64,000 nucleotides of DNA, from NCBI RefSeq assembly GCF_900103285.1, contig NZ_FNGS01000005.1:492579-556578 (forward strand), written 5' to 3'. The position numbers and the translations under genes were made by a program. This DNA is from Siphonobacter aquaeclarae. Lineage in GTDB: Bacteria; Bacteroidota; Bacteroidia; Cytophagales; Spirosomataceae. The stretch's first letter is position 1. The number at the start of each line of letters is the position of its first letter. The notes beneath the pieces are model-generated. The model saw nothing but the letters and a program-made list of their open reading frames with translations, was not told the DNA's origin and ran no database searches. Below are positions 1-64,000 of the stretch, one piece after another.

Positions 1-141
1 TTTCTGGTCATCGCTCAATTCGAAAGCATCCGGACGGAGCGGCGTTTCCACTGAAGTACTGACATGCTCGTTGCCGAGTTCATCGTCGAGGGGGGTATCG
101 TCAACCAACAGGGTATTCAACGAAATTTCGTTCGGTTTCAT
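1..141 (-). CDS. folE: GTP cyclohydrolase I, N-terminal fragment (cut by window start)
   Basis: Partial gene reading out of the window; 47 codons are visible. GTP cyclohydrolase I converts GTP to 7,8-dihydroneopterin triphosphate, the entry to folate, biopterin and queuosine-type pterin pathways. The visible part runs from an ATG at 141 and contains the segment ETPLRPDAFELSDDQK, which resembles the N-terminus of Bacteroidota FolE (the ETP-RxDAF-LSD pattern); the catalytic zinc-binding part lies outside. The start codon lies inside the upstream pterin synthase gene, an overlap of 41 bp in the +1 frame, so the two are likely translationally coupled. A later TTG start near the stop of the upstream gene cannot be excluded. 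The identification rests on pattern memory of a short segment plus the pathway match with its neighbour. Confidence 0.72.
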   Translation of the reverse strand, partial: MKPNEISLNTLLVDDTPLDDELGNEHVSTSVETPLRPDAFELSDDQK

Positions 142-520
142 ACAGTCGAATTTTAAGCGCAAGCCGGGGATCCAGGTATTGCCTCAGTTTTTCATAAATC
201 ACAATGGCGATATTCTCGGCGGTTGGATTGAGGTCCCTGAATTCTTCGGTATCCAGGTTCAGGTTTCGGTGGTCAAACCGGTCCAGAATTTCCTTCCGGA
301 TCAGATCTGAGAGGTATTTGAGGTCAATGACAAAGCCCGTCTCCGGATCCACCGGCCCGATGACTTCAGCAATGAGTTCGTAGTTGTGCCCGTGATAGTT
401 TGCATTGCTGCACAGGCCGAACACCTCCCGGTTTTTTTCGTCCGACCAGCGCGGGTTATACAAACGATGCGCGGCGTTGAAGTGCTCCTTGCGGTACACC
501 GCAACTCGCTTTGATTCCAT
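101..520 (-). CDS. 6-pyruvoyl-tetrahydropterin synthase / 6-carboxytetrahydropterin synthase (PTPS/QueD family)
   Basis: A 139-residue single-domain member of the PTPS/QueD fold, which acts on 7,8-dihydroneopterin triphosphate. The zinc ligands are visible as H18 (in FNAAHR), H43 and H45 (in YHGHNY). The catalytic cysteine is C37, five residues before the HGH motif; that C-x5-HGH spacing resembles the eukaryotic-type PTPS pattern (C-NNPNG-HGH), whereas classical QueD has C-x3-HGH. A conserved DHRNLN segment and a glutamate in the C-terminal YETERN follow. It overlaps folE downstream on the same strand, which makes the substrate of this enzyme. Whether the product is 6-pyruvoyl-tetrahydropterin (biopterin route) or 6-carboxytetrahydropterin (queuosine route) cannot be settled from the sequence. 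Confidence 0.9.
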   Translation of the reverse strand: MESKRVAVYRKEHFNAAHRLYNPRWSDEKNREVFGLCSNANYHGHNYELIAEVIGPVDPETGFVIDLKYLSDLIRKEILDRFDHRNLNLDTEEFRDLNPTAENIAIVIYEKLRQYLDPRLALKIRLYETERNFVEYPVG

Positions 521-1220
521 ACTGCCTGATTTTTTGACGGAAGAATGTCTTCTTTCCGTCTCACTGATACGAAAGATCTGGGGCCGTCTGAAAGTGTGTC
601 AGCAACACCCGTCGATCTGTGGAAAGTCCTGTTTTCGCTTCAAAGAAACGGATGTCTGCGGATAATTGTTCCGTTTTGTCGTAAAAAAACCGGCCTGTGT
701 CAGAGAAACACGATTTTTCGAAACCAACGAAAGCACGGTCATTCGACAAATTTGATTTAATAATATTTTTTAAAAATTACAAAAAATTCAATTTCCGGGT
801 GTACTTTTCAGATTCGTTAGCACGATCATCCGAATCAGGATTTCTCCGCACCTCGGGAGAAATAGTCATCAGGCTGAAGAGTATCGTATTAACACCGTCA
901 ATCTCTGATAAGGGTCAGCCCGCTGATTCCCCTTTCATTCGTTACCTAAACTCTCTATGTCTATCAAACAGCGGCAGTTTTCCGCGGCTACGTCAGGCAC
1001 ACGGCAGGCCGGAAGACCCGGATCATTCCCATTCCCGGTTTTCTCCCGCGAAAACCAGCGCAGCCCCTTCGTTCCAACATTCTCTCCCGGCAGACGTTAT
1101 TGACGAAGATAGTTATTCCTGTCCTTCACGTCAGCCCAACCGGCGCCGCCTCCGAGCCGTCCGGCAGACTGCTGATTCATCCCTCTAAATGACGATCCAA
1201 ACAAACAAACCCAGTCAGAC
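521..1220. other. 700-bp divergent intergenic region with no gene recognised
   Basis: This gap separates the minus-strand pterin gene from the plus-strand sugar permease and should hold both promoters. The part from about 750 to 800 is AT-rich. Open reading frames on both strands here have no recognisable protein features (serine/arginine-rich, no family motifs). I found no tRNA-like cloverleaf, no strong terminator and no clear TAnnTTTG box. Confidence 0.5.
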
Positions 1221-2525
1221 ATGTCCGAAATAAACTCAACCGGAGTCGCATCCCAGGTTACGCCCAAAAGCAATACGCTGGCGATCGTGATGATTTGTAT
1301 CCTCTTTTTCGTTTTTGGTTTCGTCACCTGGGCCAACAGTACCTGGATTCAGTTTTTCAAACTGTCATTCAGCCTTTCGGATACACAGTCCTTTCTGGTT
1401 ACTTTTTCTTCTTATATCGCCTTTTTCTTTTTGGCGCTGCCGTCTTCGGTTATTCTGAAAAAACTGGGCTTCCAAAACGGCATCGTAACCGGCCTGTTCG
1501 TTCTGGCGTTCGGTTCTCTTGTTTTTATCCCCGCAGCCCGGCTTCAATCCTTCAGCCTTTTTCTGGTGGGTATCTTCATCCAGGGTTCTGCACTGGCGCT
1601 GCTTCAGACGGCGGCGAATCCTTACATGACGATCATCGGCCCTATTGAAAGCGCCGCAAAACGGATCAGCATTGCGGGTATTTGCAACAAGTTTGCCGGT
1701 ATCATCATTCCCCTTGTCATGGGAACGCTCTTCCTGGCGAACGCATCGGTTGTCGAAAAACAGATCGCTTCCGCCGCTACTGAAGCCGAAAGATTCCAGC
1801 ATGTAGGCGAGCTTCTCGGACGTGTGAATACGCCGTCGGTGGTTCTTGCCATCTTTTTTTCCATCCTGGCAGTTGTTTTCATGAAAGTCAAACTTCCGCA
1901 TGTGGAGGAAGAGAACGAAGTAGTCGATCAGGAAAAAGAAAAACAGGAAGCCAAAACCAGCCTTTTCCAGTTTCCGCATTTATTCCTCGGAGCCCTTTGC
2001 ATCTTCTTTTATGTCGCTGCTGAAGTAATGGCCGGCGATATTATCGGTGTTTACGGAAAACGGCTCGGGCTTTCCGCTGATATCAGTAACTACCTGACTT
2101 CGCTGACGCTTTCCTGTATGCTGGTCGGGTACATCATCGGCATTATTGCCATTCCCAAGTACCTCAGCCAACAGAAAGCGCTTTATATCTGTGCAGTGCT
2201 CGGAATTATCTTTTCCATCCTCGCTTTCGTGCTGCCCGGATTCTCGTCCATCGTGTTTATAGCGCTGCTCGGATTGGCCAACTCGCTGATGTGGCCGGCT
2301 ATCTTCCCGCTGGGTATTCAGGGATTGGGTAAGTTTACCAAAATCGGCTCAGCTGTTATGATCATGGGTATTTCCGGGGGCGCTATCTGGCCGCTCTTTT
2401 ACGGACTGCTTTCCGAAACCATGCACCTTGATTTCCGCCTGGCCTACTTTGTCGCCGTGATGCCTTGCTACCTGTATATCCTGTTTTTTGCATCCAAGGG
2501 GCATAAGATCGGAATGAAGCATTAG
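1221..2525 (+). CDS. MFS sugar permease of the FucP/GluP (fucose / glucose-galactose) family
   Basis: A 434-residue inner-membrane protein with about 12 hydrophobic segments. The N-terminal half has the family pattern FGFVTWANSTWIQFFK, then QTAANPYM and a GICNKFAG segment, typical of the L-fucose:H+ symporter/glucose-galactose transporter branch of the major facilitator superfamily. A charged cytoplasmic loop (EEENEVVDQEKEKQEAK) lies between the two six-helix halves. By family it should import a monosaccharide with protons or sodium; the exact sugar cannot be read from sequence. It stands alone: the upstream gap is 700 bp and a terminator follows. uxaC lies 3.5 kb away, so a link to sugar-acid catabolism is possible but not shown. 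The ATG at 1221 starts just before a short hydrophilic N-terminus, as expected. Confidence 0.88.
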   Translation: MSEINSTGVASQVTPKSNTLAIVMICILFFVFGFVTWANSTWIQFFKLSFSLSDTQSFLVTFSSYIAFFFLALPSSVILKKLGFQNGIVTGLFVLAFGSLVFIPAARLQSFSLFLVGIFIQGSALALLQTAANPYMTIIGPIESAAKRISIAGICNKFAGIIIPLVMGTLFLANASVVEKQIASAATEAERFQHVGELLGRVNTPSVVLAIFFSILAVVFMKVKLPHVEEENEVVDQEKEKQEAKTSLFQFPHLFLGALCIFFYVAAEVMAGDIIGVYGKRLGLSADISNYLTSLTLSCMLVGYIIGIIAIPKYLSQQKALYICAVLGIIFSILAFVLPGFSSIVFIALLGLANSLMWPAIFPLGIQGLGKFTKIGSAVMIMGISGGAIWPLFYGLLSETMHLDFRLAYFVAVMPCYLYILFFASKGHKIGMKH

Positions 2526-2598
2526 AATTCGAACCTACGGGGTCAGTCTGCTGCTCTTACTGGAATAGATGTGGCGGCGATTTCCGACATCCTGAAAC

Positions 2599-2630
2599 AA
2601 AAAATCCCGGTTTTGCGACCGGGATTTTTT
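2599..2630 (+). terminator. Intrinsic terminator after the sugar permease
   Basis: A 13-bp perfect stem (AAAAAATCCCGGT / ACCGGGATTTTTT) with a 6-nt loop ends in a T run, about 75 bp after the stop codon of the permease gene. Confidence 0.85.
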
Positions 2631-2833
2631 GTTTTACTGACAATCAATACTTTACAAATATAGATTGAATGATCATTCTTTAATATTGAACTATCCGGAT
2701 GCCGATTTTAGAGAGTGAGCAGGATATGGAGGATACTTGTCAAGCTGTTGTCAGTGGAAACAATTCCGGATGAACGGGTGTTTCAGCAGGACAGAAAAAC
2801 AAAATAATGGGCGCGTTTCCATTGACCGGATCG

Positions 2834-2841
2834 TACCTTTG
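2834..2841 (+). promoter_or_regulatory. Candidate -7 promoter box TACCTTTG for ispG
   Basis: TACCTTTG fits the Bacteroidota -7 consensus TAnnTTTG and lies 18 bp before the ATG at 2860. It supports that ATG over the upstream ORF start at 2737, which would lie ahead of the promoter. No good -33 TTTG is seen at the usual spacing. Confidence 0.5.
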
Positions 2842-2859
2842 CTCTATTGCATTTGTTTC

Positions 2860-4863
2860 ATGAACGAACCCAGCTTATTCGTGCCGGACGTGTTTTCCGG
2901 CACCGACTATTGTGATTCGCTGACGGCTTATTCCCGGCGGAAAACCATTCCTGTGCGGATTGGAGACCTCTGGCTTGGATCTGATTACCCTATCCGGGTG
3001 CAGTCGATGACGACGATCGATACGATGGATACCTCAGGTTCCGTCGAACAATCGATCCGCATGATCGAAGCCGGCTGTGAATTGGTACGAATTACAGCCC
3101 CCAGCGTCAAGGAAGCGCAGAACCTGGATAATATCCGCAAAGAACTGCGGCGTCGCGGCTACAACACGCCGATCTGCGCCGATATACACTTTACACCGAA
3201 TGCGGCCGAACTGGCGGCGCGGCTGGTCGAAAAAGTACGGATCAATCCCGGTAACTACGCTGACAAGAAGCGTTTTGAAGTACTTGAGTATACCGAATCG
3301 GAATACCAGGCTGAAATACAGCGCATCCGGGACAAGTTTCTCCCGCTGGTGAAGATTTGCAAGGAGTACGGAACCGCTATGCGGATCGGGACGAACCACG
3401 GTTCGCTGTCAGACCGTATTCTCAGCCGGTACGGAGATACGCCGAACGGCATGGTGGAATCGGCACTGGAGTTTCTCCGGATTTGTGAAGACGAAGGATA
3501 TACCAACCTCGTCATCTCGATGAAGTCCTCCAATCCTCAAGTAATGGTCGAGGCCTACCGCCTTCTCGCCAAGCGGCTGAAAGACGAAAATCTCCAGCCC
3601 TACCCGCTGCACCTCGGCGTAACCGAGGCCGGCGAGGGAGAGGACGGTCGCGTGAAGTCTGCGATGGGTATCGGTACCTTGCTGGAAGACGGGCTGGGCG
3701 ATACCATTCGCGTAAGCCTGACGGAAGATCCGGAGTTCGAAATTCCGGTTGCTCAGGCGCTGGTACGCCGGTACGATGACCGCGCTTCAAAAGCCACGCC
3801 TATTCCTGCGATCGACGCGTCTCCGGTGAACCCCTTCGCGTACCACAGGCGGGAAACGGCCGAAGTCGGGAATTTCGGCGGAAAGAACGTCCCCCGGATT
3901 ATCGCCGATTTCTCTGGTATCCGTGTGCAGGAACCTACTGATTTGCAGACCATAGGTCATTTTTACCTTCCGGCGACGGACAAATGGGCCATGAACGACC
4001 TCGGCGCCGATTACCTCTATACCGGTGCGGCTGCGGTGCCGTTCATGCTGCCGAACGGGCTCAAACAAATCGTCGATTTTCAAACCTGGAAATCGATTGA
4101 TGATCAGGAACATACCTATCCTTTGCTCAACCGGGAGGAATACCTTGCGGAAGTAACAAAAGGATTTACTTCCCTCCATTTTCTCCGCCTCACTCTGGCG
4201 GAAACGGAAGGAGATATTCTCAGTTACCTGCAGGAAGATCCGCTGCTGGTGCTGGTGATTACCACCACCAATGCACACGCCATGCCGGAACTCCGGCGCC
4301 TGTTTTTCCGGCTGATCCAGAACCGGATTCACCTGCCGGTCGTCATACAGTGGGAACAGCCTTCGGCCGATTCGGATGAAAGCATGCTTTTTGCCGCGAC
4401 CGATTGTGGTGGACTGCTGGTAGACGGTCTCGGTGACGGACTATTGCTTCGCCCGTTTGCCGGACAGGAAGACGGACAGGTTCGCCTGCTCAATTCCCTC
4501 GGTTTCGGCATCCTGCAGGCTGCGCGGACACGGATGAGCAAAACGGAATACATCTCCTGCCCTTCCTGCGGCCGGACGCTGTTTGACCTCCAGGAAACCA
4601 CTGCCCTGATCCGCAAGCGTACCGATCACCTGAAAGGCGTTAAAATCGGTATCATGGGCTGCATCGTAAACGGTCCGGGAGAAATGGCCGACGCCGATTA
4701 TGGATACGTAGGAATGGGCGTTAACAAAATTGCGCTGTACCGGGGGCAGCAGCTCGTGAAGCGTTCTGTTTCGGCCGACAAAGCCCTCGACGAACTCATT
4801 GAACTCATGCGGGAAGACGGTGTCTGGCGGGAGCCGGAGGCCGCTGCCCTTCAACAAGCATAA
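2860..4863 (+). CDS. ispG: 4-hydroxy-3-methylbut-2-en-1-yl diphosphate synthase (IspG/GcpE), long Bacteroidota form
   Basis: Penultimate enzyme of the MEP isoprenoid pathway; reductively converts MEcPP to HMBPP with a [4Fe-4S] cluster. The N-terminal TIM-barrel begins near residue 25 (PVRIGD, then RVQSMTTIDTMD) and contains ADIHFTP, RINPGNY and GTNHGSLSDR. The cluster ligands are C567 and C570 (CPSCG) and C601 (MGCIVNGPGE) in the C-terminal domain. At 667 residues it is much longer than the roughly 370-residue E. coli enzyme; a large extra domain lies between barrel and cluster domain (about residues 290-555), as is known for Bacteroidota, chlamydial and plant-type IspG. The open frame extends upstream to 2737, but that stretch carries the promoter box and shows no family similarity. 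Three small genes follow at 2-6 bp spacing. Confidence 0.96.
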   Translation: MNEPSLFVPDVFSGTDYCDSLTAYSRRKTIPVRIGDLWLGSDYPIRVQSMTTIDTMDTSGSVEQSIRMIEAGCELVRITAPSVKEAQNLDNIRKELRRRGYNTPICADIHFTPNAAELAARLVEKVRINPGNYADKKRFEVLEYTESEYQAEIQRIRDKFLPLVKICKEYGTAMRIGTNHGSLSDRILSRYGDTPNGMVESALEFLRICEDEGYTNLVISMKSSNPQVMVEAYRLLAKRLKDENLQPYPLHLGVTEAGEGEDGRVKSAMGIGTLLEDGLGDTIRVSLTEDPEFEIPVAQALVRRYDDRASKATPIPAIDASPVNPFAYHRRETAEVGNFGGKNVPRIIADFSGIRVQEPTDLQTIGHFYLPATDKWAMNDLGADYLYTGAAAVPFMLPNGLKQIVDFQTWKSIDDQEHTYPLLNREEYLAEVTKGFTSLHFLRLTLAETEGDILSYLQEDPLLVLVITTTNAHAMPELRRLFFRLIQNRIHLPVVIQWEQPSADSDESMLFAATDCGGLLVDGLGDGLLLRPFAGQEDGQVRLLNSLGFGILQAARTRMSKTEYISCPSCGRTLFDLQETTALIRKRTDHLKGVKIGIMGCIVNGPGEMADADYGYVGMGVNKIALYRGQQLVKRSVSADKALDELIELMREDGVWREPEAAALQQA

Positions 4864-4865
4864 CC

Positions 4866-5060
4866 ATGGACTCGAATCGCGTCAAAGAACAATTTCGCCT
4901 GGGAGAGGCCTTCCGCTATTTCCTGCGGGTATTCCGGAAGCCGGACCCGTCACGCCCGGACAGTTTCAACCTGCGGGTCATGCACGGTATCAACCGGATC
5001 AGCATTCTGATGTTTCTGTTCTGTCTGATCGTGATGATCATACGGGCTTTTACCCGATAG
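4866..5060 (+). CDS. Small single-pass membrane protein (64 aa), DUF6728-like
   Basis: Begins 2 bp after the ispG stop. The first 45 residues are polar and basic (includes RKPDPSRPDSFNLR), then one hydrophobic helix (ISILMFLFCLIVMII) ends the protein, so it is probably anchored by its C-terminus with the N-terminal part in the cytoplasm. The MHGINRIS segment before the helix resembles a small conserved Bacteroidota family that I recall as DUF6728; this attribution is from memory. No catalytic residues are apparent. Tight spacing argues for co-transcription with ispG and the following gene. Function unknown. Confidence 0.75.
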   Translation: MDSNRVKEQFRLGEAFRYFLRVFRKPDPSRPDSFNLRVMHGINRISILMFLFCLIVMIIRAFTR

Positions 5061-5062
5061 GT

Positions 5063-5413
5063 ATGCACCTCGAATCGTTCCGGGAATATTGCCTGAGCAA
5101 AAATGGAGCAGCAGAAGAGACGCCCTTCGGCCCGGAGACGCTCGTCTTCAAGGTCGGCGGAAAGATCTTTGCACTGACGAGTCTCGATGAGCCCGTTTTT
5201 CGCTGCAGCCTGAAATGTGATCCGGAACGGGCGGTCGAACTGCGTGAGCAGTACGACTGGATCATTCCGGGTTACCACCTCAATAAAAAACACTGGAATA
5301 CGCTCGCACCTACGCCGGTTGTCCCCGACGCTCTGGTGCGGGAGCTGATCGATCATTCCTACGAACTGATCGTCCGGAGCCTGCCCCGGAAAGTGCAGGG
5401 AGAATATCTGTAG
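5063..5413 (+). CDS. MmcQ/YjbR family protein
   Basis: A 116-residue protein of the MmcQ/YjbR fold, a small domain described as having a CyaY-like or double-wing DNA-binding shape; the biological role is not firmly known. The family pattern is visible: an N-terminal helix (SFREYCLSK), the beta strands around FGPETLVFKVGGKIFALT, the CDPERAVELREQY segment, and the C-terminal HLNKKHWNTL followed by a helical ELIDHSYELIV. The ATG at 5063 was chosen over a longer in-frame ORF beginning at 4799 because that extension overlaps ispG and the small membrane gene out of frame. It follows the membrane protein by 2 bp, so it is part of the ispG transcription unit. Confidence 0.88.
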   Translation: MHLESFREYCLSKNGAAEETPFGPETLVFKVGGKIFALTSLDEPVFRCSLKCDPERAVELREQYDWIIPGYHLNKKHWNTLAPTPVVPDALVRELIDHSYELIVRSLPRKVQGEYL

Positions 5414-5419
5414 CCGGTC

Positions 5420-5971
5420 ATGGAAACGATAGCGCTTATACTGCTTTTTATCCCCTACGTGATCATCCGTTACTTTACGGATGATCATGATACGCCTGCG
5501 GACAAAGACCGGAGGCGCTTCTCCGAAGGGATTGAGCTGGTACAAAGCAAGCAATACGAAGAAGCCTGCGCCTATTTTTCCCTTCTTGTAAACCGCTATC
5601 CCAAATCGGCTATCGCTTTTCTGTACCGCGGTATTTGCCAGTACCAGCTTGGCAACTATCATTCCGCGCTATATGATTTCACGCAGTCCACTGCTTTCGA
5701 TAATACCCAGTGGGAATGTTTTCTCTACAAGGGTTTGTCACACCTGGAGCTTGGCGAAATTCATCCCGCTTTTCTGGAACTGGACAAAGCCGTGTGGCAT
5801 TCGCGTTCGGAAAACCCGGAGGTACTCCGTTTCCGCGGGGAAGCGCATTACCGGCTGCGGCATTTTGACTCGGCGCGGATCGACTGGGAAGCGGCAGCAC
5901 AATTGGGCGACGAAAACGCCGCCTACTTCCTCCAGACCCATTTCGGCAAGCCCGTACAACTTCGTAAATAA
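5420..5971 (+). CDS. Membrane-anchored TPR-repeat protein
   Basis: A 183-residue protein with an N-terminal hydrophobic helix (about residues 3-18) and tetratricopeptide-like repeats covering about residues 33-175. The TPR pattern is seen in segments such as YEEACAYFSLLVNRYPKSAIAFLYRGICQYQLGNY, described here only by its key spacing (A at position 8, G/A at 24, P near the turn). TPR proteins scaffold protein-protein contacts; no partner can be named. It is the last gene of the unit that begins with ispG, 6 bp after the MmcQ/YjbR gene. The N-terminal helix looks like an uncleaved anchor rather than a signal peptide because no small-residue cleavage site follows. Confidence 0.85.
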   Translation: METIALILLFIPYVIIRYFTDDHDTPADKDRRRFSEGIELVQSKQYEEACAYFSLLVNRYPKSAIAFLYRGICQYQLGNYHSALYDFTQSTAFDNTQWECFLYKGLSHLELGEIHPAFLELDKAVWHSRSENPEVLRFRGEAHYRLRHFDSARIDWEAAAQLGDENAAYFLQTHFGKPVQLRK

Positions 5972-6071
5972 TCCCTTTTTGGTTCTTTCATCATTTCTTG
6001 CGAGAAGATTTTACATCTTTTTTCAGGGATAGAACGGTCAAGGCCTGTCTTGAGAGAAAGAACGCTATCGT

Positions 6072-7496
6072 ATGAACGCCACATTATTGTCTGTCAAGCC
6101 GTTCCTGAGCGAAGATTTCCTCCTCCAGACTGAAACCGCTCGTGTGCTCTACCACGATTTTGCACGGGAAATGCCAATTATTGATTACCACTGCCATCTT
6201 CCTCCTGACCAGATAGCGGAAGACCGGCGCTTTGCCAATCTCTCCCAGATCTGGCTCTATGGTGATCACTACAAGTGGCGGGCCATGCGGACCAACGGCG
6301 TTTCCGAGCGCTACTGCACCGGCGAAGCGTCCGATTTTGAGAAATTCGAGAAATGGGCGGAAACGGTTCCCTATACCATGCGGAACCCGCTGTATCACTG
6401 GACGCACCTGGAGCTTCAGCGGTACTTCAACATCGACCGGGTACTCAATCCCGCTTCTGCCAAAGATATCTACGACGAGGCTACCTCACTGCTTCAGACA
6501 CCCGATTACTCTGTTCGCAATCTTCTCCGGAGAATGAACGTAGAAGTCGTTTGTACGACGGATGACCCGACAGACGACCTCCGCTTTCACCAGCAACTCG
6601 CCAAAGAAGGGTTTGAAGTGAAGGTACTTCCGACTTTCCGGCCGGATAAAGCGATGTTGTCGATCGACGACACGAATCTCTTCAACGAGTATGTCGACAA
6701 GGTAGAAGGACTCACCGGCGGATCGATTGCTACTTATGACGACTATGTGGCGGGTCTCCGGAAGCGTCACGACTTTTTCGCTTCTCTCGGCGGGCGTCTT
6801 TCCGATCACGGACTGGAGCAAATCTATTCCGTGGAATACACGGAGTCAGAAATCCGGACGATTTTCGCCAAGGCACGCAGCGGGCAGTTGCCGACCTTCG
6901 AAGAGCGGCAGAAATTCAAGTCGGCCATGCTGATTGAATTTGCCCTGATGGACTGGGAAAAAGGCTGGACGCAGCAGTACCACCTCGGCGCACTGCGAAA
7001 CAACAATACCCGTCTGCTCCGCCAGCTCGGCCCGGATACCGGTTGGGACTCTATCGGTGATTTTGATCAGGCACGGCCGCTTGCGACTTTCCTCGGCATG
7101 CTCGATAACGAGAACAAACTCGCCAAAACCATTCTGTACAACCTGAATCCGGCTCATAACGACGTCTTTGCGACGATGATCGGAAACTTCAACGACGGCA
7201 CCCTGCCCGGCAAAATCCAGTGGGGTTCAGGCTGGTGGTTCCTCGATCAGAAAGACGGAATGGAAAAGCAGATGAATACGCTGTCGAACATGGGTCTTCT
7301 CAGCCGCTTCCTCGGTATGCTGACGGATTCGCGTAGTTTCCTCTCCTACCCGCGCCATGAGTACTTCCGCCGGATTCTCTGTAACCTCATCGGCAACGAC
7401 GTGGAAAACGGAGAGCTTCCCGCCGATCTCGAATGGTTGGGGCAAATGGTTCAGAATATCTGCTATCACAATGCGAAGAACTACTTCCAGTTCTAA
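6072..7496 (+). CDS. uxaC: Glucuronate (uronate) isomerase
   Basis: A 474-residue cytoplasmic member of the amidohydrolase-like superfamily that interconverts D-glucuronate/D-fructuronate and D-galacturonate/D-tagaturonate, the first step of hexuronate catabolism. The family patterns are present: IIDYHCHLPP near residue 36 with the metal-binding HxH, TDDPTDDLRFH, VLPTFRPDKA, FHLGA-like YHLGALRNNN, and a C-terminal YPRHEYFRRILCNLIG. The length matches UxaC of other bacteria. No other hexuronate genes (uxuA, uxuB, uxaB) are next to it, so it stands alone in this window. It ends at a bidirectional terminator shared with the convergent thioredoxin-like gene. Confidence 0.97.
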   Translation: MNATLLSVKPFLSEDFLLQTETARVLYHDFAREMPIIDYHCHLPPDQIAEDRRFANLSQIWLYGDHYKWRAMRTNGVSERYCTGEASDFEKFEKWAETVPYTMRNPLYHWTHLELQRYFNIDRVLNPASAKDIYDEATSLLQTPDYSVRNLLRRMNVEVVCTTDDPTDDLRFHQQLAKEGFEVKVLPTFRPDKAMLSIDDTNLFNEYVDKVEGLTGGSIATYDDYVAGLRKRHDFFASLGGRLSDHGLEQIYSVEYTESEIRTIFAKARSGQLPTFEERQKFKSAMLIEFALMDWEKGWTQQYHLGALRNNNTRLLRQLGPDTGWDSIGDFDQARPLATFLGMLDNENKLAKTILYNLNPAHNDVFATMIGNFNDGTLPGKIQWGSGWWFLDQKDGMEKQMNTLSNMGLLSRFLGMLTDSRSFLSYPRHEYFRRILCNLIGNDVENGELPADLEWLGQMVQNICYHNAKNYFQF

Positions 7497-7503
7497 GTCG
7501 CAA

Positions 7504-7575
7504 TTTTCTGTGAAGTCTGTGTTTTCTGTGAGCTATTTTGTTTTTTCTCACAGAAAACACAGACTCCACAGAAAA
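7504..7575. repeat. Long hairpin with 29-bp arms built from a 9-bp unit
   Basis: Left arm 7504-7532 and right arm 7547-7575 are reverse complements at 28 of 29 positions with a 14-nt loop. Each arm is itself three copies of a 9-bp unit (TTTTCTGTG, AAGTCTGTG, TTTTCTGTG). It lies just after uxaC and before the terminator. It is too AT-rich and long for a typical terminator. Confidence 0.85.
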
Positions 7576-7590
7576 CAGGGGTTTGAAAGA

Positions 7591-7623
7591 ATGAGGGCCG
7601 TTTCGGTGAGAAACGGCCCTCAT
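7591..7623. terminator. Bidirectional terminator between uxaC and the thioredoxin-like gene
   Basis: A perfect 14-bp stem (ATGAGGGCCGTTTC with its complement) and 5-nt loop, followed by T-rich sequence on the plus strand. It lies between two convergent genes; on the minus strand the stop of the thioredoxin-like gene abuts the hairpin. Confidence 0.85.
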
Positions 7624-7624
7624 T

Positions 7625-8629
7625 TTATTTTTTTTGCGCCCTGGCTTTCAACTCGGCTGCTTTGCGGAGAACCAATGGGTCGCTGCTTCGTGCCGGGAGA
7701 TAGTTGCTTAGGTACAGGTATTCATCGGGGCCGGGCTGCGTCGTTTGCAGGTACCGGTCTACCCGCGTAATAGCCTGCAGGGTCTTCCGCTCGCGGAAAA
7801 GAGCGTTGAGTTCCGGCAACAGACTGCGGTTTTCCATCGTCTTCCTGTCGAAACCCAGCAAAAGCAGGTAGGATGCCACTTTGCTGATACGGTCGGAGCT
7901 CATCTGGTTTCCCCGGCTGGAATAGAGCGTCGCCATAATGACTGACTCTCCTGCCTGTTTGACGTCAGCCGGAGCATTCTTTTTCCGGTATTCTTCCAGG
8001 TGCGTAATAAAATACGTAAACAGCTGATTTTCAGCATCGAGAAGCGCCTTTTTGATCAGTGGAAAGGCCGATACATACTCCGCCGGCCGGATACTCTTCG
8101 CATACGCATTCATCACCTGAATATTCGAGACTGTATCCCGGACAATGCGGGTATACAGGCTGTACGCCGAAAGAAACGCCGCGGCACGATCCCCTTTTGC
8201 AAAACGGTCTTTATATCCCGAGGCCCTTTCGGCCGGGTTCAGCGCCTTGCTTCCCGTTCCCGTCACCTCTTTTTCTGTATTATTCAGGTTCTGAGCGTGC
8301 AGTAGCCTCACATTTTCATCGTAAAACAAAAAGAGCGGCAGCGACGGCACAACCAATCCCTGCTTGGCAAGAAAGCCCTGGGCTTCCTGGGAATTAATGT
8401 CGAGGCGGTAGCTCACAAACCGGTCGTTGTAAAACTTCCCGACCGATGGCTTGTTGAATACCGGGACAAAACTCTCGCACACGTGACACGTCGGCGAATA
8501 TACCTCGATGAATACCGGCTTGTGGACGGAGGCAGCCCGGTTAAAAGCCGTCCGCAGGTTCCCCGGAATAAAACTGACCTGTGCCTGCGCTGTCAGCGAA
8601 AAGAGCAGGAAAACCCAGGTTTTGCGCAT
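7625..8629 (-). CDS. Secreted thioredoxin-like protein with long helical C-terminal region
   Basis: A 334-residue protein with an N-terminal signal peptide (hydrophobic WVFLLFSLTAQAQ, probable cleavage near residue 17), so likely periplasmic. Residues about 20-115 form a thioredoxin-like domain with the redox motif C48-H-V-C51 in SPTCHVCESF and a cis-proline-type VPSLPLFLF. The remaining 200 residues are helical and lack a recognisable domain. Such proteins act as thiol oxidoreductases, but the CHVC motif is not the standard CGPC, so its redox direction cannot be predicted. gldC lies 2 bp upstream on the same strand, which suggests one transcript. Confidence 0.82.
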   Translation of the reverse strand: MRKTWVFLLFSLTAQAQVSFIPGNLRTAFNRAASVHKPVFIEVYSPTCHVCESFVPVFNKPSVGKFYNDRFVSYRLDINSQEAQGFLAKQGLVVPSLPLFLFYDENVRLLHAQNLNNTEKEVTGTGSKALNPAERASGYKDRFAKGDRAAAFLSAYSLYTRIVRDTVSNIQVMNAYAKSIRPAEYVSAFPLIKKALLDAENQLFTYFITHLEEYRKKNAPADVKQAGESVIMATLYSSRGNQMSSDRISKVASYLLLLGFDRKTMENRSLLPELNALFRERKTLQAITRVDRYLQTTQPGPDEYLYLSNYLPARSSDPLVLRKAAELKARAQKK

Positions 8630-8631
8630 GC

Positions 8632-8985
8632 TTATTTGCTGTTACGTTGCAGTTCTTCGAGCTCGGATTTCAGGTTGCGGCTGAGAATCTTGCAGACGTC
8701 GTGGATCTGCTCGGCCATCTTTTTATCTCCGGTCGCAGAAGTAACAGAATCCGCAATACCGGACATGATCTCAATGTAAAACTGCTTCATATCCCCTACT
8801 TCCATGTCCTTCGTCCACAGATCGAGTTTCATGGTGGCGCGGTGGTAGCGGTCCCACGTAGCAATGGAGACGGCCTGGGTATCGTTGAGTCCTTCGTTCG
8901 GGTTATCGGATGCGTCCCAGAAAATCTTGTCGGGAACGTTGTTTTCATCCAGTTGAATATCGAAGTGGATCTCTGCTTTTTTCAT
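8632..8985 (-). CDS. gldC: Gliding motility protein GldC
   Basis: A 117-residue cytoplasmic protein matching the GldC family of Bacteroidota: the AEIHFDIQLDENNVP start, then PDKIFWDASDNP and the LWTKDMEVGDMKQFY segment, with a helical C-terminus. GldC was defined genetically in Flavobacterium johnsoniae as contributing to gliding; its biochemical role is unsettled, and homologs occur in non-gliding members of the phylum. It lies 2 bp before the thioredoxin-like gene on the same strand. The other gliding genes are not in this window, in line with their scattered positions in many genomes. Confidence 0.93.
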   Translation of the reverse strand: MKKAEIHFDIQLDENNVPDKIFWDASDNPNEGLNDTQAVSIATWDRYHRATMKLDLWTKDMEVGDMKQFYIEIMSGIADSVTSATGDKKMAEQIHDVCKILSRNLKSELEELQRNSK

Positions 8986-9056
8986 AAATAAATGGCGACT
9001 GCCCGTTAAAGTAATAGTGTCAAAAGCGATGAAACAGGAAAATAGGTTCCCGGCTC

Positions 9057-9818
9057 TTATTGTCCGAAGACTTTCTTCAGCAGATCGGTGACGCGGGCGG
9101 CGGGATTTTCCCGGATTTTGGCCTCTTCCTGTTCAACAAGCAAAAATAAGCCGTCAATCGCCTTCCGCGTGACATAGTCGTTCAGGTCGGGATTTATTTT
9201 CTCCGGAATAAGCGGAATCCGGTTGTAGGTATTGGCAATATCGCCGTAATATTTGGTGGCCTGCGTCTTCGCCAGGGAGGTTTTGATCACCGGAGTAAAC
9301 TCTTTGTACAATCCGTCAAATGCCGTTCGTTTCAGGTACAGCGTCGCTGCATTTTTATCCCCCCGCAGAATACCGATGGCGTCCTGAATGGTGATTTTGG
9401 TGATGGCGTCGACGAAAATCGGGAAGGCTTTCTTGGCGGCTTCTTCGGCGCCGCGGTTCATCGTCAGCATGAAATTATCGACCTGCTTGCCTAAACCGAT
9501 TTTACGAAGCGTCTTTTCGGCTTTCTGTACATCCGGTGGAAGCATGATCTTGATGAGTGCGTTTCCAAAATAGCCATCTTTTTGTGACGCCTGTTCCGAA
9601 CCATTCTTGATTCCGATGGTCAGGGCTTCTTTCAGCCCCCGGGCAATCTCATCGGAGCCCATGCTGCTGCTGTTGCCGCCTGTCGTTTGCCTGAGGATAT
9701 TGCCTGCCTTTTCCAGAAAGCCGCCAAGGCCTCCTTTCTTCTGGGTGGTATCGGTCTGGGCCTGCGCTATCTGAAGAGAAAAGGCCAGAACAACGGCCGT
9801 CGTGACGAGTTTTTTCAT
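9057..9818 (-). CDS. Secreted DUF4197 family protein
   Basis: A 253-residue protein with a signal peptide (MKKLVTTAVVLAFSLQIAQAQ). After a glycine-rich linker the DUF4197 pattern follows: GLKEALTIGIKNG near residue 60, an IMLPPDVQKAEKTLRKIG segment, then FVDAITKITIQDA and GILRGDKNAAT, and LIPEKINPDLNDYVT near the end. It is predicted to be periplasmic or attached to the outer membrane. No catalytic function is known for the family. The gene is monocistronic by spacing; a repeat-filled gap lies upstream of its start. Confidence 0.88.
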   Translation of the reverse strand: MKKLVTTAVVLAFSLQIAQAQTDTTQKKGGLGGFLEKAGNILRQTTGGNSSSMGSDEIARGLKEALTIGIKNGSEQASQKDGYFGNALIKIMLPPDVQKAEKTLRKIGLGKQVDNFMLTMNRGAEEAAKKAFPIFVDAITKITIQDAIGILRGDKNAATLYLKRTAFDGLYKEFTPVIKTSLAKTQATKYYGDIANTYNRIPLIPEKINPDLNDYVTRKAIDGLFLLVEQEEAKIRENPAARVTDLLKKVFGQ

Positions 9819-9840
9819 AATGGGAATGGTTCGGGGGGCG

Positions 9841-9955
9841 GGCGGGCTATAGGCTTTATGCCGTAAGCTTTATGCCAAATGCCGAAAACGTTCATCTTAC
9901 AGCCCAAGGCCTATAGCTTATTGCTTAAAGCCTAAAGCCGCTAGCCTATCGCCTC
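9841..9955. repeat. RGCNNTA heptad repeat cluster, copy A (inverted pair)
   Basis: The left part (about 9845-9880) reads as consecutive heptads such as GGCTATA, GGCTTTA, AGCTTTA; the right part (about 9908-9952) has the complementary pattern (GCCTATA, GCTTAAA, GCCTAAA). The two halves face each other around a short unique core. Related clusters lie at 19501, 20940 and 25900. Confidence 0.8.
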
Positions 9956-10095
9956 CTAACGCTACACCTCCGTTTTTTATGTAGTTTTACCCGCAAAATT
10001 AGGCCAAAATGAAACACGTTGCCGGAATATCCGGTTGTGCAGTCGGCGATTCACGACGAACGGCCTGATTTCAACTATTTTCCGTCTCCCTTTTT

Positions 10096-11349
10096 ATGAA
10101 AGTTGTTACCGCGGAAGTCATTACCATCGGAGATGAAATCCTTTTCGGACAAATCACCGATACCAATACCCAGTGGATGGGCGTCGAACTGTCGCTGATC
10201 GGCGTAAAAACAATCCGGAAGAGTTCGGTGGGCGATGTAAGGGAAGAAATCCTCCGTGTATTGAAAGAAGCGCAGGAGCGCGCCGACATCGTCCTGATCA
10301 CCGGTGGCCTCGGCCCTACCAAAGACGACATCACCAAACACACGCTTTGCGAATACTTCGGCACATCGCTGGCCATTCACCCCGACGCACTGGAAGCCGT
10401 TGATACCTTCTTCCGCAAACGCGGCCGGGAACTGTCGGACATCAACCGGCAGCAGGCTGCTCTGCCGCTCAACGCTACCTATATTCCCAACACGCGGGGC
10501 ACGGCGCCGGGTATGTGGTTTGATCACGAAGGGACAGTATTTGTGTCGCTTCCGGGCGTTCCTTTCGAAATGAAAGGCCTGATGACGGACGAGATTCTTC
10601 CCCGGCTGAAGCAACGTTTTACCCTCCCGGTTATTCATCACCGGGTGATCCGGACGGTAGGAATCGGCGAGTCTTTTCTGGCCGAGAAAATCGCCGCCTG
10701 GGAAGATGCTCTCCCCCCGCATATCCGGCTCGCTTACCTGCCTTCGATGGGTATGGTCAAACTGCGGCTAACGGCAACGGGTACTTCCCTTGCCGCATTG
10801 AAAGAGGAAACAGAGCAACTGGTTCAGGATATCCTGCCTGTTATTCAACCGTTTGTATTCGGCTATGACGGAGAAGAATTCGAAGAGGTAATCGCTGCAC
10901 TCTTGAAAGCATCCGGACAGACGATCTCCGCCGCTGAAAGTTGTACCGGCGGATATGTTGCTCACCTGCTTACCAAAATCCCCGGAAGCTCCGCCTACTT
11001 TCAGGGAGGCGTAATAAGCTATGCCAACGAAATCAAGGAGCAGACACTCGGCGTCCGTCCTGAAACGCTGGCGAAGTATGGAGCTGTCTCGGAAGAAACC
11101 ATCCGCGAGATGGCAGAAGGTATCCGTACCCGCTTCCATACCTGGTTCGGACTCGCTACCAGCGGTATAGCCGGACCGGACGGCGGAACGCCCGAAAAGC
11201 CGGTCGGTACAGTCTGGATAGCGGTTTCTACGCCGGAAAGAACCCTTACACGTAAGCTCACCCTGGGCGGCGACCGCCAGCAAAACATACATTTGTCGGC
11301 TATTTACCTGTTGAATCTGCTCAGAAAGGTACTTTTGCAGGAAGAGTAG
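10096..11349 (+). CDS. cinA: CinA family protein: nicotinamide-nucleotide amidohydrolase with COG1058 domain
   Basis: A 417-residue two-domain CinA. The N-terminal part (about 1-170) is the MoaB/MogA-like COG1058 domain with EVITIGDEILFGQITDTN and ITGGLGPTKDDIT, linked in other bacteria to ADP-ribose pyrophosphatase activity. The C-terminal part (about 255-410) is the CinA/PncC domain, which deamidates NMN to nicotinate mononucleotide in pyridine-nucleotide salvage; its AESCTGGY motif with the catalytic serine is intact, as is GIAGPDGGTPEKPVGTV. The domain order is the usual one and the length is normal. It starts at an ATG directly after a T-run. The E2 gene follows after 37 bp, so co-transcription is possible though the functions are not linked. 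Confidence 0.95.
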   Translation: MKVVTAEVITIGDEILFGQITDTNTQWMGVELSLIGVKTIRKSSVGDVREEILRVLKEAQERADIVLITGGLGPTKDDITKHTLCEYFGTSLAIHPDALEAVDTFFRKRGRELSDINRQQAALPLNATYIPNTRGTAPGMWFDHEGTVFVSLPGVPFEMKGLMTDEILPRLKQRFTLPVIHHRVIRTVGIGESFLAEKIAAWEDALPPHIRLAYLPSMGMVKLRLTATGTSLAALKEETEQLVQDILPVIQPFVFGYDGEEFEEVIAALLKASGQTISAAESCTGGYVAHLLTKIPGSSAYFQGGVISYANEIKEQTLGVRPETLAKYGAVSEETIREMAEGIRTRFHTWFGLATSGIAGPDGGTPEKPVGTVWIAVSTPERTLTRKLTLGGDRQQNIHLSAIYLLNLLRKVLLQEE

Positions 11350-11386
11350 ACACTTTATCAGCCGAAATTATAGCAACTTTGATCCT

Positions 11387-12700
11387 ATGACAGAGATTTT
11401 GATGCCTGCGATGGGCGAAAGCATTCACGAAGCCACCGTGCTGACGTGGCTGAAGAAGCCGGGTGACCGGGTCGAGACCGACGAACCTCTTCTGGAAGTC
11501 GCGACGGACAAGGTTGATACCGAAATTTCCTCCACGCATACCGGTATCCTCCGGGAAATCCTGGTGAAAGAAGGCGACGTAGCGGTCATCGGCAAGCCGA
11601 TCTGCCTGATCGACGCGGAAGGAGCAACGGCAGACGCTCCCGTGGCAGCTGCTCCCGCCGTTGAAGAACCCTCCGCCGAAGCTGTCGCCGAAACACTGGA
11701 AAACGAAGTACTCGCGATCGCGTCGACGGTCGTCCGGGAATCTCGTCAGGCTGCTGCCGCAGGAAACGGGCGCTACTATTCCCCGCTGGTCCTGACAATT
11801 TGCGAGAAAGAGGGTATTCCGATGGAGGAACTGGATACGGTACCCGGGACGGGCGCCGAAGGCCGGGTGACGAAACACGATATTCTGAAATACGTGACGG
11901 ATCGGGCACAGGCTCCGAAGCCCGTCGCAGCTGCACCGGCAAAGACGGCTACTCCCGCGGCACCTGCTCCCAGACCGGTCAATGGCGCCGCTGTCGAAAT
12001 TGTCGAGATGGACCGTATGCGGAAGATGATCGCCGAAAGGATGGTGGATTCGAAGCGTACAGCGCCGCACGTGACGAGTTTTCTCGAAACGGATATGACG
12101 GTACTCTCCCGCTGGCGGGACCGCATGAAAGGTCAATTCCAGAAAGAATACGGTGAAAACCTCACCTACACGCCGCTGCTGATTGAAGCGGTAGTCAAGG
12201 CTATCAAGGATTTCCCGCTGATCAACAGTTCAGTAGACGGCGATCGTATCCTCATCAAAAAAGCCATCAACATCGGTATGGCGGTCGCACTGCCCAACGG
12301 CAACCTGATCGTGCCCGTCATCCACAACGCCGATGAATACAACCTGGTCGGACTGACGAAGAAGATCAACGATCTCACCCGCCGCGCCCGGGAAAACAAG
12401 CTGAAGGCAGATGACCTGGCCGACGGCACCTATACAGTCTCTAACATCGGAACGTTCGGCAACCTGATGGGTACGCCGATCATCGTGCAGCCTCAGGTGG
12501 CGATTATGGCTTTCGGAGCGATTGTGAAGAAGCCGGCGGTCATTGAAACCCCGGACGGCGACGTGATCGGTATCCGTCAGAAGATGTTTGTCTCCCACTC
12601 CTACGATCACCGCATCGTGGACGGCTCACTGGGCGGTCAGTTTGTCAAACGTGTTTCAGACTACCTGGAAGCCTTTGACGCCGAGCGCAAGTTGATCTGA
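11387..12700 (+). CDS. Dihydrolipoamide acyltransferase (E2) of a 2-oxoacid dehydrogenase complex
   Basis: A 437-residue E2 core protein. Domains in order: one lipoyl domain (1-75, lipoylated lysine K42 in ATDKVDTE), an Ala/Pro/Glu-rich linker, the peripheral E1/E3-binding domain (about 128-168, YYSPLVLTICEKEGI then GTGAEGRVTKHDIL), a second Ala/Pro linker, and the trimer-forming acyltransferase domain (about 205-437) with catalytic H408 and D412 in SYDHRIVDGSLGG. It forms the multi-enzyme core that transfers acyl groups to CoA. No E1 or E3 gene is beside it, so pyruvate, 2-oxoglutarate or branched-chain specificity cannot be assigned; its single lipoyl domain and general look favour a branched-chain or 2-oxoglutarate type. 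A strong terminator follows. Confidence 0.93.
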   Translation: MTEILMPAMGESIHEATVLTWLKKPGDRVETDEPLLEVATDKVDTEISSTHTGILREILVKEGDVAVIGKPICLIDAEGATADAPVAAAPAVEEPSAEAVAETLENEVLAIASTVVRESRQAAAAGNGRYYSPLVLTICEKEGIPMEELDTVPGTGAEGRVTKHDILKYVTDRAQAPKPVAAAPAKTATPAAPAPRPVNGAAVEIVEMDRMRKMIAERMVDSKRTAPHVTSFLETDMTVLSRWRDRMKGQFQKEYGENLTYTPLLIEAVVKAIKDFPLINSSVDGDRILIKKAINIGMAVALPNGNLIVPVIHNADEYNLVGLTKKINDLTRRARENKLKADDLADGTYTVSNIGTFGNLMGTPIIVQPQVAIMAFGAIVKKPAVIETPDGDVIGIRQKMFVSHSYDHRIVDGSLGGQFVKRVSDYLEAFDAERKLI

Positions 12701-12716
12701 TTGATCCGATAGGCAC

Positions 12717-12756
12717 CAAAAGAGAAGGGCGACCGGTTGGTCGCCCTTCTCTTTTG
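12717..12756. terminator. Bidirectional terminator between E2 and desaturase genes
   Basis: An 18-bp perfect inverted repeat (AAAAGAGAAGGGCGACC core) with a 4-nt GGTT loop and T runs on both strands, placed between convergent genes. Confidence 0.92.
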
Positions 12757-12770
12757 TATATCAATCAAGC

Positions 12771-13547
12771 TTATGCTTCTTCCAGCTGACGCGAAGGTTT
12801 CGCTTTCACCGGCTTCAGACGGATGATGTGCATCCAATGCAGGGCCTTGATGATCGGATAGGTCGGATCGAACTCATACCACTTCGAAGCGAAGTTTACC
12901 TGATTCGGCAGCTTGTGGTGGTTGTTCTGGAACAGCTCGCCCATCATCAGGAAATCAAGAACGAGGGAGTTTTTCGACTTATCGTTGTTGTCGTAGTTCT
13001 GGTAGCCATACTTGTGACCGCTCCAGTTTACGATTGCACCGTGGATCGGGCCCATGAGGAAGTGGATCGGCAGCAGGAGGAAAAATGCCCAGTGCATATC
13101 CAGCCAGATGAAGGCACCGATATACAGCAGGGAATACGCTGTACCCCAGCCTGCACGGGAGATCCAGGAATCTCCGATGTTTTCCATCGTCTGCCAGTAG
13201 GGATAGTTCTTGTCAAACTGCGGCTCAATCTTTGACTTGCCAAACAGAATCGCGTTGTAAATGTCTTTGGTCTTCCACATCATCGTGAAGACGTTCTTGG
13301 TATGGTGAGGCGAGTGGGGGTCACGCGGGGTGTCGCTGAAGGCGTGGTGCATCCGGTGAAGGATCGCGTACGCTTTGGGGCTCAGGTAGCTGGAACCCTG
13401 CGAAACATACGTCAACGCATAAAAGAACCGCTCCCAGAACTTGTTCATCGTAAACATCTTATGCGCTGAATACCGATGAAGAAAGAACGTCTGGCTGAAA
13501 AGCGAGAGGTACCAGTGGATAATGAACGTAGGAATGATGAGTTGCAT
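12771..13547 (-). CDS. Acyl-CoA / acyl-lipid fatty acid desaturase (delta-9 type)
   Basis: A 258-residue integral-membrane di-iron desaturase that introduces a double bond into long-chain fatty acids. All three histidine boxes are visible: HRYSAH (24-29), HRMHH (64-68) and NNHHK (208-212), the last preceded by LFQ. Hydrophobic helices flank the boxes at the N-terminus and around residues 135-165. It is shorter than eukaryotic SCD and matches the compact bacterial acyl-CoA desaturases. An in-frame ATG lies 8 codons upstream (13571), but the promoter-like TACATTTG box at 13575-13582 would leave that ATG at or before the transcript start, so the second ATG was chosen. It ends at the shared terminator with the E2 gene. 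Confidence 0.92.
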   Translation of the reverse strand: MQLIIPTFIIHWYLSLFSQTFFLHRYSAHKMFTMNKFWERFFYALTYVSQGSSYLSPKAYAILHRMHHAFSDTPRDPHSPHHTKNVFTMMWKTKDIYNAILFGKSKIEPQFDKNYPYWQTMENIGDSWISRAGWGTAYSLLYIGAFIWLDMHWAFFLLLPIHFLMGPIHGAIVNWSGHKYGYQNYDNNDKSKNSLVLDFLMMGELFQNNHHKLPNQVNFASKWYEFDPTYPIIKALHWMHIIRLKPVKAKPSRQLEEA

Positions 13548-13574
13548 TTCGGCAGTTTTGTTGAGTACCAATTA

Positions 13575-13582
13575 CAAATGTA
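13575..13582 (-). promoter_or_regulatory. Candidate -7 box TACATTTG for the desaturase
   Basis: On the minus strand TACATTTG fits TAnnTTTG and ends 27 bp before the chosen start codon. No matching -33 element was seen at 19-21 bp. Confidence 0.5.
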
Positions 13583-13666
13583 ACAAGTAAACCCCGGTTT
13601 CCGGAGGTTAGTTGCAAAAGTTTATGAAATTTTGGGGAATGATCCATTCATCCCCGGATTTTCTTT

Positions 13667-14323
13667 TCAAAGCGATGTCATCGCATAATAGACCAGATTA
13701 GCGCCCATTTTCAGCGCCTGCTGGCGCACCGGCTCCGGGTCGTTATAGACCGCCTGGTCTTCCCAGCCGTTTCCCAGATCACATTCATAACTGAAGAAGC
13801 AGACGAGTCGCCCCTGCCAGATCAGTCCGAATCCCTGCGGCGCCTTGCCGTCGTGCTCATGCACTTTCGGAAGACCATTTGGAAACGGGTATTTCACTTT
13901 GTAAACCGGATGATCAAAAGGTAACTCCACGAAGTTCAGTTCCGGAAAAACCTTTTTCATCTCCCTCCGAACGAATTGATCGAGGCCGTAATTGTCGTCA
14001 ATATGCAAAAAACCGCCTGCAAGCAGGTATTTCCGGATATTGAGCGCCTCTGCTTCGGTAAAAACGACGTTACCGTGTCCGGTCATGTGTACGAACGGGT
14101 AGTTGAACAGTTCAGGGCTACCCGGCTCGACAATATCCTCCTCCGGCGCCAGCGCCGTTTTCAGGTTCTGGTTGCAGAACTTGATGAGGTTGGGCAGCGA
14201 GGTTTTGTTGGCATACCAGTCTCCCCCGCCCCCATACTTGAGTTTGGCCAGTTTGACGGAAGACTGCGCTCCGGCGTTCCAGGCCATTAATCCGAGCAGG
14301 CACACAAACAATACGCGTCTCAT
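13667..14323 (-). CDS. Secreted DUF4159 family protein
   Basis: A 218-residue protein with a signal peptide (RVLFVCLLGLMAWNAGAQ). The mature part matches DUF4159: AKLKYGGGGDWYANKTSLPNL near residue 27 (given in part), VHMTGHGNVVFTEAE, LLAGGFLHIDDNYG, and the C-terminal SYECDLGNGWED. The fold is related to glutamine-amidotransferase-like (ThuA-like) proteins by published family descriptions as I recall; no catalytic cysteine is obvious here. Its start overlaps the stop of rsmE by 4 bp (ATGA), so the two are translationally coupled. Function unknown; the location is probably periplasmic. Confidence 0.88.
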   Translation of the reverse strand: MRRVLFVCLLGLMAWNAGAQSSVKLAKLKYGGGGDWYANKTSLPNLIKFCNQNLKTALAPEEDIVEPGSPELFNYPFVHMTGHGNVVFTEAEALNIRKYLLAGGFLHIDDNYGLDQFVRREMKKVFPELNFVELPFDHPVYKVKYPFPNGLPKVHEHDGKAPQGFGLIWQGRLVCFFSYECDLGNGWEDQAVYNDPEPVRQQALKMGANLVYYAMTSL

Positions 14324-15042
14324 TCGCCCTGGTTTAAGAGTTCGAGTGTGTGGACGGCCACCAGGCCGGCCGTCTCCGTCCGGAGCCGGCTGTTTCCGAG
14401 ACTAACGGGCGCGAAGCCGTTTTCTTTTGCTTCGGCGATTTCTTCCGGCGTAAAATCGCCTTCCGGGCCGATCAGCACGACATAATTTTCGCCCGGTATC
14501 GCCTTCTGCTGCAACAAGGTACGGTCATCTTCTTCCAGGTGCGCCACAAACCGGCTCTCACCCGCTTCCCGCTCTTCCAGAAACCGTTCCCAGGGAACGA
14601 GGTCCGTTACTACCGGCAAGCGGCGTTTAAGGGACTGTTTCATGGCCGAGACTGAGATCTTTTCCAGGCGTTCCGGATGAATGGACTTGCCCTTCCAGTA
14701 GCGCTCATCGGTACGGCGGGTACGGATGAACGTCACCTGATCCACACCGATTTCCACGCACTTTTCCAGCATCCACTCGATCCTGTCCAGGTCTTTCGTC
14801 GGCGCGATAGCCAGGTGAATCCGATGCCGGCGTACATCCGGTTCCGGAATAGATTCCCGGATTTCGATGGTACAGCGCCGGGCGTCGGCTACCCGGATAA
14901 CGGCCCGGAACAGCCCCCCTTTTCCGTCGACGATGTCGAGGGTATCCCCGACGCCCAGCCGCAGCACCTTTACGGCATGCCGGGATTCTTCTTCGGACAA
15001 AAAAGGCTGTTCCAGTATATCAGGCTTGTAAAACAAGGCCAT
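14320..15042 (-). CDS. rsmE: 16S rRNA (uracil(1498)-N(3))-methyltransferase RsmE
   Basis: A 240-residue SPOUT-class methyltransferase that methylates N3 of U1498 in 16S rRNA using S-adenosylmethionine. The N-terminal PUA-like domain (about 1-70) shows the RHAVKVLRLGVGDTLDIVDG pattern in part, and the C-terminal knotted domain has KDLDRIEWMLEKCVEIGVD, a VLIGPEGDFTPEEI loop and SLGNSRLRTETAG, the SAM-binding signature. The length is normal. It lies 2 bp after the acidic protein gene and overlaps the DUF4159 gene, so the three form one operon. Confidence 0.96.
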   Translation of the reverse strand: MALFYKPDILEQPFLSEEESRHAVKVLRLGVGDTLDIVDGKGGLFRAVIRVADARRCTIEIRESIPEPDVRRHRIHLAIAPTKDLDRIEWMLEKCVEIGVDQVTFIRTRRTDERYWKGKSIHPERLEKISVSAMKQSLKRRLPVVTDLVPWERFLEEREAGESRFVAHLEEDDRTLLQQKAIPGENYVVLIGPEGDFTPEEIAEAKENGFAPVSLGNSRLRTETAGLVAVHTLELLNQGE

Positions 15043-15044
15043 TC

Positions 15045-15605
15045 CTACTCTTCCTCCAGGCTTTTGAAGGAATAAAGCGTCGGATCCAGGGAAAGTGTTC
15101 CGGCGTTGTAATCGCGGACAAACTGTTCGATGACGTCTTCCGTCACCGCATCCTTATTGAGGCAGATATCCAGTTCCACGACATTGGGATCCGATACCTC
15201 GGTTTCAATGTGTTCGGTCACCTTGATTTCTTCATTCTCCTCGATCTCTTCGATGATTTCCGTAATCAGCAACTCTACTTCCTCGTCCATTTCCTCGTTC
15301 GGCTGGTAGGTCTCATCCCGCTGATCCAGTGGCACGTACAGGGGGTGTTCCTTCGTCGCCCGGCGTTCGGCTTCTTCGTAGACAAGGCTGCTGTGGTGTA
15401 GCCGGAGGGTATAGACTACGGCATCGAATACCGTTTCTTTTCCTTCGTGCTGACCAACGAATTGAAAATGGGCAAACTCATCTCCGGTCGGTTCATCGAG
15501 TTCGGGGTCTTCCGTGTAGACAAACGATTTACCGCCCTGCCGGATATCGTCCTTCAATTTCTGGATATCGGGAGCTGAGGAGCCGGAATTTTCTACGGAT
15601 GGCAT
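15045..15605 (-). CDS. Acidic hypothetical protein (186 aa)
   Basis: Not recognised. The protein is strongly acidic, with a glutamate-rich centre (EEMDEEVELL, EIIEEIEENEE) that may form a helix, and no signal peptide or membrane segment, so it should be cytoplasmic. The first part has a beta-rich look (FAHFQFVGQHEGKETVFDAVVYT). The ATG at 15605 was chosen: the frame stays open up to 15725, but that extension crosses the terminator of the glutamine synthetase gene. It is the first gene of the unit with rsmE and DUF4159, 2 bp before rsmE, which hints at a link with translation without proof. Confidence 0.75.
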   Translation of the reverse strand: MPSVENSGSSAPDIQKLKDDIRQGGKSFVYTEDPELDEPTGDEFAHFQFVGQHEGKETVFDAVVYTLRLHHSSLVYEEAERRATKEHPLYVPLDQRDETYQPNEEMDEEVELLITEIIEEIEENEEIKVTEHIETEVSDPNVVELDICLNKDAVTEDVIEQFVRDYNAGTLSLDPTLYSFKSLEEE

Positions 15606-15640
15606 AAAAAGAATAATTGGTTTGATTCCCAAAGTACGAA

Positions 15641-15664
15641 AAAAAAGCCCGCAAAATGCGGGCT
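15641..15664 (-). terminator. Intrinsic terminator of glutamine synthetase III
   Basis: On the minus strand an 8-bp GC-rich stem (AGCCCGCA/TGCGGGCT, 3-nt loop) is followed by a run of T; it lies 19 bp after the glutamine synthetase stop codon. Confidence 0.88.
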
Positions 15665-15682
15665 CTTTCGGGGAAAAATAAC

Positions 15683-17890
15683 CTAGCGAAGCATCAGGAG
15701 CTCCCGGTACTTCACAAGCGGCCACTCGTCGTCATCCACGATGAGCTCGAGTTTATCCACGTAGTAACGGATCTCATCGAAGTAGTCTTTGACCTTCGAT
15801 CCGTACAGGCGGGCCTGCTCGTCGTTTTGCTGGATGGCATTGGCATGTTTGCGCGCTTCCGTCATTTCGTCTACCAGGATCTGAATCTTGGCCGTGTACT
15901 CGGCAATCTTCTTGATGGTTTCGACCGTCGGCGCATAGTATTTCTCGTCGATTCCGATGTCTTTCTGCCCTTTGACGTTTTCTACCAGTTGAGACTGATA
16001 CTTCAGGGCCGTCGAGACAATGTGGTTGATGGCGAGGTCGCCGATCACCCGGGATTCGATCTGAATCTTCTTGATGTAGTTTTCAAGTTCGATCTCGTAG
16101 CGGGCATGCAGCTCCTTCTCGGTAAAGATGCCGTGACGCTCGAACAGTTCAGCTACTTCCTTGCGGGTATATACTTCCAGCGCAGCCGGAGCCGAGCGGA
16201 TATTGGACAGGCCGCGGCGTTCTGCTTCGTCGACCCATTCATCGGAATAACCGTTTCCTTCAAACAAGATGCGCTTCGATGCAGCGATGTACTTCTTGAG
16301 TACTTCGACGATCGCGAGCTCTTTCTTCAGGTCGGTATCAAGGAGAGCGTCGACGTCCTTGCGGAACTGGATCAGCTGGTCCGCTACGATCGTGTTCAGG
16401 ATCGTCATGGCAGAGGCTGAGTTGGCCGAAGAGCCTACCGCGCGGAATTCGAATTTGTTACCGGTGAAGGCAAAGGGAGACGTCCGGTTACGGTCCGTGT
16501 TGTCGAGCAGCAGGGACGGTACCTTGTTGATACCCAGCTTCAGGTATACGTTGTCACCTTTTTCGAGTTTGAACTCGGTCATCGCCGGAAGGTTCTCGAT
16601 GGTCTCGATGACGCGCGTCATTTCCGAACCGAGGAACACCGACATGATGGCCGGGGGAGCTTCGTTTGCGCCGAGGCGGTGTTCATTACCGGCAGTAGCG
16701 ATCGCTGCACGGAGCAGGTCAGCATTGTCGTGCACGGCTTTCACCACGCAGACGAGGAAGGTCACAAAGCGGAGGCTTTCCTTCGGCTTGGTACTGGGGC
16801 CAAGGATATTGATGCCGTTATCGGTAGCAAGCGACCAGTTATTGTGCTTTCCGGAGCCGTTGATACCCGCGAAAGGCTTCTCGTGGAAGAGAACCTTGAA
16901 GCGGTGACGGGCGGCCACTTTCTGCATGAGGTCCATGAGCAGGGCGTTGTGGTCGCACGCGAGGTTTACTTCTTCGAACGTCGGAGCTACCTCAAACTGT
17001 GCGGGAGCTACTTCATTATGGCGCGTACGCACGGGGATACCCAGGCGATGAGCTTCCATTTCATACTCAACCATAAAGGCATTCACGCGCGGGGGAATCG
17101 AGCCGAAGTAGTGATCTTCCAGCTGCTGACCCTTCGCGGGTGCATGACCGAATACGGTCCGGCCGGCCATAAGCAGGTCGGGACGGGCGTTCATCAGCGC
17201 TTCGTCGATCAGGAAGTACTCCTGCTCGGCGCCGAGGGTCGGGATAGTCTTTTCAACGTTCCGGTCGAAATACTCGCTCATCACCTTCGTTGCGGCGCGG
17301 TCGATGAGCTCGATGGATTTCAGCAGGGGCGTTTTGTAGTCCAGTGCTTCGCCGGTATAGGCGACGAACACGCTCGGGATACACAGCGTAGAAGTACCGG
17401 CGCCGTTCTCCATAATAAAGGCAGGGGACGACGAATCCCAGGCGGTATAACCGCGGGCTTCAAACGTACTCCGGATGCCACCGTTGGGGAACGAGCTGGC
17501 GTCCGGCTCCTGCTGCACGAGCGCAGAGCCCTTGAACTTTTCAATCGCCTTTCCGGAGCCGGGTACGATGTCGAAGAAGGCATCGTGCTTTTCAGCGGTG
17601 GTACCGGTCAGCGGCTGGAACCAGTGCGTATAGTGCGTCGCTCCTTTGGACACCGCCCAGGACTTCATGGCAGCGGCTACTTCGTCTGCCGTTTCCCGGT
17701 CGATCTTATGCCCTTCCTTGATCGATTTGCTGATCTTGTTGAAGGTATCCGGGCTCAGCAAAGAGCGCATAGCCTCTTCGTTGAAGGTCAGACTGCCGTA
17801 GTACTCGGTCACTTTTTCCGAGGGGGTCTTAACGGGGGTCAATTGGCGCGATTGTGCCAATTCCAATGCTTTAAAGCGTGCTAAAGCCAT
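15683..17890 (-). CDS. glnN: Glutamine synthetase type III
   Basis: A 735-residue cytoplasmic GSIII, which forms glutamine from glutamate, ammonia and ATP. It has the GSIII-specific N-terminal part (YYGSLTFNEEAMRSLL, then HWFQPLTGTTAEKHDAF) and conserved catalytic segments GAEQEYFLID, KHNNWSLATDNG, LGANEAPPAI and NRTSPFAFTGNKFEFRAVG. The length is typical for GSIII of Bacteroidota and about 1.6 times that of GSI. The gene faces away from a eukaryotic-type glutamine synthetase across a 489-bp gap, so the organism carries two unrelated-size classes side by side. An ammonium transporter lies 3.5 kb away. An intrinsic terminator follows the stop. Confidence 0.97.
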   Translation of the reverse strand: MALARFKALELAQSRQLTPVKTPSEKVTEYYGSLTFNEEAMRSLLSPDTFNKISKSIKEGHKIDRETADEVAAAMKSWAVSKGATHYTHWFQPLTGTTAEKHDAFFDIVPGSGKAIEKFKGSALVQQEPDASSFPNGGIRSTFEARGYTAWDSSSPAFIMENGAGTSTLCIPSVFVAYTGEALDYKTPLLKSIELIDRAATKVMSEYFDRNVEKTIPTLGAEQEYFLIDEALMNARPDLLMAGRTVFGHAPAKGQQLEDHYFGSIPPRVNAFMVEYEMEAHRLGIPVRTRHNEVAPAQFEVAPTFEEVNLACDHNALLMDLMQKVAARHRFKVLFHEKPFAGINGSGKHNNWSLATDNGINILGPSTKPKESLRFVTFLVCVVKAVHDNADLLRAAIATAGNEHRLGANEAPPAIMSVFLGSEMTRVIETIENLPAMTEFKLEKGDNVYLKLGINKVPSLLLDNTDRNRTSPFAFTGNKFEFRAVGSSANSASAMTILNTIVADQLIQFRKDVDALLDTDLKKELAIVEVLKKYIAASKRILFEGNGYSDEWVDEAERRGLSNIRSAPAALEVYTRKEVAELFERHGIFTEKELHARYEIELENYIKKIQIESRVIGDLAINHIVSTALKYQSQLVENVKGQKDIGIDEKYYAPTVETIKKIAEYTAKIQILVDEMTEARKHANAIQQNDEQARLYGSKVKDYFDEIRYYVDKLELIVDDDEWPLVKYRELLMLR

Positions 17891-18379
17891 ACTCTGGGAT
17901 TGATTCTGTTTCTGAACTCGCTAAAATAGGCCTAAAATTGAACTTCCCGTCTTTTGCAGCGGGGTGTTGCCATACAAATCTGCAAAAAAATCCTCCGTCC
18001 CCGGGATGCTTCTTGGTAAAATACAATTCCGGATACCCTTGTCCTTCTCGATTCCGGTTTATGCCCTCTGAAGCAAAACAAAGTGTCCATTTCAGGACAT
18101 TCTTCAAAAAAAGAGCTTCTAATTGTTAAAATCAGTTGAAATTTTCTCCAAAATCTTCCGAAAACGTCAAATTATCTCAAAATCAAGTATTTCCGGCGAT
18201 TTCCATCTAAATAACTTTTCAACAATCATATAATTAATTGGATATTTTCAATATTTCAAAATTTATTCACGTTAAAAATGACATTTCGCCAAATAATTAT
18301 TTGGATAATTGACCAAAACCGAACTAGATTTGAATCGTCAATCGAACGAATCGTTTCATTTCTCATTTATAACAAAACC
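17891..18379. promoter_or_regulatory. Divergent regulatory region between the two glutamine synthetase genes
   Basis: A 489-bp gap that becomes very AT-rich from about 18120 to 18370. It must hold the promoters of both divergent genes and any nitrogen control sites. A small palindrome ATATT-TTC-AATAT is at 18242-18254. No TAnnTTTG box or known operator was recognised. Confidence 0.5.
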
Positions 18380-19402
18380 ATGGCAAAAGCTAAATTGGAG
18401 TATATCTGGCTCGACGGCTACAAGCCCATGCAAAGCCTCCGCAGCAAGACGAAAATCGTAAGTGATTTTTCGGGCAAACTGGAAGACCTCGAAATGTGGT
18501 CTTTTGATGGTAGTTCTACTGAGCAAGCTCCGGGCCGCTCTTCCGATTGTTTGCTTAAGCCGGTATTTGTGTGCAAGGACCCTGCCCGTCTCGGCGGCAA
18601 TGGTTGGTTGGTGATGTGCGAAGTTCTGAACGCAAACGGCACCGCCCACGAATCAAACGGTCGTGCAACGATCGATGATGACGATAACGATTTCTGGTTT
18701 GGTTTCGAGCAGGAATACTTCCTCTGGGATCCGGCCAACAACAAGCCGGTAGGCTTCCCGGTAGGCGGATATCCCGGTCCTCAGGGTCCCTACTACTGCT
18801 CAGTAGGCGCTGGCAAGGCCGTAGGCCGCGACATCGTGGAAGAGCACCTCGAGCTCTGCCTCCAGGCCGGCCTCAACGTAGAAGGTATCAACGCCGAAGT
18901 AGCGATGGGTCAGTGGGAATTTCAGGTATTTGCCAAAGGCGCCAAGCAGGCCGGCGATGAAACCTGGATCGCACGTTACCTCCTCGAGCGCATCGGCGAG
19001 AAATACAACGTATCCATCAACTGGCACTGCAAGCCCCTCGGAACGCTCGACTGGAACGGTTCAGGTATGCACGCCAACTTCTCCAATACGATTCTCCGTA
19101 CCTCCGGCAGCAAGGAAGCTTACGAGAAAATCCTCGAAGCATTCCGCCCGGTAGTGAAAGAGCACGTAGCGGTATACGGTCCGGACAACCACCTGCGCCT
19201 GACCGGCAAGCACGAAACAGCTGCTATCAACAAGTTCTCCTGGGGTATCTCCGACCGTGGCTCTTCCATCCGCGTTCCCATCGCCACGGTAGAACGCGGC
19301 TGGAAAGGATGGCTCGAAGATCGTCGCCCGAACTCCGCTGCAGATCCCTACAAGGTTGCCGCACGGATCATCAAGACCGTTAAGAGCGCTGAAGAAGTAT
19401 AA
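18380..19402 (+). CDS. Glutamine synthetase, eukaryotic-like type II (beta-grasp)
   Basis: A 340-residue glutamine synthetase of the GSII class found in eukaryotes and some bacteria. Typical signatures are EYIWLDGYKPMQSLRSKT near the start, WSFDGSSTEQAPG, FGFEQEYFLWD, YYCSVGAGKAVGRDI, GINAEVAMGQWEFQV and NKFSWGISDRGSSIRVP. The length fits GSII (about 340-370) and excludes GSI or GSIII. The ATG at 18380 follows 34 in-frame upstream codons without family similarity. It is divergent from GSIII and terminated by a hairpin at 19425. Codon use looks highly optimised (many CTC/CGT/GGC codons), suggesting strong expression. Having both classes together suggests division of work by nitrogen state, which is inference. 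Confidence 0.96.
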   Translation: MAKAKLEYIWLDGYKPMQSLRSKTKIVSDFSGKLEDLEMWSFDGSSTEQAPGRSSDCLLKPVFVCKDPARLGGNGWLVMCEVLNANGTAHESNGRATIDDDDNDFWFGFEQEYFLWDPANNKPVGFPVGGYPGPQGPYYCSVGAGKAVGRDIVEEHLELCLQAGLNVEGINAEVAMGQWEFQVFAKGAKQAGDETWIARYLLERIGEKYNVSINWHCKPLGTLDWNGSGMHANFSNTILRTSGSKEAYEKILEAFRPVVKEHVAVYGPDNHLRLTGKHETAAINKFSWGISDRGSSIRVPIATVERGWKGWLEDRRPNSAADPYKVAARIIKTVKSAEEV

Positions 19403-19424
19403 TCTTCTTTCCCCCTTATGCCTG

Positions 19425-19451
19425 GCCCCCGCGTTTTCGGGGGCTTTTTTT
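19425..19451 (+). terminator. Intrinsic terminator of glutamine synthetase II
   Basis: Stem GCCCCCG/CGGGGGC with a 6-nt loop followed by seven T residues, 22 bp after the stop codon. Confidence 0.92.
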
Positions 19452-19474
19452 ATGGGTATGCGGAACGAAATGGG

Positions 19475-19482
19475 TAGTTTTG
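19475..19482 (+). promoter_or_regulatory. Candidate -7 box TAGTTTTG upstream of mtaB
   Basis: TAGTTTTG fits TAnnTTTG. It lies just after the terminator of the preceding gene and 137 bp before the mtaB start; the transcript would carry the heptad repeat cluster in its leader. Confidence 0.4.
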
Positions 19483-19500
19483 CAGCTTGTAACTGCCGGG

Positions 19501-19587
19501 CCGTAGGCCATAAGCCTTAAGCTGTAAGCCTGCCTTCATTCCGAAGCGTCTCAGCATATAGCTTAAAGCTTATAACCTAAAGCAGGG
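19501..19587. repeat. RGCNNTA heptad repeat cluster, copy B (inverted pair)
   Basis: The left half (19505-19530) reads GGCCATA, AGCCTTA, AGCTGTA; the right half (19551-19585) carries AGCTTAA, AGCTTAT, AACCTAA in complementary sense. It lies in the leader of mtaB. Confidence 0.75.
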
Positions 19588-19619
19588 CCAGCATCCAGAC
19601 CCGGTTGAATTCCTGATTC

Positions 19620-20939
19620 ATGAAAAAAGTAGCTTTCTACACACTTGGCTGTAAACTCAATTTTTCCGAGACTTCTACTATTTCGAGGAGTTTCGAGGAG
19701 AAGGGGTATCAGCGTGTCGAGTTCAACCAGGACCCGGATATCTTCATCATCAATACCTGTTCGGTGACGGAAAATGCGGATAAGAAATGCCGCAAGATTG
19801 TCCGTGAAGCACAGCGGATTAACCCGGATGGCTACGTCGCCATTATCGGCTGTTATGCCCAGTTGAAGCCACAGGAAATCGCCGGTATTGACGGTGTAGA
19901 CGCAGTACTGGGTGCAGCAGAGAAATTCCGACTGACGGAGCTGCTGGACGGCTTTGTCAAGGAACCCTCCGGCAATGCCCGCGTCTATAATTCCAGCATT
20001 GAAGAAGTACTTGATTACCACGCCAGCTACAGCCTGAACGACCGTACCCGTACCTTCCTCAAGGTTCAGGATGGTTGCGACTACCCCTGCTCCTACTGCA
20101 CCATACCCCTGGCGCGCGGAAGCAGCCGCAGCGATACGATCGGTAATGTGATTAAAGCGGCGCAGGACATCGCGGCCCGCGACGTACGTGAAATCGTCCT
20201 GACGGGCGTGAACATCGGTGACTTCGGCATACAGAACGGGATCCGCAACGAACGCTTTGCCGACCTGGTAAAGGCGCTGGACGAAGTGGAAGGTATCGAC
20301 CGCTTCCGGATTTCCTCCATTGAACCGAACCTGCTGACGGACGAGATCCTTGAATTCGTCACCGATTCGAAGCGGTTTGTTCCCCACTTTCACGTACCGC
20401 TGCAATCGGGCAGCAACAAGGTACTCGGCCTGATGAAGCGCCGCTACCGCCGGGAGTTGTACAAGGACCGGGTTGAAAAGATCAAAGCACTCATGCCGGA
20501 TGCCTGTATCGGCGTAGACGTAATTGTCGGCCACCCGGGGGAAACGCAGGAGCTGTTCCTCGAAACCTATGCATTTCTCCAGGAGCTGCCCGTTTCTTAT
20601 CTCCATGTATTCACCTACTCGGAGCGGGCCAATACCAATGCCCTTGAAATCAAGCCGGTAGTTCCGGCTTCCCAACGCGCAGAGCGATCCAAAATGCTCC
20701 ATATTCTTTCTGAAAAGAAGAAACGGGCGTTTTACGAAAGTCAGCTCGGGCGTGTTTCCAGGGTATTGTTTGAAGAAGAAATCGAAGACGGGTACATGCA
20801 GGGCTGGACAGAAAACTACGTCCGCGTCATGGCCAAATACGATCCCCTGCTCATCAACGAAATCAAGACCGTCCAGCTCAGTAGTATTGCGGAAAATGGC
20901 CTGGTAGAAGTAACGGAGCCGGAGATGGTTTTGGGATGA
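19620..20939 (+). CDS. mtaB: tRNA (N6-threonylcarbamoyladenosine(37)-C2)-methylthiotransferase MtaB
   Basis: A 439-residue radical-SAM methylthiotransferase that converts t6A to ms2t6A at position 37 of tRNAs. The N-terminal UPF0004 domain carries cluster ligands C11 (TLGCKLN), C47 (NTCSVT) and C78 (IGCYAQ). The radical-SAM motif C153-x3-C157-x2-C160 (GCDYPCSYC) follows. Later segments (FHVPLQSGSNKVL, RRYRRELY, GVDVIVGHPGE, YSERANTNA) are those of the MiaB/MtaB group, and the VTENADKKCRKIVR pattern is MtaB-like rather than MiaB- or RimO-like. A C-terminal TRAM-type region is short. It stands alone between repeat clusters. Confidence 0.94.
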   Translation: MKKVAFYTLGCKLNFSETSTISRSFEEKGYQRVEFNQDPDIFIINTCSVTENADKKCRKIVREAQRINPDGYVAIIGCYAQLKPQEIAGIDGVDAVLGAAEKFRLTELLDGFVKEPSGNARVYNSSIEEVLDYHASYSLNDRTRTFLKVQDGCDYPCSYCTIPLARGSSRSDTIGNVIKAAQDIAARDVREIVLTGVNIGDFGIQNGIRNERFADLVKALDEVEGIDRFRISSIEPNLLTDEILEFVTDSKRFVPHFHVPLQSGSNKVLGLMKRRYRRELYKDRVEKIKALMPDACIGVDVIVGHPGETQELFLETYAFLQELPVSYLHVFTYSERANTNALEIKPVVPASQRAERSKMLHILSEKKKRAFYESQLGRVSRVLFEEEIEDGYMQGWTENYVRVMAKYDPLLINEIKTVQLSSIAENGLVEVTEPEMVLG

Positions 20940-21232
20940 GCTATAAGCCGTAGGCTTTAAGCTATAGGCAAAAGCGGGAAGGCGGTGAAGGGTTTGAAGG
21001 GGTGTTTGTGAAAAATTTTTGCCTATAAGTACTTCCGCATCTGCCGGTTATTGACAATACATTGATATAGCAAAGGCAGCATCTTCTGACGCTGCCTTTG
21101 CTATATCGCTTCAACGACAATACACCTTCTCAAAAGATTGTTGCCGCCTGCCCGGCTTCACCCGAATGGACACTCCCTCCCACTGACAGACCCCTCTCTC
21201 ACCCGCCTAAAGCTTAAAGCCTAACGCGTACA
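20940..21232. repeat. RGCNNTA heptad repeat cluster, copy C, as two inverted arms around a 220-bp core
   Basis: Left arm 20940-20975 reads AGCCGTA, GGCTTTA, AGCTATA; right arm 21203-21232 reads CGCCTAA, AGCTTAA, AGCCTAA, complementary in sense. Between them lie a 17-bp hairpin (21064-21107) and sequence with no gene. Confidence 0.75.
21064..21107. terminator. Strong 17-bp hairpin between mtaB and amtB
   Basis: GATATAGCAAAGGCAGC and its exact complement are separated by a 10-nt loop. There is no T run directly after it, so it may be a terminator for mtaB, an RNA-stabilising stem or part of the repeat element. Confidence 0.6.
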
Positions 21233-21252
21233 GCCGCCCCACCCAACAAGAA

Positions 21253-21318
21253 GAAGCCAGCCCTGCAATGCGGGGCTGGCTTCATTTCTATGCAACAAAA
21301 CCACCGGCAAACCGGTGG
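21253..21318 (-). terminator. Two hairpins after amtB (terminator region)
   Basis: The stem at 21301-21318 (CCACCGG/CCGGTGG, 4-nt loop) and the longer stem at 21253-21283 (GAAGCCAGCCC with complement, extending inward by a G-U and two GC pairs) both lie within 80 bp downstream of the amtB stop on the minus strand. Confidence 0.75.
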
Positions 21319-21332
21319 ATTTGCCTGGAGGC

Positions 21333-22673
21333 TTATGCCTCGATGAGATATTCGTCGTGTTGGCTGACATCGAGACCTACGCGCTCGTCTTCATCCGTTA
21401 CGCGCAGCGGCAGGATCTTGTCCGTCAGCCACAGCAGTGCGTAAGAAAGGGTGAAAGCGAAGGCAGAAACGAGTACCAGGGCGATCATGTGTGCCTTGAA
21501 GGTATCGAATGCGCCGTACGCGAGACCGTCGATAGCGACAGCGGAGTTAACCGTCTTCGTAGCGAAGATACCCGTCATGATCATACCAACCATACCGCCG
21601 ATACCGTGGCAGGGGAATACGTCAAGCGTGTCATCCAGGGTACCCTTGGCCTTCAGGTGAGCGAAGTAGTTGGAAGTGATACCGGCAACGGTTCCGATGA
21701 AGAGAGAAACCGGGATCGTTACGAAACCGGCAGCCGGCGTAATGGCTACCAGACCGACTACTGCACCGATGCAGAAACCGAGTGAAGATACTTTCTTGCC
21801 TTTGGCAGCGTCGAAGAGTACCCAGGCCAGACCGGCAGCAGCAGCTGCGAAGTTGGTCGTAGCGAAGGCCGAAACCGCAAGCGGAGAAGCACCCACAGCC
21901 GAACCGGCATTGAAACCGAACCAGCCAAACCACAGCAGCGCCGTTCCGAGGAGAACGAAAGGAATGTTTGCCGGGGGAAGGAAGTTGGCTTCCAGGTGAG
22001 ACTTACGGCGCTTCAGGTACAGCGCACCGGCGAGTGCAGCCCAACCGGCAGACATGTGTACAACAGTACCACCGGCGAAATCGAGCACGCCCAGCTTGAA
22101 GAGGAAACCTTCCGGGTGCCAGGTCATGTGTGCCAGCGGGCTGTAAACGAACATGCTGAACAGGATCATGAACAGGACGTAGCTCTTGAAGTTGATACGC
22201 TCAGCCATGGAGCCCGTTACGAGGGCCGGAGTAATGACCGCAAACTTCAGCTGGAACAGCGCGAAAAGTGCCAGGGGAATCGTCGGAGCGAGTGACCAGG
22301 GCTTTCCGTCGAGTACTCCCTGCCACATGAAGAACGTAGCGGGGTTACCGACAAAGCCGAAATCACCGATTTTGATTGAGTCTCCGAAGGCGAGGCTGAA
22401 GCCACACACCACCCAGACCACAGAGATCACGCCCATTCCGACGAAGCTCTGGAACATGGTAGAGATGACGTTTTTCGCGTTGACCATACCGCCGTAGAAA
22501 TACGCCAGACCGGGCGTCATGAGGAGGACAAACGCGGAGGCTACGATCATCCAGGCCATGTCGCCGGAATTGAGGCCTTCGGTGTTGATCGACGTCGGCA
22601 GATTGGGAACGAACGCTCCCAGAACGCTGACTGCGATCAGAATGATTAAGGGGATATACGATGGTTTTTGCAT
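21333..22673 (-). CDS. amtB: Ammonium transporter (Amt/MEP/Rh family)
   Basis: A 446-residue inner-membrane channel-like ammonium transporter with about 11 transmembrane helices. The family signature DFAGGTVVHMSAGWAALAGA is present (given in part elsewhere), with LMTPGLAYFYGGMV at the N-terminal half, the pore twin-histidine sites in the AHMTWHP and FPCHGIGGMVG regions, and AHLKAKGTLDDTLDVF near the end. The cytoplasmic tail is short (DEDERVGLDVSQHDEYLIEA). A porin gene lies 70 bp upstream on the same strand, so ammonium entry through both membranes may be encoded as one unit. No glnK/PII gene is next to it in this window, unlike the common glnK-amtB arrangement. Confidence 0.97.
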   Translation of the reverse strand: MQKPSYIPLIILIAVSVLGAFVPNLPTSINTEGLNSGDMAWMIVASAFVLLMTPGLAYFYGGMVNAKNVISTMFQSFVGMGVISVVWVVCGFSLAFGDSIKIGDFGFVGNPATFFMWQGVLDGKPWSLAPTIPLALFALFQLKFAVITPALVTGSMAERINFKSYVLFMILFSMFVYSPLAHMTWHPEGFLFKLGVLDFAGGTVVHMSAGWAALAGALYLKRRKSHLEANFLPPANIPFVLLGTALLWFGWFGFNAGSAVGASPLAVSAFATTNFAAAAAGLAWVLFDAAKGKKVSSLGFCIGAVVGLVAITPAAGFVTIPVSLFIGTVAGITSNYFAHLKAKGTLDDTLDVFPCHGIGGMVGMIMTGIFATKTVNSAVAIDGLAYGAFDTFKAHMIALVLVSAFAFTLSYALLWLTDKILPLRVTDEDERVGLDVSQHDEYLIEA

Positions 22674-22743
22674 AGAACTGAAAAATTAGGATTTGGTGTA
22701 GAACAAGGAAATCAGGAGATGTTTTGGTTAAGGGTATTCGGAA

Positions 22744-24015
22744 TCAGAACTTGACGATTGCAATGAGTCCGAGCGTCGACTGGCTGCTCTTGGTAAACTT
22801 GCCGTCGCTGTCTTCAAACTTCTGCGTAGAACCGGAGACCTTCGGATAGCTGTCGAGGCGGAATTCCGGCTTGAGAAGCAGGTGGCCGTCAGCCAGCGTG
22901 AAGTTTCCGGTAATCGTCAGGGAGTTGACCGAGGTACCCAGCCCGTCTCCGTTCCGCACCGCCCGGTCGCCTTTCTTGTTGTCAAAGTATTCGTAACGTA
23001 CGCCCAGGCCAAACACCGGCGTAAAGGCATAGTTGCTGTAGATAGCGGCTCCGCCCCATTTCGGCGTCGGGCTTACGCCAGACGTTTTGTTGGTACCGTA
23101 AGCAGCATTCAGACCCATGTAGAATTTCTCGGTGATCTGATACGTCGTGGTGAGGTCAAACAGGGAGTAGAAGTTTCCGCTCGGGGTTTTGCCGACAGCC
23201 GATACTTCGTTGGAGCCGATCCAGTTGATGTAGACGTTCCAGTTTGTCGCCGGAGAGAAGAAGAACTGGGAGATGATCGCCTTCGCTTTGTTATTATCGT
23301 TCAGGGCGTCGATGTTGTTGACGACACCGGCCATGAGATACGCTTTGTCGCTGAAGGAGTACTGAGCTTTCGCTCCGATGTGGTAGAAAGGACCGTTATT
23401 GAACAGGTTTGAGAGTGAATAATTGTAGTTAACCGGGGCGTCGATGACTTCGTAACCGATGTGGGTACCAAACTGACCGGCGGTGATGGAGAATTTCGGC
23501 GAGAATTTGTACGTCAGGTACATCTGCTTGATCGCCAGAGCAGTGGAATTACCGCCGAGAGGCCCGATGGCGTTTCCGTAGTTACCGAGATCGGCGTTCG
23601 GTCCGAAGGTCAGGTCAGCAACGGCGTCGAGTTTGTCACTCGTGTAAGCCACCTTCGTCTGGATCAGGCCGAGCGAAAACTGACCTGACTTCTGGTCGAA
23701 TGCCCGGGCGTTTCCGACTGTCGGCGTGCCGTCTGATAAGCCGGACGTACCGAGGTTGCTCCGCGAGGCCGGGTTGTTGAGGTTGGCCATGTAGTACGTA
23801 TCCAGGTATCCGGAAAACGTAATCTTGCCTTTCTCGCCTTCTTCCTTCTTCTCCTTGCCTTCGTCCGTCTTTTCGTCGGATTTCTTGTCGTCGGAAGCCT
23901 GCGCCGTTACGGGCGCTTTTTTGGTTTTCGGTTTTTCTTTCGATTCTGGGGAAACTTCAGCAAACGCTGCTGTTACACAAAACAAAGAAAAGATGGATAT
24001 TACGGCCTTTTTCAT
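22744..24015 (-). CDS. Outer-membrane beta-barrel porin (OmpL-like / BBP2 family)
   Basis: A 423-residue protein with a signal peptide (KKAVISIFSLFCVTAAFAE), then a charged linker very rich in Lys, Glu and Asp (about residues 22-62), then a beta-barrel from about residue 63 (ITFSGYLDTYYMANL) to the C-terminal LGLIAIVKF, whose terminal aromatic is typical of outer-membrane barrels. Alternating hydrophobic strands run throughout (AQYSFSDKAYLMAGV, MGLNAAYGTN, FGLGVRYEYF). The pattern fits the putative beta-barrel porin-2 family. It is transcribed before amtB with a 70-bp gap, suggesting a role in letting ammonium or other nitrogen solutes through the outer membrane. The charged linker before the barrel is unusual and could sit in the periplasm. 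Confidence 0.88.
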   Translation of the reverse strand: MKKAVISIFSLFCVTAAFAEVSPESKEKPKTKKAPVTAQASDDKKSDEKTDEGKEKKEEGEKGKITFSGYLDTYYMANLNNPASRSNLGTSGLSDGTPTVGNARAFDQKSGQFSLGLIQTKVAYTSDKLDAVADLTFGPNADLGNYGNAIGPLGGNSTALAIKQMYLTYKFSPKFSITAGQFGTHIGYEVIDAPVNYNYSLSNLFNNGPFYHIGAKAQYSFSDKAYLMAGVVNNIDALNDNNKAKAIISQFFFSPATNWNVYINWIGSNEVSAVGKTPSGNFYSLFDLTTTYQITEKFYMGLNAAYGTNKTSGVSPTPKWGGAAIYSNYAFTPVFGLGVRYEYFDNKKGDRAVRNGDGLGTSVNSLTITGNFTLADGHLLLKPEFRLDSYPKVSGSTQKFEDSDGKFTKSSQSTLGLIAIVKF

Positions 24016-24286
24016 TATATAATTTTGTTTGTAAAATGGGAGTAAGGTGTCTTAGAACAGTTCAAATATTGAGGCAAAAAGAATTAAATGCAAGAATACA
24101 GGTTTAAAAATTCCCATTTTTCATATCAAAATATGAATTTTATTATTTTCTATCAATAAATTATACGTAAAATCATACTTTATTAAACTATTTATGATTT
24201 TCAAGATTATTCTGTTTTGAAGTTCATTTTCAAAATTTTTTAAAAAGTTACTTTCCGGCAGTTTCTTCCGAAAGTGCAATAAAAAA

Positions 24287-24309
24287 GGCCGGGAAAATCC
24301 TTCCCGGCC
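24287..24309 (-). terminator. Second terminator downstream of the ferredoxin gene
   Basis: Stem GGCCGGGAA/TTCCCGGCC with a 5-nt loop; on the minus strand it is followed by six T residues. Confidence 0.75.
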
Positions 24310-24356
24310 CGTGGCCTTACCCGGCGATTCCGGCTTCCATCTGCCGCGAACCTAAA

Positions 24357-24388
24357 AAAAGCCCCTTCCATTGCAGGAAGGGGCTTTT
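24357..24388 (-). terminator. Intrinsic terminator of the ferredoxin gene
   Basis: A 13-bp perfect stem (AAAAGCCCCTTCC with complement) and a 6-nt loop; on the minus strand it ends in a T run, 25 bp after the stop codon. Confidence 0.9.
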
Positions 24389-24412
24389 CAAACCGGGAGT
24401 GGTTGTTATCAG

Positions 24413-24760
24413 CTATTCGCCGTGAAGCCATTCCTTCTTGGCGGTAAGCGTATCTTCGTCTTCTTCGTTATCCGGATCAGGTACGCAGCAGTCTACGGGA
24501 CAAACCGCCGCACACTGAGGCTCCTCGTGGAAACCGATACACTCCGTACATTTATCCGTAACAATATAATAGAATTCTTCCGAAAAGGGTGCCTGAGCCT
24601 CTTTCGCACTCACTACCGTTCCGTCCCCCAGTTCGACGTCCACCAACGAAGTGCCTCCTGCAAATGTCCACGACACGCCGCCTTCATAGATAGCGGTGTT
24701 CGGGCATTCCGGTTCGCAGGCGCCGCAGTTGATGCACTCATCGGTAATCATGATGGCCAT
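24413..24760 (-). CDS. 2[4Fe-4S] ferredoxin
   Basis: A 115-residue cytoplasmic electron carrier with two four-iron clusters. First motif: C9, C12, C15 and C19 followed by proline ([12 protein letters not shown]). Second motif: C71, C74, then a longer spacing to C83 and C87-P ([18 protein letters not shown]), with extra C91 and C92. The wide C-x8-C spacing in the second motif is that of the YfhL/Alvin-type ferredoxins. A 40-residue insertion with beta character lies between the clusters, and the C-terminal tail is acidic. It is divergent from an acyl-CoA reductase gene across a 126-bp gap. A well-formed Bacteroidota promoter is present upstream. Confidence 0.94.
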
Positions 24761-24807
24761 TTCAGTCGCGTTTAGTAATTTCGTAGCCTATAAATCCAAT
24801 CGGATAA

Positions 24808-24839
24808 CAAATGTAACTAAATAAAGTTCGAGGCTCAAA
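24808..24839 (-). promoter_or_regulatory. Bacteroidota-type promoter of the ferredoxin gene
   Basis: On the minus strand TTTG (-33) is followed after 20 bp by TACATTTG (-7), a full match to the TTTG-N19/20-TAnnTTTG pattern of the phylum. It lies 47 bp before the ferredoxin start codon. This is the best formed promoter I found in the window. Confidence 0.72.
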
Positions 24840-24886
24840 AAAAACTGAATATTACGCCCGGACATATAATTAATCACAGTTAATTT

Positions 24887-25888
24887 ATGCATATTTCCAC
24901 AAGGATAGCTGCCTTTTCCCGGCTGGGTACCTGGCTCAATAGTGAAGACGGAAAAGAAGCGCGGGAAGAATGGGCGTCCATCGCCGCCAGCCGCAACGGG
25001 TGGTTCGTCCCGGAAAATGTCGAAGCCGGTCTCAGCGCTATCGCCGATGGTTTTCTTCAGCAGGAACAGCTTGATCAATGGGTTGCCTCCTACCCGGAAC
25101 TACATCCTGAGACGCCGCAAAAAGTTGGGCTTGTCCTCGCCGGCAATATCCCTGCTGTCGGATTTCACGATATTCTCTCCGTCCTGATCGCCGGACATAT
25201 CGCGGTTATCAAGCCTTCTTCCCAGGATGAAGTACTGATCCGTGCGCTGTTCGGCAAACTCGTTGAGCTCGAGCCGGGCTTCGCTCCGTTTATTGTTTTT
25301 CAGGAACGCATGAACGACGCCGACGCCATCATTGCGACCGGCTCCGATAATTCCGCCCGGTATTTCGAGTATTACTTTGCGAAAAAACCGCACGTTATCC
25401 GTAAAAACCGTACGTCGGTAGCCATTCTTGACGGGAACGAGACTCCGGAAGAGATCCTGGCGCTGGGCGAAGATATTACGACGTACTACGGTCTCGGCTG
25501 TAGAAACGTCTCGAAGATCTATGTACCGAATACATATGATTTTACGACGTTTTTCGAAGCCATCGCATCACTCGAGACAATTACGCATAACCACAAGTAC
25601 GTCCATAACTACGATTACAACAAGTCTATTTTCCTCGTCAACCGGACGCCGTTTCTGGATAACGGCTTTCTGCTTCTGACGGAAAGCGAGGCGCTTGTCT
25701 CTCCGATCTCCGTCCTGTTTTACGAGCGCTATGCGGACAGGCAGGCGCTGGAAGCCGGTCTTTCCCACGACAAAATTCAATGCATCGCCGGAAAAGGCTT
25801 TGTCCCCTTCGGTGAAACCCAGTCCCCGAAACTGTGGGATTATGCCGACGGCGTGGATACGATGCAGTTTTTGGTGAATCTGGGTTGA
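24887..25888 (+). CDS. Acyl-CoA reductase (LuxC-like)
   Basis: A 333-residue protein of the acyl-CoA reductase/LuxC branch of the aldehyde dehydrogenase superfamily, expected to reduce acyl-CoA to fatty aldehyde with NAD(P)H. The nucleotide-binding region shows GLVLAGNIPAVGFHD (about 81-95) and AVIKPSSQDE; the catalytic cysteine is C205 in YYGLGCRNVSK. It is shorter than LuxC (about 480 residues). The gene is divergent from a ferredoxin, an arrangement I recall as recurring in Bacteroidota. No other lux-like genes are near, so bioluminescence is not implied; a role in fatty aldehyde, sulfonolipid or alkyl-lipid formation is possible but unproved. Confidence 0.9.
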   Translation: MHISTRIAAFSRLGTWLNSEDGKEAREEWASIAASRNGWFVPENVEAGLSAIADGFLQQEQLDQWVASYPELHPETPQKVGLVLAGNIPAVGFHDILSVLIAGHIAVIKPSSQDEVLIRALFGKLVELEPGFAPFIVFQERMNDADAIIATGSDNSARYFEYYFAKKPHVIRKNRTSVAILDGNETPEEILALGEDITTYYGLGCRNVSKIYVPNTYDFTTFFEAIASLETITHNHKYVHNYDYNKSIFLVNRTPFLDNGFLLLTESEALVSPISVLFYERYADRQALEAGLSHDKIQCIAGKGFVPFGETQSPKLWDYADGVDTMQFLVNLG

Positions 25889-25899
25889 GTTTTTGGCTG

Positions 25900-25958
25900 G
25901 TATAAGGCAATAGGCTTTAAGCGGTAGGCTTTAGGCAATAGGCTTTAAGCAGTAAGCC
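25900..25958. repeat. RGCNNTA heptad repeat cluster, copy D (tandem)
   Basis: Eight near-consecutive heptads: GGCAATA, GGCTTTA, AGCGGTA, GGCTTTA, GGCAATA, GGCTTTA, AGCAGTA and a final AGCC. This copy shows the 7-bp period most clearly. Confidence 0.85.
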
Positions 25959-25990
25959 ACCGACACCAGTAGATTGACTATCTGATAAGA

Positions 25991-26031
25991 AAAGGAGGGG
26001 CCGGCAGTACCAAGCTGCCGGCCCCTCCTTT
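25991..26031. terminator. Bidirectional terminator between acyl-CoA reductase and DUF5686 genes
   Basis: A 17-bp perfect inverted repeat (AAAGGAGGGGCCGGCAG with complement), 7-nt loop, T run on the plus strand, placed between convergent genes. Confidence 0.92.
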
Positions 26032-26064
26032 TACTTCCTGTTTCAGCTACCCTCTGCCCCATGC

Positions 26065-28638
26065 CTACAACCCCATCCTCACCCGAAAACCCGTCTGATA
26101 ATACGACCCGTTCTGGAAGCTGGTAACTACTTCGGCGCCGAGCAGCTTCATCAGACCGGAAAATCCATAGCCGATTTCGACGTGATGCACCTGCTGCGTG
26201 GTGACGTAATGCGCAAAGAGGTCTTCCTTGATGCCGTATAACCGTACCGGCAAAATCTGCGTCAGGAGAAATTTGCGGAACTGGTAGTTCGCATGCGCCT
26301 CGGCATATCGCCCGGCTGTACTATACCTGTAATAAGGCAACACACTGAAATGATCGGTTCCCGGCGGTTGAAAGAGCGTTTCGTTTCCGTCGAAATGCCG
26401 GTAATCCATGAACCAGGAAGGCTTTTGCGGGAAATATCCGCCACGTACGACATAGCTGAACGCATTCCGCAGCAATTTAAATTCATCCCTGACGCCCAGT
26501 TCTACACGCGTAAAGGTATTCCCGCCGGTATTTCCCCATTTGACTAAACCGGTGATAACAGGAGAATTATTCCCGAGAACAACTTTCCGGTCATTAAACA
26601 CGGCTGATTTAGCCAGCGGCCGAAAGGTTACGACGCCTGTCAGCACCGTCGCCTGATGATTCGGGAAGGCAGTCTGGTTATTCAATTCCAGGCTTTCCGG
26701 GTCGTTTGACATAAACTCGTGGTCCTTCCGGTCTACCCAACCCGTGCGTTCGTGATTGACAAGGTGAAAACGCTTTTCCCGGTCGACAGTCAGCTGGGCC
26801 GACAACGTCGGAGACAGTCTGTGAAAAACCGTCGCCGAGACAAACTGTTTCTCGTAAAACTTCAGGTAGTTATTCTCCCGGAACAACGTATAAAAGGTAT
26901 TGATGTTCTCCCGGATGGGGTTACTGGCATTAAACTGATAGACATTTCGGCCGGCGCTGGCGTCCAGTCGCCATTTTTCGGTATTAAAGCCCGCTGAAAT
27001 ACCACCGTTGAGCCGTTCCCGGGCAAAGGAATACCGCCCGAAAACCGACGCATTCCAGTTGACACTCCGGGATAGCCGCTGAACATAGGTCAGGCGGGAT
27101 TTCACCACATACCCCTCCACCGCATTGAAAAACTCCATTTTGGTCAGGTCCATCACCGGAGATTCAAACACCAGCTGCCGCGGATACCATTCCATTTCCC
27201 GGCGTTTGCCATAATTATAGGTATGTCCCTCCAGCAGGTGTGCTACTTTGAATTTCGGCAGGTTGCGGATCGAATCCTTCCGGATCTTTACTTCGTTGGC
27301 TTTATACAAACTATCTGCCCGGCGGAAACCGGTGGTTTCCAGCTTCGTCAGTGGTACCTGCCGCTCGCCGTCCCAGAAAGCTTCGGGTCGTTTCCGCGCC
27401 AGGGTGTCGACCTGAAACGACCAGCTCCGGGTCACGGTTACGTCTTCCCCCTGCTTCTTTCGCTCCCGCCGGTCTTCCTTTTCCAGCTCTTTCACCATCT
27501 GGCGGAGTTGTTTACGGGTAGCCTGCTGCGGTGGAGCTGCATTTGGAAGGGCCTTCTGTTTCAGGCTACTGGCAATTTCCTTGTCTATTTTCTCGTCGAC
27601 CACCTGTGGTACCCGGTGGTACCGCGGATCGATTTTGACGTTGTAATTCCGGACGGAGGTCACGTAGCGGGTTTCGCCTTTCGCACCGAAAAGGCTGATT
27701 TTGGCATTGGTTTCGAGCTGCACTGGCATCCAGATATTCTCAAACGGTGAGAAAAGCTGCCGGATGGAGTATTGCGTTCCGGCGTCGTCGCGGAAGGAAA
27801 ACTCAAGGCTGTGAATACTCCAGGTATCTTCGATGAGGTTGATGGTACCGTCCAGAATGTCCAGACCGGGACTGCGGGGCATTACCCGTATCCGGTTGAC
27901 CAGTACGCCCTTGTCATTGAAAAAGCCCAGGTATTCAAACTTGTAATAGCCAAAGGCCTTGGGAGAGAGCGGGGATACCAGATCGCCCAGCGAAGGATTG
28001 TAAAAACTCAACCGGGCAAAATTGATAAGGGGATTGCTTCCCGGCGGCAGGTTGGAACGAATCGAAACGACTTTTTCCTGCACGGTATTGGGTTGCCGGA
28101 ACGAGAGGTCGTTAATGGATTCGAGAATGTACGTTGTTCCGACCTGCAGGTTTTCCTTTTTCAGGGCATTTTCCAGCAGACCGGGGATCTTGTCAATGCG
28201 GAAAGTACCTTTCACATACGTGCGCGCCGTCCACGATTCGGTCTCCAGCAGGTGAAACCGGGCGGTCGCGATGGCCTTACGCATGATTGTGTACGCAGGA
28301 TCTTCCTTGGTTCTGCCGACGCGGACCTCCGCCAGCTTCACGGCGATTTCTTCCAGGCGAACGTCCACCACTTCGAATCCCGACCCTACTTCCACTTTTC
28401 GTGAAAGGGTCTGGTGATTCAGGTATTGAAACTGGATTTCATAGGTACCGGGCGCGAGTGAAATCTCGTAGCCGCCCTCGCCGTTGGCCATGGTTCCGAT
28501 CCGGGTACCTTTGACTTGTATCGCGGCATACGGCAGAACTTCGCCGTTGCCGCCCCGAACGGTTCCCTTCACACCCTGAGCGAATGCGGCGGAGATTCCT
28601 GCCCAAAAAAGGAGGAGAAAGAAGGCAGTATTTTTCAC
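26065..28638 (-). CDS. DUF5686 outer-membrane protein with carboxypeptidase-like regulatory domain
   Basis: An 857-residue protein. The signal peptide (KNTAFFLLLFWAGISAAFAQ) is followed by a CarboxypepD_reg-like beta-sandwich (about residues 22-100, GTVRGGNGEVLPYAAIQVKGT and later GTYEIQFQYLNHQ; TonB-dependent-receptor-style N-terminal domain), then the long DUF5686 part ending in many amphipathic strands and a C-terminal GFRVRMGL, consistent with an outer-membrane barrel. No plug domain is seen, so it is not a normal SusC. The GTG at 28638 was chosen because the signal peptide begins right there; the open frame continues to an ATG at 28710 with an N-terminal stretch unlike a signal peptide. 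An esterase gene lies upstream on the same strand. Function unknown. Confidence 0.85.
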   Translation of the reverse strand: MKNTAFFLLLFWAGISAAFAQGVKGTVRGGNGEVLPYAAIQVKGTRIGTMANGEGGYEISLAPGTYEIQFQYLNHQTLSRKVEVGSGFEVVDVRLEEIAVKLAEVRVGRTKEDPAYTIMRKAIATARFHLLETESWTARTYVKGTFRIDKIPGLLENALKKENLQVGTTYILESINDLSFRQPNTVQEKVVSIRSNLPPGSNPLINFARLSFYNPSLGDLVSPLSPKAFGYYKFEYLGFFNDKGVLVNRIRVMPRSPGLDILDGTINLIEDTWSIHSLEFSFRDDAGTQYSIRQLFSPFENIWMPVQLETNAKISLFGAKGETRYVTSVRNYNVKIDPRYHRVPQVVDEKIDKEIASSLKQKALPNAAPPQQATRKQLRQMVKELEKEDRRERKKQGEDVTVTRSWSFQVDTLARKRPEAFWDGERQVPLTKLETTGFRRADSLYKANEVKIRKDSIRNLPKFKVAHLLEGHTYNYGKRREMEWYPRQLVFESPVMDLTKMEFFNAVEGYVVKSRLTYVQRLSRSVNWNASVFGRYSFARERLNGGISAGFNTEKWRLDASAGRNVYQFNASNPIRENINTFYTLFRENNYLKFYEKQFVSATVFHRLSPTLSAQLTVDREKRFHLVNHERTGWVDRKDHEFMSNDPESLELNNQTAFPNHQATVLTGVVTFRPLAKSAVFNDRKVVLGNNSPVITGLVKWGNTGGNTFTRVELGVRDEFKLLRNAFSYVVRGGYFPQKPSWFMDYRHFDGNETLFQPPGTDHFSVLPYYRYSTAGRYAEAHANYQFRKFLLTQILPVRLYGIKEDLFAHYVTTQQVHHVEIGYGFSGLMKLLGAEVVTSFQNGSYYQTGFRVRMGL

Positions 28639-28728
28639 AGAACAGACTTTTTCCGGATGAATGCGCAAATACCCGGCGAAGTTGCACGATGCCTGCCGAA
28701 AATAAAACAAGCGGTCCGAAACCGGGGA

Positions 28729-29541
28729 TCAGCGGCAGACCCACCGGAGAAAATCGGGAAAAACTGCGCCCCAGGTTTCCGGATTATGCTGACCGCCCGA
28801 TACCTCCAGGTAGGTATAGTCTGCATCCTGCCGGTATCCCTTGGTTTGCAGCTCGCGCATGAGGTCGAGGGTATCGTCGATGGCATCGATGATACCGTTT
28901 TGGTTGCGGTCTTCCTGCTCGTCGTCTGTTCCGGCCTGAAACCAGAAACGAAGCGCCGGTTTGGCAGTGGTATTCCGGACCCGGACGTGCATAATCCGGT
29001 CGTTTTCGTCGTCATAACCCTCATCATACGCCCGGCTGCGCCACCAGAGCGATCCGGAAAAGATGCCTACTCCGGCGAAGGTGGTGTCGTGCTGCCAGCA
29101 GATATCCAGCGCCGAAAGCCCGCCGAGCGAGAACCCGGCGAAATAGCGCTTCTGCCCGTTAACTCTGTATGAATGTTCGAGATGCGGAATTAACTCATCG
29201 ATAATGAATTGCGTATAGGCGGAAGCGAGATTACCGCGACCTTTATAGTCGGGTAATCCGGCCGTGCCGTACTCCGACAGCCGCCGCTCGTTTGCATGCA
29301 CACCTACTACTACCAGCGGCGGAATTTCACCGTGGCGCATCAGCGATTCCAGACGCGCTTTCAATTGAAGACGTTCGAAATCCTGCCCGTCGTTCACCAG
29401 CAGCAGCGGATACTGCTGCGCGGACTGATCATATCCGGGAGGCAGTAAAACGGTGAGAATTACCTGCCGCTGCAAAGGCCGGGAGGCCAGGGAACCCGTT
29501 CGGGACTGAATGAAAGCGCTGTTCACGGTTCGGTGTTGCAT
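28729..29541 (-). CDS. Esterase of the alpha/beta-hydrolase D-like family with a calcium-binding-type loop
   Basis: A 270-residue alpha/beta hydrolase of the putative esterase (esterase D / enterochelin esterase-like) type. The nucleophile is S138 in GFSLGG; D206 or D207 (QAGTDDEQ) and H252 (SGGQHNPETW) fit the remaining triad positions. Residues 211-222 (DRNQNGIIDAID) form an EF-hand-like calcium loop, D-x-N-x-N-G-x-x-D-x-x-D, just after the acid residue. There is no signal peptide, so it is probably cytoplasmic. The substrate is unknown. It precedes the DUF5686 gene on the same strand with a 90-bp gap. Confidence 0.85.
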   Translation of the reverse strand: MQHRTVNSAFIQSRTGSLASRPLQRQVILTVLLPPGYDQSAQQYPLLLVNDGQDFERLQLKARLESLMRHGEIPPLVVVGVHANERRLSEYGTAGLPDYKGRGNLASAYTQFIIDELIPHLEHSYRVNGQKRYFAGFSLGGLSALDICWQHDTTFAGVGIFSGSLWWRSRAYDEGYDDENDRIMHVRVRNTTAKPALRFWFQAGTDDEQEDRNQNGIIDAIDDTLDLMRELQTKGYRQDADYTYLEVSGGQHNPETWGAVFPDFLRWVCR

Positions 29542-29762
29542 GAATAAAAGATGCCAATCTAGTAGAAAAACCTCAGACCGGACTGGTAAAAGAAAGTAAG
29601 TTACAAAAACTGTTGAAAGTTCCCAAGCCTATGCCCCCAAATAATATTTCATATGAAGGGATACTATCCCCCGAAAAATTAATTTTCTGACAAAAAACGC
29701 CGTGCATTATTTGGAGGAAATCAAAATCTCCTTAAACTTCGGAAAAAGAAACACTTCATCGG

Positions 29763-30467
29763 GTGAAAGAACAGTATACTAAGTACTACTCACACCGGCT
29801 CGGCCGGGACATTGAATTGCTCGTCTACGGACATTGGGGGTATCCTGTTCTGGTTTTCCCGACGACTATGGGTCGGTACTACGAAGCGAAGGATTTCGGA
29901 CTGGTGCAATCGGCCCGCCGGCTGGTTGACGAAGGCCGGATCAAGCTTTATTGTGTTGACTCAATCGACCGGGATTCATGGTATGCCAAACACCTCCATC
30001 CTTCCCTGCGCATCCTGAATGCCATTCAGTATGATCGTTTCCTGAACGAAGAACTTGTCCCCTGGATTCAGCAGGAGTGCAATGTCGGAAAGGTAGCGGC
30101 GGCAGGTTGCAGTTTCGGCGGCTTTCAGGCGGCCAATTTTGCCTTCAAGCATGCCGACAAAGTCTCGCATTTGTTTACAATGGGCGCTGCGTTTGATATC
30201 CGGGATTTTATGAGCGGGTATTACGACGAAAATGTCTATTTCAACAATCCGCCAGACTACCTGCCCAATGCCAACGATCCGAATCTCTGGCAAATGAAAA
30301 TCATACTTGGCAGCTGTCTTGCGGATTTCTGTAAACCGGAAACCGAGCGCCTGTCAGCTATCCTGACAGCCAAGCAGATCCCGCACTGGCTGGATATCCG
30401 ATGGCACGGCACGCACGACTGGCCTATCTGGAAAGAAATGTTTCCGGAATACCTTTCTCAAATCTGA
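29763..30467 (+). CDS. Alpha/beta-hydrolase esterase, first gene of the amide-ligase cluster
   Basis: A 234-residue cytoplasmic alpha/beta hydrolase of the putative esterase family. The nucleophile is S117 in AGCSFGGF; a C-terminal histidine in WHGTHDWPIW is the likely base. The start is a GTG at 29763, giving MKEQYTKYYSHRLGRD, which resembles the conserved N-terminus of relatives; no ATG fits. It begins a five-gene same-strand run (30 bp to the ATP-grasp gene). In this context it may release an ester, thioester or peptide product made by the downstream ligases, which is inference only. It is not closely related by eye to the esterase on the other side of the 221-bp gap. Confidence 0.85.
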   Translation: MKEQYTKYYSHRLGRDIELLVYGHWGYPVLVFPTTMGRYYEAKDFGLVQSARRLVDEGRIKLYCVDSIDRDSWYAKHLHPSLRILNAIQYDRFLNEELVPWIQQECNVGKVAAAGCSFGGFQAANFAFKHADKVSHLFTMGAAFDIRDFMSGYYDENVYFNNPPDYLPNANDPNLWQMKIILGSCLADFCKPETERLSAILTAKQIPHWLDIRWHGTHDWPIWKEMFPEYLSQI

Positions 30468-30497
30468 CCTTACTTCATTACTTCAATAGCGTTAACC

Positions 30498-31580
30498 ATG
30501 AAAAAAATCGGTATCCTCCACGGCATGGAAAACACCTTTCCGGCCGCCTTTGTCGAACGTGTCAACCAGCTCGCGCCGGACGGTATTGTAGCCGAACCGG
30601 TCAGTCTCGCGAAAGTGGTTCAGGGAGAACCTTCCGATTATGCCGTTGTCATTGACCGTATTTCCCAGGACGTCCCGTTTTACAGGGCGTGGCTCAAAAA
30701 CGCCGCGCTGACGGGTACGGCTGTCATCAATAACCCCTTCTGGTGGAGCGCCGACGAGAAGTTTTTCAATAACTGCCTTGCCACGAAGGTGGGCGTACCG
30801 GTTCCGAATACGGTGCTTCTTCCGTCAAAAGAACGCCCCGACGATACCCGCGAAACGTCTTTCCGTAACCTGGCGATGATGCCGTGGGATGAGATTTTTG
30901 AATACATCGGTTTTCCCGCCTTCATGAAACCCCATTCGGGCGGCGGCTGGAAAAACGTATACAAAGTCGACAATGCCGACGAGCTCTTCCAGGCCTACAA
31001 CGAAACCGGGCAGTTAGTCATGTTGCTGCAGGAGGCGATCGACTTTGAGTCCTATTACCGTTGCTACTGCATCGGCGGCGAGCATGTCCGGATTATGCCG
31101 TATGAGCCCCGTAACCCGCATCACCTGCGTTACGAAGCGAATTTTCCCCATAATCCGGAGTTGCTGAAGACGATGGAAGACTACGTTCTCCGCCTCAATA
31201 AAGCCCTCGGTTATGACTTCAATACTGTTGAATTCGCCGTGCGTAACGGCGTGCCCATCGCGATCGATTTCTGCAATCCGGCGCCCGATGCTGATATTCA
31301 TTCGGTAGGAAAAGAGAACTTTGAATGGGTAGTCGATACCGCTGCGCTCTTCGCCATTGAAAAGGCAAAAAACCACGTGGAAGGCAAAATGAACCTGACT
31401 TGGGGGCAGTTTACCCGCGTCGGAGCGATGAACCTTCCGCTGGAAAACCTGAGCGTTGGTACGGTCGTCTCTAAAAAAGAAGTGGCAGAACCCGTCAAAA
31501 AAGCGGCGCCCGCGAAGAAAGCAGCGGCGCCTAAAGCCGAAGCAGCACCGAAAAAGCCGGCCGGAAAAGCGAAAAAGTAA
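30498..31580 (+). CDS. ATP-grasp ligase with Lys/Ala/Pro-rich C-terminal tail
   Basis: A 360-residue ATP-grasp protein, the superfamily that joins a carboxylate to an amine or thiol through an acyl-phosphate. Visible ATP-site features: K144 in FMKPHSGGGW with the glycine-rich loop, E179 in LLQEAIDF, and metal-binding E245 (NTVEFAV), D257 and N260 (IDFCNPAPD). The N-terminal domain (1-110) is a pre-ATP-grasp-type fold. Residues 328-360 form a basic tail of Lys, Ala and Pro (repeats of the AAPAKKAA kind), resembling histone-H1-like tails; it could bind nucleic acid or another polyanion. The gene lies 30 bp after the hydrolase and 28 bp before the carboxylate-amine ligase. Substrate unknown. Confidence 0.86.
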   Translation: MKKIGILHGMENTFPAAFVERVNQLAPDGIVAEPVSLAKVVQGEPSDYAVVIDRISQDVPFYRAWLKNAALTGTAVINNPFWWSADEKFFNNCLATKVGVPVPNTVLLPSKERPDDTRETSFRNLAMMPWDEIFEYIGFPAFMKPHSGGGWKNVYKVDNADELFQAYNETGQLVMLLQEAIDFESYYRCYCIGGEHVRIMPYEPRNPHHLRYEANFPHNPELLKTMEDYVLRLNKALGYDFNTVEFAVRNGVPIAIDFCNPAPDADIHSVGKENFEWVVDTAALFAIEKAKNHVEGKMNLTWGQFTRVGAMNLPLENLSVGTVVSKKEVAEPVKKAAPAKKAAAPKAEAAPKKPAGKAKK

Positions 31581-31608
31581 GTCCCCGTTTCATCTAACCT
31601 GAAGAGCC

Positions 31609-32712
31609 ATGCCGGTATTTACGCTCGGTATTGAAGAGGAGTTCCAGACCATTGATCCGGACTCGCGAGAACTGCGTTCGCACATGAGCAAGATTGTGGA
31701 CGGAGGAAAGATCATTCTGCAGGAACGCGTGAAAGCGGAAATGCACCAGGCTGTTGTAGAAGTCGGGACCAATATCTGCACCAATATTCACGAAGCCCGG
31801 GAGGAAGTAACCTTTCTGCGCCGGGAAATCATGGAGCTGGCCGACAAGCAGAACCTCCGCATCGCGGCGGCAGGTACCCATCCCTTTTCGGACTGGGTCG
31901 ATCAGCTCATTACACCGAACCCGCGGTACGACCAGCTGATCAGCGAAATGCGGGATGTAGCCCGCTCCAACCTGATTTTCGGGCTGCATGTTCACGTGGG
32001 TATTCCCAGCCGGAACGAAGGCCTCCAGATCATGAACGCGGTCCGGTACTTCCTGCCGCATATCTATGCGCTCAGCACCAACTCGCCGTTCTGGTGCGGG
32101 CGGGATACGGGTTTCAAAAGCTACCGTTCCAAAGTATTCGACAAATTTCCGCGGACGGGTATTCCCGAATACTTCAACTCCGCCAATGAGTACGACGAGT
32201 ACGTCAACCTCCTCATCAAAACCAATTGCATCGACGACGGGAAGAAAATCTGGTGGGACATCCGGCTTCACCCCCATTTCGATACCGTTGAGTTCCGCAT
32301 CTGCGACATTCCGATGCGGGTGGATGAGACGATTTGCCTCGCCGCGCTCATGCAGGCGCTGGTCGTCAAGATCTACAAGCTGATGAAACAGAATCTCAAC
32401 TTCCGGATGTACCGAAAGGCCCTCATCAGCGAAAACAAATGGCGGGCGGCCCGGTACGGTATCTCCGGAAAACTGATCGATTTCGGGCGTCAGGAGGAAG
32501 TTTCCTATACCACGCTGGCGCAGGAACTGCTGGACTTTATCGACGATGTTGTCGACGAACTCGGCAGCCGGAAAGAGGTGGAATACATCAATACAATTTT
32601 GCGCATGGGTACCGGAGCCGACCGTCAGCTGGCCGTCTGGGAACAAACCCGTGACATGAAAAAAGTAGTCGATTTCATCGTTCAGGAAACCAGCCACGGA
32701 ATACGTTCATAG
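31609..32712 (+). CDS. Carboxylate-amine ligase (glutamate-cysteine ligase type 2, YbdK-like)
   Basis: A 367-residue member of the GCS2/YbdK family, relatives of glutamate-cysteine ligase on the glutamine synthetase-like fold. The conserved active-site segments are present: LGIEEEFQTID at the N-terminus, AVVEVGTNIC, AAGTHPFSDW, GLHVHVGIP with the paired histidines, and the LHPHFDTVEFRICD segment. It should form an amide between a carboxylate (often the gamma-carboxylate of Glu) and an amine using ATP. The E. coli homolog has only weak glutamate-cysteine ligase activity, so glutathione synthesis is not implied. It sits between the ATP-grasp gene and the amidotransferase gene. Confidence 0.93.
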   Translation: MPVFTLGIEEEFQTIDPDSRELRSHMSKIVDGGKIILQERVKAEMHQAVVEVGTNICTNIHEAREEVTFLRREIMELADKQNLRIAAAGTHPFSDWVDQLITPNPRYDQLISEMRDVARSNLIFGLHVHVGIPSRNEGLQIMNAVRYFLPHIYALSTNSPFWCGRDTGFKSYRSKVFDKFPRTGIPEYFNSANEYDEYVNLLIKTNCIDDGKKIWWDIRLHPHFDTVEFRICDIPMRVDETICLAALMQALVVKIYKLMKQNLNFRMYRKALISENKWRAARYGISGKLIDFGRQEEVSYTTLAQELLDFIDDVVDELGSRKEVEYINTILRMGTGADRQLAVWEQTRDMKKVVDFIVQETSHGIRS

Positions 32713-32765
32713 CCCTGCCTTTGACGGGAAAGTACCTCCCGACCGGATTACCCCGGCCGATTGTG

Positions 32766-32773
32766 TATCTTTG
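32766..32773 (+). promoter_or_regulatory. Candidate internal -7 box TATCTTTG upstream of the amidotransferase gene
   Basis: TATCTTTG fits TAnnTTTG and lies 62 bp before the ATG at 32836, inside the 123-bp gap of the cluster. It would let the last two genes be transcribed apart from the first three. It lies just after an alternative upstream ORF start (32761), arguing against that start. Confidence 0.45.
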
Positions 32774-32835
32774 CCGCCTGTTTTCAGTACAACGAGAATC
32801 CGTCCGCTGTCGGGACACAGCTGACGCCGCACCCA

Positions 32836-33642
32836 ATGAAGCAACTTAAATTAGCCGTTCTGGACATGTACGACGGCGTTCCCAACGAGGGAATGCGTTG
32901 TATCCGCCAGCTTATTCAGGAGTTTTCGGACGAAATCGGAGGTTGTGAAGTCGCAACGTTCGACGTCCGGGGCAAACAGGAAATACCCGCTGCGGAAGAC
33001 TATGATATCTTTCTGTCGACCGGCGGCCCCGGCGACCCGCTGGATACGGGAACCTGGGGAACTGCCTATTTCGCTTTGATCGACCGTATTTTCGAAATCA
33101 ACGACTCGGGTCAGGGCCGGAAGTTTCTCTTCCTGATCTGCCATTCGTTTCAAATGGTCAGCCACCACCTCGGCATTGGCCGGGTGACGCGCCGGCGATC
33201 TACCAGCTTCGGCACCTTTCCGATTCACAAAACGGCAAACGGTTATGACGAGCCGTATTTTGACCTCCTCCCCGATCCGTTCTGGGCGGTAGATTCCCGT
33301 GATTTTCAGATCATCAGCGCCGACCTCGAACAAATCGACGCCATCGGCGCGAAGGTACTCTGCCGCGAAAAGATCCGCCCGCATGTACCGCTGGAGCGGG
33401 CTGTGATGGCCGTTCGGTTTTCCCGGGAAGTATTCGGCACGCAGTTTCACCCCGAAGCCGACGCCGTCGGGATGCTCCACTATTTTCAGCAGCCTGAAAA
33501 GCAAAAGCAGATCATCCACGAACACGGGTATGAGAAGTACCAGCAGATGCTGAATACCCTCAACGACCCGGATAAGATTCTCCTCACCGAATCTGTCATT
33601 ATTCCGACCTTCCTCCGGGACGCTTATCAGAAACTCTCATGA
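32836..33642 (+). CDS. Class I glutamine amidotransferase-like protein
   Basis: A 268-residue protein of the class I glutamine amidotransferase (Triad GATase) fold. The nucleophile C102 is in LFLICHSFQM, with H205 and E207 in GTQFHPEAD completing a full Cys-His-Glu triad; the oxyanion strand STGGPGDPL is at 61-69. The nucleophile elbow reads ICHSFQ instead of the usual GxCxGxQ, as in a sub-branch of GMP-synthase-like amidotransferases. Residues 210-268 form an extra helical tail. It may supply ammonia to, or hydrolyse a gamma-glutamyl bond made by, the neighbouring ligases (inference). Its last 4 bp overlap the next gene (ATGA), so the two are coupled. Confidence 0.9.
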   Translation: MKQLKLAVLDMYDGVPNEGMRCIRQLIQEFSDEIGGCEVATFDVRGKQEIPAAEDYDIFLSTGGPGDPLDTGTWGTAYFALIDRIFEINDSGQGRKFLFLICHSFQMVSHHLGIGRVTRRRSTSFGTFPIHKTANGYDEPYFDLLPDPFWAVDSRDFQIISADLEQIDAIGAKVLCREKIRPHVPLERAVMAVRFSREVFGTQFHPEADAVGMLHYFQQPEKQKQIIHEHGYEKYQQMLNTLNDPDKILLTESVIIPTFLRDAYQKLS

Positions 33643-34826
33643 TCGATTCCATTCGTCAGGCATACAATCAGTCCTTTTCAGAGGCCGTTTATGTGGATTT
33701 TCTGCAGAAAATCCGGGAAGACTGGCCCGGACAGCTCGACTTCCGGGTAGCGGAGTCGCCGGTATTCATTCCGGCAGCGCTACGGGAAAAACTGATAACA
33801 GCCGGCGAATCGTTTATCGATACCATCACAGCCTCCGATTTCCGCATGAAAACGGAGGCTGCCATTCCGGACGGCCAGCGGGTACCCGGCGAAAACGGCC
33901 ATACCAGCTTTCTGGCTATTGATTTTGCCGTCTGTCGCGACGAAGCCGGGGATTTGACTCCGCAACTGATTGAACTTCAGGGATTTCCTTCTGTATTTGC
34001 TTTTCAGGGATATCTGTCTGCACTGTTTGCCGAACGGTATCCGGCCATACCGGAGTCATTGCGGTGGCATTTTGCAGCGGATGATTACGCAGCTGAACTG
34101 AAGAAGGTACTGCTTGGGGATGAAGCTCCGGAACACTGTATTCTGCTCGAAATATTCCCCGAAAAACAGAAAACCCGAATCGACTTTGCGGTAACGGAAG
34201 CGCTGACAGGTATTCGTCCGGTTTGCTATACACAAATTCAAAAGGAAGGCCGTAACCTGTTTTATGACCGGGACGGCATTCGGACGCCGATCCGCCGGAT
34301 TTATAACCGGCTGATTTTTGATGACTTGCAAAGCTATCCGGGGCTGCAAACCGACTTTCAGCTGACCGACGATATTGACGTTACCTGGGTAGGTCATCCC
34401 AATTGGTTTTTCCGGATTTCGAAGTACATCCTGCCGTTGCTGAAGTCCCCCTACGTACCCGACACGCGGTATCTGTCTGATTTCGGAGGAAAATTCCCGG
34501 AAGACCTGGACAACTATGTGCTGAAGCCCCTCTTCAGCTTCGCAGGTATGGGCGTAGACCTGCATCCCACGGCGGAGAGCCTCGCGGCGATCACCGATCC
34601 GCGACATTATATCCTTCAGAAAAAAGTACAGTATGAGCCTGTGATTCAGGCGCCTGACGGCGGCGTAAAATGCGAAATCCGCCTGCTGTATACCTGGCCG
34701 GAAGGAGACGCCCGTCCGAAACTACTGACGAGCCTCAGCCGACTGAGCCGTGGTGAAATGATCGGAGTCCGGTACAACAAGGATTTTTCCTGGGTGGGCG
34801 CTTCGGCGTGTTTTTTCGAGGTTTAG
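33639..34826 (+). CDS. Divergent ATP-grasp-like protein, last gene of the amide-ligase cluster
   Basis: A 395-residue protein that I do not recognise as a named family. Segments consistent with an ATP-grasp fold are a lysine followed by a glycine-containing loop (YVLKPLFSFAGMGVD), a hinge-like YILQKKVQYEPVI, and an acidic strand GVKCEIRLLYTW; upstream, LIELQGFPS and RIYNRLIFDD also recur in such proteins. No signal peptide or membrane helix is present. It is coupled to the amidotransferase by a 4-bp overlap. Co-occurrence with an ATP-grasp, a GCS2 ligase and an amidotransferase suggests it adds another residue to the same product. The fold call is tentative. Confidence 0.72.
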   Translation: MIDSIRQAYNQSFSEAVYVDFLQKIREDWPGQLDFRVAESPVFIPAALREKLITAGESFIDTITASDFRMKTEAAIPDGQRVPGENGHTSFLAIDFAVCRDEAGDLTPQLIELQGFPSVFAFQGYLSALFAERYPAIPESLRWHFAADDYAAELKKVLLGDEAPEHCILLEIFPEKQKTRIDFAVTEALTGIRPVCYTQIQKEGRNLFYDRDGIRTPIRRIYNRLIFDDLQSYPGLQTDFQLTDDIDVTWVGHPNWFFRISKYILPLLKSPYVPDTRYLSDFGGKFPEDLDNYVLKPLFSFAGMGVDLHPTAESLAAITDPRHYILQKKVQYEPVIQAPDGGVKCEIRLLYTWPEGDARPKLLTSLSRLSRGEMIGVRYNKDFSWVGASACFFEV

Positions 34827-35692
34827 CGCCTTCCGAGCTTCAGCATAAAGCCGAAGTACGGCAGCACAAAAATACCGGAGTTTGTATTTTCAGGGCTGCC
34901 TGTCAATACCATCAGTCCCCCGTCAAAGCCTGCCTTCCGCCCGTTCATCCGGGCCGCCAGCGCCAGTATACCCATTGCACTTCCCGCCCGCGACACCAGT
35001 ATCTGGTTTTGCATCAGGAGGGAAGTGCCTCTTGAGATCTTTGTGACTCCGCCCAGGACGATGAGACGGCTGACCTTGATATTGTAGTTTCTGTCGAAAA
35101 CGACGCCGCCGCCCAGCGTCAGGTTGTTTTCGGATGTGCCGACCGTCACTAGCACCTGCGGTAGTAAAAGGATTCCCTTTGCCCTGCGGCCGCTGTAGGC
35201 ACTGCCGTCGACGGCTACCCGTATCAGCTTTGTATCTACAACGGTCCACTTGGCATGAAGGGCGAAAACTGACCGAGGATCGTAAGAAGTAAAGGAGCCG
35301 GCAACGCTGAAGTGCTTTGTCAATCCGTAGCCAACACGGGAGACGAGTATCTCGTTGTTGGAATACTCGATGCTGTGTTTGGCCATCGGAAATGCCGTCG
35401 GATAAAAGATAAGCCGGTGTGGAAATACGTTGGGATACTGTTCGAGCCGTATGTCTGTTCGCTCGCTCCTCAGAATATCGGATGGACTGATTTCCAGTTC
35501 CATACCTTCCTCTGTCAAAATGCGGCAAACTTTTTCATCCTGATAAAGAATCCTGCCCCGTAATTTTACCCCTGTTTTCAATACCAGTCTGAACGTCGGT
35601 CCGGTAGAATCGGGTTTGGCATAGTAAACGGGATCCTGTGCATATACCGATAAAGACGCGGTAAACAGGAGAAAAAGCAGCAGGTATTTCAT
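34823..35692 (-). CDS. Secreted beta-rich hypothetical protein, probable outer-membrane barrel
   Basis: A 289-residue protein with a signal peptide (KYLLLFLLFTASLSVYAQ). Residues about 30-70 include FRLVLKTGVKLRGRIL and SPSDILRSE, an Sm-like or small beta-barrel pattern found in some Bacteroidota exported proteins; the rest is a run of short glycine- and serine-containing strands typical of an outer-membrane barrel (VGYGLTKHFSVAGSF, LTLGGGVVFDRNYN, FVLPYFGFMLKLGRR with a basic end). The ATG at 35692 was chosen at the signal peptide, not the longer frame up to 36100, which runs antisense into the aminotransferase. Its 3' end overlaps the cluster's last gene by 4 bp, convergently. No function known. 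Confidence 0.78.
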   Translation of the reverse strand: MKYLLLFLLFTASLSVYAQDPVYYAKPDSTGPTFRLVLKTGVKLRGRILYQDEKVCRILTEEGMELEISPSDILRSERTDIRLEQYPNVFPHRLIFYPTAFPMAKHSIEYSNNEILVSRVGYGLTKHFSVAGSFTSYDPRSVFALHAKWTVVDTKLIRVAVDGSAYSGRRAKGILLLPQVLVTVGTSENNLTLGGGVVFDRNYNIKVSRLIVLGGVTKISRGTSLLMQNQILVSRAGSAMGILALAARMNGRKAGFDGGLMVLTGSPENTNSGIFVLPYFGFMLKLGRR

Positions 35693-35802
35693 GGGCAGGA
35701 CAGGTTGTTGCCAAAAGGTAACCTGTTTTCCATTCCCGATATTCCCTTTCACAAAAATTAACACTACTTCCTGCGAGCAAGGCCGGAAGTAGTCAGTAAG
35801 CC

Positions 35803-37002
35803 ATGCAGCAGCGACAGCTATTCCTGAGTCACCTGGCTCAGACGTCTGATTTTCCCTTATGTATTGAAGTAGAAAAAGCCGAAGGCGTCTGGCTGTACGG
35901 ACCTGACGGACAGGCTTATATGGATCTGATTGCCGGCATAGGCGTCTCCAACGTCGGGCACCGGCACCCGAAGGTAGTCGCTGCCATACACGCTCAGGTA
36001 GACCGTTACCTCCATACGATGGTATACGGTGAATACGTGCAGTCGCCGCAAGTACTACTCGCCGAAGCCCTCGTCGGAACCCTGGCGGCCTGGCGAACAC
36101 CGTCCGGGCATGCGATTGACAACGTGTACCTCACCAATTCCGGCGCTGAAGCCGTGGAAGGGGCGATGAAACTCGCCAAGCGGTATACCGGGCGGACCGA
36201 AATCCTCTCCTGCTTCAACGCCTATCACGGGTCTACCCAGGGAGCGCTGAGCCTGGCTGGCGCGGAGTTTTTCAAGCGACCGTTCCGCCCCCTGCTGCCG
36301 GATATCGGGCATCTGCGGCACGGTCAGCCGGATGATCTCGGCCGTATTACGAACAAAACCGCCGCTGTCATTATTGAAGTAATAGCAGGAGAAGCCGGCG
36401 TTCGTGTACCCGCTCAAGCGTACCTGCAAGCCCTGCGCGAGCGCTGTACAGAAACCGGCACATTATTGATTTTCGATGAAATACAGACCGGATTCGGTCG
36501 CACGGGTACATTCTGGGCCTTTGAAGACTATGGCGTTGTGCCGGACGTACTGCTGGCGGCCAAGGGAATGGGTGGCGGCATGCCGATCGGCGCGTTCATG
36601 GCACCGCAGGCACTGATGCAGGTATTCAAAAACAACCCGATTCTGGGGCATATTACGACGTTTGGCGGGCATCCGGTGAGCGCAGCTGCGTCCCTGGCGG
36701 CGCTCCAGGTCATCCGGGACGAGCGCCTCTGCGAAACTGTCGCTGCGAAAGCGGAGTTATTCCGCTCACTCCTCGTCCACCCTGCTATCCGGGAAATCCG
36801 CCACAAAGGTTTGATGATGGCCGTCGAGTTTTCGGACTTTGATACCCTGAAACGCATCATCGACCGGGGCATCGCCAACGGCGTTATCACCGACTGGTTC
36901 CTCTTCTGCGACAATTCCATGCGCATCGCCCCGCCCCTGACCATCACTGAGGAGGAAATCCGGGAAGCGTGTGGGGTGTTGGTGAGGGGGATGGAGGGGT
37001 AG
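35803..37002 (+). CDS. Class III pyridoxal-phosphate aminotransferase (acetylornithine/4-aminobutyrate type)
   Basis: A 399-residue PLP-dependent aminotransferase of subgroup III. The cofactor lysine is K254 in LLAAKGMGGGMPIGA, the PLP-ring aspartate is D225 in IFDEIQTGFGRTG, and TNSGAEAVEGAMKLA binds the phosphate. YHGSTQGALS is also typical. The relatives include acetylornithine, ornithine and 4-aminobutyrate transaminases; arginine-biosynthesis neighbours are absent, so the substrate is open. It is divergent from the secreted beta-rich protein, with the ATG 111 bp from that gene's start. A GTTTTCA repeat array begins 6 bp after its stop. Confidence 0.93.
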   Translation: MQQRQLFLSHLAQTSDFPLCIEVEKAEGVWLYGPDGQAYMDLIAGIGVSNVGHRHPKVVAAIHAQVDRYLHTMVYGEYVQSPQVLLAEALVGTLAAWRTPSGHAIDNVYLTNSGAEAVEGAMKLAKRYTGRTEILSCFNAYHGSTQGALSLAGAEFFKRPFRPLLPDIGHLRHGQPDDLGRITNKTAAVIIEVIAGEAGVRVPAQAYLQALRERCTETGTLLIFDEIQTGFGRTGTFWAFEDYGVVPDVLLAAKGMGGGMPIGAFMAPQALMQVFKNNPILGHITTFGGHPVSAAASLAALQVIRDERLCETVAAKAELFRSLLVHPAIREIRHKGLMMAVEFSDFDTLKRIIDRGIANGVITDWFLFCDNSMRIAPPLTITEEEIREACGVLVRGMEG

Positions 37003-37007
37003 GTTCG

Positions 37008-37087
37008 GTTTTCAGTTTTCAGTTTTCAGTTTTCAGTTTTCAGTTTTCAGTTTTCAGTTTTCAGTTTTCAGTTTTCAGTTTTCAGTT
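37008..37087. repeat. Tandem array of GTTTTCA, 11 perfect copies
   Basis: Eleven uninterrupted 7-bp units plus a partial one begin 6 bp after the aminotransferase stop. The array is perfect, so it may vary in copy number by slippage. It shares its unit with the ends of the palindromic element at 44203. Confidence 0.97.
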
Positions 37088-37159
37088 AGGGGAAGTCGAA
37101 TCCAATATCCACCTACTCAGTGGTTTGTCTATTTTTTTGGCGGCCTACTTACTCATGCT

Positions 37160-37258
37160 GAACTGAAAACCGCAAACAGGCTAACTATTCCCCAATCAGT
37201 CAACTCCCCATCCGGCAGAACTGAAAACAGAAAACCGCCAACCGAAAACTGCAAAAAC
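37160..37258. repeat. Degenerate inverted copies of the GTTTTCA unit
   Basis: AACTGAAAAC near 37160, then CAGAACTGAAAACAGAAAAC near 37216 and CCGAAAACTGC near 37241 are complementary in sense to the array at 37008. GGGG after the array and CCCC before these copies also match, as in the arms of the 44203 element, so this may be an eroded relative. Confidence 0.65.
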
Positions 37259-37261
37259 AGG

Positions 37262-37306
37262 AAAAAAAACAGCCCGCTGGCTTTTGGCCAGCGGGCTGTT
37301 TTTTTT
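37262..37306. terminator. Bidirectional terminator between aminotransferase and trxA
   Basis: A 20-bp perfect inverted repeat (core AGCCCGCTGGC, 5-nt loop) with eight A before and eight T after, so it has a T run on both strands. Confidence 0.94.
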
Positions 37307-37317
37307 CCTGTTTTTGC

Positions 37318-37641
37318 TTACAGTTGCGCCGAAAGCTTCTGCGCCAAAACCGGCTTCGGAACAGCGCCGACCACTTTGTCGACCAGTTGGCCGTTCTTGA
37401 AGATCATGAGCGTCGGGATGCTCCGGATACCGAATTTGGACGGGGTTACGCTGTTGGCGTCTACGTCCATTTTCGCTACGACGGCCTTTCCTTCGTACTC
37501 ACCGGCCAGCTCTTCTACAGCCGGTCCGATCATCTTACAGGGTCCGCACCATTCTGCCCAGAAATCCACTAAAACAGGTTTATCGGAATTGATCAGTTCT
37601 TCAAAGTTGGTGTCTGTTGCTTCAATCGCTTTGTGTGCCAT
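37318..37641 (-). CDS. trxA: Thioredoxin
   Basis: A 107-residue classical thioredoxin, the cytoplasmic disulfide reductant. The active site W-C32-G-P-C35-K is in FWAEWCGPCKMI, and the cis-proline loop is IRSIPTLMIFKNG. The length is standard and there is no signal peptide. It is a single gene: the terminator is 12 bp after the stop, and about 140 bp separate its start from the stop of the DUF2461 gene upstream on the same strand. Confidence 0.97.
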   Translation of the reverse strand: MAHKAIEATDTNFEELINSDKPVLVDFWAEWCGPCKMIGPAVEELAGEYEGKAVVAKMDVDANSVTPSKFGIRSIPTLMIFKNGQLVDKVVGAVPKPVLAQKLSAQL

Positions 37642-37783
37642 TGTCTTTACAATTATTGGTATGATAGATGATTCGAAGGGTAAAACGGATTCCGTTTACG
37701 AAAGTTCATTTGGTCTGTGAAAGTTGCTTCCGGAACCGTGTTCAGAGGAATAACAGAGCCGTTATCAAATTAGTTTGCCGTGG

Positions 37784-38464
37784 CTACACCTCGTCTTTGG
37801 GCTCCTCGAAAATGAGGTTCAGGAAGTCCAGATAGGGTTTGAGGATGCGGCAGGAGTGCTCTATTTTCTCTGCAAATTCCGGTGAAGTTACTTCCTTGTC
37901 GGTATACTTCCGATAAAAAAACAGTTGCGTACGCCGCAGGAGGTCGATATCGGGGTGGTCTTTCGCATACCCTTTCGGAGCCGTTTTGAGGGAGTTTCCG
38001 TAGGGTTCGCCGAAATGTTCCTTGAAAACAGGATCGTAGATGATTCCCTTGATTTCACCGGGATTATAGTCTATCTCCTGCCGGAATTTCGCCAGTTGCA
38101 CGGGCAGGGCCTCGTACATGCCGCCGCCGATAAACGATTCGTCGCCGGGCTGGATATGCAGGTAATAGTCCATCTTTCCACCCTTCCGGCCGCCTTCGCC
38201 GAAGCTGGCAGACAACCAGGTTTTGTACGGGGATTTATCGGGAGAGAAGCGGATGTCACGGGCGATGCGGTAGTTGCAGTCCTGCACCCGTACGCCATCG
38301 AGGTTCTCAAATTGACCGATCCGTTTGATCAGGTCTGCGATGGTTTCCTCGAAATTCGTTTTGACGCCTTCCCAGCGTTTCTTATTCGCCTGAAACCACT
38401 CACGGGTATTATTCTGACCCAGTTCTTGCAAAAACCGGAGTGTTGAAGGTGGAATTTGTGGCAT
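37784..38464 (-). CDS. DUF2461 (TIGR02453) family protein
   Basis: A 226-residue cytoplasmic protein matching the DUF2461 family: FLQELGQNNTREWFQANKKRW near the N-terminus, IARDIRFSPDKSPYKTW (about residues 65-82, in part), YYLHIQPGDESFIGGGMYE, and a late PKGYAKDHPDIDLLR. The family is widespread and of unknown function. The ATG at 38464 was chosen over the upstream one at 38533 because the conserved start (PSTLRFL) follows it and the longer form has no similarity. It is divergent from trpS with a 106-bp gap. Confidence 0.92.
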   Translation of the reverse strand: MPQIPPSTLRFLQELGQNNTREWFQANKKRWEGVKTNFEETIADLIKRIGQFENLDGVRVQDCNYRIARDIRFSPDKSPYKTWLSASFGEGGRKGGKMDYYLHIQPGDESFIGGGMYEALPVQLAKFRQEIDYNPGEIKGIIYDPVFKEHFGEPYGNSLKTAPKGYAKDHPDIDLLRRTQLFFYRKYTDKEVTSPEFAEKIEHSCRILKPYLDFLNLIFEEPKDEV

Positions 38465-38570
38465 AGCGTGACCGGTAAATTTTTGATTGCGGCAGTAACG
38501 TTGCAGTTTTGCAGGAAAACGCAGGCCGCCCAAGCCGACTGCGAATATCCGATAACTGTTTTATTTCTCA

Positions 38571-39539
38571 ATGGCTCGTATTCTTACCGGCATACAAAGT
38601 TCCGGACTGCCGCACCTCGGCAATATCCTGGGGGCTATTCTCCCGGCGATTGAACTGTCGAAGGACCCGTCGAACGAATCGTTCTTCTTTATTGCTGACC
38701 TGCACTCGCTGACGACTATCAAGGACGGGGCTTCCCGCCGCGAATTTGTCAACGCTGTTGCGGCCGCCTGGCTCGCCTGCGGGTTTGATACGGAAAAGAA
38801 TGTATTCTTCCGGCAGTCACGCGTGGCCGAACATACCGAGCTCGCCTGGTACCTGAACTGCTTCACGCCCTACCCGATGCTGGCCAACGCCCATTCGTTC
38901 AAGGACAAAATGGAGAATCTGTCGGACGTCAACGCCGGGCTTTTTGTCTACCCGGTGCTGATGGCGGCTGATATCTTGTTGTACGACGCCCAGCTCGTAC
39001 CGGTCGGGAAAGACCAGAAGCAGCACCTGGAAATCACCCGGGATATCGGAACGGCCTTCAACCGGCATTTCGGTGAAATCCTGGTATTGCCCGAACCCGC
39101 GATCCGGGAAGACGTCATGACGATTCCGGGGACGGACGGACGGAAAATGTCCAAGTCCTACAACAACTACATTAACATCTTCCTGCCGGAAAAGCAGCTT
39201 CGCAAAGCGGTAATGGCCATCGTAACCGATTCCACTCCTCTTGAAGAGCCCAAAAATCCGGACGGCGATACGACATTTACCCTGTACTCCCTCATCGCGT
39301 CGCCGGAGCAGGTCGAACAGATGCGCGCCAACTACCTCGGCGGCAATTATGGCTACGGGCATGCCAAGCAGGCCTTGTATGAGCTGATCCTGACCCGTTT
39401 TGCGAAGGAGCGCGAGCGTTTCGCCTATTACATGGAAAACCTCGATGAGCTGGAGCGCGAGCTGCAGCGCGGGGAGGAAAAGGCCCGTGCGATTGCGCGT
39501 CAGACCATTGTCCGTGTTCGTGAAGTCCTCGGCTACTGA
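38571..39539 (+). CDS. trpS: Tryptophanyl-tRNA synthetase
   Basis: A 322-residue class I aminoacyl-tRNA synthetase that charges tRNA-Trp. The HIGH-equivalent motif reads PHLGN in TGIQSSGLPHLGNILGA, and the KMSKS loop is intact (GRKMSKSYNNY). VPVGKDQKQHLEITRDI and YPVLMAADILLYDA are characteristic of TrpRS. The length is normal. The PAP2 gene follows after 2 bp, and DUF2147 overlaps that one, forming a three-gene operon of unrelated functions. Confidence 0.97.
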   Translation: MARILTGIQSSGLPHLGNILGAILPAIELSKDPSNESFFFIADLHSLTTIKDGASRREFVNAVAAAWLACGFDTEKNVFFRQSRVAEHTELAWYLNCFTPYPMLANAHSFKDKMENLSDVNAGLFVYPVLMAADILLYDAQLVPVGKDQKQHLEITRDIGTAFNRHFGEILVLPEPAIREDVMTIPGTDGRKMSKSYNNYINIFLPEKQLRKAVMAIVTDSTPLEEPKNPDGDTTFTLYSLIASPEQVEQMRANYLGGNYGYGHAKQALYELILTRFAKERERFAYYMENLDELERELQRGEEKARAIARQTIVRVREVLGY

Positions 39540-39541
39540 TT

Positions 39542-40096
39542 ATGCTGTACGACATTGACACCCGGATATTTCTGGCTCTGAACGGAGCGCATGCGTCCTG
39601 GCTTGACCCGGTCATGTACTGGGTATCGGATCAGGCGTTCTGGTATCCGTTTTATGCACTGATACTGGCCTGGCTGATCTGGACGTTCCGGGGACGTTCC
39701 ACCGGTATTGTACTTTGCATTATCGCGACGATTGCGCTGGGCGACCAGTTTACCAGCAGCATACTCAAGCCCTGGGTAGCACGGCTGCGGCCCTGTCATG
39801 AGCCATCGATCGAGCGCCTGGTCCACGTTGTGTGGGAATGCGGCGGGCCGTTCGGGTTTGCCTCCAGTCACGCCGCCAATACCTTTGGCTTCGCGACGGT
39901 ACTGACCTTGCTGGCCGGGCAGAAGTATCCGGCTGTCCGCTGGCTGTACGTCTGGGCGGCGTTGGTATCCTATAGCCGGATCTATGTCGGCGCGCATTAT
40001 CCGCTGGATGTAGCAGTCGGCGCGGGAGTCGGCATACTATCTGCCTTTCTCGTGACGTTTGTGTACCGTCGTATTCAACAAACGCGAACCGCATGA
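39542..40096 (+). CDS. PAP2-family membrane phosphatase
   Basis: A 184-residue integral-membrane protein of the type 2 phosphatidic acid phosphatase superfamily, with about five helices. The three catalytic motifs are present: K76-x6-R83-P84 (LKPWVARLRPC), a second motif with the catalytic H110 that reads SSHA instead of the usual PSGH, and S145-R146...H152...D156 (SRIYVGAHYPLDV). Such enzymes dephosphorylate lipid pyrophosphates such as undecaprenyl diphosphate; the size and motifs suit an undecaprenyl-diphosphatase (BacA-independent) or lipid A phosphatase. It overlaps the DUF2147 gene by 4 bp. Confidence 0.9.
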   Translation: MLYDIDTRIFLALNGAHASWLDPVMYWVSDQAFWYPFYALILAWLIWTFRGRSTGIVLCIIATIALGDQFTSSILKPWVARLRPCHEPSIERLVHVVWECGGPFGFASSHAANTFGFATVLTLLAGQKYPAVRWLYVWAALVSYSRIYVGAHYPLDVAVGAGVGILSAFLVTFVYRRIQQTRTA

Positions 40097-40515
40097 AAAC
40101 AGCCTTTCTGCTTGTTTCCCTGTTTTGGGGGAAATTCCTGGCGCCTGTTTCGGAAGATATTCAGGGCGTCTGGTTCAACGAAGAGAAGACCTCCAAGGTC
40201 CAGATTTACAAACAGGGTGAGAAATATTACGGGAAGATCGTCTGGATCAAGGATGCCGGTGCGGGAGCGCCCCGTCTCGACGCCAAAAATCCGGAAGAGA
40301 AACTCCGTACCCGCCCGATCGTCGGCCTGGTGATGCTGACCGATTTTACGTATGACGGAGACGGCGTCTGGACCGGCGGCAAGATTTACGATCCGCGGAA
40401 CGGAAAGACCTATTCCTGCAAGATCACAAAAGTCTCCGAAACGGAACTGGCTGTTCGCGGATATATCGGCAGCCCGCTCCTCGGACGGACGACAAAGTTC
40501 TGGAAGACGAACTAA
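40093..40515 (+). CDS. Secreted DUF2147 family protein
   Basis: A 140-residue protein with a hydrophobic N-terminus (KTAFLLVSLFWGKFLAP) that acts as a signal or anchor. The family pattern is clear: IQGVWFNEEKTSKVQIYK, YYGKIVWIKDAG, GLVMLTDFTYDGDGVWTGGKIYDP and the KTYSCKI strand, ending with RGYIGSPLLGRTTKF. DUF2147 proteins are lipocalin-like small beta-barrels of unknown function, exported. It is coupled by ATGA overlap to the PAP2 gene and ended by a hairpin terminator. Confidence 0.92.
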   Translation: MKTAFLLVSLFWGKFLAPVSEDIQGVWFNEEKTSKVQIYKQGEKYYGKIVWIKDAGAGAPRLDAKNPEEKLRTRPIVGLVMLTDFTYDGDGVWTGGKIYDPRNGKTYSCKITKVSETELAVRGYIGSPLLGRTTKFWKTN

Positions 40516-40534
40516 TCGTTTTTCCGTAAAAAAG

Positions 40535-40576
40535 GCGGCTGAACCTCAGGCAAACCCGGGTTCAGCCGCTCTTTTT
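40535..40576 (+). terminator. Intrinsic terminator after the trpS operon
   Basis: Stem GCGGCTGAACC with its complement, 13-nt loop, then a run of seven T. It separates the trpS operon from the prs promoter. Confidence 0.88.
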
Positions 40577-40611
40577 TTCGTATTTCCGTGGCTTTCCCTT
40601 CATATTTTCCC

Positions 40612-40619
40612 TACCTTTG
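40612..40619 (+). promoter_or_regulatory. Candidate -7 box TACCTTTG for prs-rplY
   Basis: Fits TAnnTTTG exactly and lies 22 bp before the prs ATG, the typical distance for a short leader. No -33 TTTG at 19-21 bp spacing. Confidence 0.55.
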
Positions 40620-40641
40620 CGGCTCAATTTTAAAGGGACCA

Positions 40642-41583
40642 ATGGCTACCAATCCGGTAAAAATTTTCTCAGGCAGTTCTACTCAGTATCTCTCCCAGAA
40701 AATTGCCCGTTTTTACGGCAAAGATCTCGGGACCGTCACTGTTCAGCGGTTTGCTGACGGGGAGATGTCACCCAGTTTCGACGAATCGATCCGTGGATGC
40801 GACGTTTTCCTGATCCAAAGTACGTTCACTCCGGCAGAGAATCTGATGGAGCTGCTGCTGATGATTGACGCCGCCCGCCGGGCTTCTGCCCACTACGTTA
40901 CGGCGGTGGTTCCGTATTTCGGCTATTCCCGTCAGGACCGGAAAGACAAACCCCGGGTATCGATCGGATCCAAACTGGTGGCCAACCTGCTCACCGCAGC
41001 GGGAGCCGACCGCCTGATTACGATGGACCTTCATGCCGGTCAGATCCAGGGATTCTTTGATTTCCCGGTAGACCATCTCGAAGGCGCATCCATCTTCGTT
41101 CCGTACATCCGGTCGAAGAACCTGGACAACCTGGTATTCGCCTCTCCCGACGTAGGCGGCGTGGCCCGGACCCGGAAATTTGCGAGTTATTTCCCCGGCG
41201 CCAACCTGGTTATCGTGGACAAATTCCGCAAGAAAGCCAACGAAATTGCCGCCATGCAGCTCATCGGCGACGTGACGGACGCCAACGTTATCCTCGTTGA
41301 TGACCTCATCGATACCGGCGGTACCATTTGCAAGGCAGCCCAGTTGCTGCTCGACAAAGGAGCGAAATCTGTACGGGCCATCTGTTCTCACCCGGTGATG
41401 TCCGGAAAGGCCTATGAAAATATTTCCAATTCCGTTCTGGAAGAGCTGATCGTCTCGGATACCATCCCCCTGAGCCAGTCCAGCCCGAAAATAACGGTCT
41501 TGTCAGTGGCCGAGCTGTTTGCCAAGGCCATCGGACGCATTCGTGATTACGAATCAATCAGTTCCCTGTTTATCAATTACTAA
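40642..41583 (+). CDS. prs: Ribose-phosphate pyrophosphokinase
   Basis: A 313-residue class I PRPP synthetase, which makes phosphoribosyl pyrophosphate from ribose 5-phosphate and ATP for nucleotide, His and Trp synthesis. Signatures include GEMSPSFDESIRGCDVFLIQST, the ATP loop YFGYSRQDRKDKPR, metal- and Rib-5-P-binding DLHAGQIQGFFD, SPDVGGVARTRKFA, and the PRPP loop VILVDDLIDTGGTI. The length matches the family. The ATG at 40642 was chosen because the promoter box precedes it and the upstream frame contains promoter sequence. rplY follows after 29 bp. Confidence 0.97.
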   Translation: MATNPVKIFSGSSTQYLSQKIARFYGKDLGTVTVQRFADGEMSPSFDESIRGCDVFLIQSTFTPAENLMELLLMIDAARRASAHYVTAVVPYFGYSRQDRKDKPRVSIGSKLVANLLTAAGADRLITMDLHAGQIQGFFDFPVDHLEGASIFVPYIRSKNLDNLVFASPDVGGVARTRKFASYFPGANLVIVDKFRKKANEIAAMQLIGDVTDANVILVDDLIDTGGTICKAAQLLLDKGAKSVRAICSHPVMSGKAYENISNSVLEELIVSDTIPLSQSSPKITVLSVAELFAKAIGRIRDYESISSLFINY

Positions 41584-41612
41584 TTCGCCGCAAGGCACTT
41601 AATTTCAACACA

Positions 41613-42167
41613 ATGAAAAAACTCGAGATTGTAGGGTTTAAAAGAGCGAATCTCGGTAAGAAGGAATCGAAAGATCTTCGGGCCGAAGCCAACATTCCTG
41701 CCGTTCTGTACGGTGGTGCGAACCAGGTTCACTTCTACGCACCGGCTATTCTGTTCCGTGATCTTCTGTTTACTCCGGATGCTTACGAGGTAACGTTGAA
41801 CATCGAAGGTGATATCTACCGCGCCATCCTCCAGGATACGCAGTTCCACCCGGTCAACGACAGCCTGCTGCACGCCGACTTCCTTGAAATCACCGACAAG
41901 CCGATCAAAGTCAACGTTCCGTTGAAGTTTGTAGGCAACTCTCCCGGTGTTCAAAAAGGGGGTAAACTGGTTCAGAAGCTGCGCAAAATTACCCTGCGTG
42001 GTGCCGCTGAAAATATTCCGGACGCTGTGGAAGTCAACATCAGCCACCTCGACCTCGGCAAATCTGTCCGTGTCAGCGAAGTAAAGGTTGAAAACGTTGA
42101 AATCCTCAACGCACTCGCCCTCCCCATCGCAACGATCGACATCCCGCGCTCCCTGCGTGGCAAGTAG
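41613..42167 (+). CDS. rplY: 50S ribosomal protein L25 (CTC-type, two domains)
   Basis: A 184-residue L25/CTC protein that binds 5S rRNA in the large ribosomal subunit. The N-terminal L25 domain (about 1-90) has LGKKESKDLRAEANIPAVLYGG and the FHPVNDSLLHADFLEI end; the C-terminal TL5/CTC-type beta domain (about 95-184) follows with VNVPLKFVGNSPGVQKGG and VEVNISHLDLGKSVRVSEV. The longer two-domain form is usual outside gamma-proteobacteria. The prs-rplY order is a conserved gene pair in many bacteria. A strong terminator follows. Confidence 0.96.
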   Translation: MKKLEIVGFKRANLGKKESKDLRAEANIPAVLYGGANQVHFYAPAILFRDLLFTPDAYEVTLNIEGDIYRAILQDTQFHPVNDSLLHADFLEITDKPIKVNVPLKFVGNSPGVQKGGKLVQKLRKITLRGAAENIPDAVEVNISHLDLGKSVRVSEVKVENVEILNALALPIATIDIPRSLRGK

Positions 42168-42190
42168 TCTCCCGCGATGTGAGAGAACCG

Positions 42191-42218
42191 AAAAACCCGG
42201 CATTGCTGCCGGGTTTTT
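42191..42218 (+). terminator. Intrinsic terminator after rplY
   Basis: 12-bp perfect stem (AAAAACCCGGCA with complement), TTGC loop, T run, 24 bp after the stop codon. Confidence 0.93.
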
Positions 42219-42295
42219 TGTTTTCCGGAGATTTTGCGCCGCATTGCGTAACTTGTCGGCGCCGCGTTTTTCTTTCTTCACAACATCTTTCTGGT

Positions 42296-44164
42296 ATGAA
42301 ACACCTGTTTTACGCATTGTGTCTTTCCCTGTCGTTCGGGGCCGCCGCCCAAAACCCTGACTCTACCTGGTTCCGGCAGCATTACACCAAACTTGAACAG
42401 TACATCCCCATGCGGGACGGCAAGCGCCTCTTTACCTCTATTTACCTTCCGACAGAGACCGGCGAAAAGCATCCGATCCTGATGACGCGCACGCCCTATT
42501 CCTGTGCACCGTACGGGAAAGATGTATACCGCCCCTTCTACCTCAATCACTACAAGGAGTACCTGAAAGAGGGGTACATCATGGTCATCCAGGATGTGCG
42601 CGGCCGGTGGATGAGTGAAGGCGTTTACGAGGACGTACGCCCTTTTCTTCCCGCCAAAAAAGGAAATAACAGCGTTGACGAAGCCTCGGATACCTATGAC
42701 ACCATCGACTGGCTCGTCAAAAACCTGCCGAACAACAACGGGAATGTGGGCGTGTTCGGCATCTCCTACCCCGGCTTCTACTCCACCATGGCAGCCCTCA
42801 GTAACCATCCCGCGCTGAAAGCAGCCAGTCCGCAGGCACCGGTGACAGACTGGTTCCTCGGCGACGATTTCCACCACAACGGGGCGTTTATGCTGGCTGA
42901 TGCCTTTACTTTTTACGTGGAAAGAGGCTTCGGGATGCCGCGGCCTGCACCGACGACCGTCGGACCGAAAGGCTACAATCAGCCCACGAAAGACAACTAC
43001 GAGTTTTTTCTGCGTACCGGCGCGCTGCCCAACTTCACGAAGCTGACGGGTGACAGCGTCCGGTTCTGGAACGAGCTTATGAAGCATCCGAACATGGACG
43101 AATGGTGGAAAGCCCGCAATGTCCGGAACTTCGCCAACCATGTTCCGAACGGCGTAGCGACGCTGGTAGTAGGCGGCCTGTTTGACGCCGAAGACTGCTT
43201 CGGCGCCTGGACAACCTACAGCGCGATCGAGCAAAAGGCGAAAAACGATAACAAGATTATTATGGGGCCCTGGTTCCACGGACAATGGGCCGGACGGGGC
43301 AGCGACGGCTCCTCGCTTGGAAACGTTCAGTTTGGCAGTCCGACCAGCACCTGGTATGCCGAAAAAGTGGAAGTCCCATTCTTCAACTACTACCTGAAAG
43401 GAAAAGGTAACGTTGATAACCTGAAGGAAGCGACGATCTTCTTCACCGGTGAAAACCAGTGGCGGCAGTTTGAGCAATGGCCGCCGAAACAGGCCGCTGA
43501 AACATCCTTGTACCTACAGCCGAAGGGCGGCCTCTCTTTCGCCAAACCGGCCGCCGGCGGCGCCTTTACGGAGTATGTCAGCGATCCGGCCCGGCCGGTC
43601 CCTTACGCAGAAGGCGTGAAATCCAACCGGACGCGGGAGTACATGACCGATGATCAGCGGTTTGCCTCCATCCGCCCGGACGTGTTGTCGTTCCGGACGG
43701 AGGTATTGACGGAAGACCTGACGCTCTCCGGTCCGCTCGTCGCAGATCTTCTGGTGAGCCTTACCGGCAGCGATGCGGACTTCGTGGTGAAACTCATTGA
43801 TGTCTTCCCGGATGATTTTTCCTACAGCACTGAAGACAAGTACATCATGAACGGGTACCAGATGCTGGTACGTGGAGAAGTGATGCGCGGTCGTTTCCGG
43901 AACAGCTTCGAAAAACCGGAAGCCTTTATTCCCGGCAAAATCACCCGGGTGAAATATACCCTGCCCGACATTGCCCATACCTTCAAAAAAGGCCATCGGG
44001 TAATGGTACAGATTCAGAGCAGCTGGTTCCCGCTGGTGGACCGCAACCCGCAAAAATTCGTGGACATCTACCAGGCGAAGGACAGCGACTTCCAGAAAGC
44101 TACGATCCGTGTCTTCCATGAGGCGGGGCAGGCGAGCAGGATTGTGCTGCCGGTTTTGAAGTAG
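42296..44164 (+). CDS. Secreted CocE/NonD family alpha/beta hydrolase (alpha-amino-acid ester hydrolase-like)
   Basis: A 622-residue enzyme with a signal peptide (HLFYALCLSLSFGAAAQ). The X-Pro dipeptidyl-peptidase-like S15 domain (about 30-330) has the oxyanion tyrosine in MTRTPYSC, and the nucleophile S157 in GVFGISYPGF; an aspartate in VGGLFDAEDCFG and a histidine in MGPWFHGQW complete the triad. A jelly-roll domain (XPD C-terminal type) forms the rest (about 370-622). The GISYPG elbow and RGRWMSEG match alpha-amino acid ester hydrolases and glutaryl acylases of the CocE/NonD group. It probably acts on amino-acid esters, amides or peptides in the periplasm. The longer ORF start at 42179 overlaps the rplY terminator and is rejected. 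Confidence 0.93.
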   Translation: MKHLFYALCLSLSFGAAAQNPDSTWFRQHYTKLEQYIPMRDGKRLFTSIYLPTETGEKHPILMTRTPYSCAPYGKDVYRPFYLNHYKEYLKEGYIMVIQDVRGRWMSEGVYEDVRPFLPAKKGNNSVDEASDTYDTIDWLVKNLPNNNGNVGVFGISYPGFYSTMAALSNHPALKAASPQAPVTDWFLGDDFHHNGAFMLADAFTFYVERGFGMPRPAPTTVGPKGYNQPTKDNYEFFLRTGALPNFTKLTGDSVRFWNELMKHPNMDEWWKARNVRNFANHVPNGVATLVVGGLFDAEDCFGAWTTYSAIEQKAKNDNKIIMGPWFHGQWAGRGSDGSSLGNVQFGSPTSTWYAEKVEVPFFNYYLKGKGNVDNLKEATIFFTGENQWRQFEQWPPKQAAETSLYLQPKGGLSFAKPAAGGAFTEYVSDPARPVPYAEGVKSNRTREYMTDDQRFASIRPDVLSFRTEVLTEDLTLSGPLVADLLVSLTGSDADFVVKLIDVFPDDFSYSTEDKYIMNGYQMLVRGEVMRGRFRNSFEKPEAFIPGKITRVKYTLPDIAHTFKKGHRVMVQIQSSWFPLVDRNPQKFVDIYQAKDSDFQKATIRVFHEAGQASRIVLPVLK

Positions 44165-44202
44165 TTATTAGAGTTGGGGCTGGCGTTCGCGTCGGCCCCT
44201 TG

Positions 44203-44634
44203 TGTTTTCAGTTTTCAGTTTACTGTTTTCAGTTGGGGTTGCGAGAGGTGTTGGATACGGGAAAGAGATAAGACGAATACGTTGGCCCGCCGTGCGTAGC
44301 ATTCGCTACGCACTTTTTAGTTGGTAGGCTGTGCCTACCGCGATCCGTATAAAACAAGCTCACCCTCGCGAAAAACTTCATACGCATTTCATCGGCTCCT
44401 CAATATTCGAACAAACGTGATGGGATGCCTCTGGTCAGATCATCAACTAGTTCTTAAAAAGCGTTCGTAAGTTCTTTTAGGAAGAGCATTTTACGACAGG
44501 CACAGCCTGCCAACTAAAAAGTGCGTAGCGAATGCTACGCACGGCGGGCAGACGGATTCGTCTTACCCTCTCTCCCAATCTAACAACGCCCTCCCAACCC
44601 CAACTGAAAACAACAAACTGAAAACTGAAAACAA
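44203..44634. repeat. Palindromic 430-bp element with ~130-bp inverted arms (MITE-like)
   Basis: The left arm (44203 to about 44337) and right arm (about 44498 to 44634) are inverted copies at roughly 80-90 percent identity by eye. Both ends begin with GTTTTCAGTTTTCAGTTT, then share a CAGTTGGGGTTG segment, a TAAGACGAAT segment, the internal palindrome GTGCGTAGC-ATT-CGCTACGCAC, then a CTTTTTAGTTGG segment with AGGCTGTGCCT. The 160-bp core has no gene. No transposase or clear target-site duplication was identified, so it is typed as a repeat; a non-autonomous mobile element is the likely nature. Confidence 0.85.
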
Positions 44635-44663
44635 CGAGGGCCGGCATTCTTGCCGGCCCTCGT
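44634..44663 (-). terminator. Hairpin downstream of the pyrophosphatase gene
   Basis: A 13-bp perfect GC-rich stem (ACGAGGGCCGGCA with complement) with TTCT loop, 5 bp after the pyrophosphatase stop on the minus strand; the T run on that strand is weak (TTGTTTTC). Confidence 0.82.
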
Positions 44664-44668
44664 CCTAC

Positions 44669-46834
44669 TCACTTCTTCGCCACCAACACCACCTTCGGCG
44701 GTACTGGCGCTTTCGAAGCTTCATGCTTCTGAACAGCGATATGCGGAGCTATGACAAGCGAGACGATGGACATCAGCTTGATAAGAATATTCATCGAAGG
44801 GCCGGACGTGTCCTTGAACGGATCGCCGACGGTATCACCCGTCACAGCAGCCTTGTGCGGCTCCGATTTCTTGTAGTAAATCGTGCCGTTGATATCGACG
44901 CCTTTTTCGAACGACTTCTTGGCATTGTCCCATGCACCGCCGGCATTGTTCTGGAAAATACCCAGGAGGACGCCGGAAACCGTCACCCCCGCCAGCGTAC
45001 CACCCAGTACTTCCGGACCAAACAGGAAGCCGATGATCACCGGTACCAGCAATGCGATCAGCCCCGGAGCAACCATTTCACGAATGGAAGCCTGCGTCGA
45101 GATCGCCACGCATTTGTCGTACTCCGGCTTGGCAGTACCTTCCATGATACCGGGGATTTCCCGGAACTGGCGACGTACTTCTTCCACCATTTTCATCGCC
45201 GCGCGACCTACTGCCGCAATCGCCAGCGAGCTGAAAATAAACGGCACCATCGCGCCTACGAACAAACCGGCGAGTACATCGGCCTTGAAGATATCGATGG
45301 ACGAAATACCGGCGGTTCCGCAAAACGCCGCAAACAGAGCAAGCGACGTAAGTGCCGCGGAAGCGATGGCAAAGCCTTTACCCGTCGCAGCCGTCGTATT
45401 TCCTACGGCGTCCAGGACGTCAGTCCGGCCGCGTACTTCTTCCGGCAGGTGGCTCATTTCGGCAATTCCGCCTGCGTTATCGGCGATCGGCCCGAAGGCG
45501 TCAATAGCCAGTTGCATGGCGGTCGTCGCCATCATGCCGGAAGCGGCAATAGCCACGCCGTACAGACCGGCAAATTTGTAGCTCAGGAAAATACCCGTAG
45601 CGAGGACGATAATCGGAATCACTGTGGATTCCATCCCCACTGAAATCCCGCCGATAATATTGGTCGCATGGCCGGTAGATGACTGCTGCACAATAGAACG
45701 GACCGGTCGCTTGCCAATGGCCGTGTAGTACTCCGTCACCGCCGACATAATAGCACCGACGACCAATCCCAGCAAAATACTATGGAAGACATCTTCCGAC
45801 ACAAACTCAACGCCCCGGATCGACATCGTACCCGAAGGCAGCAGCCATTTCACCAGCGGGAAAGACGCAATGGCCGTTAGGATAATGGAGCCCCAGTTGC
45901 CGATATTCAACGCCTTTTGTACGCTGCCGTTATCGTCCGAAACACGGACAAACGCCATGGAGATAATACTGAAGACGAGTCCCAGGCCGGCAATCAACAT
46001 TGGCAACGCTATCGGCGCGATACCGTTGGCATTATCGCCGGTTGAAACGATTTCGCGGCCCAGTACCATCGTGGCGAGTGTCGTCGCGACATACGAACCG
46101 AACAAATCAGCCCCCATACCTGCCACGTCCCCGACGTTATCGCCTACGTTATCGGCAATCGTAGCCGGGTTGCGGGGGTCGTCTTCCGGAATACCGGCTT
46201 CGACCTTACCGACGAGGTCAGCGCCTACGTCCGCCGCTTTCGTGTAAATACCACCGCCGACACGGGCAAACAGGGCAATACTCTCGGCGCCCAGCGAGAA
46301 ACCCGCCAGTACTTCAAGCGCCTTCTCCATTTCCAGACCGTTGACGTTGCCCGTCTCTCCCACATACAGGTGGTAAAAAAGGATGAAGAGGCTGCCAAGC
46401 CCGAGGACAGCCAGCGACGCCACGCCGATACCCATCACCGAACCACCTGTGAATGAGACGCTCAGCGCCTTGGCGAGGCTCGTACGGCCCGCCTGCGAGG
46501 TACGGACGTTGGCTTTCGTCGCAATGTTCATACCGATGTACCCGGCCAGGGCGGAGATAAACGCTCCGATCGCGAAGGCTACTCCGATGACCCAGTCCGA
46601 GTTTTCCACCAGGGTCCCGGAAAAGGCCAGAAGAACCGCTACTGCAAGACCAAAAACTATCAGAACACGCCATTCGGCCTTGAGAAAAGCGAGCGCCCCG
46701 GCGGCAATGGCGTTGGCAATCTCCTGCATATCGGAGCTGCCCGCGTCCTGCCGGTTGACCCAGCCGGCCTTGGCAAACATTACAATTAACCCCACAATCC
46801 CCAGCACGGGAACTAAGTACAGTAAAGGAGTCAT
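44669..46834 (-). CDS. hppA: Membrane-bound ion-pumping pyrophosphatase, K+-dependent type
   Basis: A 721-residue inner-membrane pyrophosphatase with about 16 helices that couples PPi hydrolysis to H+ or Na+ export. The conserved loops are present: [21 protein letters not shown] with the DVGADLVGK signature, the [19 protein letters not shown] motif, and a C-terminal [17 protein letters not shown] loop (all given in part). The K+-dependence determinant reads [10 protein letters not shown], with alanine where K+-independent enzymes have lysine; this places it in the K+-dependent class, many of which pump Na+. Sequence alone does not prove Na+ pumping. The gene stands alone, with a terminator hairpin and then the palindromic element downstream. 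Confidence 0.96.
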
Positions 46835-47049
46835 GCGAATAGCGTTAAAGGTTTAATACAGAGGTTTACGCGTCATTCACAAAAATAGACGAGCCTCCCA
46901 ATTGGGCAAATGAAAGATGCTTTATTTTGGAACTCTGTTAAGAAATTCTTGACTTTTTCTGATTCGACGGATCTTTCTTCCATCGGATGACCTTTAGGCA
47001 GAACGACGTTCCTATTTTTGAATCATCACCTGCATTACACACGCGTCAA

Positions 47050-49515
47050 ATGAGGCTTTTTGTTGCGCTTATGCTGGCCGGCACTACCTGCTTTGCCCAG
47101 CTACCGAAACCCCTTGCTCCCGGAGAAATCGCTCTTCAGCTGAAAAAACTCAACGTCCTGGGTTCGGCGATGTACGTCGCCGCGCACCCCGACGACGAAA
47201 ACACGGCAATGCTCGCCTGGCTGGCGAAGGAGAAAAACGTCCGGACGGCGTACCTGTCCCTCACCCGCGGCGATGGCGGGCAAAACCTCATCGGCTCCGA
47301 ACAGGGTGATCTCCTCGGCCTGATCCGGACCTATGAGCTGCTGGCTGCCCGGTCGATCGACGGCCCCGAGCAATACTTCAGCCGTGCCAATGACTTTGGC
47401 TTTTCGAAGACTACTGAAGAAACCCTTCAGATTTGGGGAAAGGAAGCCGTTCTGTCGGACATCGTCTGGCGGATCCGGAAGTTCCGCCCGGATGTGATGA
47501 TCTGCCGGTTCCCGCCCGACCCGCGTGCCGGGCATGGTAACCACTCGGCTTCAGCCGCGCTGGCAGAAGAGGCGTTCGTCCGTGCCGGCGACCCGACACA
47601 GTTTCCGGAACAGCTGAAAACCCTTCAGCCCTGGCGCCCGAAGCGCATCGTCTGGAATACGTTCTCTTTCGGCGTCAATCCCGCCCAGCGGCCTACGGAA
47701 GGTACCTGGTTTTCGGTGGAAATCGGCGGCTATAACCCGCTGCTGGCGACTTCCTATACCGAGCTGGCCGCGGAAAGCCGTTCCCAGCATAAGTCGCAGG
47801 GTTTTGGCGTGCCCAAATCCCGGGGTATCAAAATCGAGTACCTGGTCCACAAAAACGGCGACAAGGCGGATAAAGACCTGTTTGACGGCCTCGATATTAC
47901 CTGGAGCCGCGTAAAGGGCGGCGCAGCCGTACAGGCGCTGGTGGAGCAGGCTGTTCAGTCTTTCCAGCCGGCGAATCCAGGCGCGCTGGTACCTCAGCTG
48001 ACGAAGATTTACCGGCAGGTAGATCAATTGGAGGATGCCTATTGGAAGGAAGAAAAGAAGAAGCAACTGCGGCAACTGATCGTCGCCTGCGCCGGTCTCT
48101 GGTTCGAAACCAATCCGTCAGAGTATGCGGTAACCGCCGGCGACCCGGTTCGACTGATCACCAGCTTTGTCAAGCGCTCGGAAGTTCCTGTCACGCTGAC
48201 ACGCGTCCGTTTCGCTGGTTTCAACCGGGATACGACGTTATCTGTTTCGCTGGGGAATAATGAGTACCAGCGCATGGAAACGAATGTACGTGTACCCGCA
48301 TCCGCTGCTATCACCCAGCCGTACTGGTTAACCGAACCGAAAATGGGCAAGGGTATGTACCGTGTCGACGACCCTGCGCTGATTGGTCTTCCCGAAAAAC
48401 CAGCTGATTATCAGGCTGAATTTTTCTTTACGGTAGACGGACTTCCGCTTTCCTGGCAGGTACCCGTCACTTACAAGTATACCGACGAAGTCCGCGGCGA
48501 GCTCTATCGCCCCTTCGAAATCCGCCCGGAAGTAACGGCGACACCGGCCGAAAAAGTACTGGTTTTCCCGGATGGTAAGGCAAAGGAATACAGTATCGTT
48601 CTCAAATCGTCCAAAGCTCCGGTTTCCGGGGAAGTATCCCTCGCACTACCCGCCGGATGGAAAGCCGAACCGGCGGGTATTCCCTTTTCTTTCGGAGACA
48701 AATTCCGGGAGCAGGTCGTCACGTTCCGGCTGACGCCTCCCGCGCAGGCAGCCGAGGCGTCTGTACGTGTCAACGTAAAAACGGCTGCCGGAACGGGCAG
48801 CCGGGGTATTTATGAGATTCGCTACGAGCATATTCCACCGTTGACGGTCTTCCCGGTAGCAGAATCGAAGATTGTGCGGCTTTCGATTGAAAACAAAGCC
48901 AAACGCATCGGGTATATCCCCGGCGCGGGAGACGAGGTACCGGCAGCGCTGCGGCAGCTGGGTTGCGACGTAACGATGCTGACCGGCCGGGAAGCTAACC
49001 TGTCCACGTTTGACGCGATTGTCGTTGGGGTCAGGGCTTACAACATGGAAGGCCGTATGGAAAACATACAGGCGAAATTGATGGACTATGTGAAGGCCGG
49101 TGGCACGGTTGTCGTACAATACCAGGTTAATTCCAATCTTCAGAAGATCTCAAAATCGATTGGCCCCTACCCCTTCCAGTTGTCGCGGGACCGTGTCACG
49201 GTCGAAGAAGCACCCGTACGCTTCCTCAAAGCCGACCACCCCATTCTTCAGCGCCCGAACCGGATTACTGAGGCCGATTTCGGTAACTGGATACAGGAAC
49301 GGGGGTTGTATTTCGCCAACGAATGGGACGATCACTACCAGCCTATCCTCAGCAGCAATGATCCCGGCGAAAAACCCCTCGACGGCGGTATGCTCGCCGC
49401 GCAGTACGGGAAAGGCTGGTATGTATTCACGGGCTATGCGTTTTTCCGGGAATTACCGGCAGGCGTTCCGGGAGCGTATCGGCTGTTTGCGAACCTGATT
49501 TCGCTCGGAAAATAA
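47050..49515 (+). CDS. Secreted PIG-L family deacetylase with C-terminal amidotransferase-like domain
   Basis: An 821-residue protein with a signal peptide (RLFVALMLAGTTCFAQ). Residues about 35-300 form a PIG-L/LmbE zinc deacetylase domain: H46, D48 and D49 in AAHPDDEN and H165 in the GHGNHSASA segment are the zinc site and base. A middle beta region (about 370-600) has Ig-like or NPCBM-like strands, and the last 190 residues (GYIPGAGDEVPAALRQLG, then GVRAYN and VVVQYQ) resemble the ThuA/glutamine amidotransferase-like fold. PIG-L enzymes remove N-acetyl groups from sugars; the partner substrate is unknown. The ATG at 47050 was chosen at the signal peptide; the frame is open to 46987. Confidence 0.88.
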   Translation: MRLFVALMLAGTTCFAQLPKPLAPGEIALQLKKLNVLGSAMYVAAHPDDENTAMLAWLAKEKNVRTAYLSLTRGDGGQNLIGSEQGDLLGLIRTYELLAARSIDGPEQYFSRANDFGFSKTTEETLQIWGKEAVLSDIVWRIRKFRPDVMICRFPPDPRAGHGNHSASAALAEEAFVRAGDPTQFPEQLKTLQPWRPKRIVWNTFSFGVNPAQRPTEGTWFSVEIGGYNPLLATSYTELAAESRSQHKSQGFGVPKSRGIKIEYLVHKNGDKADKDLFDGLDITWSRVKGGAAVQALVEQAVQSFQPANPGALVPQLTKIYRQVDQLEDAYWKEEKKKQLRQLIVACAGLWFETNPSEYAVTAGDPVRLITSFVKRSEVPVTLTRVRFAGFNRDTTLSVSLGNNEYQRMETNVRVPASAAITQPYWLTEPKMGKGMYRVDDPALIGLPEKPADYQAEFFFTVDGLPLSWQVPVTYKYTDEVRGELYRPFEIRPEVTATPAEKVLVFPDGKAKEYSIVLKSSKAPVSGEVSLALPAGWKAEPAGIPFSFGDKFREQVVTFRLTPPAQAAEASVRVNVKTAAGTGSRGIYEIRYEHIPPLTVFPVAESKIVRLSIENKAKRIGYIPGAGDEVPAALRQLGCDVTMLTGREANLSTFDAIVVGVRAYNMEGRMENIQAKLMDYVKAGGTVVVQYQVNSNLQKISKSIGPYPFQLSRDRVTVEEAPVRFLKADHPILQRPNRITEADFGNWIQERGLYFANEWDDHYQPILSSNDPGEKPLDGGMLAAQYGKGWYVFTGYAFFRELPAGVPGAYRLFANLISLGK

Positions 49516-49541
49516 CTGTTCAGGTATACCGCGTTTACAAA

Positions 49542-49578
49542 AACGAGGCCGGCTCCTTTGATGTGAGCCAGCCTCGTT
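49542..49578. terminator. Terminator between PIG-L and Usp genes
   Basis: Stem AACGAGGCCGGCTC with a complement carrying one mismatch, 9-nt loop, between convergent genes; T-rich on both sides. Confidence 0.75.
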
Positions 49579-49609
49579 TCGGTTGAAGGGAGAACGTACG
49601 TCTGCAGCA

Positions 49610-50419
49610 CTAGGCTTCTTCTTCCAATCCCCAGGTCAGTACCGGCAGATCGGAATGGTTGACGACATCTTCGGCAACGCTGCCTTTGAACCAGTGAGCG
49701 AATCCATCACGACCGTGGGTATAGAGCGCGATCAGGTCCGCTTCGACGTCGCCGGCGAACTGGATAATACCCGCACTTTCGTTGGGTGCGTCGGTAATGC
49801 CGTAATCATATGATTCCAGGCCGATTTTGGTTGCGAGCTTGCGCATCTTGCCCCATAGTTGCTGGGTATCCATGGAAAGCAGCCCGGTGTTGACGGTCAC
49901 AAACGAGACAGCGGCTTCCCGGCAAAGCGGCAGTGACAGAAACCGCTGGATGAAATCGGTATGCGTAAAATCCGTCGGAAACAGCACCCGGCGTATGGGT
50001 AATGTAATATCGTCTTTGATGACCAGCACCGGACATTTCGCTTTGCGGACGACCTTACCGGCGTTGGAACCGGTCGTCTTCTCCTTCCATCCCGAAGCAC
50101 CTTCAGACGCCATCACGATCAGGTCCACCTCGTGAGTGGCGATGGTCTCCCCGATACTGCCTTCCTGCCGGAGTACGATCGGAGAAACATTCGGATACTG
50201 GGCGGCAAGGCAGCGGAGGCGGTTTTCGATGCCCTCCACCTGGCGTTCAAATACATCGTCGGGGTCTTCGGCCTGCACCCCACCGGCGATGAGTACCGGC
50301 TCCGGGTATTTCAGGACATCCATGAGCAGAACTTTGGCTCCGCCGGCCAGCTGAACCGCCACATCGAGTGCTTTCAGGGACATCGGGGAGAAATCGGTGG
50401 GAACGAGTATCGTTTTCAT
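49610..50419 (-). CDS. Tandem universal stress protein
   Basis: A 269-residue cytoplasmic protein of two UspA domains. Domain 1 (1-140) starts with KTILVPTDFSPMSLKALDVA and ends near GSNAGKVVRKAKCPVLVIKD; domain 2 (145-269) begins at PIRRVLFPTDFTH and ends with GSVAEDVVNHSDLPVLTW. The ATP-binding pattern G-x2-G-x9-G(S/T) near VMASEGASGWKEKTTGSNAGK is present in domain 1; the second domain has THGRDGFAHWFKGS, in the same place. Usp proteins are induced under stress and bind ATP or other ligands; a specific role cannot be given. The ATG at 50419 fits the family start; a longer frame to 50452 does not. Confidence 0.93.
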   Translation of the reverse strand: MKTILVPTDFSPMSLKALDVAVQLAGGAKVLLMDVLKYPEPVLIAGGVQAEDPDDVFERQVEGIENRLRCLAAQYPNVSPIVLRQEGSIGETIATHEVDLIVMASEGASGWKEKTTGSNAGKVVRKAKCPVLVIKDDITLPIRRVLFPTDFTHTDFIQRFLSLPLCREAAVSFVTVNTGLLSMDTQQLWGKMRKLATKIGLESYDYGITDAPNESAGIIQFAGDVEADLIALYTHGRDGFAHWFKGSVAEDVVNHSDLPVLTWGLEEEA

Positions 50420-50546
50420 CGGTAGCGTGATTGCTTTCCCAAAGCAACGCAACTCTTCTGTTGAGAACGATGACTTCTGTTGGCAGGAAAACTAACAAAT
50501 CTCAGTTTGTTTGGAGCTGATCATAAGATTCGATTTCACAAACAAA

Positions 50547-50576
50547 AAAAAGCCCTGGCTCACACCAGGGCTTTTT
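50547..50576. terminator. Intrinsic terminator of aconitase
   Basis: 12-bp perfect stem (AAAAAGCCCTGG with complement), 6-nt loop, T run on both strands, 19 bp after the aconitase stop on the minus strand. Confidence 0.92.
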
Positions 50577-50594
50577 CTTACTCATACGTGTACC

Positions 50595-52862
50595 TTACGC
50601 GCCTACGCTGGCCCGGATGATGTTCAGGGCGCCACCGGCCTTGAACCACTCGATCTGAGCGTCGTTATAGGTATGGTTAACCGGGAAAGTCTCGGTCGTA
50701 CCATCTGCGTGGTTGAGGACAATCGTCAGTTGTTTACCCGGAGCGAATTCGGTCAGGCCAACGATGTCGATGGTATCGTCTTCCAGGATCTTGTCGTAAT
50801 CGGCAGGATCAGCGAAGGTCAGGGCAAGCATACCCTGCTTCTTCAGGTTCGTTTCGTGGATACGGGCGAATGATTTCACGAGGATAGCCCGGACGCCGAG
50901 GTGGCGGGGCTCCATCGCTGCGTGTTCGCGGGATGAACCTTCTCCGTAGTTTTCATCACCGACAACGATCGTACCGATACCGGCAGCCTTGTAGCCGCGC
51001 TGGGTACCCGGAACGGTTCCTACTTCACCTGTCAGCTGGCTCTTCACTTCATTCGCCTTTTCGTTGAAGAAGTTCGTAGCGCCGATGAGGAGGTTATTGG
51101 AGATATTGTCGAGGTGACCACGGAACTTCAGCCACGGACCTGCCATGGAGATATGATCCGTCGTACACTTGCCTTTTGCCTTGATGAGCAGCTTGAGACC
51201 GGTGACGTCGGTACCTTCCCATGCCGTAAACGGCGCTAGGAGTTGCAGACGATCCGAAGTCGGAGATACAATTACCTGAACCGCAGATCCGTCAGCGGCG
51301 GGAGCCTGATAGCCGGCATCATCTACAGCAAAGCCGCGCGGGGGCAGCTCGAGTCCCTGGGGCTCGTCGAACTTAACAGCCACGCCATCGGTGTTGAGGA
51401 GGGTATCCGTGATGGGGTTGAATGTCAGGTCACCGGCAATGGCGAACGCCGTTACGATTTCGGGCGAAGCCACAAACGCGTGGGTATTCGGGTTGCCGTC
51501 GTTCCGGGCCTTGAAGTTCCGGTTGAACGACGTGATGATCGAGTTCTTCTTGGTGGGGTCGCTGGTGTGGCGGGCCCACTGACCGATACACGGTCCGCAG
51601 GCATTGGCCATCACAACGGCACCCATGGTATCGAAGATATCGATGAAGCCGTCGCGCTCGATTGTGAAGCGAACCAGCTCCGAACCGGGCGTAATGGTGT
51701 ATTCGGCTTTCGCCTTCAGCTTCTTGTCAACGGCCTGTTGGGCGAGGCTGGCAGCGCGGCTGATGTCTTCGTAGGAAGAGTTGGTGCAGGAACCGATCAG
51801 ACCTACTTCGAGCTCTGCCGGCCAGTTGTTTTCCTTCACCGCCTGAGCGAATTTAGAAAGCGGCCAGGCCAGATCGGGGGTGAACGGGCCGTTGATGTGC
51901 GGCTCGAGCGTCGACAGGTCAAGTTCGATCAGTTGATCGTAGTAGGCAGCCGGGTCAGCGTATACTTCATCATCGGAACGGAGGTATCCGGCAACGCCGT
52001 CAGCCAGTTCGGCAACGTCGGCACGGCCCGTACCTTTGAGGTATTCAGCCATTTTCGGGTCATACGCGAAGATGGAAGTCGTCGCCCCGATTTCCGCACC
52101 CATGTTACAGATCGTACCTTTTCCAGTAGCAGAAAGGCTTTCAGCGCCTTCGCCGAAGTATTCGACGATCGCACCGGTACCGCCTTTCACGGTCAGCTGA
52201 CCGGCTACCCAAAGGATAACGTCTTTTGCGGAAGTCCAGCCGCTGAGTTTGCCCGTGAGCTTCACACCGATCAGTTTCGGCATTTTCAGTTCCCAGGCAA
52301 GGCCAGCCATAACGTCGCAGGCATCCGCGCCGCCGACACCGATCGCAACCATACCCAGACCGCCGGCATTCGGGGTGTGGGAGTCGGTACCGATCATCAT
52401 GCCGCCCGGGAACGCATAGTTCTCGAGTACTACCTGGTGAATAATCCCGGCTCCGGGTTTCCAGAAACCAATTCCGTATTTATTGGATACCGACGAGAGG
52501 AAGTCGAATACTTCCTTTGACTGCGTCACAGCGTTCGTAAGGTCTTCCTTCGCACCTACTTTCGCCTGGATCAGGTGGTCACAGTGTACGGTTGAGGGAA
52601 CGGCTACTTTCGGACGACCTGCCTGCATGAACTGGAGCAATGCCATCTGGGCAGTCGCATCCTGCATCGCCACGCGGTCGGGAGCGAAGTCTACGTAATC
52701 CTTGCCACGCGTAAACGGAGTACTAAGCGAACTATCCCAAAGGTGAGCGTATAAAATCTTCTCCGAAAGAGTCATCGGCCGACCCAGTACCTGCCGTGCG
52801 GTTGCCACTCGTTCCGGCATCCGGGCGTACAGGGCCTTAATCATCTCAATGTCAAAAGCCAT
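50595..52862 (-). CDS. acn: Aconitate hydratase (mitochondrial-type)
   Basis: A 755-residue [4Fe-4S] hydro-lyase that isomerises citrate to isocitrate in the TCA cycle. The cluster ligands are in [10 protein letters not shown] and the pair [11 protein letters not shown]. Other signatures are [49 protein letters not shown] (in part) and [18 protein letters not shown]-type EGSSREHAA. The length and start ([11 protein letters not shown] near residue 33) fit the mitochondrial-type aconitase common in Bacteroidota rather than the 890-residue AcnA. Codon use is biased as for a strongly expressed gene. A TAGTTTTG box lies 45 bp upstream. Confidence 0.97.
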
Positions 52863-53326
52863 CGTTTCTATTAGCGTTTAAAATAATGAAGGAACAGGTC
52901 TTTGCCGCAAAACTACAAAACAAGTGGGGTCATGCCACGAGAAAATCTGAAATTCCTGCTCAGATATTATACATGGATATCCACCCGATTTGAGCGCCGC
53001 TGCCGGGGACTCAACTACCCTCCGGCATGGGTTTTTCTGCCCGTAACAGGATAAAAGGTAGACGGAAAGAAGGCTCACGGAACCCTACCCGATTGGCTAA
53101 CGTTGCCACGATTGGATCAGTTTCCGGTAGTGCCCGTCTGTCTGTTCTACAAAACCATCTGCTAAAAAAGAAGCTCTTTAGCCGGTTGATTTTCAGCAAA
53201 TTTTATACTTTCCACTGCTTTTTTTACCAAATATTCCGCTTTGTTGGAAAGGAATAGTTGCCTGTGTTTCGAATTTTTGTCACTTATTTTGGCAGACGCT
53301 TCCCATACACCTAATGTCGCATTATT
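52863..53326. other. 464-bp divergent gap between aconitase and topA
   Basis: Apart from the promoter-like box near the aconitase start I recognise nothing here. A TATTTTG-like sequence upstream of topA does not fit the TAnnTTTG spacing. Open frames of about 60-75 codons on both strands have no family features. Confidence 0.5.
52908..52915 (-). promoter_or_regulatory. Candidate -7 box TAGTTTTG for aconitase
   Basis: On the minus strand it fits TAnnTTTG, 45 bp before the start codon. No -33 TTTG at the usual spacing. Confidence 0.5.
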
Positions 53327-55834
53327 ATGGCCAAGAAGAACCTTGTCATAGTGGAGTCACCCGCCAAAGCCAAGACCATTGAAGGGTATCTGGGCGGGGA
53401 TTTTCAGGTTAAATCCAGCTACGGACACGTCCGGGATCTGCCTGATAAAGGGCTCGCTATTGATATTAAAAACGGTTTTCTCCCCACTTACGAGGTATCG
53501 CCGGACAAGGTGAAAGTCGTCAACGAACTGCGGCAGCTTGCCAAGTCCTCACAGGAAGTGTGGCTGGCAACTGACGACGACCGGGAAGGAGAAGCTATTT
53601 CCTGGCACCTGAAGGAAACGCTCGGTTTGCCCGATTCGACCAAACGGATCGTATTCCGGGAAATCACGAAAGGCGCCATCCAGAAGGCTATTCAGAATCC
53701 GCGTACGATCAATCAGGACCTCGTCAATGCCCAGCAGGCACGCCGGGTACTCGACCGCCTGATCGGTTTCGAGCTTTCTCCCGTCCTATGGGAAAAAGTC
53801 AAGCGCGGTCTTTCCGCCGGCCGCGTACAGTCGGTAGCGGTACGCCTCGTCGTCGAACGCGAACGCGATATTGACAAGTTCAAGTCGAAATCCAGTTTCA
53901 AGGTTGTAGCGCTTTTCAGACTCGAAGGAGGGAAAGTACTGCAGGCGGAGCTCGCTAAAAACCTGGAGACGGCCGAGCTCGCCCGGACTTTCCTCGAAAA
54001 ATGCCGCGGCGCCATCTTCACCATCAAAAACCTGGAGACCAAGCCGGCCAAGAAATCACCCGCGCCGCCCTTCACCACCTCTACACTTCAGCAGGAAGCC
54101 AGCCGGAAGCTCGGATACTCCGTCGCCTCCACCATGCTGTATGCCCAGAAGTTGTACGAAGCGGGGAAGATCAGCTACATGCGTACCGACTCCACGAATC
54201 TGAGCGAAGAAGCCATTTCCAAGTCGAAGGCTTCCATTATCGATCAGTTCGGTGATTCCTACTCACAGGTACGGAAATACAAGACGAAAAACGAGTCGGC
54301 ACAGGAAGCGCACGAAGCCATCCGTCCGACCGAATTTTCCGTTGCCTCTGCAGGAGAAACCCGCCAGGAGCAGCGTTTGTACGAGCTGATCTGGAAGCGC
54401 GCCATCGCTTCGCAGATGGCGGATGCACAACTTGAGCGTACCACAGCAACCATCGGAATATCAACCACTTCGGAAGAGCTCATCGCACAGGGTGAAGTCA
54501 TCAAGTTCGACGGTTTCCTGAAAGTATACCTGGAGTCGAAAGACGACGAAGACGAAGAAAGCAAGGGCATGCTGCCGCCGCTTTCTATCGGTCAGGTACT
54601 CGACCTCGACAACATGAAGGCCACAGAGCGCTTCAGCCGCCCGCCCGCCCGCTTTACGGAAGCGAGTCTCGTCAAGGAACTGGAAGAGCGGGGTATCGGG
54701 CGTCCGTCAACCTATGCGCCGACGATCTCGACGATTATCAAGCGGGAATACGTCGTCAAGGAAGACCGTCCCGGCAAGGAACGCAGTTTCCAGGAACTCG
54801 TTCTGAAAGACAATGCCATTCGGGAAAGTACCGGAAAAGAAACGTATGGTACCGAAAAGGCCAAGCTTTTCCCGACGACGATCGGTATGATTGTCAATGA
54901 CTTCCTGGTGCAGAATTTCGATAACGTGGTGGATTTCAAGTTTACCGCGGATATGGAGGAGGAATTCGACAAGATCGCTGAAGGCCAGATCGAATGGCAG
55001 CGGATGATCGATAATTTTTACAAGAACTTCCACTCCACGATCGAACAGAGTTCCAGTGCCGAAAAAAGTTCGGTAACGTCGGCCCGGGAGCTGGGTATCG
55101 ACCCGAAAACCGGGAAGCCGGTATCGGTACGTCTCGGCAAGTACGGACCGTATGCGCAACTCGGCGACTCCAAGGACGAGCAGAAGCCCCAATACGCCAA
55201 CCTGCCGAAGGATAAGCTCCTGGAAACCATTACGCTGGAAGAAGCGATTGAGCTCTTCAAACTACCCCGGACCGTGGGCGAGTACGAAGGCAAGGAGCTG
55301 CTCGTCAACATCGGGAAACTGGGACCGTACGTCAAGTTTGACGACAAGTACTTTAACCTCACTCCGGAAGACGATCCGTATACCATCGACGAGGAGCGGG
55401 CTGTACAGCTGATCGAGGAAAAACGGGCCGCGGAAGTATCCGAAATGCTCGGGCTTTTCGAAAATAATCCGATTACCAAGGGCAAGGGTCGCTTCGGGCC
55501 GTATGTCAAGCACGACGGGAAGTTTTTCTCCCTGCCACGCGGCATGAACCTGGCGACGATTTCCCTGGAAGAGGCGATTACCGTCATCCAGAACAAGCGG
55601 AATGCTGAAGCCAACAAGGTCATCCGTGAATTTCCGGAAAACCCGTCTGTAAAAGTGCTGAACGGGCAATACGGGCCGTATATCCAGATCGGCAAGCGGA
55701 ACGTACGTATTCCGAAGGGTACTGACCCGGCAACGCTGACGCTCGAACAATGCCTGGAACTCGGCGGCGAAACACCCGCAGCCGAAGAAAAAGAGAAGAA
55801 GCCGGCCCGGAAAAAGGCCGAATCCAAAAAATAA
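53327..55834 (+). CDS. topA: DNA topoisomerase I (type IA) with C-terminal repeats instead of zinc fingers
   Basis: An 835-residue topoisomerase that relaxes negative supercoils. The Toprim domain (1-115) has IVESPAKAKTIEGYLG and the acidic DDDREGEAI (83-91); the catalytic tyrosine is Y284 in KISYMRTDSTNLS. Strand-passage segments RVQSVAVRLV and GIGRPSTYAPTI are intact. The C-terminus (about 585-800) contains four related repeats marked by GKYGPYAQ, GKLGPYVK, GRFGPYVK and GQYGPYIQ, the type seen in many Bacteroidota, with no tetracysteine zinc fingers, then a Lys/Ala/Glu tail (AEEKEKKPARKKAESKK). The ATG follows a T-rich promoter region. Terminator and sirtuin gene come after. Confidence 0.97.
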   Translation: MAKKNLVIVESPAKAKTIEGYLGGDFQVKSSYGHVRDLPDKGLAIDIKNGFLPTYEVSPDKVKVVNELRQLAKSSQEVWLATDDDREGEAISWHLKETLGLPDSTKRIVFREITKGAIQKAIQNPRTINQDLVNAQQARRVLDRLIGFELSPVLWEKVKRGLSAGRVQSVAVRLVVERERDIDKFKSKSSFKVVALFRLEGGKVLQAELAKNLETAELARTFLEKCRGAIFTIKNLETKPAKKSPAPPFTTSTLQQEASRKLGYSVASTMLYAQKLYEAGKISYMRTDSTNLSEEAISKSKASIIDQFGDSYSQVRKYKTKNESAQEAHEAIRPTEFSVASAGETRQEQRLYELIWKRAIASQMADAQLERTTATIGISTTSEELIAQGEVIKFDGFLKVYLESKDDEDEESKGMLPPLSIGQVLDLDNMKATERFSRPPARFTEASLVKELEERGIGRPSTYAPTISTIIKREYVVKEDRPGKERSFQELVLKDNAIRESTGKETYGTEKAKLFPTTIGMIVNDFLVQNFDNVVDFKFTADMEEEFDKIAEGQIEWQRMIDNFYKNFHSTIEQSSSAEKSSVTSARELGIDPKTGKPVSVRLGKYGPYAQLGDSKDEQKPQYANLPKDKLLETITLEEAIELFKLPRTVGEYEGKELLVNIGKLGPYVKFDDKYFNLTPEDDPYTIDEERAVQLIEEKRAAEVSEMLGLFENNPITKGKGRFGPYVKHDGKFFSLPRGMNLATISLEEAITVIQNKRNAEANKVIREFPENPSVKVLNGQYGPYIQIGKRNVRIPKGTDPATLTLEQCLELGGETPAAEEKEKKPARKKAESKK

Positions 55835-55837
55835 CCT

Positions 55838-55864
55838 GCTGCCGGCCATCCGCCGGCAGCTTTT
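55838..55864 (+). terminator. Terminator after topA
   Basis: 9-bp stem GCTGCCGGC/GCCGGCAGC with a 5-nt loop then TTTTG; it ends 7 bp before the sirtuin start, so read-through must occur or the sirtuin gene has its own promoter nearby. Confidence 0.72.
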
Positions 55865-55871
55865 GTTTTCG

Positions 55872-56588
55872 ATGAAAAAACTGGTGATACTCAGCGGGGC
55901 CGGCATTTCAGCAGAAAGCGGGATCCGGACTTTTCGCGACTCCGGTGGTCTGTGGGAAAACCACCGCGTAGAAGATGTCGCCACGCCCGAAGCCTGGAAA
56001 CGAAATCCGGAGCTGGTCTTGGAGTTTTACAACCAGCGGCGCAAACAGGCGCTGGCAGCCGAACCAAACGAGGCTCATCTCCTGCTGGCGGCGCTGGAGA
56101 CTGATTTTGATGTAACCATTATCACGCAAAATGTCGACGACCTGCACGAGCGGGCAGGCAGTACGGACGTTCTCCACCTGCACGGAGAGTTATTCAAAGC
56201 GCGGTCTACAGCCGATCCGTCGCTTGTTTACCCGGTTGACGGCTGGTCGCTGCAAATGGGTGATACCTGCGAACAGGGAAGCCAGCTCCGGCCGCATATC
56301 GTGTGGTTCGGGGAAGAAGTTCCGGCGATTTACGAGGCTATCCCGTTTTGTGAGGAAGCGGATGTATTTGTGGTAATCGGAACGTCCCTGCAGGTATACC
56401 CGGCAGCCGGGCTGGTCAACTATGTCGGCCGGTCGGTTCCCGTTTTTGTGATTGATCCGCATACTCCGGAAGTAGCCCGCTCCCGGAATGTGACCTATAT
56501 CCGGGAAAAGGCCACGGACGGGATGAAGGTACTTCAGCGCCTTCTGTCGGAACCTCCGTTCCGGATGTCATCCCAACCGACCCTTTAA
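55872..56588 (+). CDS. SIR2-family NAD-dependent protein deacylase without zinc cysteines
   Basis: A 238-residue sirtuin, which removes acyl groups from lysines with consumption of NAD. NAD-binding motifs are GAGISAESGIRTFRDSGG, TQNVDDLHERAG and GTSLQVYPAAGLV; the catalytic histidine is in LHLHGELF, followed by PHIVWFGEEVP. The small zinc-binding module normally has two CxxC pairs; here the stretch between the catalytic His and PHIVWFGE contains only one cysteine (GDTCEQGSQ), so no structural zinc is expected. I recall the same loss in other Bacteroidota sirtuins. It starts at an ATG 37 bp after topA. Confidence 0.93.
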   Translation: MKKLVILSGAGISAESGIRTFRDSGGLWENHRVEDVATPEAWKRNPELVLEFYNQRRKQALAAEPNEAHLLLAALETDFDVTIITQNVDDLHERAGSTDVLHLHGELFKARSTADPSLVYPVDGWSLQMGDTCEQGSQLRPHIVWFGEEVPAIYEAIPFCEEADVFVVIGTSLQVYPAAGLVNYVGRSVPVFVIDPHTPEVARSRNVTYIREKATDGMKVLQRLLSEPPFRMSSQPTL

Positions 56589-56614
56589 CAAAATTTATCG
56601 GTCGTATTCCCGGT

Positions 56615-56622
56615 TAATTTTG
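56615..56622 (+). promoter_or_regulatory. Candidate -7 box TAATTTTG upstream of the subtilase
   Basis: Fits TAnnTTTG; it lies 127 bp before the subtilase ATG, leaving a long leader. No -33 match. Confidence 0.35.
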
Positions 56623-56749
56623 TATTTTTTCCTTCCATTTCAGGGAAACAGGCAGAACGCCACCCGCTGGCAGACTCCTTTTCCGTTACTAGTGAAAAAT
56701 CGTTCCGGATTTCCATGGGTATCCGGAAGACACATCAACAAAATTACCT

Positions 56750-58369
56750 ATGCGTAAATGGTTCATTCCGGTGGCCGTACTGGCTGCTCATCTGGCAACC
56801 GCCCAAAGTCAGAACACGTCTTCTGAACCTGTAAAAACCAAGGCGCCGACCAACTGGTTTAACCTTGATTATTCTGCTGACAACGTGCGAGGTGTCAGTA
56901 CCGAAAAGGCTTACGAACTCCTGAAAGGACGGAAATCTCATCCCGTGATCGTTGGCGTCATCGACTCGGGAATCGATATCAACCACGAAGACCTTAAGTC
57001 GGTCATCTGGAAGAACCCGAAGGAAATTGCCGGAAACGGCAAGGATGACGACGGAAACGGCTATATCGATGACGTCAACGGCTGGAGCTTTCTTGGCAAC
57101 AAGGACGGCCGGAACATCGACAAGGAATCCCTCGAGCTGACCCGTGAATACGCCCGGTACAAGAAACTGTTCGACGGGAAATCGGAAGCCGACATTCCTG
57201 CCGATCAGAAAGACGCCTTCACGTACTACCAGGAGCTGAAGATCGCGTACAACGAAAAGGCGCAGGAATCAAAGATGATGCTGCCCCTGATCGAGAACCT
57301 CCTCAAGACCTACCAGGAGTCGACTGCGACGATCAAAGAATACCTGAAGAAAGACAGCTTCACGGCGGAAGACGTCTCCAAAATCGATAAAACCACGGCA
57401 GACGCGAAGGTGAAAAAGGCCATCTCTGTACTGGAACGTGGCTATCAGATGGGGTACAACGAGAAGGAACTGCAGGAAGGCCTGGATCACTACAAGACCG
57501 AAGCGGAAATCCAGCTCAACACCGATTTCAACGCCCGGAAAGAAATCATTGGCGACGATCCGGATAATACGGCCGATCACAACTACGGTAACAACGACGT
57601 CATCGGGCCTGACGCGCGCCACGGCACGCACGTAGCGGGTATCATCGGCGCTGACCGGACGAACTCCCTCGGAGTGAAAGGCGTAGCTGACAACGTCCGG
57701 ATTATGGTCGTTCGGGCAGTACCCGACGGAGACGAACGTGATAAGGACGTTGCCAATGCCATCCGCTATGCGGTCGACAACGGTGCGCAAATTCTCAACA
57801 TGTCATTCGGCAAGGCCTATTCTCCTCAGAAAGAGGCTGTTGATGAAGCAGTAAAATACGCGGAGAAGAAAGGAGTACTCCTCGTCCACGCGGCCGGCAA
57901 CGAATCCAAGAATACCGACGAAGAGCCGAACTTCCCCAACCGGAAGTTTAAGAAAGGCGGAGAACCCAACAACTGGATCGAAGTTGGCGCGATCAGCTGG
58001 GAACCGAACAAGGTAGCCAGCTTCTCGAACTACGGAAAGAAAGGCGTTGATCTCTTCTCGCCGGGCGTCGCGTTGTATTCTACTGTTCCCGGTTCGAAAT
58101 ACGAAGAACTCGACGGAACGTCAATGGCCTCTCCGGTAGTAGCCGGTGTGGCTGCGCTCGTGAAGTCCTACTTCCCGAAAATTACGGCGGCGCAATTGAA
58201 AGATCTCCTGATCCAGTCGACCGTTAAATTCCCCGAGCAACAAGTCAATCTGCCGGGCGGCGACGGCCAGGTAGCCTTTGGCGAACTGTCCAATACGGGT
58301 GGTGAAGTCAATGCCTACCAGGCGGTGAAGCTGGCCCTGGAGTGGGAAAAGGCCGGAAAGATCAAGTAA
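56750..58369 (+). CDS. Secreted subtilisin-like serine protease (S8) with a large insertion between Asp and His
   Basis: A 539-residue exported protease. The signal peptide is RKWFIPVAVLAAHLATAQ. The triad is D72 (GVIDSGID), H291 (DARHGTHVAG) and S458 (GTSMASPVV), with the oxyanion N384 (HAAGNES). Normally Asp and His are about 30-40 residues apart; here they are 219 apart. Early in the gap is a calcium-type loop DDDGNGYIDD (99-108), then a roughly 150-residue helical insertion rich in Lys and Glu (about 125-265). It has no obvious propeptide or sorting domain (no Por-type C-terminus). Relatives with this insertion are known from Bacteroidota; substrates are unknown. It is convergent with the TetR gene. 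Confidence 0.94.
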   Translation: MRKWFIPVAVLAAHLATAQSQNTSSEPVKTKAPTNWFNLDYSADNVRGVSTEKAYELLKGRKSHPVIVGVIDSGIDINHEDLKSVIWKNPKEIAGNGKDDDGNGYIDDVNGWSFLGNKDGRNIDKESLELTREYARYKKLFDGKSEADIPADQKDAFTYYQELKIAYNEKAQESKMMLPLIENLLKTYQESTATIKEYLKKDSFTAEDVSKIDKTTADAKVKKAISVLERGYQMGYNEKELQEGLDHYKTEAEIQLNTDFNARKEIIGDDPDNTADHNYGNNDVIGPDARHGTHVAGIIGADRTNSLGVKGVADNVRIMVVRAVPDGDERDKDVANAIRYAVDNGAQILNMSFGKAYSPQKEAVDEAVKYAEKKGVLLVHAAGNESKNTDEEPNFPNRKFKKGGEPNNWIEVGAISWEPNKVASFSNYGKKGVDLFSPGVALYSTVPGSKYEELDGTSMASPVVAGVAALVKSYFPKITAAQLKDLLIQSTVKFPEQQVNLPGGDGQVAFGELSNTGGEVNAYQAVKLALEWEKAGKIK

Positions 58370-58388
58370 TCTGCCATACAACTGTATC

Positions 58389-58416
58389 AAAAAGGGGCGC
58401 TTCGGCGCCCCTTTTT
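58389..58416. terminator. Bidirectional terminator between subtilase and TetR genes
   Basis: 12-bp perfect stem (AAAAAGGGGCGC with complement) capped by a TTCG tetraloop, T run on both strands. Confidence 0.94.
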
Positions 58417-58418
58417 CG

Positions 58419-59000
58419 TTATCGTTTCAACCCGTCCCAAACGGTATTGACGGCGGTATTGAGCAGCATCGGATCGACGGACAGGTCTCCGGAGAGTTTC
58501 ATTTTCACGAGAGAGGTTATGTTTCCGTAGACCAGCCAGGCCATCAGTTTCGAGGAAATATCCTTCATCTGGCCGGTATGAATACCCTTTCGGAGAAATT
58601 CCCACAGAGGCTGATAGAAGCTGAAGATTTCTTCCTTCGGCATCTTGTTCATGATCGGGGAATTGGCGTAGTGCTCGATGAAGAGAAACTGATCCGGATT
58701 ATTGACGAAGTAATGATACAACCCGAGAAACACGGCCCGGAAACGGTCACGGTATGGTTTCGCGGCGTCATCACTGTCGATAATAACCCGGGCTACTTTC
58801 TCCCGGTACATCAGAAAGAGTTCGTCAATGAGCTGCTCTTTGCTGTCGAAGTAGTGGTAGATGGTCCCTGCAGCGACGTTAGCGTGCTTCGCCACCATGC
58901 TCATCGGCGTGGCGTGAAACCCGTTTCTGGAAATCAGGTCGAGCGTGGCTTCCAGAATGGCGGTACGCTTGTCGGCAGGTCGTCCTGCTTTACTATTCAT
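58419..59000 (-). CDS. TetR/AcrR family transcriptional regulator
   Basis: A 193-residue one-component regulator. The N-terminal helix-turn-helix (about 10-57) reads ILEATLDLISRNGFHATPMSMVAKHANVAAGTIYHYFDSKEQL in the family manner (the AAGTIYHYF recognition-helix end is visible). The C-terminal ligand-binding part (60-193) has FLFIEHYANSPIMNKM and other helices, seen in a Bacteroidota TetR group. Neither ligand nor target is readable. The DUF1460 gene lies 26 bp upstream on the same strand, and the start regions do not show an inverted operator I could identify. TetR factors usually repress a nearby efflux or lipid gene; none is adjacent. Confidence 0.93.
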   Translation of the reverse strand: MNSKAGRPADKRTAILEATLDLISRNGFHATPMSMVAKHANVAAGTIYHYFDSKEQLIDELFLMYREKVARVIIDSDDAAKPYRDRFRAVFLGLYHYFVNNPDQFLFIEHYANSPIMNKMPKEEIFSFYQPLWEFLRKGIHTGQMKDISSKLMAWLVYGNITSLVKMKLSGDLSVDPMLLNTAVNTVWDGLKR

Positions 59001-59026
59001 AGGTGCTTTTTAGCTTGGGGATGAAA

Positions 59027-59833
59027 TCAACGTAAGCGGGCAACCATAATTCCGGTTTGGGTGGAGTGTTGCCGGAGGTACGCCGTGAGCGGTTCGGCAG
59101 TCAGCATCACTTTACCTTTTTCGGAGGAAGCATGCAGCAGGTAGATACGCCCGGCTTTCCGGACCGCAAATCCCTCGTGTGATACATCCAGTCCTTTGAT
59201 CGACGACGTAATGCCGACAATATCTCCCGGCCGGAAAAGATCTTCGCGGATCCGGTCTTTTGGAATGAAAAACCGCGGGGTCGTCAGTAATTTCCTTTCC
59301 GCATCCAGCGTCAGGCGGTAAGCCGTACTGTCTCCGAGTGAAGGGTACAGCTGCCGGTGTCCCGACATAAAGTTGATGGGTTTGTCGTATGCCTGCCGGT
59401 CGCCCGGGTACACAAGATCGGCTTCTCCCCTTTCCACGAGTTGTCCCAGGAAGGAAGAAAAATAATGGAGCCGGCTCCCGTATCCCTGAATCACACCGCC
59501 CCGATAGCGGCATTGGGTGAGATTACGCCGGAAAGCGTCTGCCGTCCGTTCGTTATCCTGAATCGTCCGGGCAAGGGCCAGCACATTTTCGACGAAGGTT
59601 GTACAATCCAGCTGCCGGACGTTCACGACCAGATGCTCCTCCGGAGATTCAAGGGTATGTGCCACATAGGGCGTACCCAGAAAGCTCATCGCCACCTGTA
59701 CGGCAGTTTCCGGAAGGGAGGCCTCCCGGGTAATGCGAAGTTTTTGTTTCAGCAGCTCGTCGTCCCCCGACTGCGTCCACGAAGTCAGCAGGGCAAGCAA
59801 CAATATCCCCACCCACAGGCTGTTACGACTCAT
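59027..59833 (-). CDS. Exported DUF1460 protein (putative N-acetylmuramoyl-L-alanine amidase-like, NlpC/P60 fold)
   Basis: A 268-residue protein with an N-terminal hydrophobic segment (NSLWVGILLLALLTSWTQ) that acts as signal peptide. The DUF1460 pattern is clear: FLGTPYVAHTLE, then LDCTTFVENVLALA with the probable nucleophile C77, YFSSFLG, NFMSGHRQLYP, and the late FRPGDIVGITSSIKGLDVSHEGFAV with a likely catalytic histidine. Such proteins belong to the papain-like NlpC/P60 superfamily, and a Bacteroides structure was described as an amidase-like peptidoglycan enzyme. It probably acts on cell-wall fragments in the periplasm. TetR lies downstream on the same strand. Confidence 0.88.
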   Translation of the reverse strand: MSRNSLWVGILLLALLTSWTQSGDDELLKQKLRITREASLPETAVQVAMSFLGTPYVAHTLESPEEHLVVNVRQLDCTTFVENVLALARTIQDNERTADAFRRNLTQCRYRGGVIQGYGSRLHYFSSFLGQLVERGEADLVYPGDRQAYDKPINFMSGHRQLYPSLGDSTAYRLTLDAERKLLTTPRFFIPKDRIREDLFRPGDIVGITSSIKGLDVSHEGFAVRKAGRIYLLHASSEKGKVMLTAEPLTAYLRQHSTQTGIMVARLR

Positions 59834-59935
59834 AGTGCATTATCCCTGCAAAAATAGAATTTCTGACAAAATCCGTAGTTGCCGGCCGGAAATCGAACCA
59901 AAATAGTATGTTTCCGGGTATTTATTTACCAAAAC

Positions 59936-61219
59936 TCAATGTATTTCGTCCCGGATACGCAGCGTCAGCAAACCTGCCAAAATCAGAAAAAGGCCGCCGA
60001 AGACAACTACCTGCATCGGCGTAAGCCCCAGACCGCCCATCAGAGGCGCGAGGCCAAGGCTGGCACATACCTGAGGGATGACGATGAAAAAGTTAAATAC
60101 CCCCATAAAATATCCCATGCGATGCGCCGGCAGACTCGACGCCAGCAGGGCATAGGGCATGGATAAGATACTCGCCCAGGCAATGCCTACCCCTCCCATC
60201 GCAACCAGTACCCAAACCGGCCCGGTGGCGAACCACAACGAAGCCAGGCCGAGGCCGCCGGTGACGAGACATACGAGGTGCGTACGTGTACGGCCTAGAT
60301 TTTTTGCCAGAAAAGGAAGAAAAAGAGAAAAAACCGCTGAAACACCGTTGTAAACGGCAAAAGCTATCCCAACAAAATTCGCGCCCCGGTTGTAGGCGTC
60401 TGAAGAAGTATCCGTGGCGCCAAAGACGTGGCCCGTAATCGCCGCGGTCGTATAAATCCACATGCAGAACAAGCCGAACCAGGTGAAAAACTGCACCCAG
60501 GCGAGTTGCTTCATGATTTCCGGCATCTGGAAAATACCGGAAAACGACTCCCGGATACCAGCCAGGATACCCGTTGGCTCGTGGTGTTCGTGCGGAGGAT
60601 ATTCACTGGTTTTCAGGACGGTATACAACACGCATCCGAAAAACGCGATTGCACCAAGGTAATACGACCACTTGACGGAATCCGGTACCAAACCCGCCGA
60701 AGCGGTATTCGGTACCCCCCACCACGTCAGGATAGCAGGCAGAGAAGATGCCACAATTGCGCCGATACCGATGAAAAAGCTCTGCATCGCGAAACCGGAG
60801 GTGTTCTGGTCATCCGGCAACATGTCTCCGACAAACGCCCGGAAGGGCTCCATCGAAATATTGATCGACGCGTCCATCACCCAGAGCATCAGCCCCGCCA
60901 TCCAGAGACTGGAGGAATTGGGCATGGCGATCAGCGCCAGACTTGCCAGCACGGCGCCGATGAAGAAAAAGGGCCGGCGACGCCCCCAGCGCGGATGCCA
61001 GGTACGGTCGCTCAGGTACCCGATGACCGGCTGGACCAGCAACCCTGTAAGCGGAGCGGCTACCCAGAGGATGGGTATCTCGTCGGCATTGGCACCGAGT
61101 GTCGAAAAAATCCGACTGGTATTGGCATTCTGCAGGGCAAATCCGAATTGTATGCCCATAAAGCCGAAGCTCATGTTCCAGATTTGCCAGAAGGAAAGAC
61201 GCGGTTTCGGTGCCGTCAT
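59936..61219 (-). CDS. MFS transporter, SLC45/maltose-sucrose type
   Basis: A 427-residue inner-membrane transporter with 12 predicted helices. The N-terminal half starts with [19 protein letters not shown], then [20 protein letters not shown] and the loop [14 protein letters not shown], a pattern of the SLC45-type and plant sucrose/bacterial maltose transporter branch (GPH-like). Later [13 protein letters not shown] and [17 protein letters not shown] are also typical. It lies 9 bp after a GH13 amylase gene on the same strand, so maltose or maltodextrin import is the best guess. It replaces the usual SusCD plus MalT arrangement in this window; SusCD may lie beyond the window end. Confidence 0.9.
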
Positions 61220-61228
61220 CGTGTTGTA

Positions 61229-62929
61229 TCAGGTCAGGGAAAAAATCAGAACGCCGGCAGGCGGGATCATTACCGGGATACCCTCTGTGGCTTCGCCGTG
61301 CTGGTCGGTGTCGCCAAAAATCTCCTGGTATCGGAATGGCGTACCGGGCTGGTGGCCCGCCATCGACCGGAAAAGATCGGGAATCCGGACAAACGTAGAG
61401 GTTTCCTGCGTCAGTTGAAAACTCACGACAAACAACAGTACTTCCGTCGGCGTATACCGGAGATAGCTGTAGATACGGTCGTATCCGGTCGACTGCCCGT
61501 TATCGTTAACATACTGTAAATCAAAGAAATCGCCGGTCTTCACAGCTTCCGACGTGAGGCATAGATGGTTGACAGCGGCATAAAATGCCAGCAGCTCTTT
61601 CTGCCCGGGCGTGAGACCGGCGCCGTCGAACGTACCGCCGTTCATCAGTTGCTGCCAGTATGGTACCCGCCACCAGTCGAAGATCGTCGTACGCCCGTCA
61701 TCACTCTGAAAGCCTTCGGCTTCAGTCGCCGGCTCTCCTACTTCCTGCCCGAAGTAATACATGAGCGGGCCACGGCCCAGCGTCGCCGAAACGACCCACG
61801 CCGGGCGGGCATAGCGGGCGTCTCCGGCAAAGAAACGGCTGGCAATACGCTGTTCGTCGTGGTTTTCGAGGAAACGGAGCATGTGCTCGTCGATGTCTCC
61901 GGACTCGTGCTGCCAGAGTCGCGTAATATCGGCGACGTCTCCATGCCCTTCCATGAGGCGGCGGAGGGCGTCATACAGGCCGACTTTGTCGTAGAGGTAA
62001 TCGAACCCACCCTGAAAGATATAGGCTTGATACGCTGCCGGATTGTAGATTTCGGCGATGAAAACAACGTCAGCTGCTGCCTTTATTTGCGGAATACACC
62101 AGCCCCAGAATTCAACGGGTACCATTTCCGCCATGTCACACCGGAAGCCGTCGACGCCTTTTCCGGCCCAGAACAGGAGAATATCCCGCATTTTCAGCCA
62201 GGTAGACGGAATGGTATCAAAATGCCCTGCGCGACCGCCCAGGTAATCTACCCCATAATTGAGTTTAACGGTCTCGTACCAGTCGTTGATACCGGGATGC
62301 GCCGTAAATACATCGTTTCCGGTCGCCCGGGCCGGATATTCGTGGTATGGCTGGGTGGACTCCATCGGCAGGCGGATACCCTCGGGTACAGTAAAGTCCT
62401 GGCCGGGCAAATAGTAAAAGTTATTCTGCGGGGAAAAGGCTATCGTCGCGTCGTCTCCCTCACCCAGGTCCTGAATGCCTGCCGGTCTGGCATCGGAATG
62501 ATAGGTCCTGGAAACGTGATTGGGAATAAAATCGATGATGATTTTCAGGCCATTGGCATGAATACGCTCAACCATCGCTTCAAATTCGTTCATGCGTTTC
62601 GACGGATCGGACGCGAGATAAGGATTGACGTCGTAATAATCCTTGATTGCATAGGGAGAACCGGCACGGCCTTTGATCACGGCCGGGTGGTCTTTCTGAA
62701 TACCCTCTGCCGAAAAATCCTCCATCGTCGCATGCTCGATAATCCCCATCGGCCAGAGATGTGTAACGCCAAAGGATGTCAGGTGACGCAATGCCGCGTC
62801 GTCGAGGTCGTTAAAGGTACCGGTGCCGTTCTCCGCCAATGAGCCCCAGGGGACTACTTTTGTATTTTTATTTCCGGATAGCCGGAGAGTAAGCTCATAA
62901 ACCAGTAGTTTGTGGTGTGCTTTCGCCAT
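61229..62929 (-). CDS. GH13 alpha-amylase family glycoside hydrolase
   Basis: A 566-residue enzyme of glycoside hydrolase family 13, cleaving or transferring alpha-1,4-glucosyl units. The four conserved regions are visible: DFIPNH (133-138), GFRCDMAE with nucleophile D265, the acid/base E293 in FIAEIYN, and NHD with D358. There is no signal peptide, so it is cytoplasmic, suited to degrade imported maltodextrin. The N-terminus ([18 protein letters not shown]) starts right at the barrel without an N domain. It precedes the SLC45-like transporter by 9 bp, forming an operon. A TATTTTTG box lies 75 bp upstream of its start. Confidence 0.93.
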
Positions 62930-63004
62930 GAGAAACAGACAGGAATAAAACGGAATGAGTCAGTGAATCCGGCCCCGTGAACATTTCGCAAAACCGGGAT
63001 CGAT

Positions 63005-63012
63005 CAAAAATA
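63005..63012 (-). promoter_or_regulatory. Candidate -7 box TATTTTTG for the amylase-transporter operon
   Basis: Fits TAnnTTTG on the minus strand, 75 bp before the amylase start; it lies in the 148-bp divergent gap with the neopullulanase. Confidence 0.4.
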
Positions 63013-63077
63013 AGTACATTTTCCTATTTGGTAGTCCATCATTTACGCCGATTTCGGAAATTGCCTGCGCCATTGTT

Positions 63078-64000
63078 ATGTCTTTCATGACGCGTTGTTA
63101 CTTTCTTCCCGGACGCCTGCAAAATCTTCGGTACACGCCGATTGCAGGTTTTTTGTATCTGCTCCTGATGTTTCCGACAGACGTACTCTCCCAGACCATT
63201 CAGATTCAGCGTGTTAGTCCCGCTCACTGGTTTACCGGCTTCCAGCGCCAGTCGCTGCAGCTCCTGCTCTATGGCCCCGGTATCAAAGGCACGAAAGTCC
63301 GGACAACGTATCCGGGCGTGACAGTCGACCGCGTTCAGTACACCGACAATCCGAACTACATTTTCGCAGACCTTACCATCAGCCCGGCGGCAAAGCCCGG
63401 TATGGTAACGTTTCAGTTGTCCCGGATTTTTCCGTTAACCGAAAAACGCGCGAACGGCAGTACCGTCGTCAACGGTGGAAAAGAAGTAACCATCACCCTG
63501 CCGTATGAACTGAAAGCCCGGACGGCAAAGCCGAAGCCGGTCACCTCCGCCGATTTTATCTACCTGATTATGCCCGACCGGTTTGCAGACGGCGATCCGT
63601 CGCTTGACCGTGTCACCGGCATGGCAGACAACGAGACTGACCGGTCCAACCCCTTTCGCCGGCACGGCGGCGACCTCCGGGGCGTTACCCGGCACCTCGA
63701 CTACCTGGCAGACCTCGGCGTAACGACCCTATGGCTCACGCCGGTACTCGAAAACGACCAGCCTTTGACCGATGAAAACGGCACTCAGCGCTCTTCGTAT
63801 CACGGCTATGGCATTACGGACCATGATCACGTCGACAAACGCCTGGGAGGCGACGACGCCTATAAAAGACTCGTCGACGCCGCTCACGGAAAGGGTTTGA
63901 AAATTATTCACGACGTCGTGTACAACCACATGGGGCTGTACCACTGGCTGATGAAGGACCTTCCGTCTAAAGACTGGCTGCATGCCTGGCCTTCGTACCA
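63078..64000 (+). CDS. Exported neopullulanase/cyclomaltodextrinase-type GH13 enzyme (SusA-like), cut by window end
   Basis: Partial gene; about 307 codons are visible before the window ends. A hydrophobic segment near the N-terminus (GFLYLLLMFPTDVLSQ, residues about 24-39) is a signal peptide; ATG at 63087 is an alternative start three codons in. A cyclomaltodextrinase N-terminal beta domain follows (IQRVSPAHWFTGF, then QLLLYGPGIKG), then the GH13 barrel starting at DFIYLIMPDRFADGDPS, with GGDLRGVTRHLDYLADLGV and region I in IIHDVVYNH. The nucleophile, acid/base and third acidic residue lie outside. By family it would hydrolyse starch, pullulan or cyclodextrin in the periplasm, making maltodextrins that the divergent transporter imports. 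Confidence 0.92.
   Translation, partial: MSFMTRCYFLPGRLQNLRYTPIAGFLYLLLMFPTDVLSQTIQIQRVSPAHWFTGFQRQSLQLLLYGPGIKGTKVRTTYPGVTVDRVQYTDNPNYIFADLTISPAAKPGMVTFQLSRIFPLTEKRANGSTVVNGGKEVTITLPYELKARTAKPKPVTSADFIYLIMPDRFADGDPSLDRVTGMADNETDRSNPFRRHGGDLRGVTRHLDYLADLGVTTLWLTPVLENDQPLTDENGTQRSSYHGYGITDHDHVDKRLGGDDAYKRLVDAAHGKGLKIIHDVVYNHMGLYHWLMKDLPSKDWLHAWPSY

Follow-up and report, generated by a model that had tools for sequence, protein, structure and literature searches.

A conserved cluster of ATP-dependent ligase genes in Siphonobacter aquaeclarae with a predicted role in peptide-like amide biosynthesis

Inspection of the window, the whole stretch of 64,000 nucleotides of Siphonobacter aquaeclarae DNA that was analysed, led us to a conserved set of genes coding for three ligases, a glutamine amidotransferase-like protein and two esterases. 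We consider it probable that this cluster specifies a pathway independent of non-ribosomal peptide synthetases (NRPS), in which stepwise ATP-dependent ligation would afford a putative small oligopeptide or peptide-amine amide. A role in amide or peptide synthesis had been put forward in an earlier note on this DNA and fits the three ligase folds.

Organisation of the cluster

Five genes lie on the forward strand at 29763-34826, as the earlier note had described, and their spacing and an ATGA overlap were borne out by the open reading frames and the sequence. The first, EST (29763-30467), starts with GTG and encodes a 234-aa alpha/beta hydrolase (PF00756, E 6e-9). It is followed by GRASP1 (30498-31580), coding for a 360-aa ATP-grasp ligase with a D-Ala-D-Ala-ligase/RimK/LysX-like fold, and by GCS2 (31609-32712), coding for a 367-aa YbdK-type carboxylate-amine ligase (PF04107, E 8e-65). 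GAT (32836-33642), with an ATG start and a longer alternative TTG start at 32761, encodes a 268-aa class-I glutamine amidotransferase-like protein (PF00117), and GRASP2 (33639-34826) a 395-aa protein assigned by AlphaFold and Foldseek as a circularly permuted ATP-grasp ligase. The gaps computed from the ORFs are 30, 28, 123 and -4 bp, the last corresponding to the ATGA at 33639-33642. The noted span nevertheless omitted a conserved sixth gene, EST2 (28729-29541, reverse strand), which encodes a 270-aa esterase (PF00756, E 7e-32) and diverges from EST across 221 bp (29542-29762, from the ORF coordinates); this intergenic region presumably holds promoters for both directions.

The single-strand order EST-GRASP1-GCS2-GAT-GRASP2 was found at 17 of the 23 loci centred on GRASP2 in relatives, a count in which the GAT match of L045 is in two pieces. 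Together with the co-occurrence of GRASP1 and a permuted ATP-grasp across 198 genomes described below, this substantiates the conserved neighbourhood that the earlier reading presupposed. GAT-GRASP2 is sited away from GRASP1-GCS2 in some genomes. A literature search by title and start of abstract, with subscription papers mostly outside its reach, found the cluster undescribed among the matches listed.

A promoter-like box had also been claimed for the 123-bp GCS2-GAT gap (32713-32835). It is present as TATCTTTG at 32766-32773, and its ATCTTT core is kept at all six same-genus loci examined, window included; the full TAnnTTTG motif, however, occurs at that place in the window only, the other five loci reading GATCTTT. 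The window contains 31 copies of TAnnTTTG on both strands, so that about 0.03 would be expected per 123 bp of one strand, and no copy lies within 300 bp upstream of EST. Scans for sigma-70-type promoters and intrinsic terminators gave counts no higher than in shuffled sequences.

The encoded proteins and their likely relatives

On its fold and on Lys144, Glu245, Asp257 and Asn260, which were invariant, like Arg188 and Glu203, in 98/98 sequences, GRASP1 belongs to the ATP-grasp superfamily; the residue roles (ATP lysine, acidic and Asn metal ligands) were assigned by eye. Its model, with a pLDDT of only 74.6, matched D-Ala-D-Ala ligase in Foldseek at E 4e-13 and LysX/ArgX at a target-TM of up to 0.76. 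GRASP1 scored below the cut-off of the RimK family TIGR00768 (31.1 vs 143.4 bits) and, in the window, below the gathering cut-off of the R2K clade PF18299 (20.4 vs 26.2 bits). LysX and RimK modify proteins. The Foldseek neighbours of GRASP1 include RimK and LysX/ArgX in addition to D-Ala-D-Ala ligases. This is consistent with an alternative in which a target protein would receive amino acids or a peptide through the action of GRASP1, with its basic tail, and of the permuted ATP-grasp, GAT and the esterases then removing the attachment. Weak matches of 10 of the 17 GRASP1 members to R2K_2, a clade predicted in PMC4431377 to be protein-modifying, point the same way. We nonetheless regard such protein modification as unlikely: the Lys/Ala-rich C-terminal tail is variable and is absent from the shortest members, GRASP2 resembles small-molecule ligases, and no small carrier protein was recognised among the 25 commonest families (ORFs of at least 70 aa) of the 80 loci among the matches listed.

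GCS2 scored far above the cut-off of the YbdK equivalog family NF010039 (PRK13515; 564.6 vs 371 bits), and its best structural template by profile was PDB 1r8g (YbdK, E 2.5e-57). The GIEEEF and HVHVG motifs contribute catalytic acidic and His residues; here Glu9-Glu11, Glu51, His127 and His129 were conserved in 89/90 sequences, and the one other, from a split gene, is gapped there. E. coli YbdK has only weak glutamate-cysteine ligase activity; GCS2 differs from it in being part of a multi-ligase cluster. Since GCS2 went undetected in 4/60 genomes with GRASP2 and in 7/11 genomes with the variant ligase X (see below), this enzyme, and hence the 'gamma-glutamyl-like' part of the product proposed in the earlier note, is non-obligatory.

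The pairing of GCS2 with a glutathione-synthetase fold follows the logic of glutathione synthesis, and GshB (TIGR01380) was unmatched in the genome from which the window comes. The cluster might accordingly be imagined to make a glutathione-like thiol, GCS2 forming gamma-glutamyl-Cys, GRASP2 adding a third residue and EST acting like S-formylglutathione hydrolase. We find this highly improbable. BshC, of bacillithiol biosynthesis, was matched in 196/198 genomes (192 over the cut-off), the window's own included, so a replacement thiol is not needed; GCS2 is missing from the genomes just mentioned; and both genomes with GshB above the cut-off (2/198; G113 and G231) carry the cluster too. Moreover, the two-ligase core was present in 3 of the 12 genomes with GshB-like matches of at least 188 bits, a share not different from that in the rest (Fisher p 0.55). 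A replacement thiol was therefore rejected as the leading reading on the BshC and GshB counts.

GRASP2 gave no match in a scan of Pfam and NCBIfam up to E 0.1. The earlier note had called this last protein ATP-grasp-like, and its predicted structure (pLDDT 90.2) agrees: Foldseek matched the model to 3n6x (E 6e-15), human glutathione synthetase (E 1.6e-14), Cp1B (E 1.4e-10) and YgiC (E 2e-10). All 32 hits with E <1e-3 (TM 0.48-0.63 to the query) were by title glutathione, homoglutathione, trypanothione or glutathionylspermidine synthetase-like, YgiC or Cp1B, proteins that we take to be circularly permuted ATP-grasps. On this model GRASP2 has the glutathione synthetase/GspS/YgiC fold of circularly permuted ATP-grasps.

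Asp95, Glu112, Gln114, Arg224, Lys296, Glu346 and Arg348 of GRASP2 were conserved in 60/61 sequences, the remainder being gaps of a split gene; thus the active residues are kept within both ATP-grasp families, as the earlier reading supposed. Asp95/Glu112/Gln114 were set by eye against the GspS metal ligands, which we take to be D316/E330/N332, with Gln replacing what is presumably the family's Asn. Ala302 (Ser in 7/61) occupies the place of the Glu in the KPIFSREG motif of YgiC, a residue that binds metal. GRASP2 thus shares its permuted fold with YgiC/YjfC, glutathionylspermidine synthetase and 3n6x (Mfla_0391) but departs from YgiC and GspS in Gln114, in SFAG for SREG in the KP loop and in scoring below the cut-off of PF03738 (GSP_synth; 11.8 vs a gathering cut-off of 29.3 bits for the window protein). 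PF03738 was matched at E up to 1 by 20 of the 24 GRASP2 members, all under the cut-off (best E 4.7e-4). Fungal Cp1B, of the E-64 pathway, and the eukaryotic glutathione/homoglutathione synthetases also share the fold, but at 10-16 % identity; in the bacterial cluster the permuted enzyme is accompanied by GCS2, GAT, two esterases and an ATP-grasp of the conventional kind. According to PMC12568646, Cp1B forms a pseudodipeptide with formation of ADP, and it acts with a second, unrelated ligase and without an NRPS.

YgiC and YjfC are termed peptide-spermidine ligases in the title of a reference, which, like the pseudodipeptide of Cp1B, favours the ligation pathway proposed here. A peptide-polyamine conjugate was also considered, for which GRASP2 would couple a peptide carboxylate to a polyamine in the manner of these enzymes and GAT would be a PuuD-like gamma-glutamyl hydrolase. 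YgiC was the sole PDB relative of GRASP2 by sequence profile at E <1 (E 0.0066), GSP_synth was its only recurrent weak Pfam match, and a class-III aminotransferase, of families that include ornithine and putrescine aminotransferases (sub-cut-off among the matches listed), is encoded near the cluster in the window and in part of the loci. All of these matches nevertheless fall under curated cut-offs, the aminotransferase may reflect mere synteny, and glutathione synthetases outscore YgiC in the fold search, and we judge a polyamine conjugate to be unlikely, and less probable than protein modification.

GAT exceeded the PF00117 cut-off (24.9 vs 22.8 bits), and the full Cys-His-Glu amidotransferase triad claimed for it was confirmed as Cys102-His205-Glu207 in 55/55 sequences, at least one Arundinibacter genome being entered twice. 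The nucleophile elbow pattern of glutaminases is GxCxG. GAT departs from it, with LICHSFQ in the window, LICHS or similar in 17 sequences of alignment A4 and ICHS(F/Y) in eight X-type loci. GAT was absent (at E up to 1e-30) from 21/60 genomes with GRASP2, so the editing or ammonia-supplying amidotransferase of the earlier note has its triad but is dispensable. GAT and GRASP2 as a fixed pair was ruled out, as they lie within 6 kb of each other in only 27 of the 39 genomes having both, GAT being elsewhere or on another contig in the other 12.

EST has a putative triad, assigned by eye, of Ser117 (53/55 sequences), Asp188 (54/55) and His218 (54/55); in one relative, L047, both the Ser and the His are lost. 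EST2 combines the nucleophile motif GFSLGG, with Ser138 (65/65), with His252 and an Asp/Asn-rich loop from Asp211 to Asp219 (each 64/65, the remaining one a gap), which to our eye resembles an EF-hand calcium loop. The EST2 family was present in 64 of the 80 named loci among the matches listed.

In 11 of the 11 genomes that have X but not GRASP2, this second permuted ATP-grasp, a stand-in for GRASP2, is encoded between GRASP1 and GAT. X resembles the CP_ATPgrasp_2 (PF14403) proteins, scoring above the cut-off of 32 in L198 (37.3) and below it in L199 (23.7). PF14403 proteins belong to Anbu-type operons of permuted ATP-grasp, alpha-E and transglutaminase genes, whereas X clusters carry GRASP1, GAT and esterases. 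A scan of ten proteins encoded nearby, of which L198, L199, L201 and L205 provided nine and L206 one, found neither alpha-E nor transglutaminase; two of the ten matched nothing.

Distribution among Bacteroidota

Across 198 genomes of the phylum, GRASP1 was present in 69 of the 71 genomes with a permuted ATP-grasp, and a permuted ATP-grasp in 69 of the 72 with GRASP1; a permuted ATP-grasp also accompanied GAT in 50/50 genomes and EST2 in 18/18. The exceptions were GRASP2 without detected GRASP1 in two genomes (G181 and G191) and GRASP1 without a permuted ATP-grasp in three. As GCS2 is missing from 4/60 and GAT from 21/60 GRASP2 genomes, the core consists of the two ATP-grasps, and this two-ligase core occurs in 69/198 sampled genomes (about one third), usually with a single match for each gene. 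Twelve families include both genomes with both ligases and genomes with neither. The genes co-occur even where they are unlinked: on the single contig of G081, GRASP1, GCS2 and GRASP2 lie apart at 0.48, 0.74 and 1.23 Mb, and on that of G071, GRASP2 (4.77 Mb) is far from GRASP1-GCS2 (1.58 Mb).

The 80 loci among the matches listed were by title all from Bacteroidota, except one titled Williamsia (L163) and one 'uncultured bacterium' (L188). The gene order of the former is like that of Chitinophagaceae loci, and it is perhaps a mislabelled metagenome-assembled genome. Relatives of GRASP2 were not found in viral contigs, and neither GRASP1 nor GRASP2 was matched in plasmids; an origin from mobile elements was rejected on these grounds.

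A few clusters contain inserted genes whose products likewise act on peptides or amides, in keeping with the proposed pathway. These are an M29 aminopeptidase in L210 and, with one locus scanned for each, an S33-like hydrolase family at four loci and an Amidohydro_3 family at three. A class-III aminotransferase gene lies at most two ORFs from the cluster in 12 of the 80 loci among the matches listed and adjoins it in the window.

For these counts GAT, EST, X and EST2 were accepted at E up to 1e-30 and the other proteins at 1e-3. G085 (a 24-residue match) was excluded from GRASP2, G091 (E 3e-5) from GRASP1, G017 from GRASP1 among relatives and G174 (363 bits vs 796 or more) from X. The alignments comprised 17/19 GRASP1 sequences (A1; 18 loci and the window), all 24 in A2, 17/21 for GCS2 (A3), 17/20 for GAT (A4; the split L045 GAT was left out beforehand), 16/18 for EST (A5) and 18/65 for EST2 (A7). 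Residue counts pool named loci and relatives, and a few genomes may be entered twice. The ORF caller, greedy by length, overlooks part of the genes and gave no output for L200 and L215, and tblastn served for the X loci.

Proposed pathway

From the gene content and order, folds, residue conservation and co-occurrence observed here we infer a reaction order, substrates, a small-molecule product and roles for GAT and the esterases. In the favoured scheme of NRPS-independent ligation, GRASP1 would join two amino-acid-like building blocks via an acyl phosphate, and GRASP2 would activate the free carboxylate of this intermediate and condense it with a second amine. Where present, GCS2 may act ahead of the two GRASP steps or between them, supplying a (gamma-)glutamyl-type amide or capping with one. 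GAT could either feed ammonia to the permuted ATP-grasp, giving a primary amide, or act as a cysteine hydrolase cleaving a glutamyl amide, while EST and EST2 would act on a substrate or product in its ester or thioester form, hydrolysing it for activation, release or recycling. Some genomes with both ATP-grasps lack GCS2 and some lack GAT, so that one reaction scheme does not fit every genome. The loose pairing of GAT with GRASP2, the few genomes with only one of the two kinds of ATP-grasp, the loss of Ser and His from the EST of L047, the departing elbow of GAT and Ala302 of GRASP2 also count against the scheme.

Iyer and colleagues reportedly predicted in 2009 amidoligase operons in which ATP-grasp genes neighbour others for COG2170 (GCS2), a GATase and an alpha/beta hydrolase. 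The likeness is one of general idea; the permuted fold of GRASP2, the replacement of GRASP2 by X and the divergently oriented EST2 may already have been described there.

None of the cut-offs in the scanned Pfam and NCBIfam libraries is exceeded by the permuted ATP-grasp family that the fifth protein of the cluster represents, and the presence of X within the same gene setting points to a step that matters. Tentatively, a conventional ATP-grasp with one of two exchangeable permuted ATP-grasps might even constitute an as yet undescribed core pathway of Bacteroidota to a housekeeping peptide-like cofactor, a storage amide or a protein tag. That the core is held or missing largely as a unit, in many families, suggests a generally useful metabolite or modification.

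Gene layout and the two ATP-grasp ligases

The five open reading frames EST, GRASP1, GCS2, GAT and GRASP2 were found on the + strand where the earlier note had placed them (29763-34826), with gaps of 30, 28, 123 and -4 bp. A sixth gene, EST2 (28729-29541, - strand), encodes a 270-aa esterase and is transcribed divergently from the cluster. In Pfam scans, EST passed the PF00756 cut-off and GAT that of PF00117; GCS2 matched PF04107 and the NCBIfam equivalog NF010039 (564.6 bits, cut-off 371). The ATP-grasp family matches of GRASP1 in Pfam and NCBIfam were all below cut-offs, and GRASP2 gave no match in either up to E 0.1.

An AlphaFold model of GRASP2, built from 24 orthologues (mean pLDDT 90.2), was compared with the PDB by Foldseek and gave 32 matches with E < 1e-3. 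Specifically, it matched 3n6x, a putative glutathionylspermidine synthase (6e-15), glutathione and homoglutathione synthetases of human, yeast, plant and trypanosome (from 1.6e-14), the fungal ligase Cp1B (1.4e-10) and E. coli YgiC (2.2e-10), as well as nematode glutathione-synthetase-like effectors and trypanothione synthetase. The protein first read as "second ATP-grasp-like" thus resembles glutathione synthetase/YgiC-type ligases in its predicted structure. Its sequence profile reached YgiC at E 0.0066, and GSP_synth was matched weakly by 20 of the 24 members (best 4.7e-4). The order of its motifs, Asp...Glu-x-Gln (Asp95, Glu112, Gln114) followed by a Lys296-Pro loop and Glu346/Arg348, fits a permutation. 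These six residues were present in 60 of 61 GRASP2 sequences, each exception being a gap in a split gene; judged by eye, Asp95, Glu112 and Gln114 may be the counterparts of the GspS metal ligands.

The model of GRASP1 was weaker (pLDDT 74.6, with a disordered tail). Its Lys144, Arg188, Glu203, Glu245, Asp257 and Asn260 were found in 98/98 sequences, so that the putative active residues of both ATP-grasp families proved conserved. The C-terminal tail (31455-31577) is Lys/Ala/Pro-rich and histone-H1-like, and its length is very variable among orthologues, some of which have it short or nearly missing. In a structure search the core matched D-Ala-D-Ala ligases (E 4e-13) and LysX/ArgX and RimK-like structures (target-TM up to 0.76). 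With the latter matches and PMC4431377, modification of a protein by the cluster enzymes stays a less likely but live alternative to synthesis of a small molecule.

Distribution across the phylum and the constant part of the cluster

In a close sample of 39 genomes (the window's own and 38 relatives), 24 genomes carried both GRASP2 and GRASP1 (a weak 25th GRASP1 match was dropped), and 23 of these also had GCS2. Of the 23 GRASP2 loci taken from relatives, 17 preserved the order and strand of the five genes; in the remaining loci some genes lay elsewhere or beyond the stretch. Across a phylum sample of 198 genomes, GRASP2 was found in 60, GRASP1 in 72, GCS2 in 62, GAT in 50, EST in 81, EST2 in 18 (at E up to 1e-30) and X, a different permuted ATP-grasp, in 11. 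GRASP1 and GRASP2 were together in 58 (Fisher p 7e-34, uncorrected for kinship), and the gene association put forward in the earlier note recurs in other genomes. Twelve families each contained genomes carrying the pair alongside genomes lacking both (f18, f20 and f44 each also had one genome with a single gene of the pair), which in part answers the concern over relatedness. The two genes lay within 6 kb in 34 of the 58 genomes, farther apart on one contig in 4 and on different contigs in 20. As they are truly far apart in the single-contig genomes G081, G097 and G071, inheritance as one locus does not account for their co-occurrence.

X, of about 450 aa, occurred in genomes lacking GRASP2 and by coordinates lay between GRASP1 and GAT in 11/11. 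Against the CP_ATPgrasp_2 cut-off of 32, X of locus L198 scored 37.3 (over) and that of L199 23.7 (below). A permuted ATP-grasp of either kind was present in 71/198 genomes, 69 of which had GRASP1, the exceptions being G181 and G191. GRASP1 without one was seen in three genomes, G045, G124 and G197 (loci L212, L213 and L211), all low-scoring; these divergent relatives possibly have a different function. GAT occurred solely in genomes with a permuted ATP-grasp (50/50), EST was more widespread (GRASP1 absent from 11 of its 81 genomes), and all 18 EST2 genomes had GRASP1, GAT and GRASP2. In 5/8 X loci (L198, L199, L201, L202 and L205) GAT is followed by a protein related to protein Y of L198, and both such proteins scanned matched PF00756. 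In one genus a third ATP-grasp gene follows the X-type cluster (L198:11136-12311, ATP-grasp_4; L201:10658-11833).

Among 80 named loci gathered with GRASP1, the EST2 family was found in 64, GCS2 in 68, EST in 36, GRASP2 in 36 and GAT in 35; some of these loci are short contigs, and true gene presence may exceed the counts. EST2-GRASP1-GCS2 was the commonest arrangement (24 loci), followed by the complete set of six genes (22 loci). Within GRASP2 genomes, GCS2 was absent from 4/60 and GAT from 21/60; GRASP1 and GCS2 lay within 6 kb in 38/54, and GAT and GRASP2 in 27/39. Since GCS2 and GAT are dispensable and X stands in for GRASP2, what stays constant is the pairing of a conventional with a permuted ATP-grasp; GAT and esterases of PF00756 frequently lie close to it.

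Some loci carried inserted genes, namely an S33-like alpha/beta hydrolase family between EST and GRASP1 (L137, L146, L154 and L162; one of four scanned) and an Amidohydro_3 family before GAT (L156, L175 and L192; one of three scanned), both predicted peptide- or amide-type hydrolases. A Uma2-type putative endonuclease family lay between GRASP1 and GCS2 in L129, L143, L158 and L163 (one of four scanned).

Accessory enzymes, transcription and neighbouring genes

The full amidotransferase triad first noticed in GAT was kept in 55/55 sequences (Cys102, His205, Glu207), and GAT of X-type loci (n=8) showed ICHS[FY] and FHPEAD. Its nucleophile elbow lacks the usual glycines, which leaves a role as glutaminase uncertain. 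In one locus an M29-family aminopeptidase-like gene (L210:6348-7367) occupies GAT's usual place between GCS2 and GRASP2. In relative G024, which has the other cluster genes, EST (L047:4014-4721) lacks both its catalytic Ser (GIDFGA) and its His and is likely an inactive or repurposed hydrolase. EST2 contains, within the esterase, an Asp/Asn-rich loop resembling an EF-hand calcium loop (residues about 207-223), whose Asp211 and Asp219 were found in 64/65 sequences, with one gap. A simple hydropathy rule picked out a hydrophobic stretch at the N-terminus in 8/64 EST2 relatives, so some may be exported.

A promoter-like box had been proposed in the GCS2-GAT gap. The window does contain TATCTTTG, matching TAnnTTTG, the Bacteroidota minus-7 consensus; ATCTTT stood at the corresponding site in 6/6 same-genus loci, but the other five read GATCTTT, without the initial T of this consensus. 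This box, and the separation of GAT-GRASP2 from the rest in L168, L181 and L184, suggest two candidate transcription modules.

Several families, each represented in the scans by one member, recurred at most two ORFs away from the cluster in the 80 loci: an outer-membrane TonB-receptor-like protein (20/80; upstream of EST2 in L140, L141, L148 and other Chitinophagaceae-type loci), a class-III aminotransferase (12/80), a LuxC-like acyl-CoA reductase and an ECF-type sigma factor (11/80 each), and a beta-barrel-like protein and RibBA (10/80 each). Because these families split among different locus groups, the TonB-like protein and sigma factor mostly in Chitinophagaceae-type and the aminotransferase and LuxC mostly in Spirosomataceae-type loci, they look like ordinary synteny; conceivably, they serve in uptake or regulation where they occur. 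An ammonium transporter (21333-22673, - strand; family in 11/80 loci) and a glutamine synthetase (18278-19402, + strand) are encoded roughly 7 and 10 kb upstream of EST; they may point to nitrogen metabolism, or their presence may be fortuitous.

Proposed pathway

ATP-grasp and GCS2 enzymes convert a carboxylate into an acyl phosphate, which is then condensed with an amine. Among permuted-type enzymes, the closest characterised ones yield small peptides or peptide-amines. Cp1B produces a pseudodipeptide and releases ADP (PMC12568646), and the title of Pederick et al. 2023 names YgiC/YjfC as peptide-spermidine ligases. By analogy with these products, we propose that the cluster ligases would build a small oligopeptide or peptide-amine amide stepwise; its substrates, the sequence of its steps and the parts played by GAT and the esterases are likewise inferred. 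Parts of the pathway must differ between lineages, given that GCS2 and GAT are optional, that the elbow of GAT is atypical and that EST of L047 has lost its Ser and His.

No search or comparison made yielded a name for the product. A thiol replacing bacillithiol is unlikely, the marker BshC being matched in 196/198 genomes, the window's included; the glutathione synthetase marker GshB exceeded its curated cut-off in two only (G113 and G231), both with the cluster and BshC. As no relative of GRASP1 or GRASP2 was found in plasmids, nor of GRASP2 in viral contigs, and the ligase genes as a rule gave one match per genome in the phylum sample, a housekeeping product fits better than an antibiotic.

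No paper on this cluster was found among the matches listed in the literature searches. Gene neighbourhoods of this general kind were reportedly described by Iyer et al. in 2009, and the cluster is a predicted amidoligase pathway of an already known general type. What may be new here is an unassigned permuted ATP-grasp family, the exchange of permuted ATP-grasps between GRASP2 and X, and their concerted distribution across the phylum.
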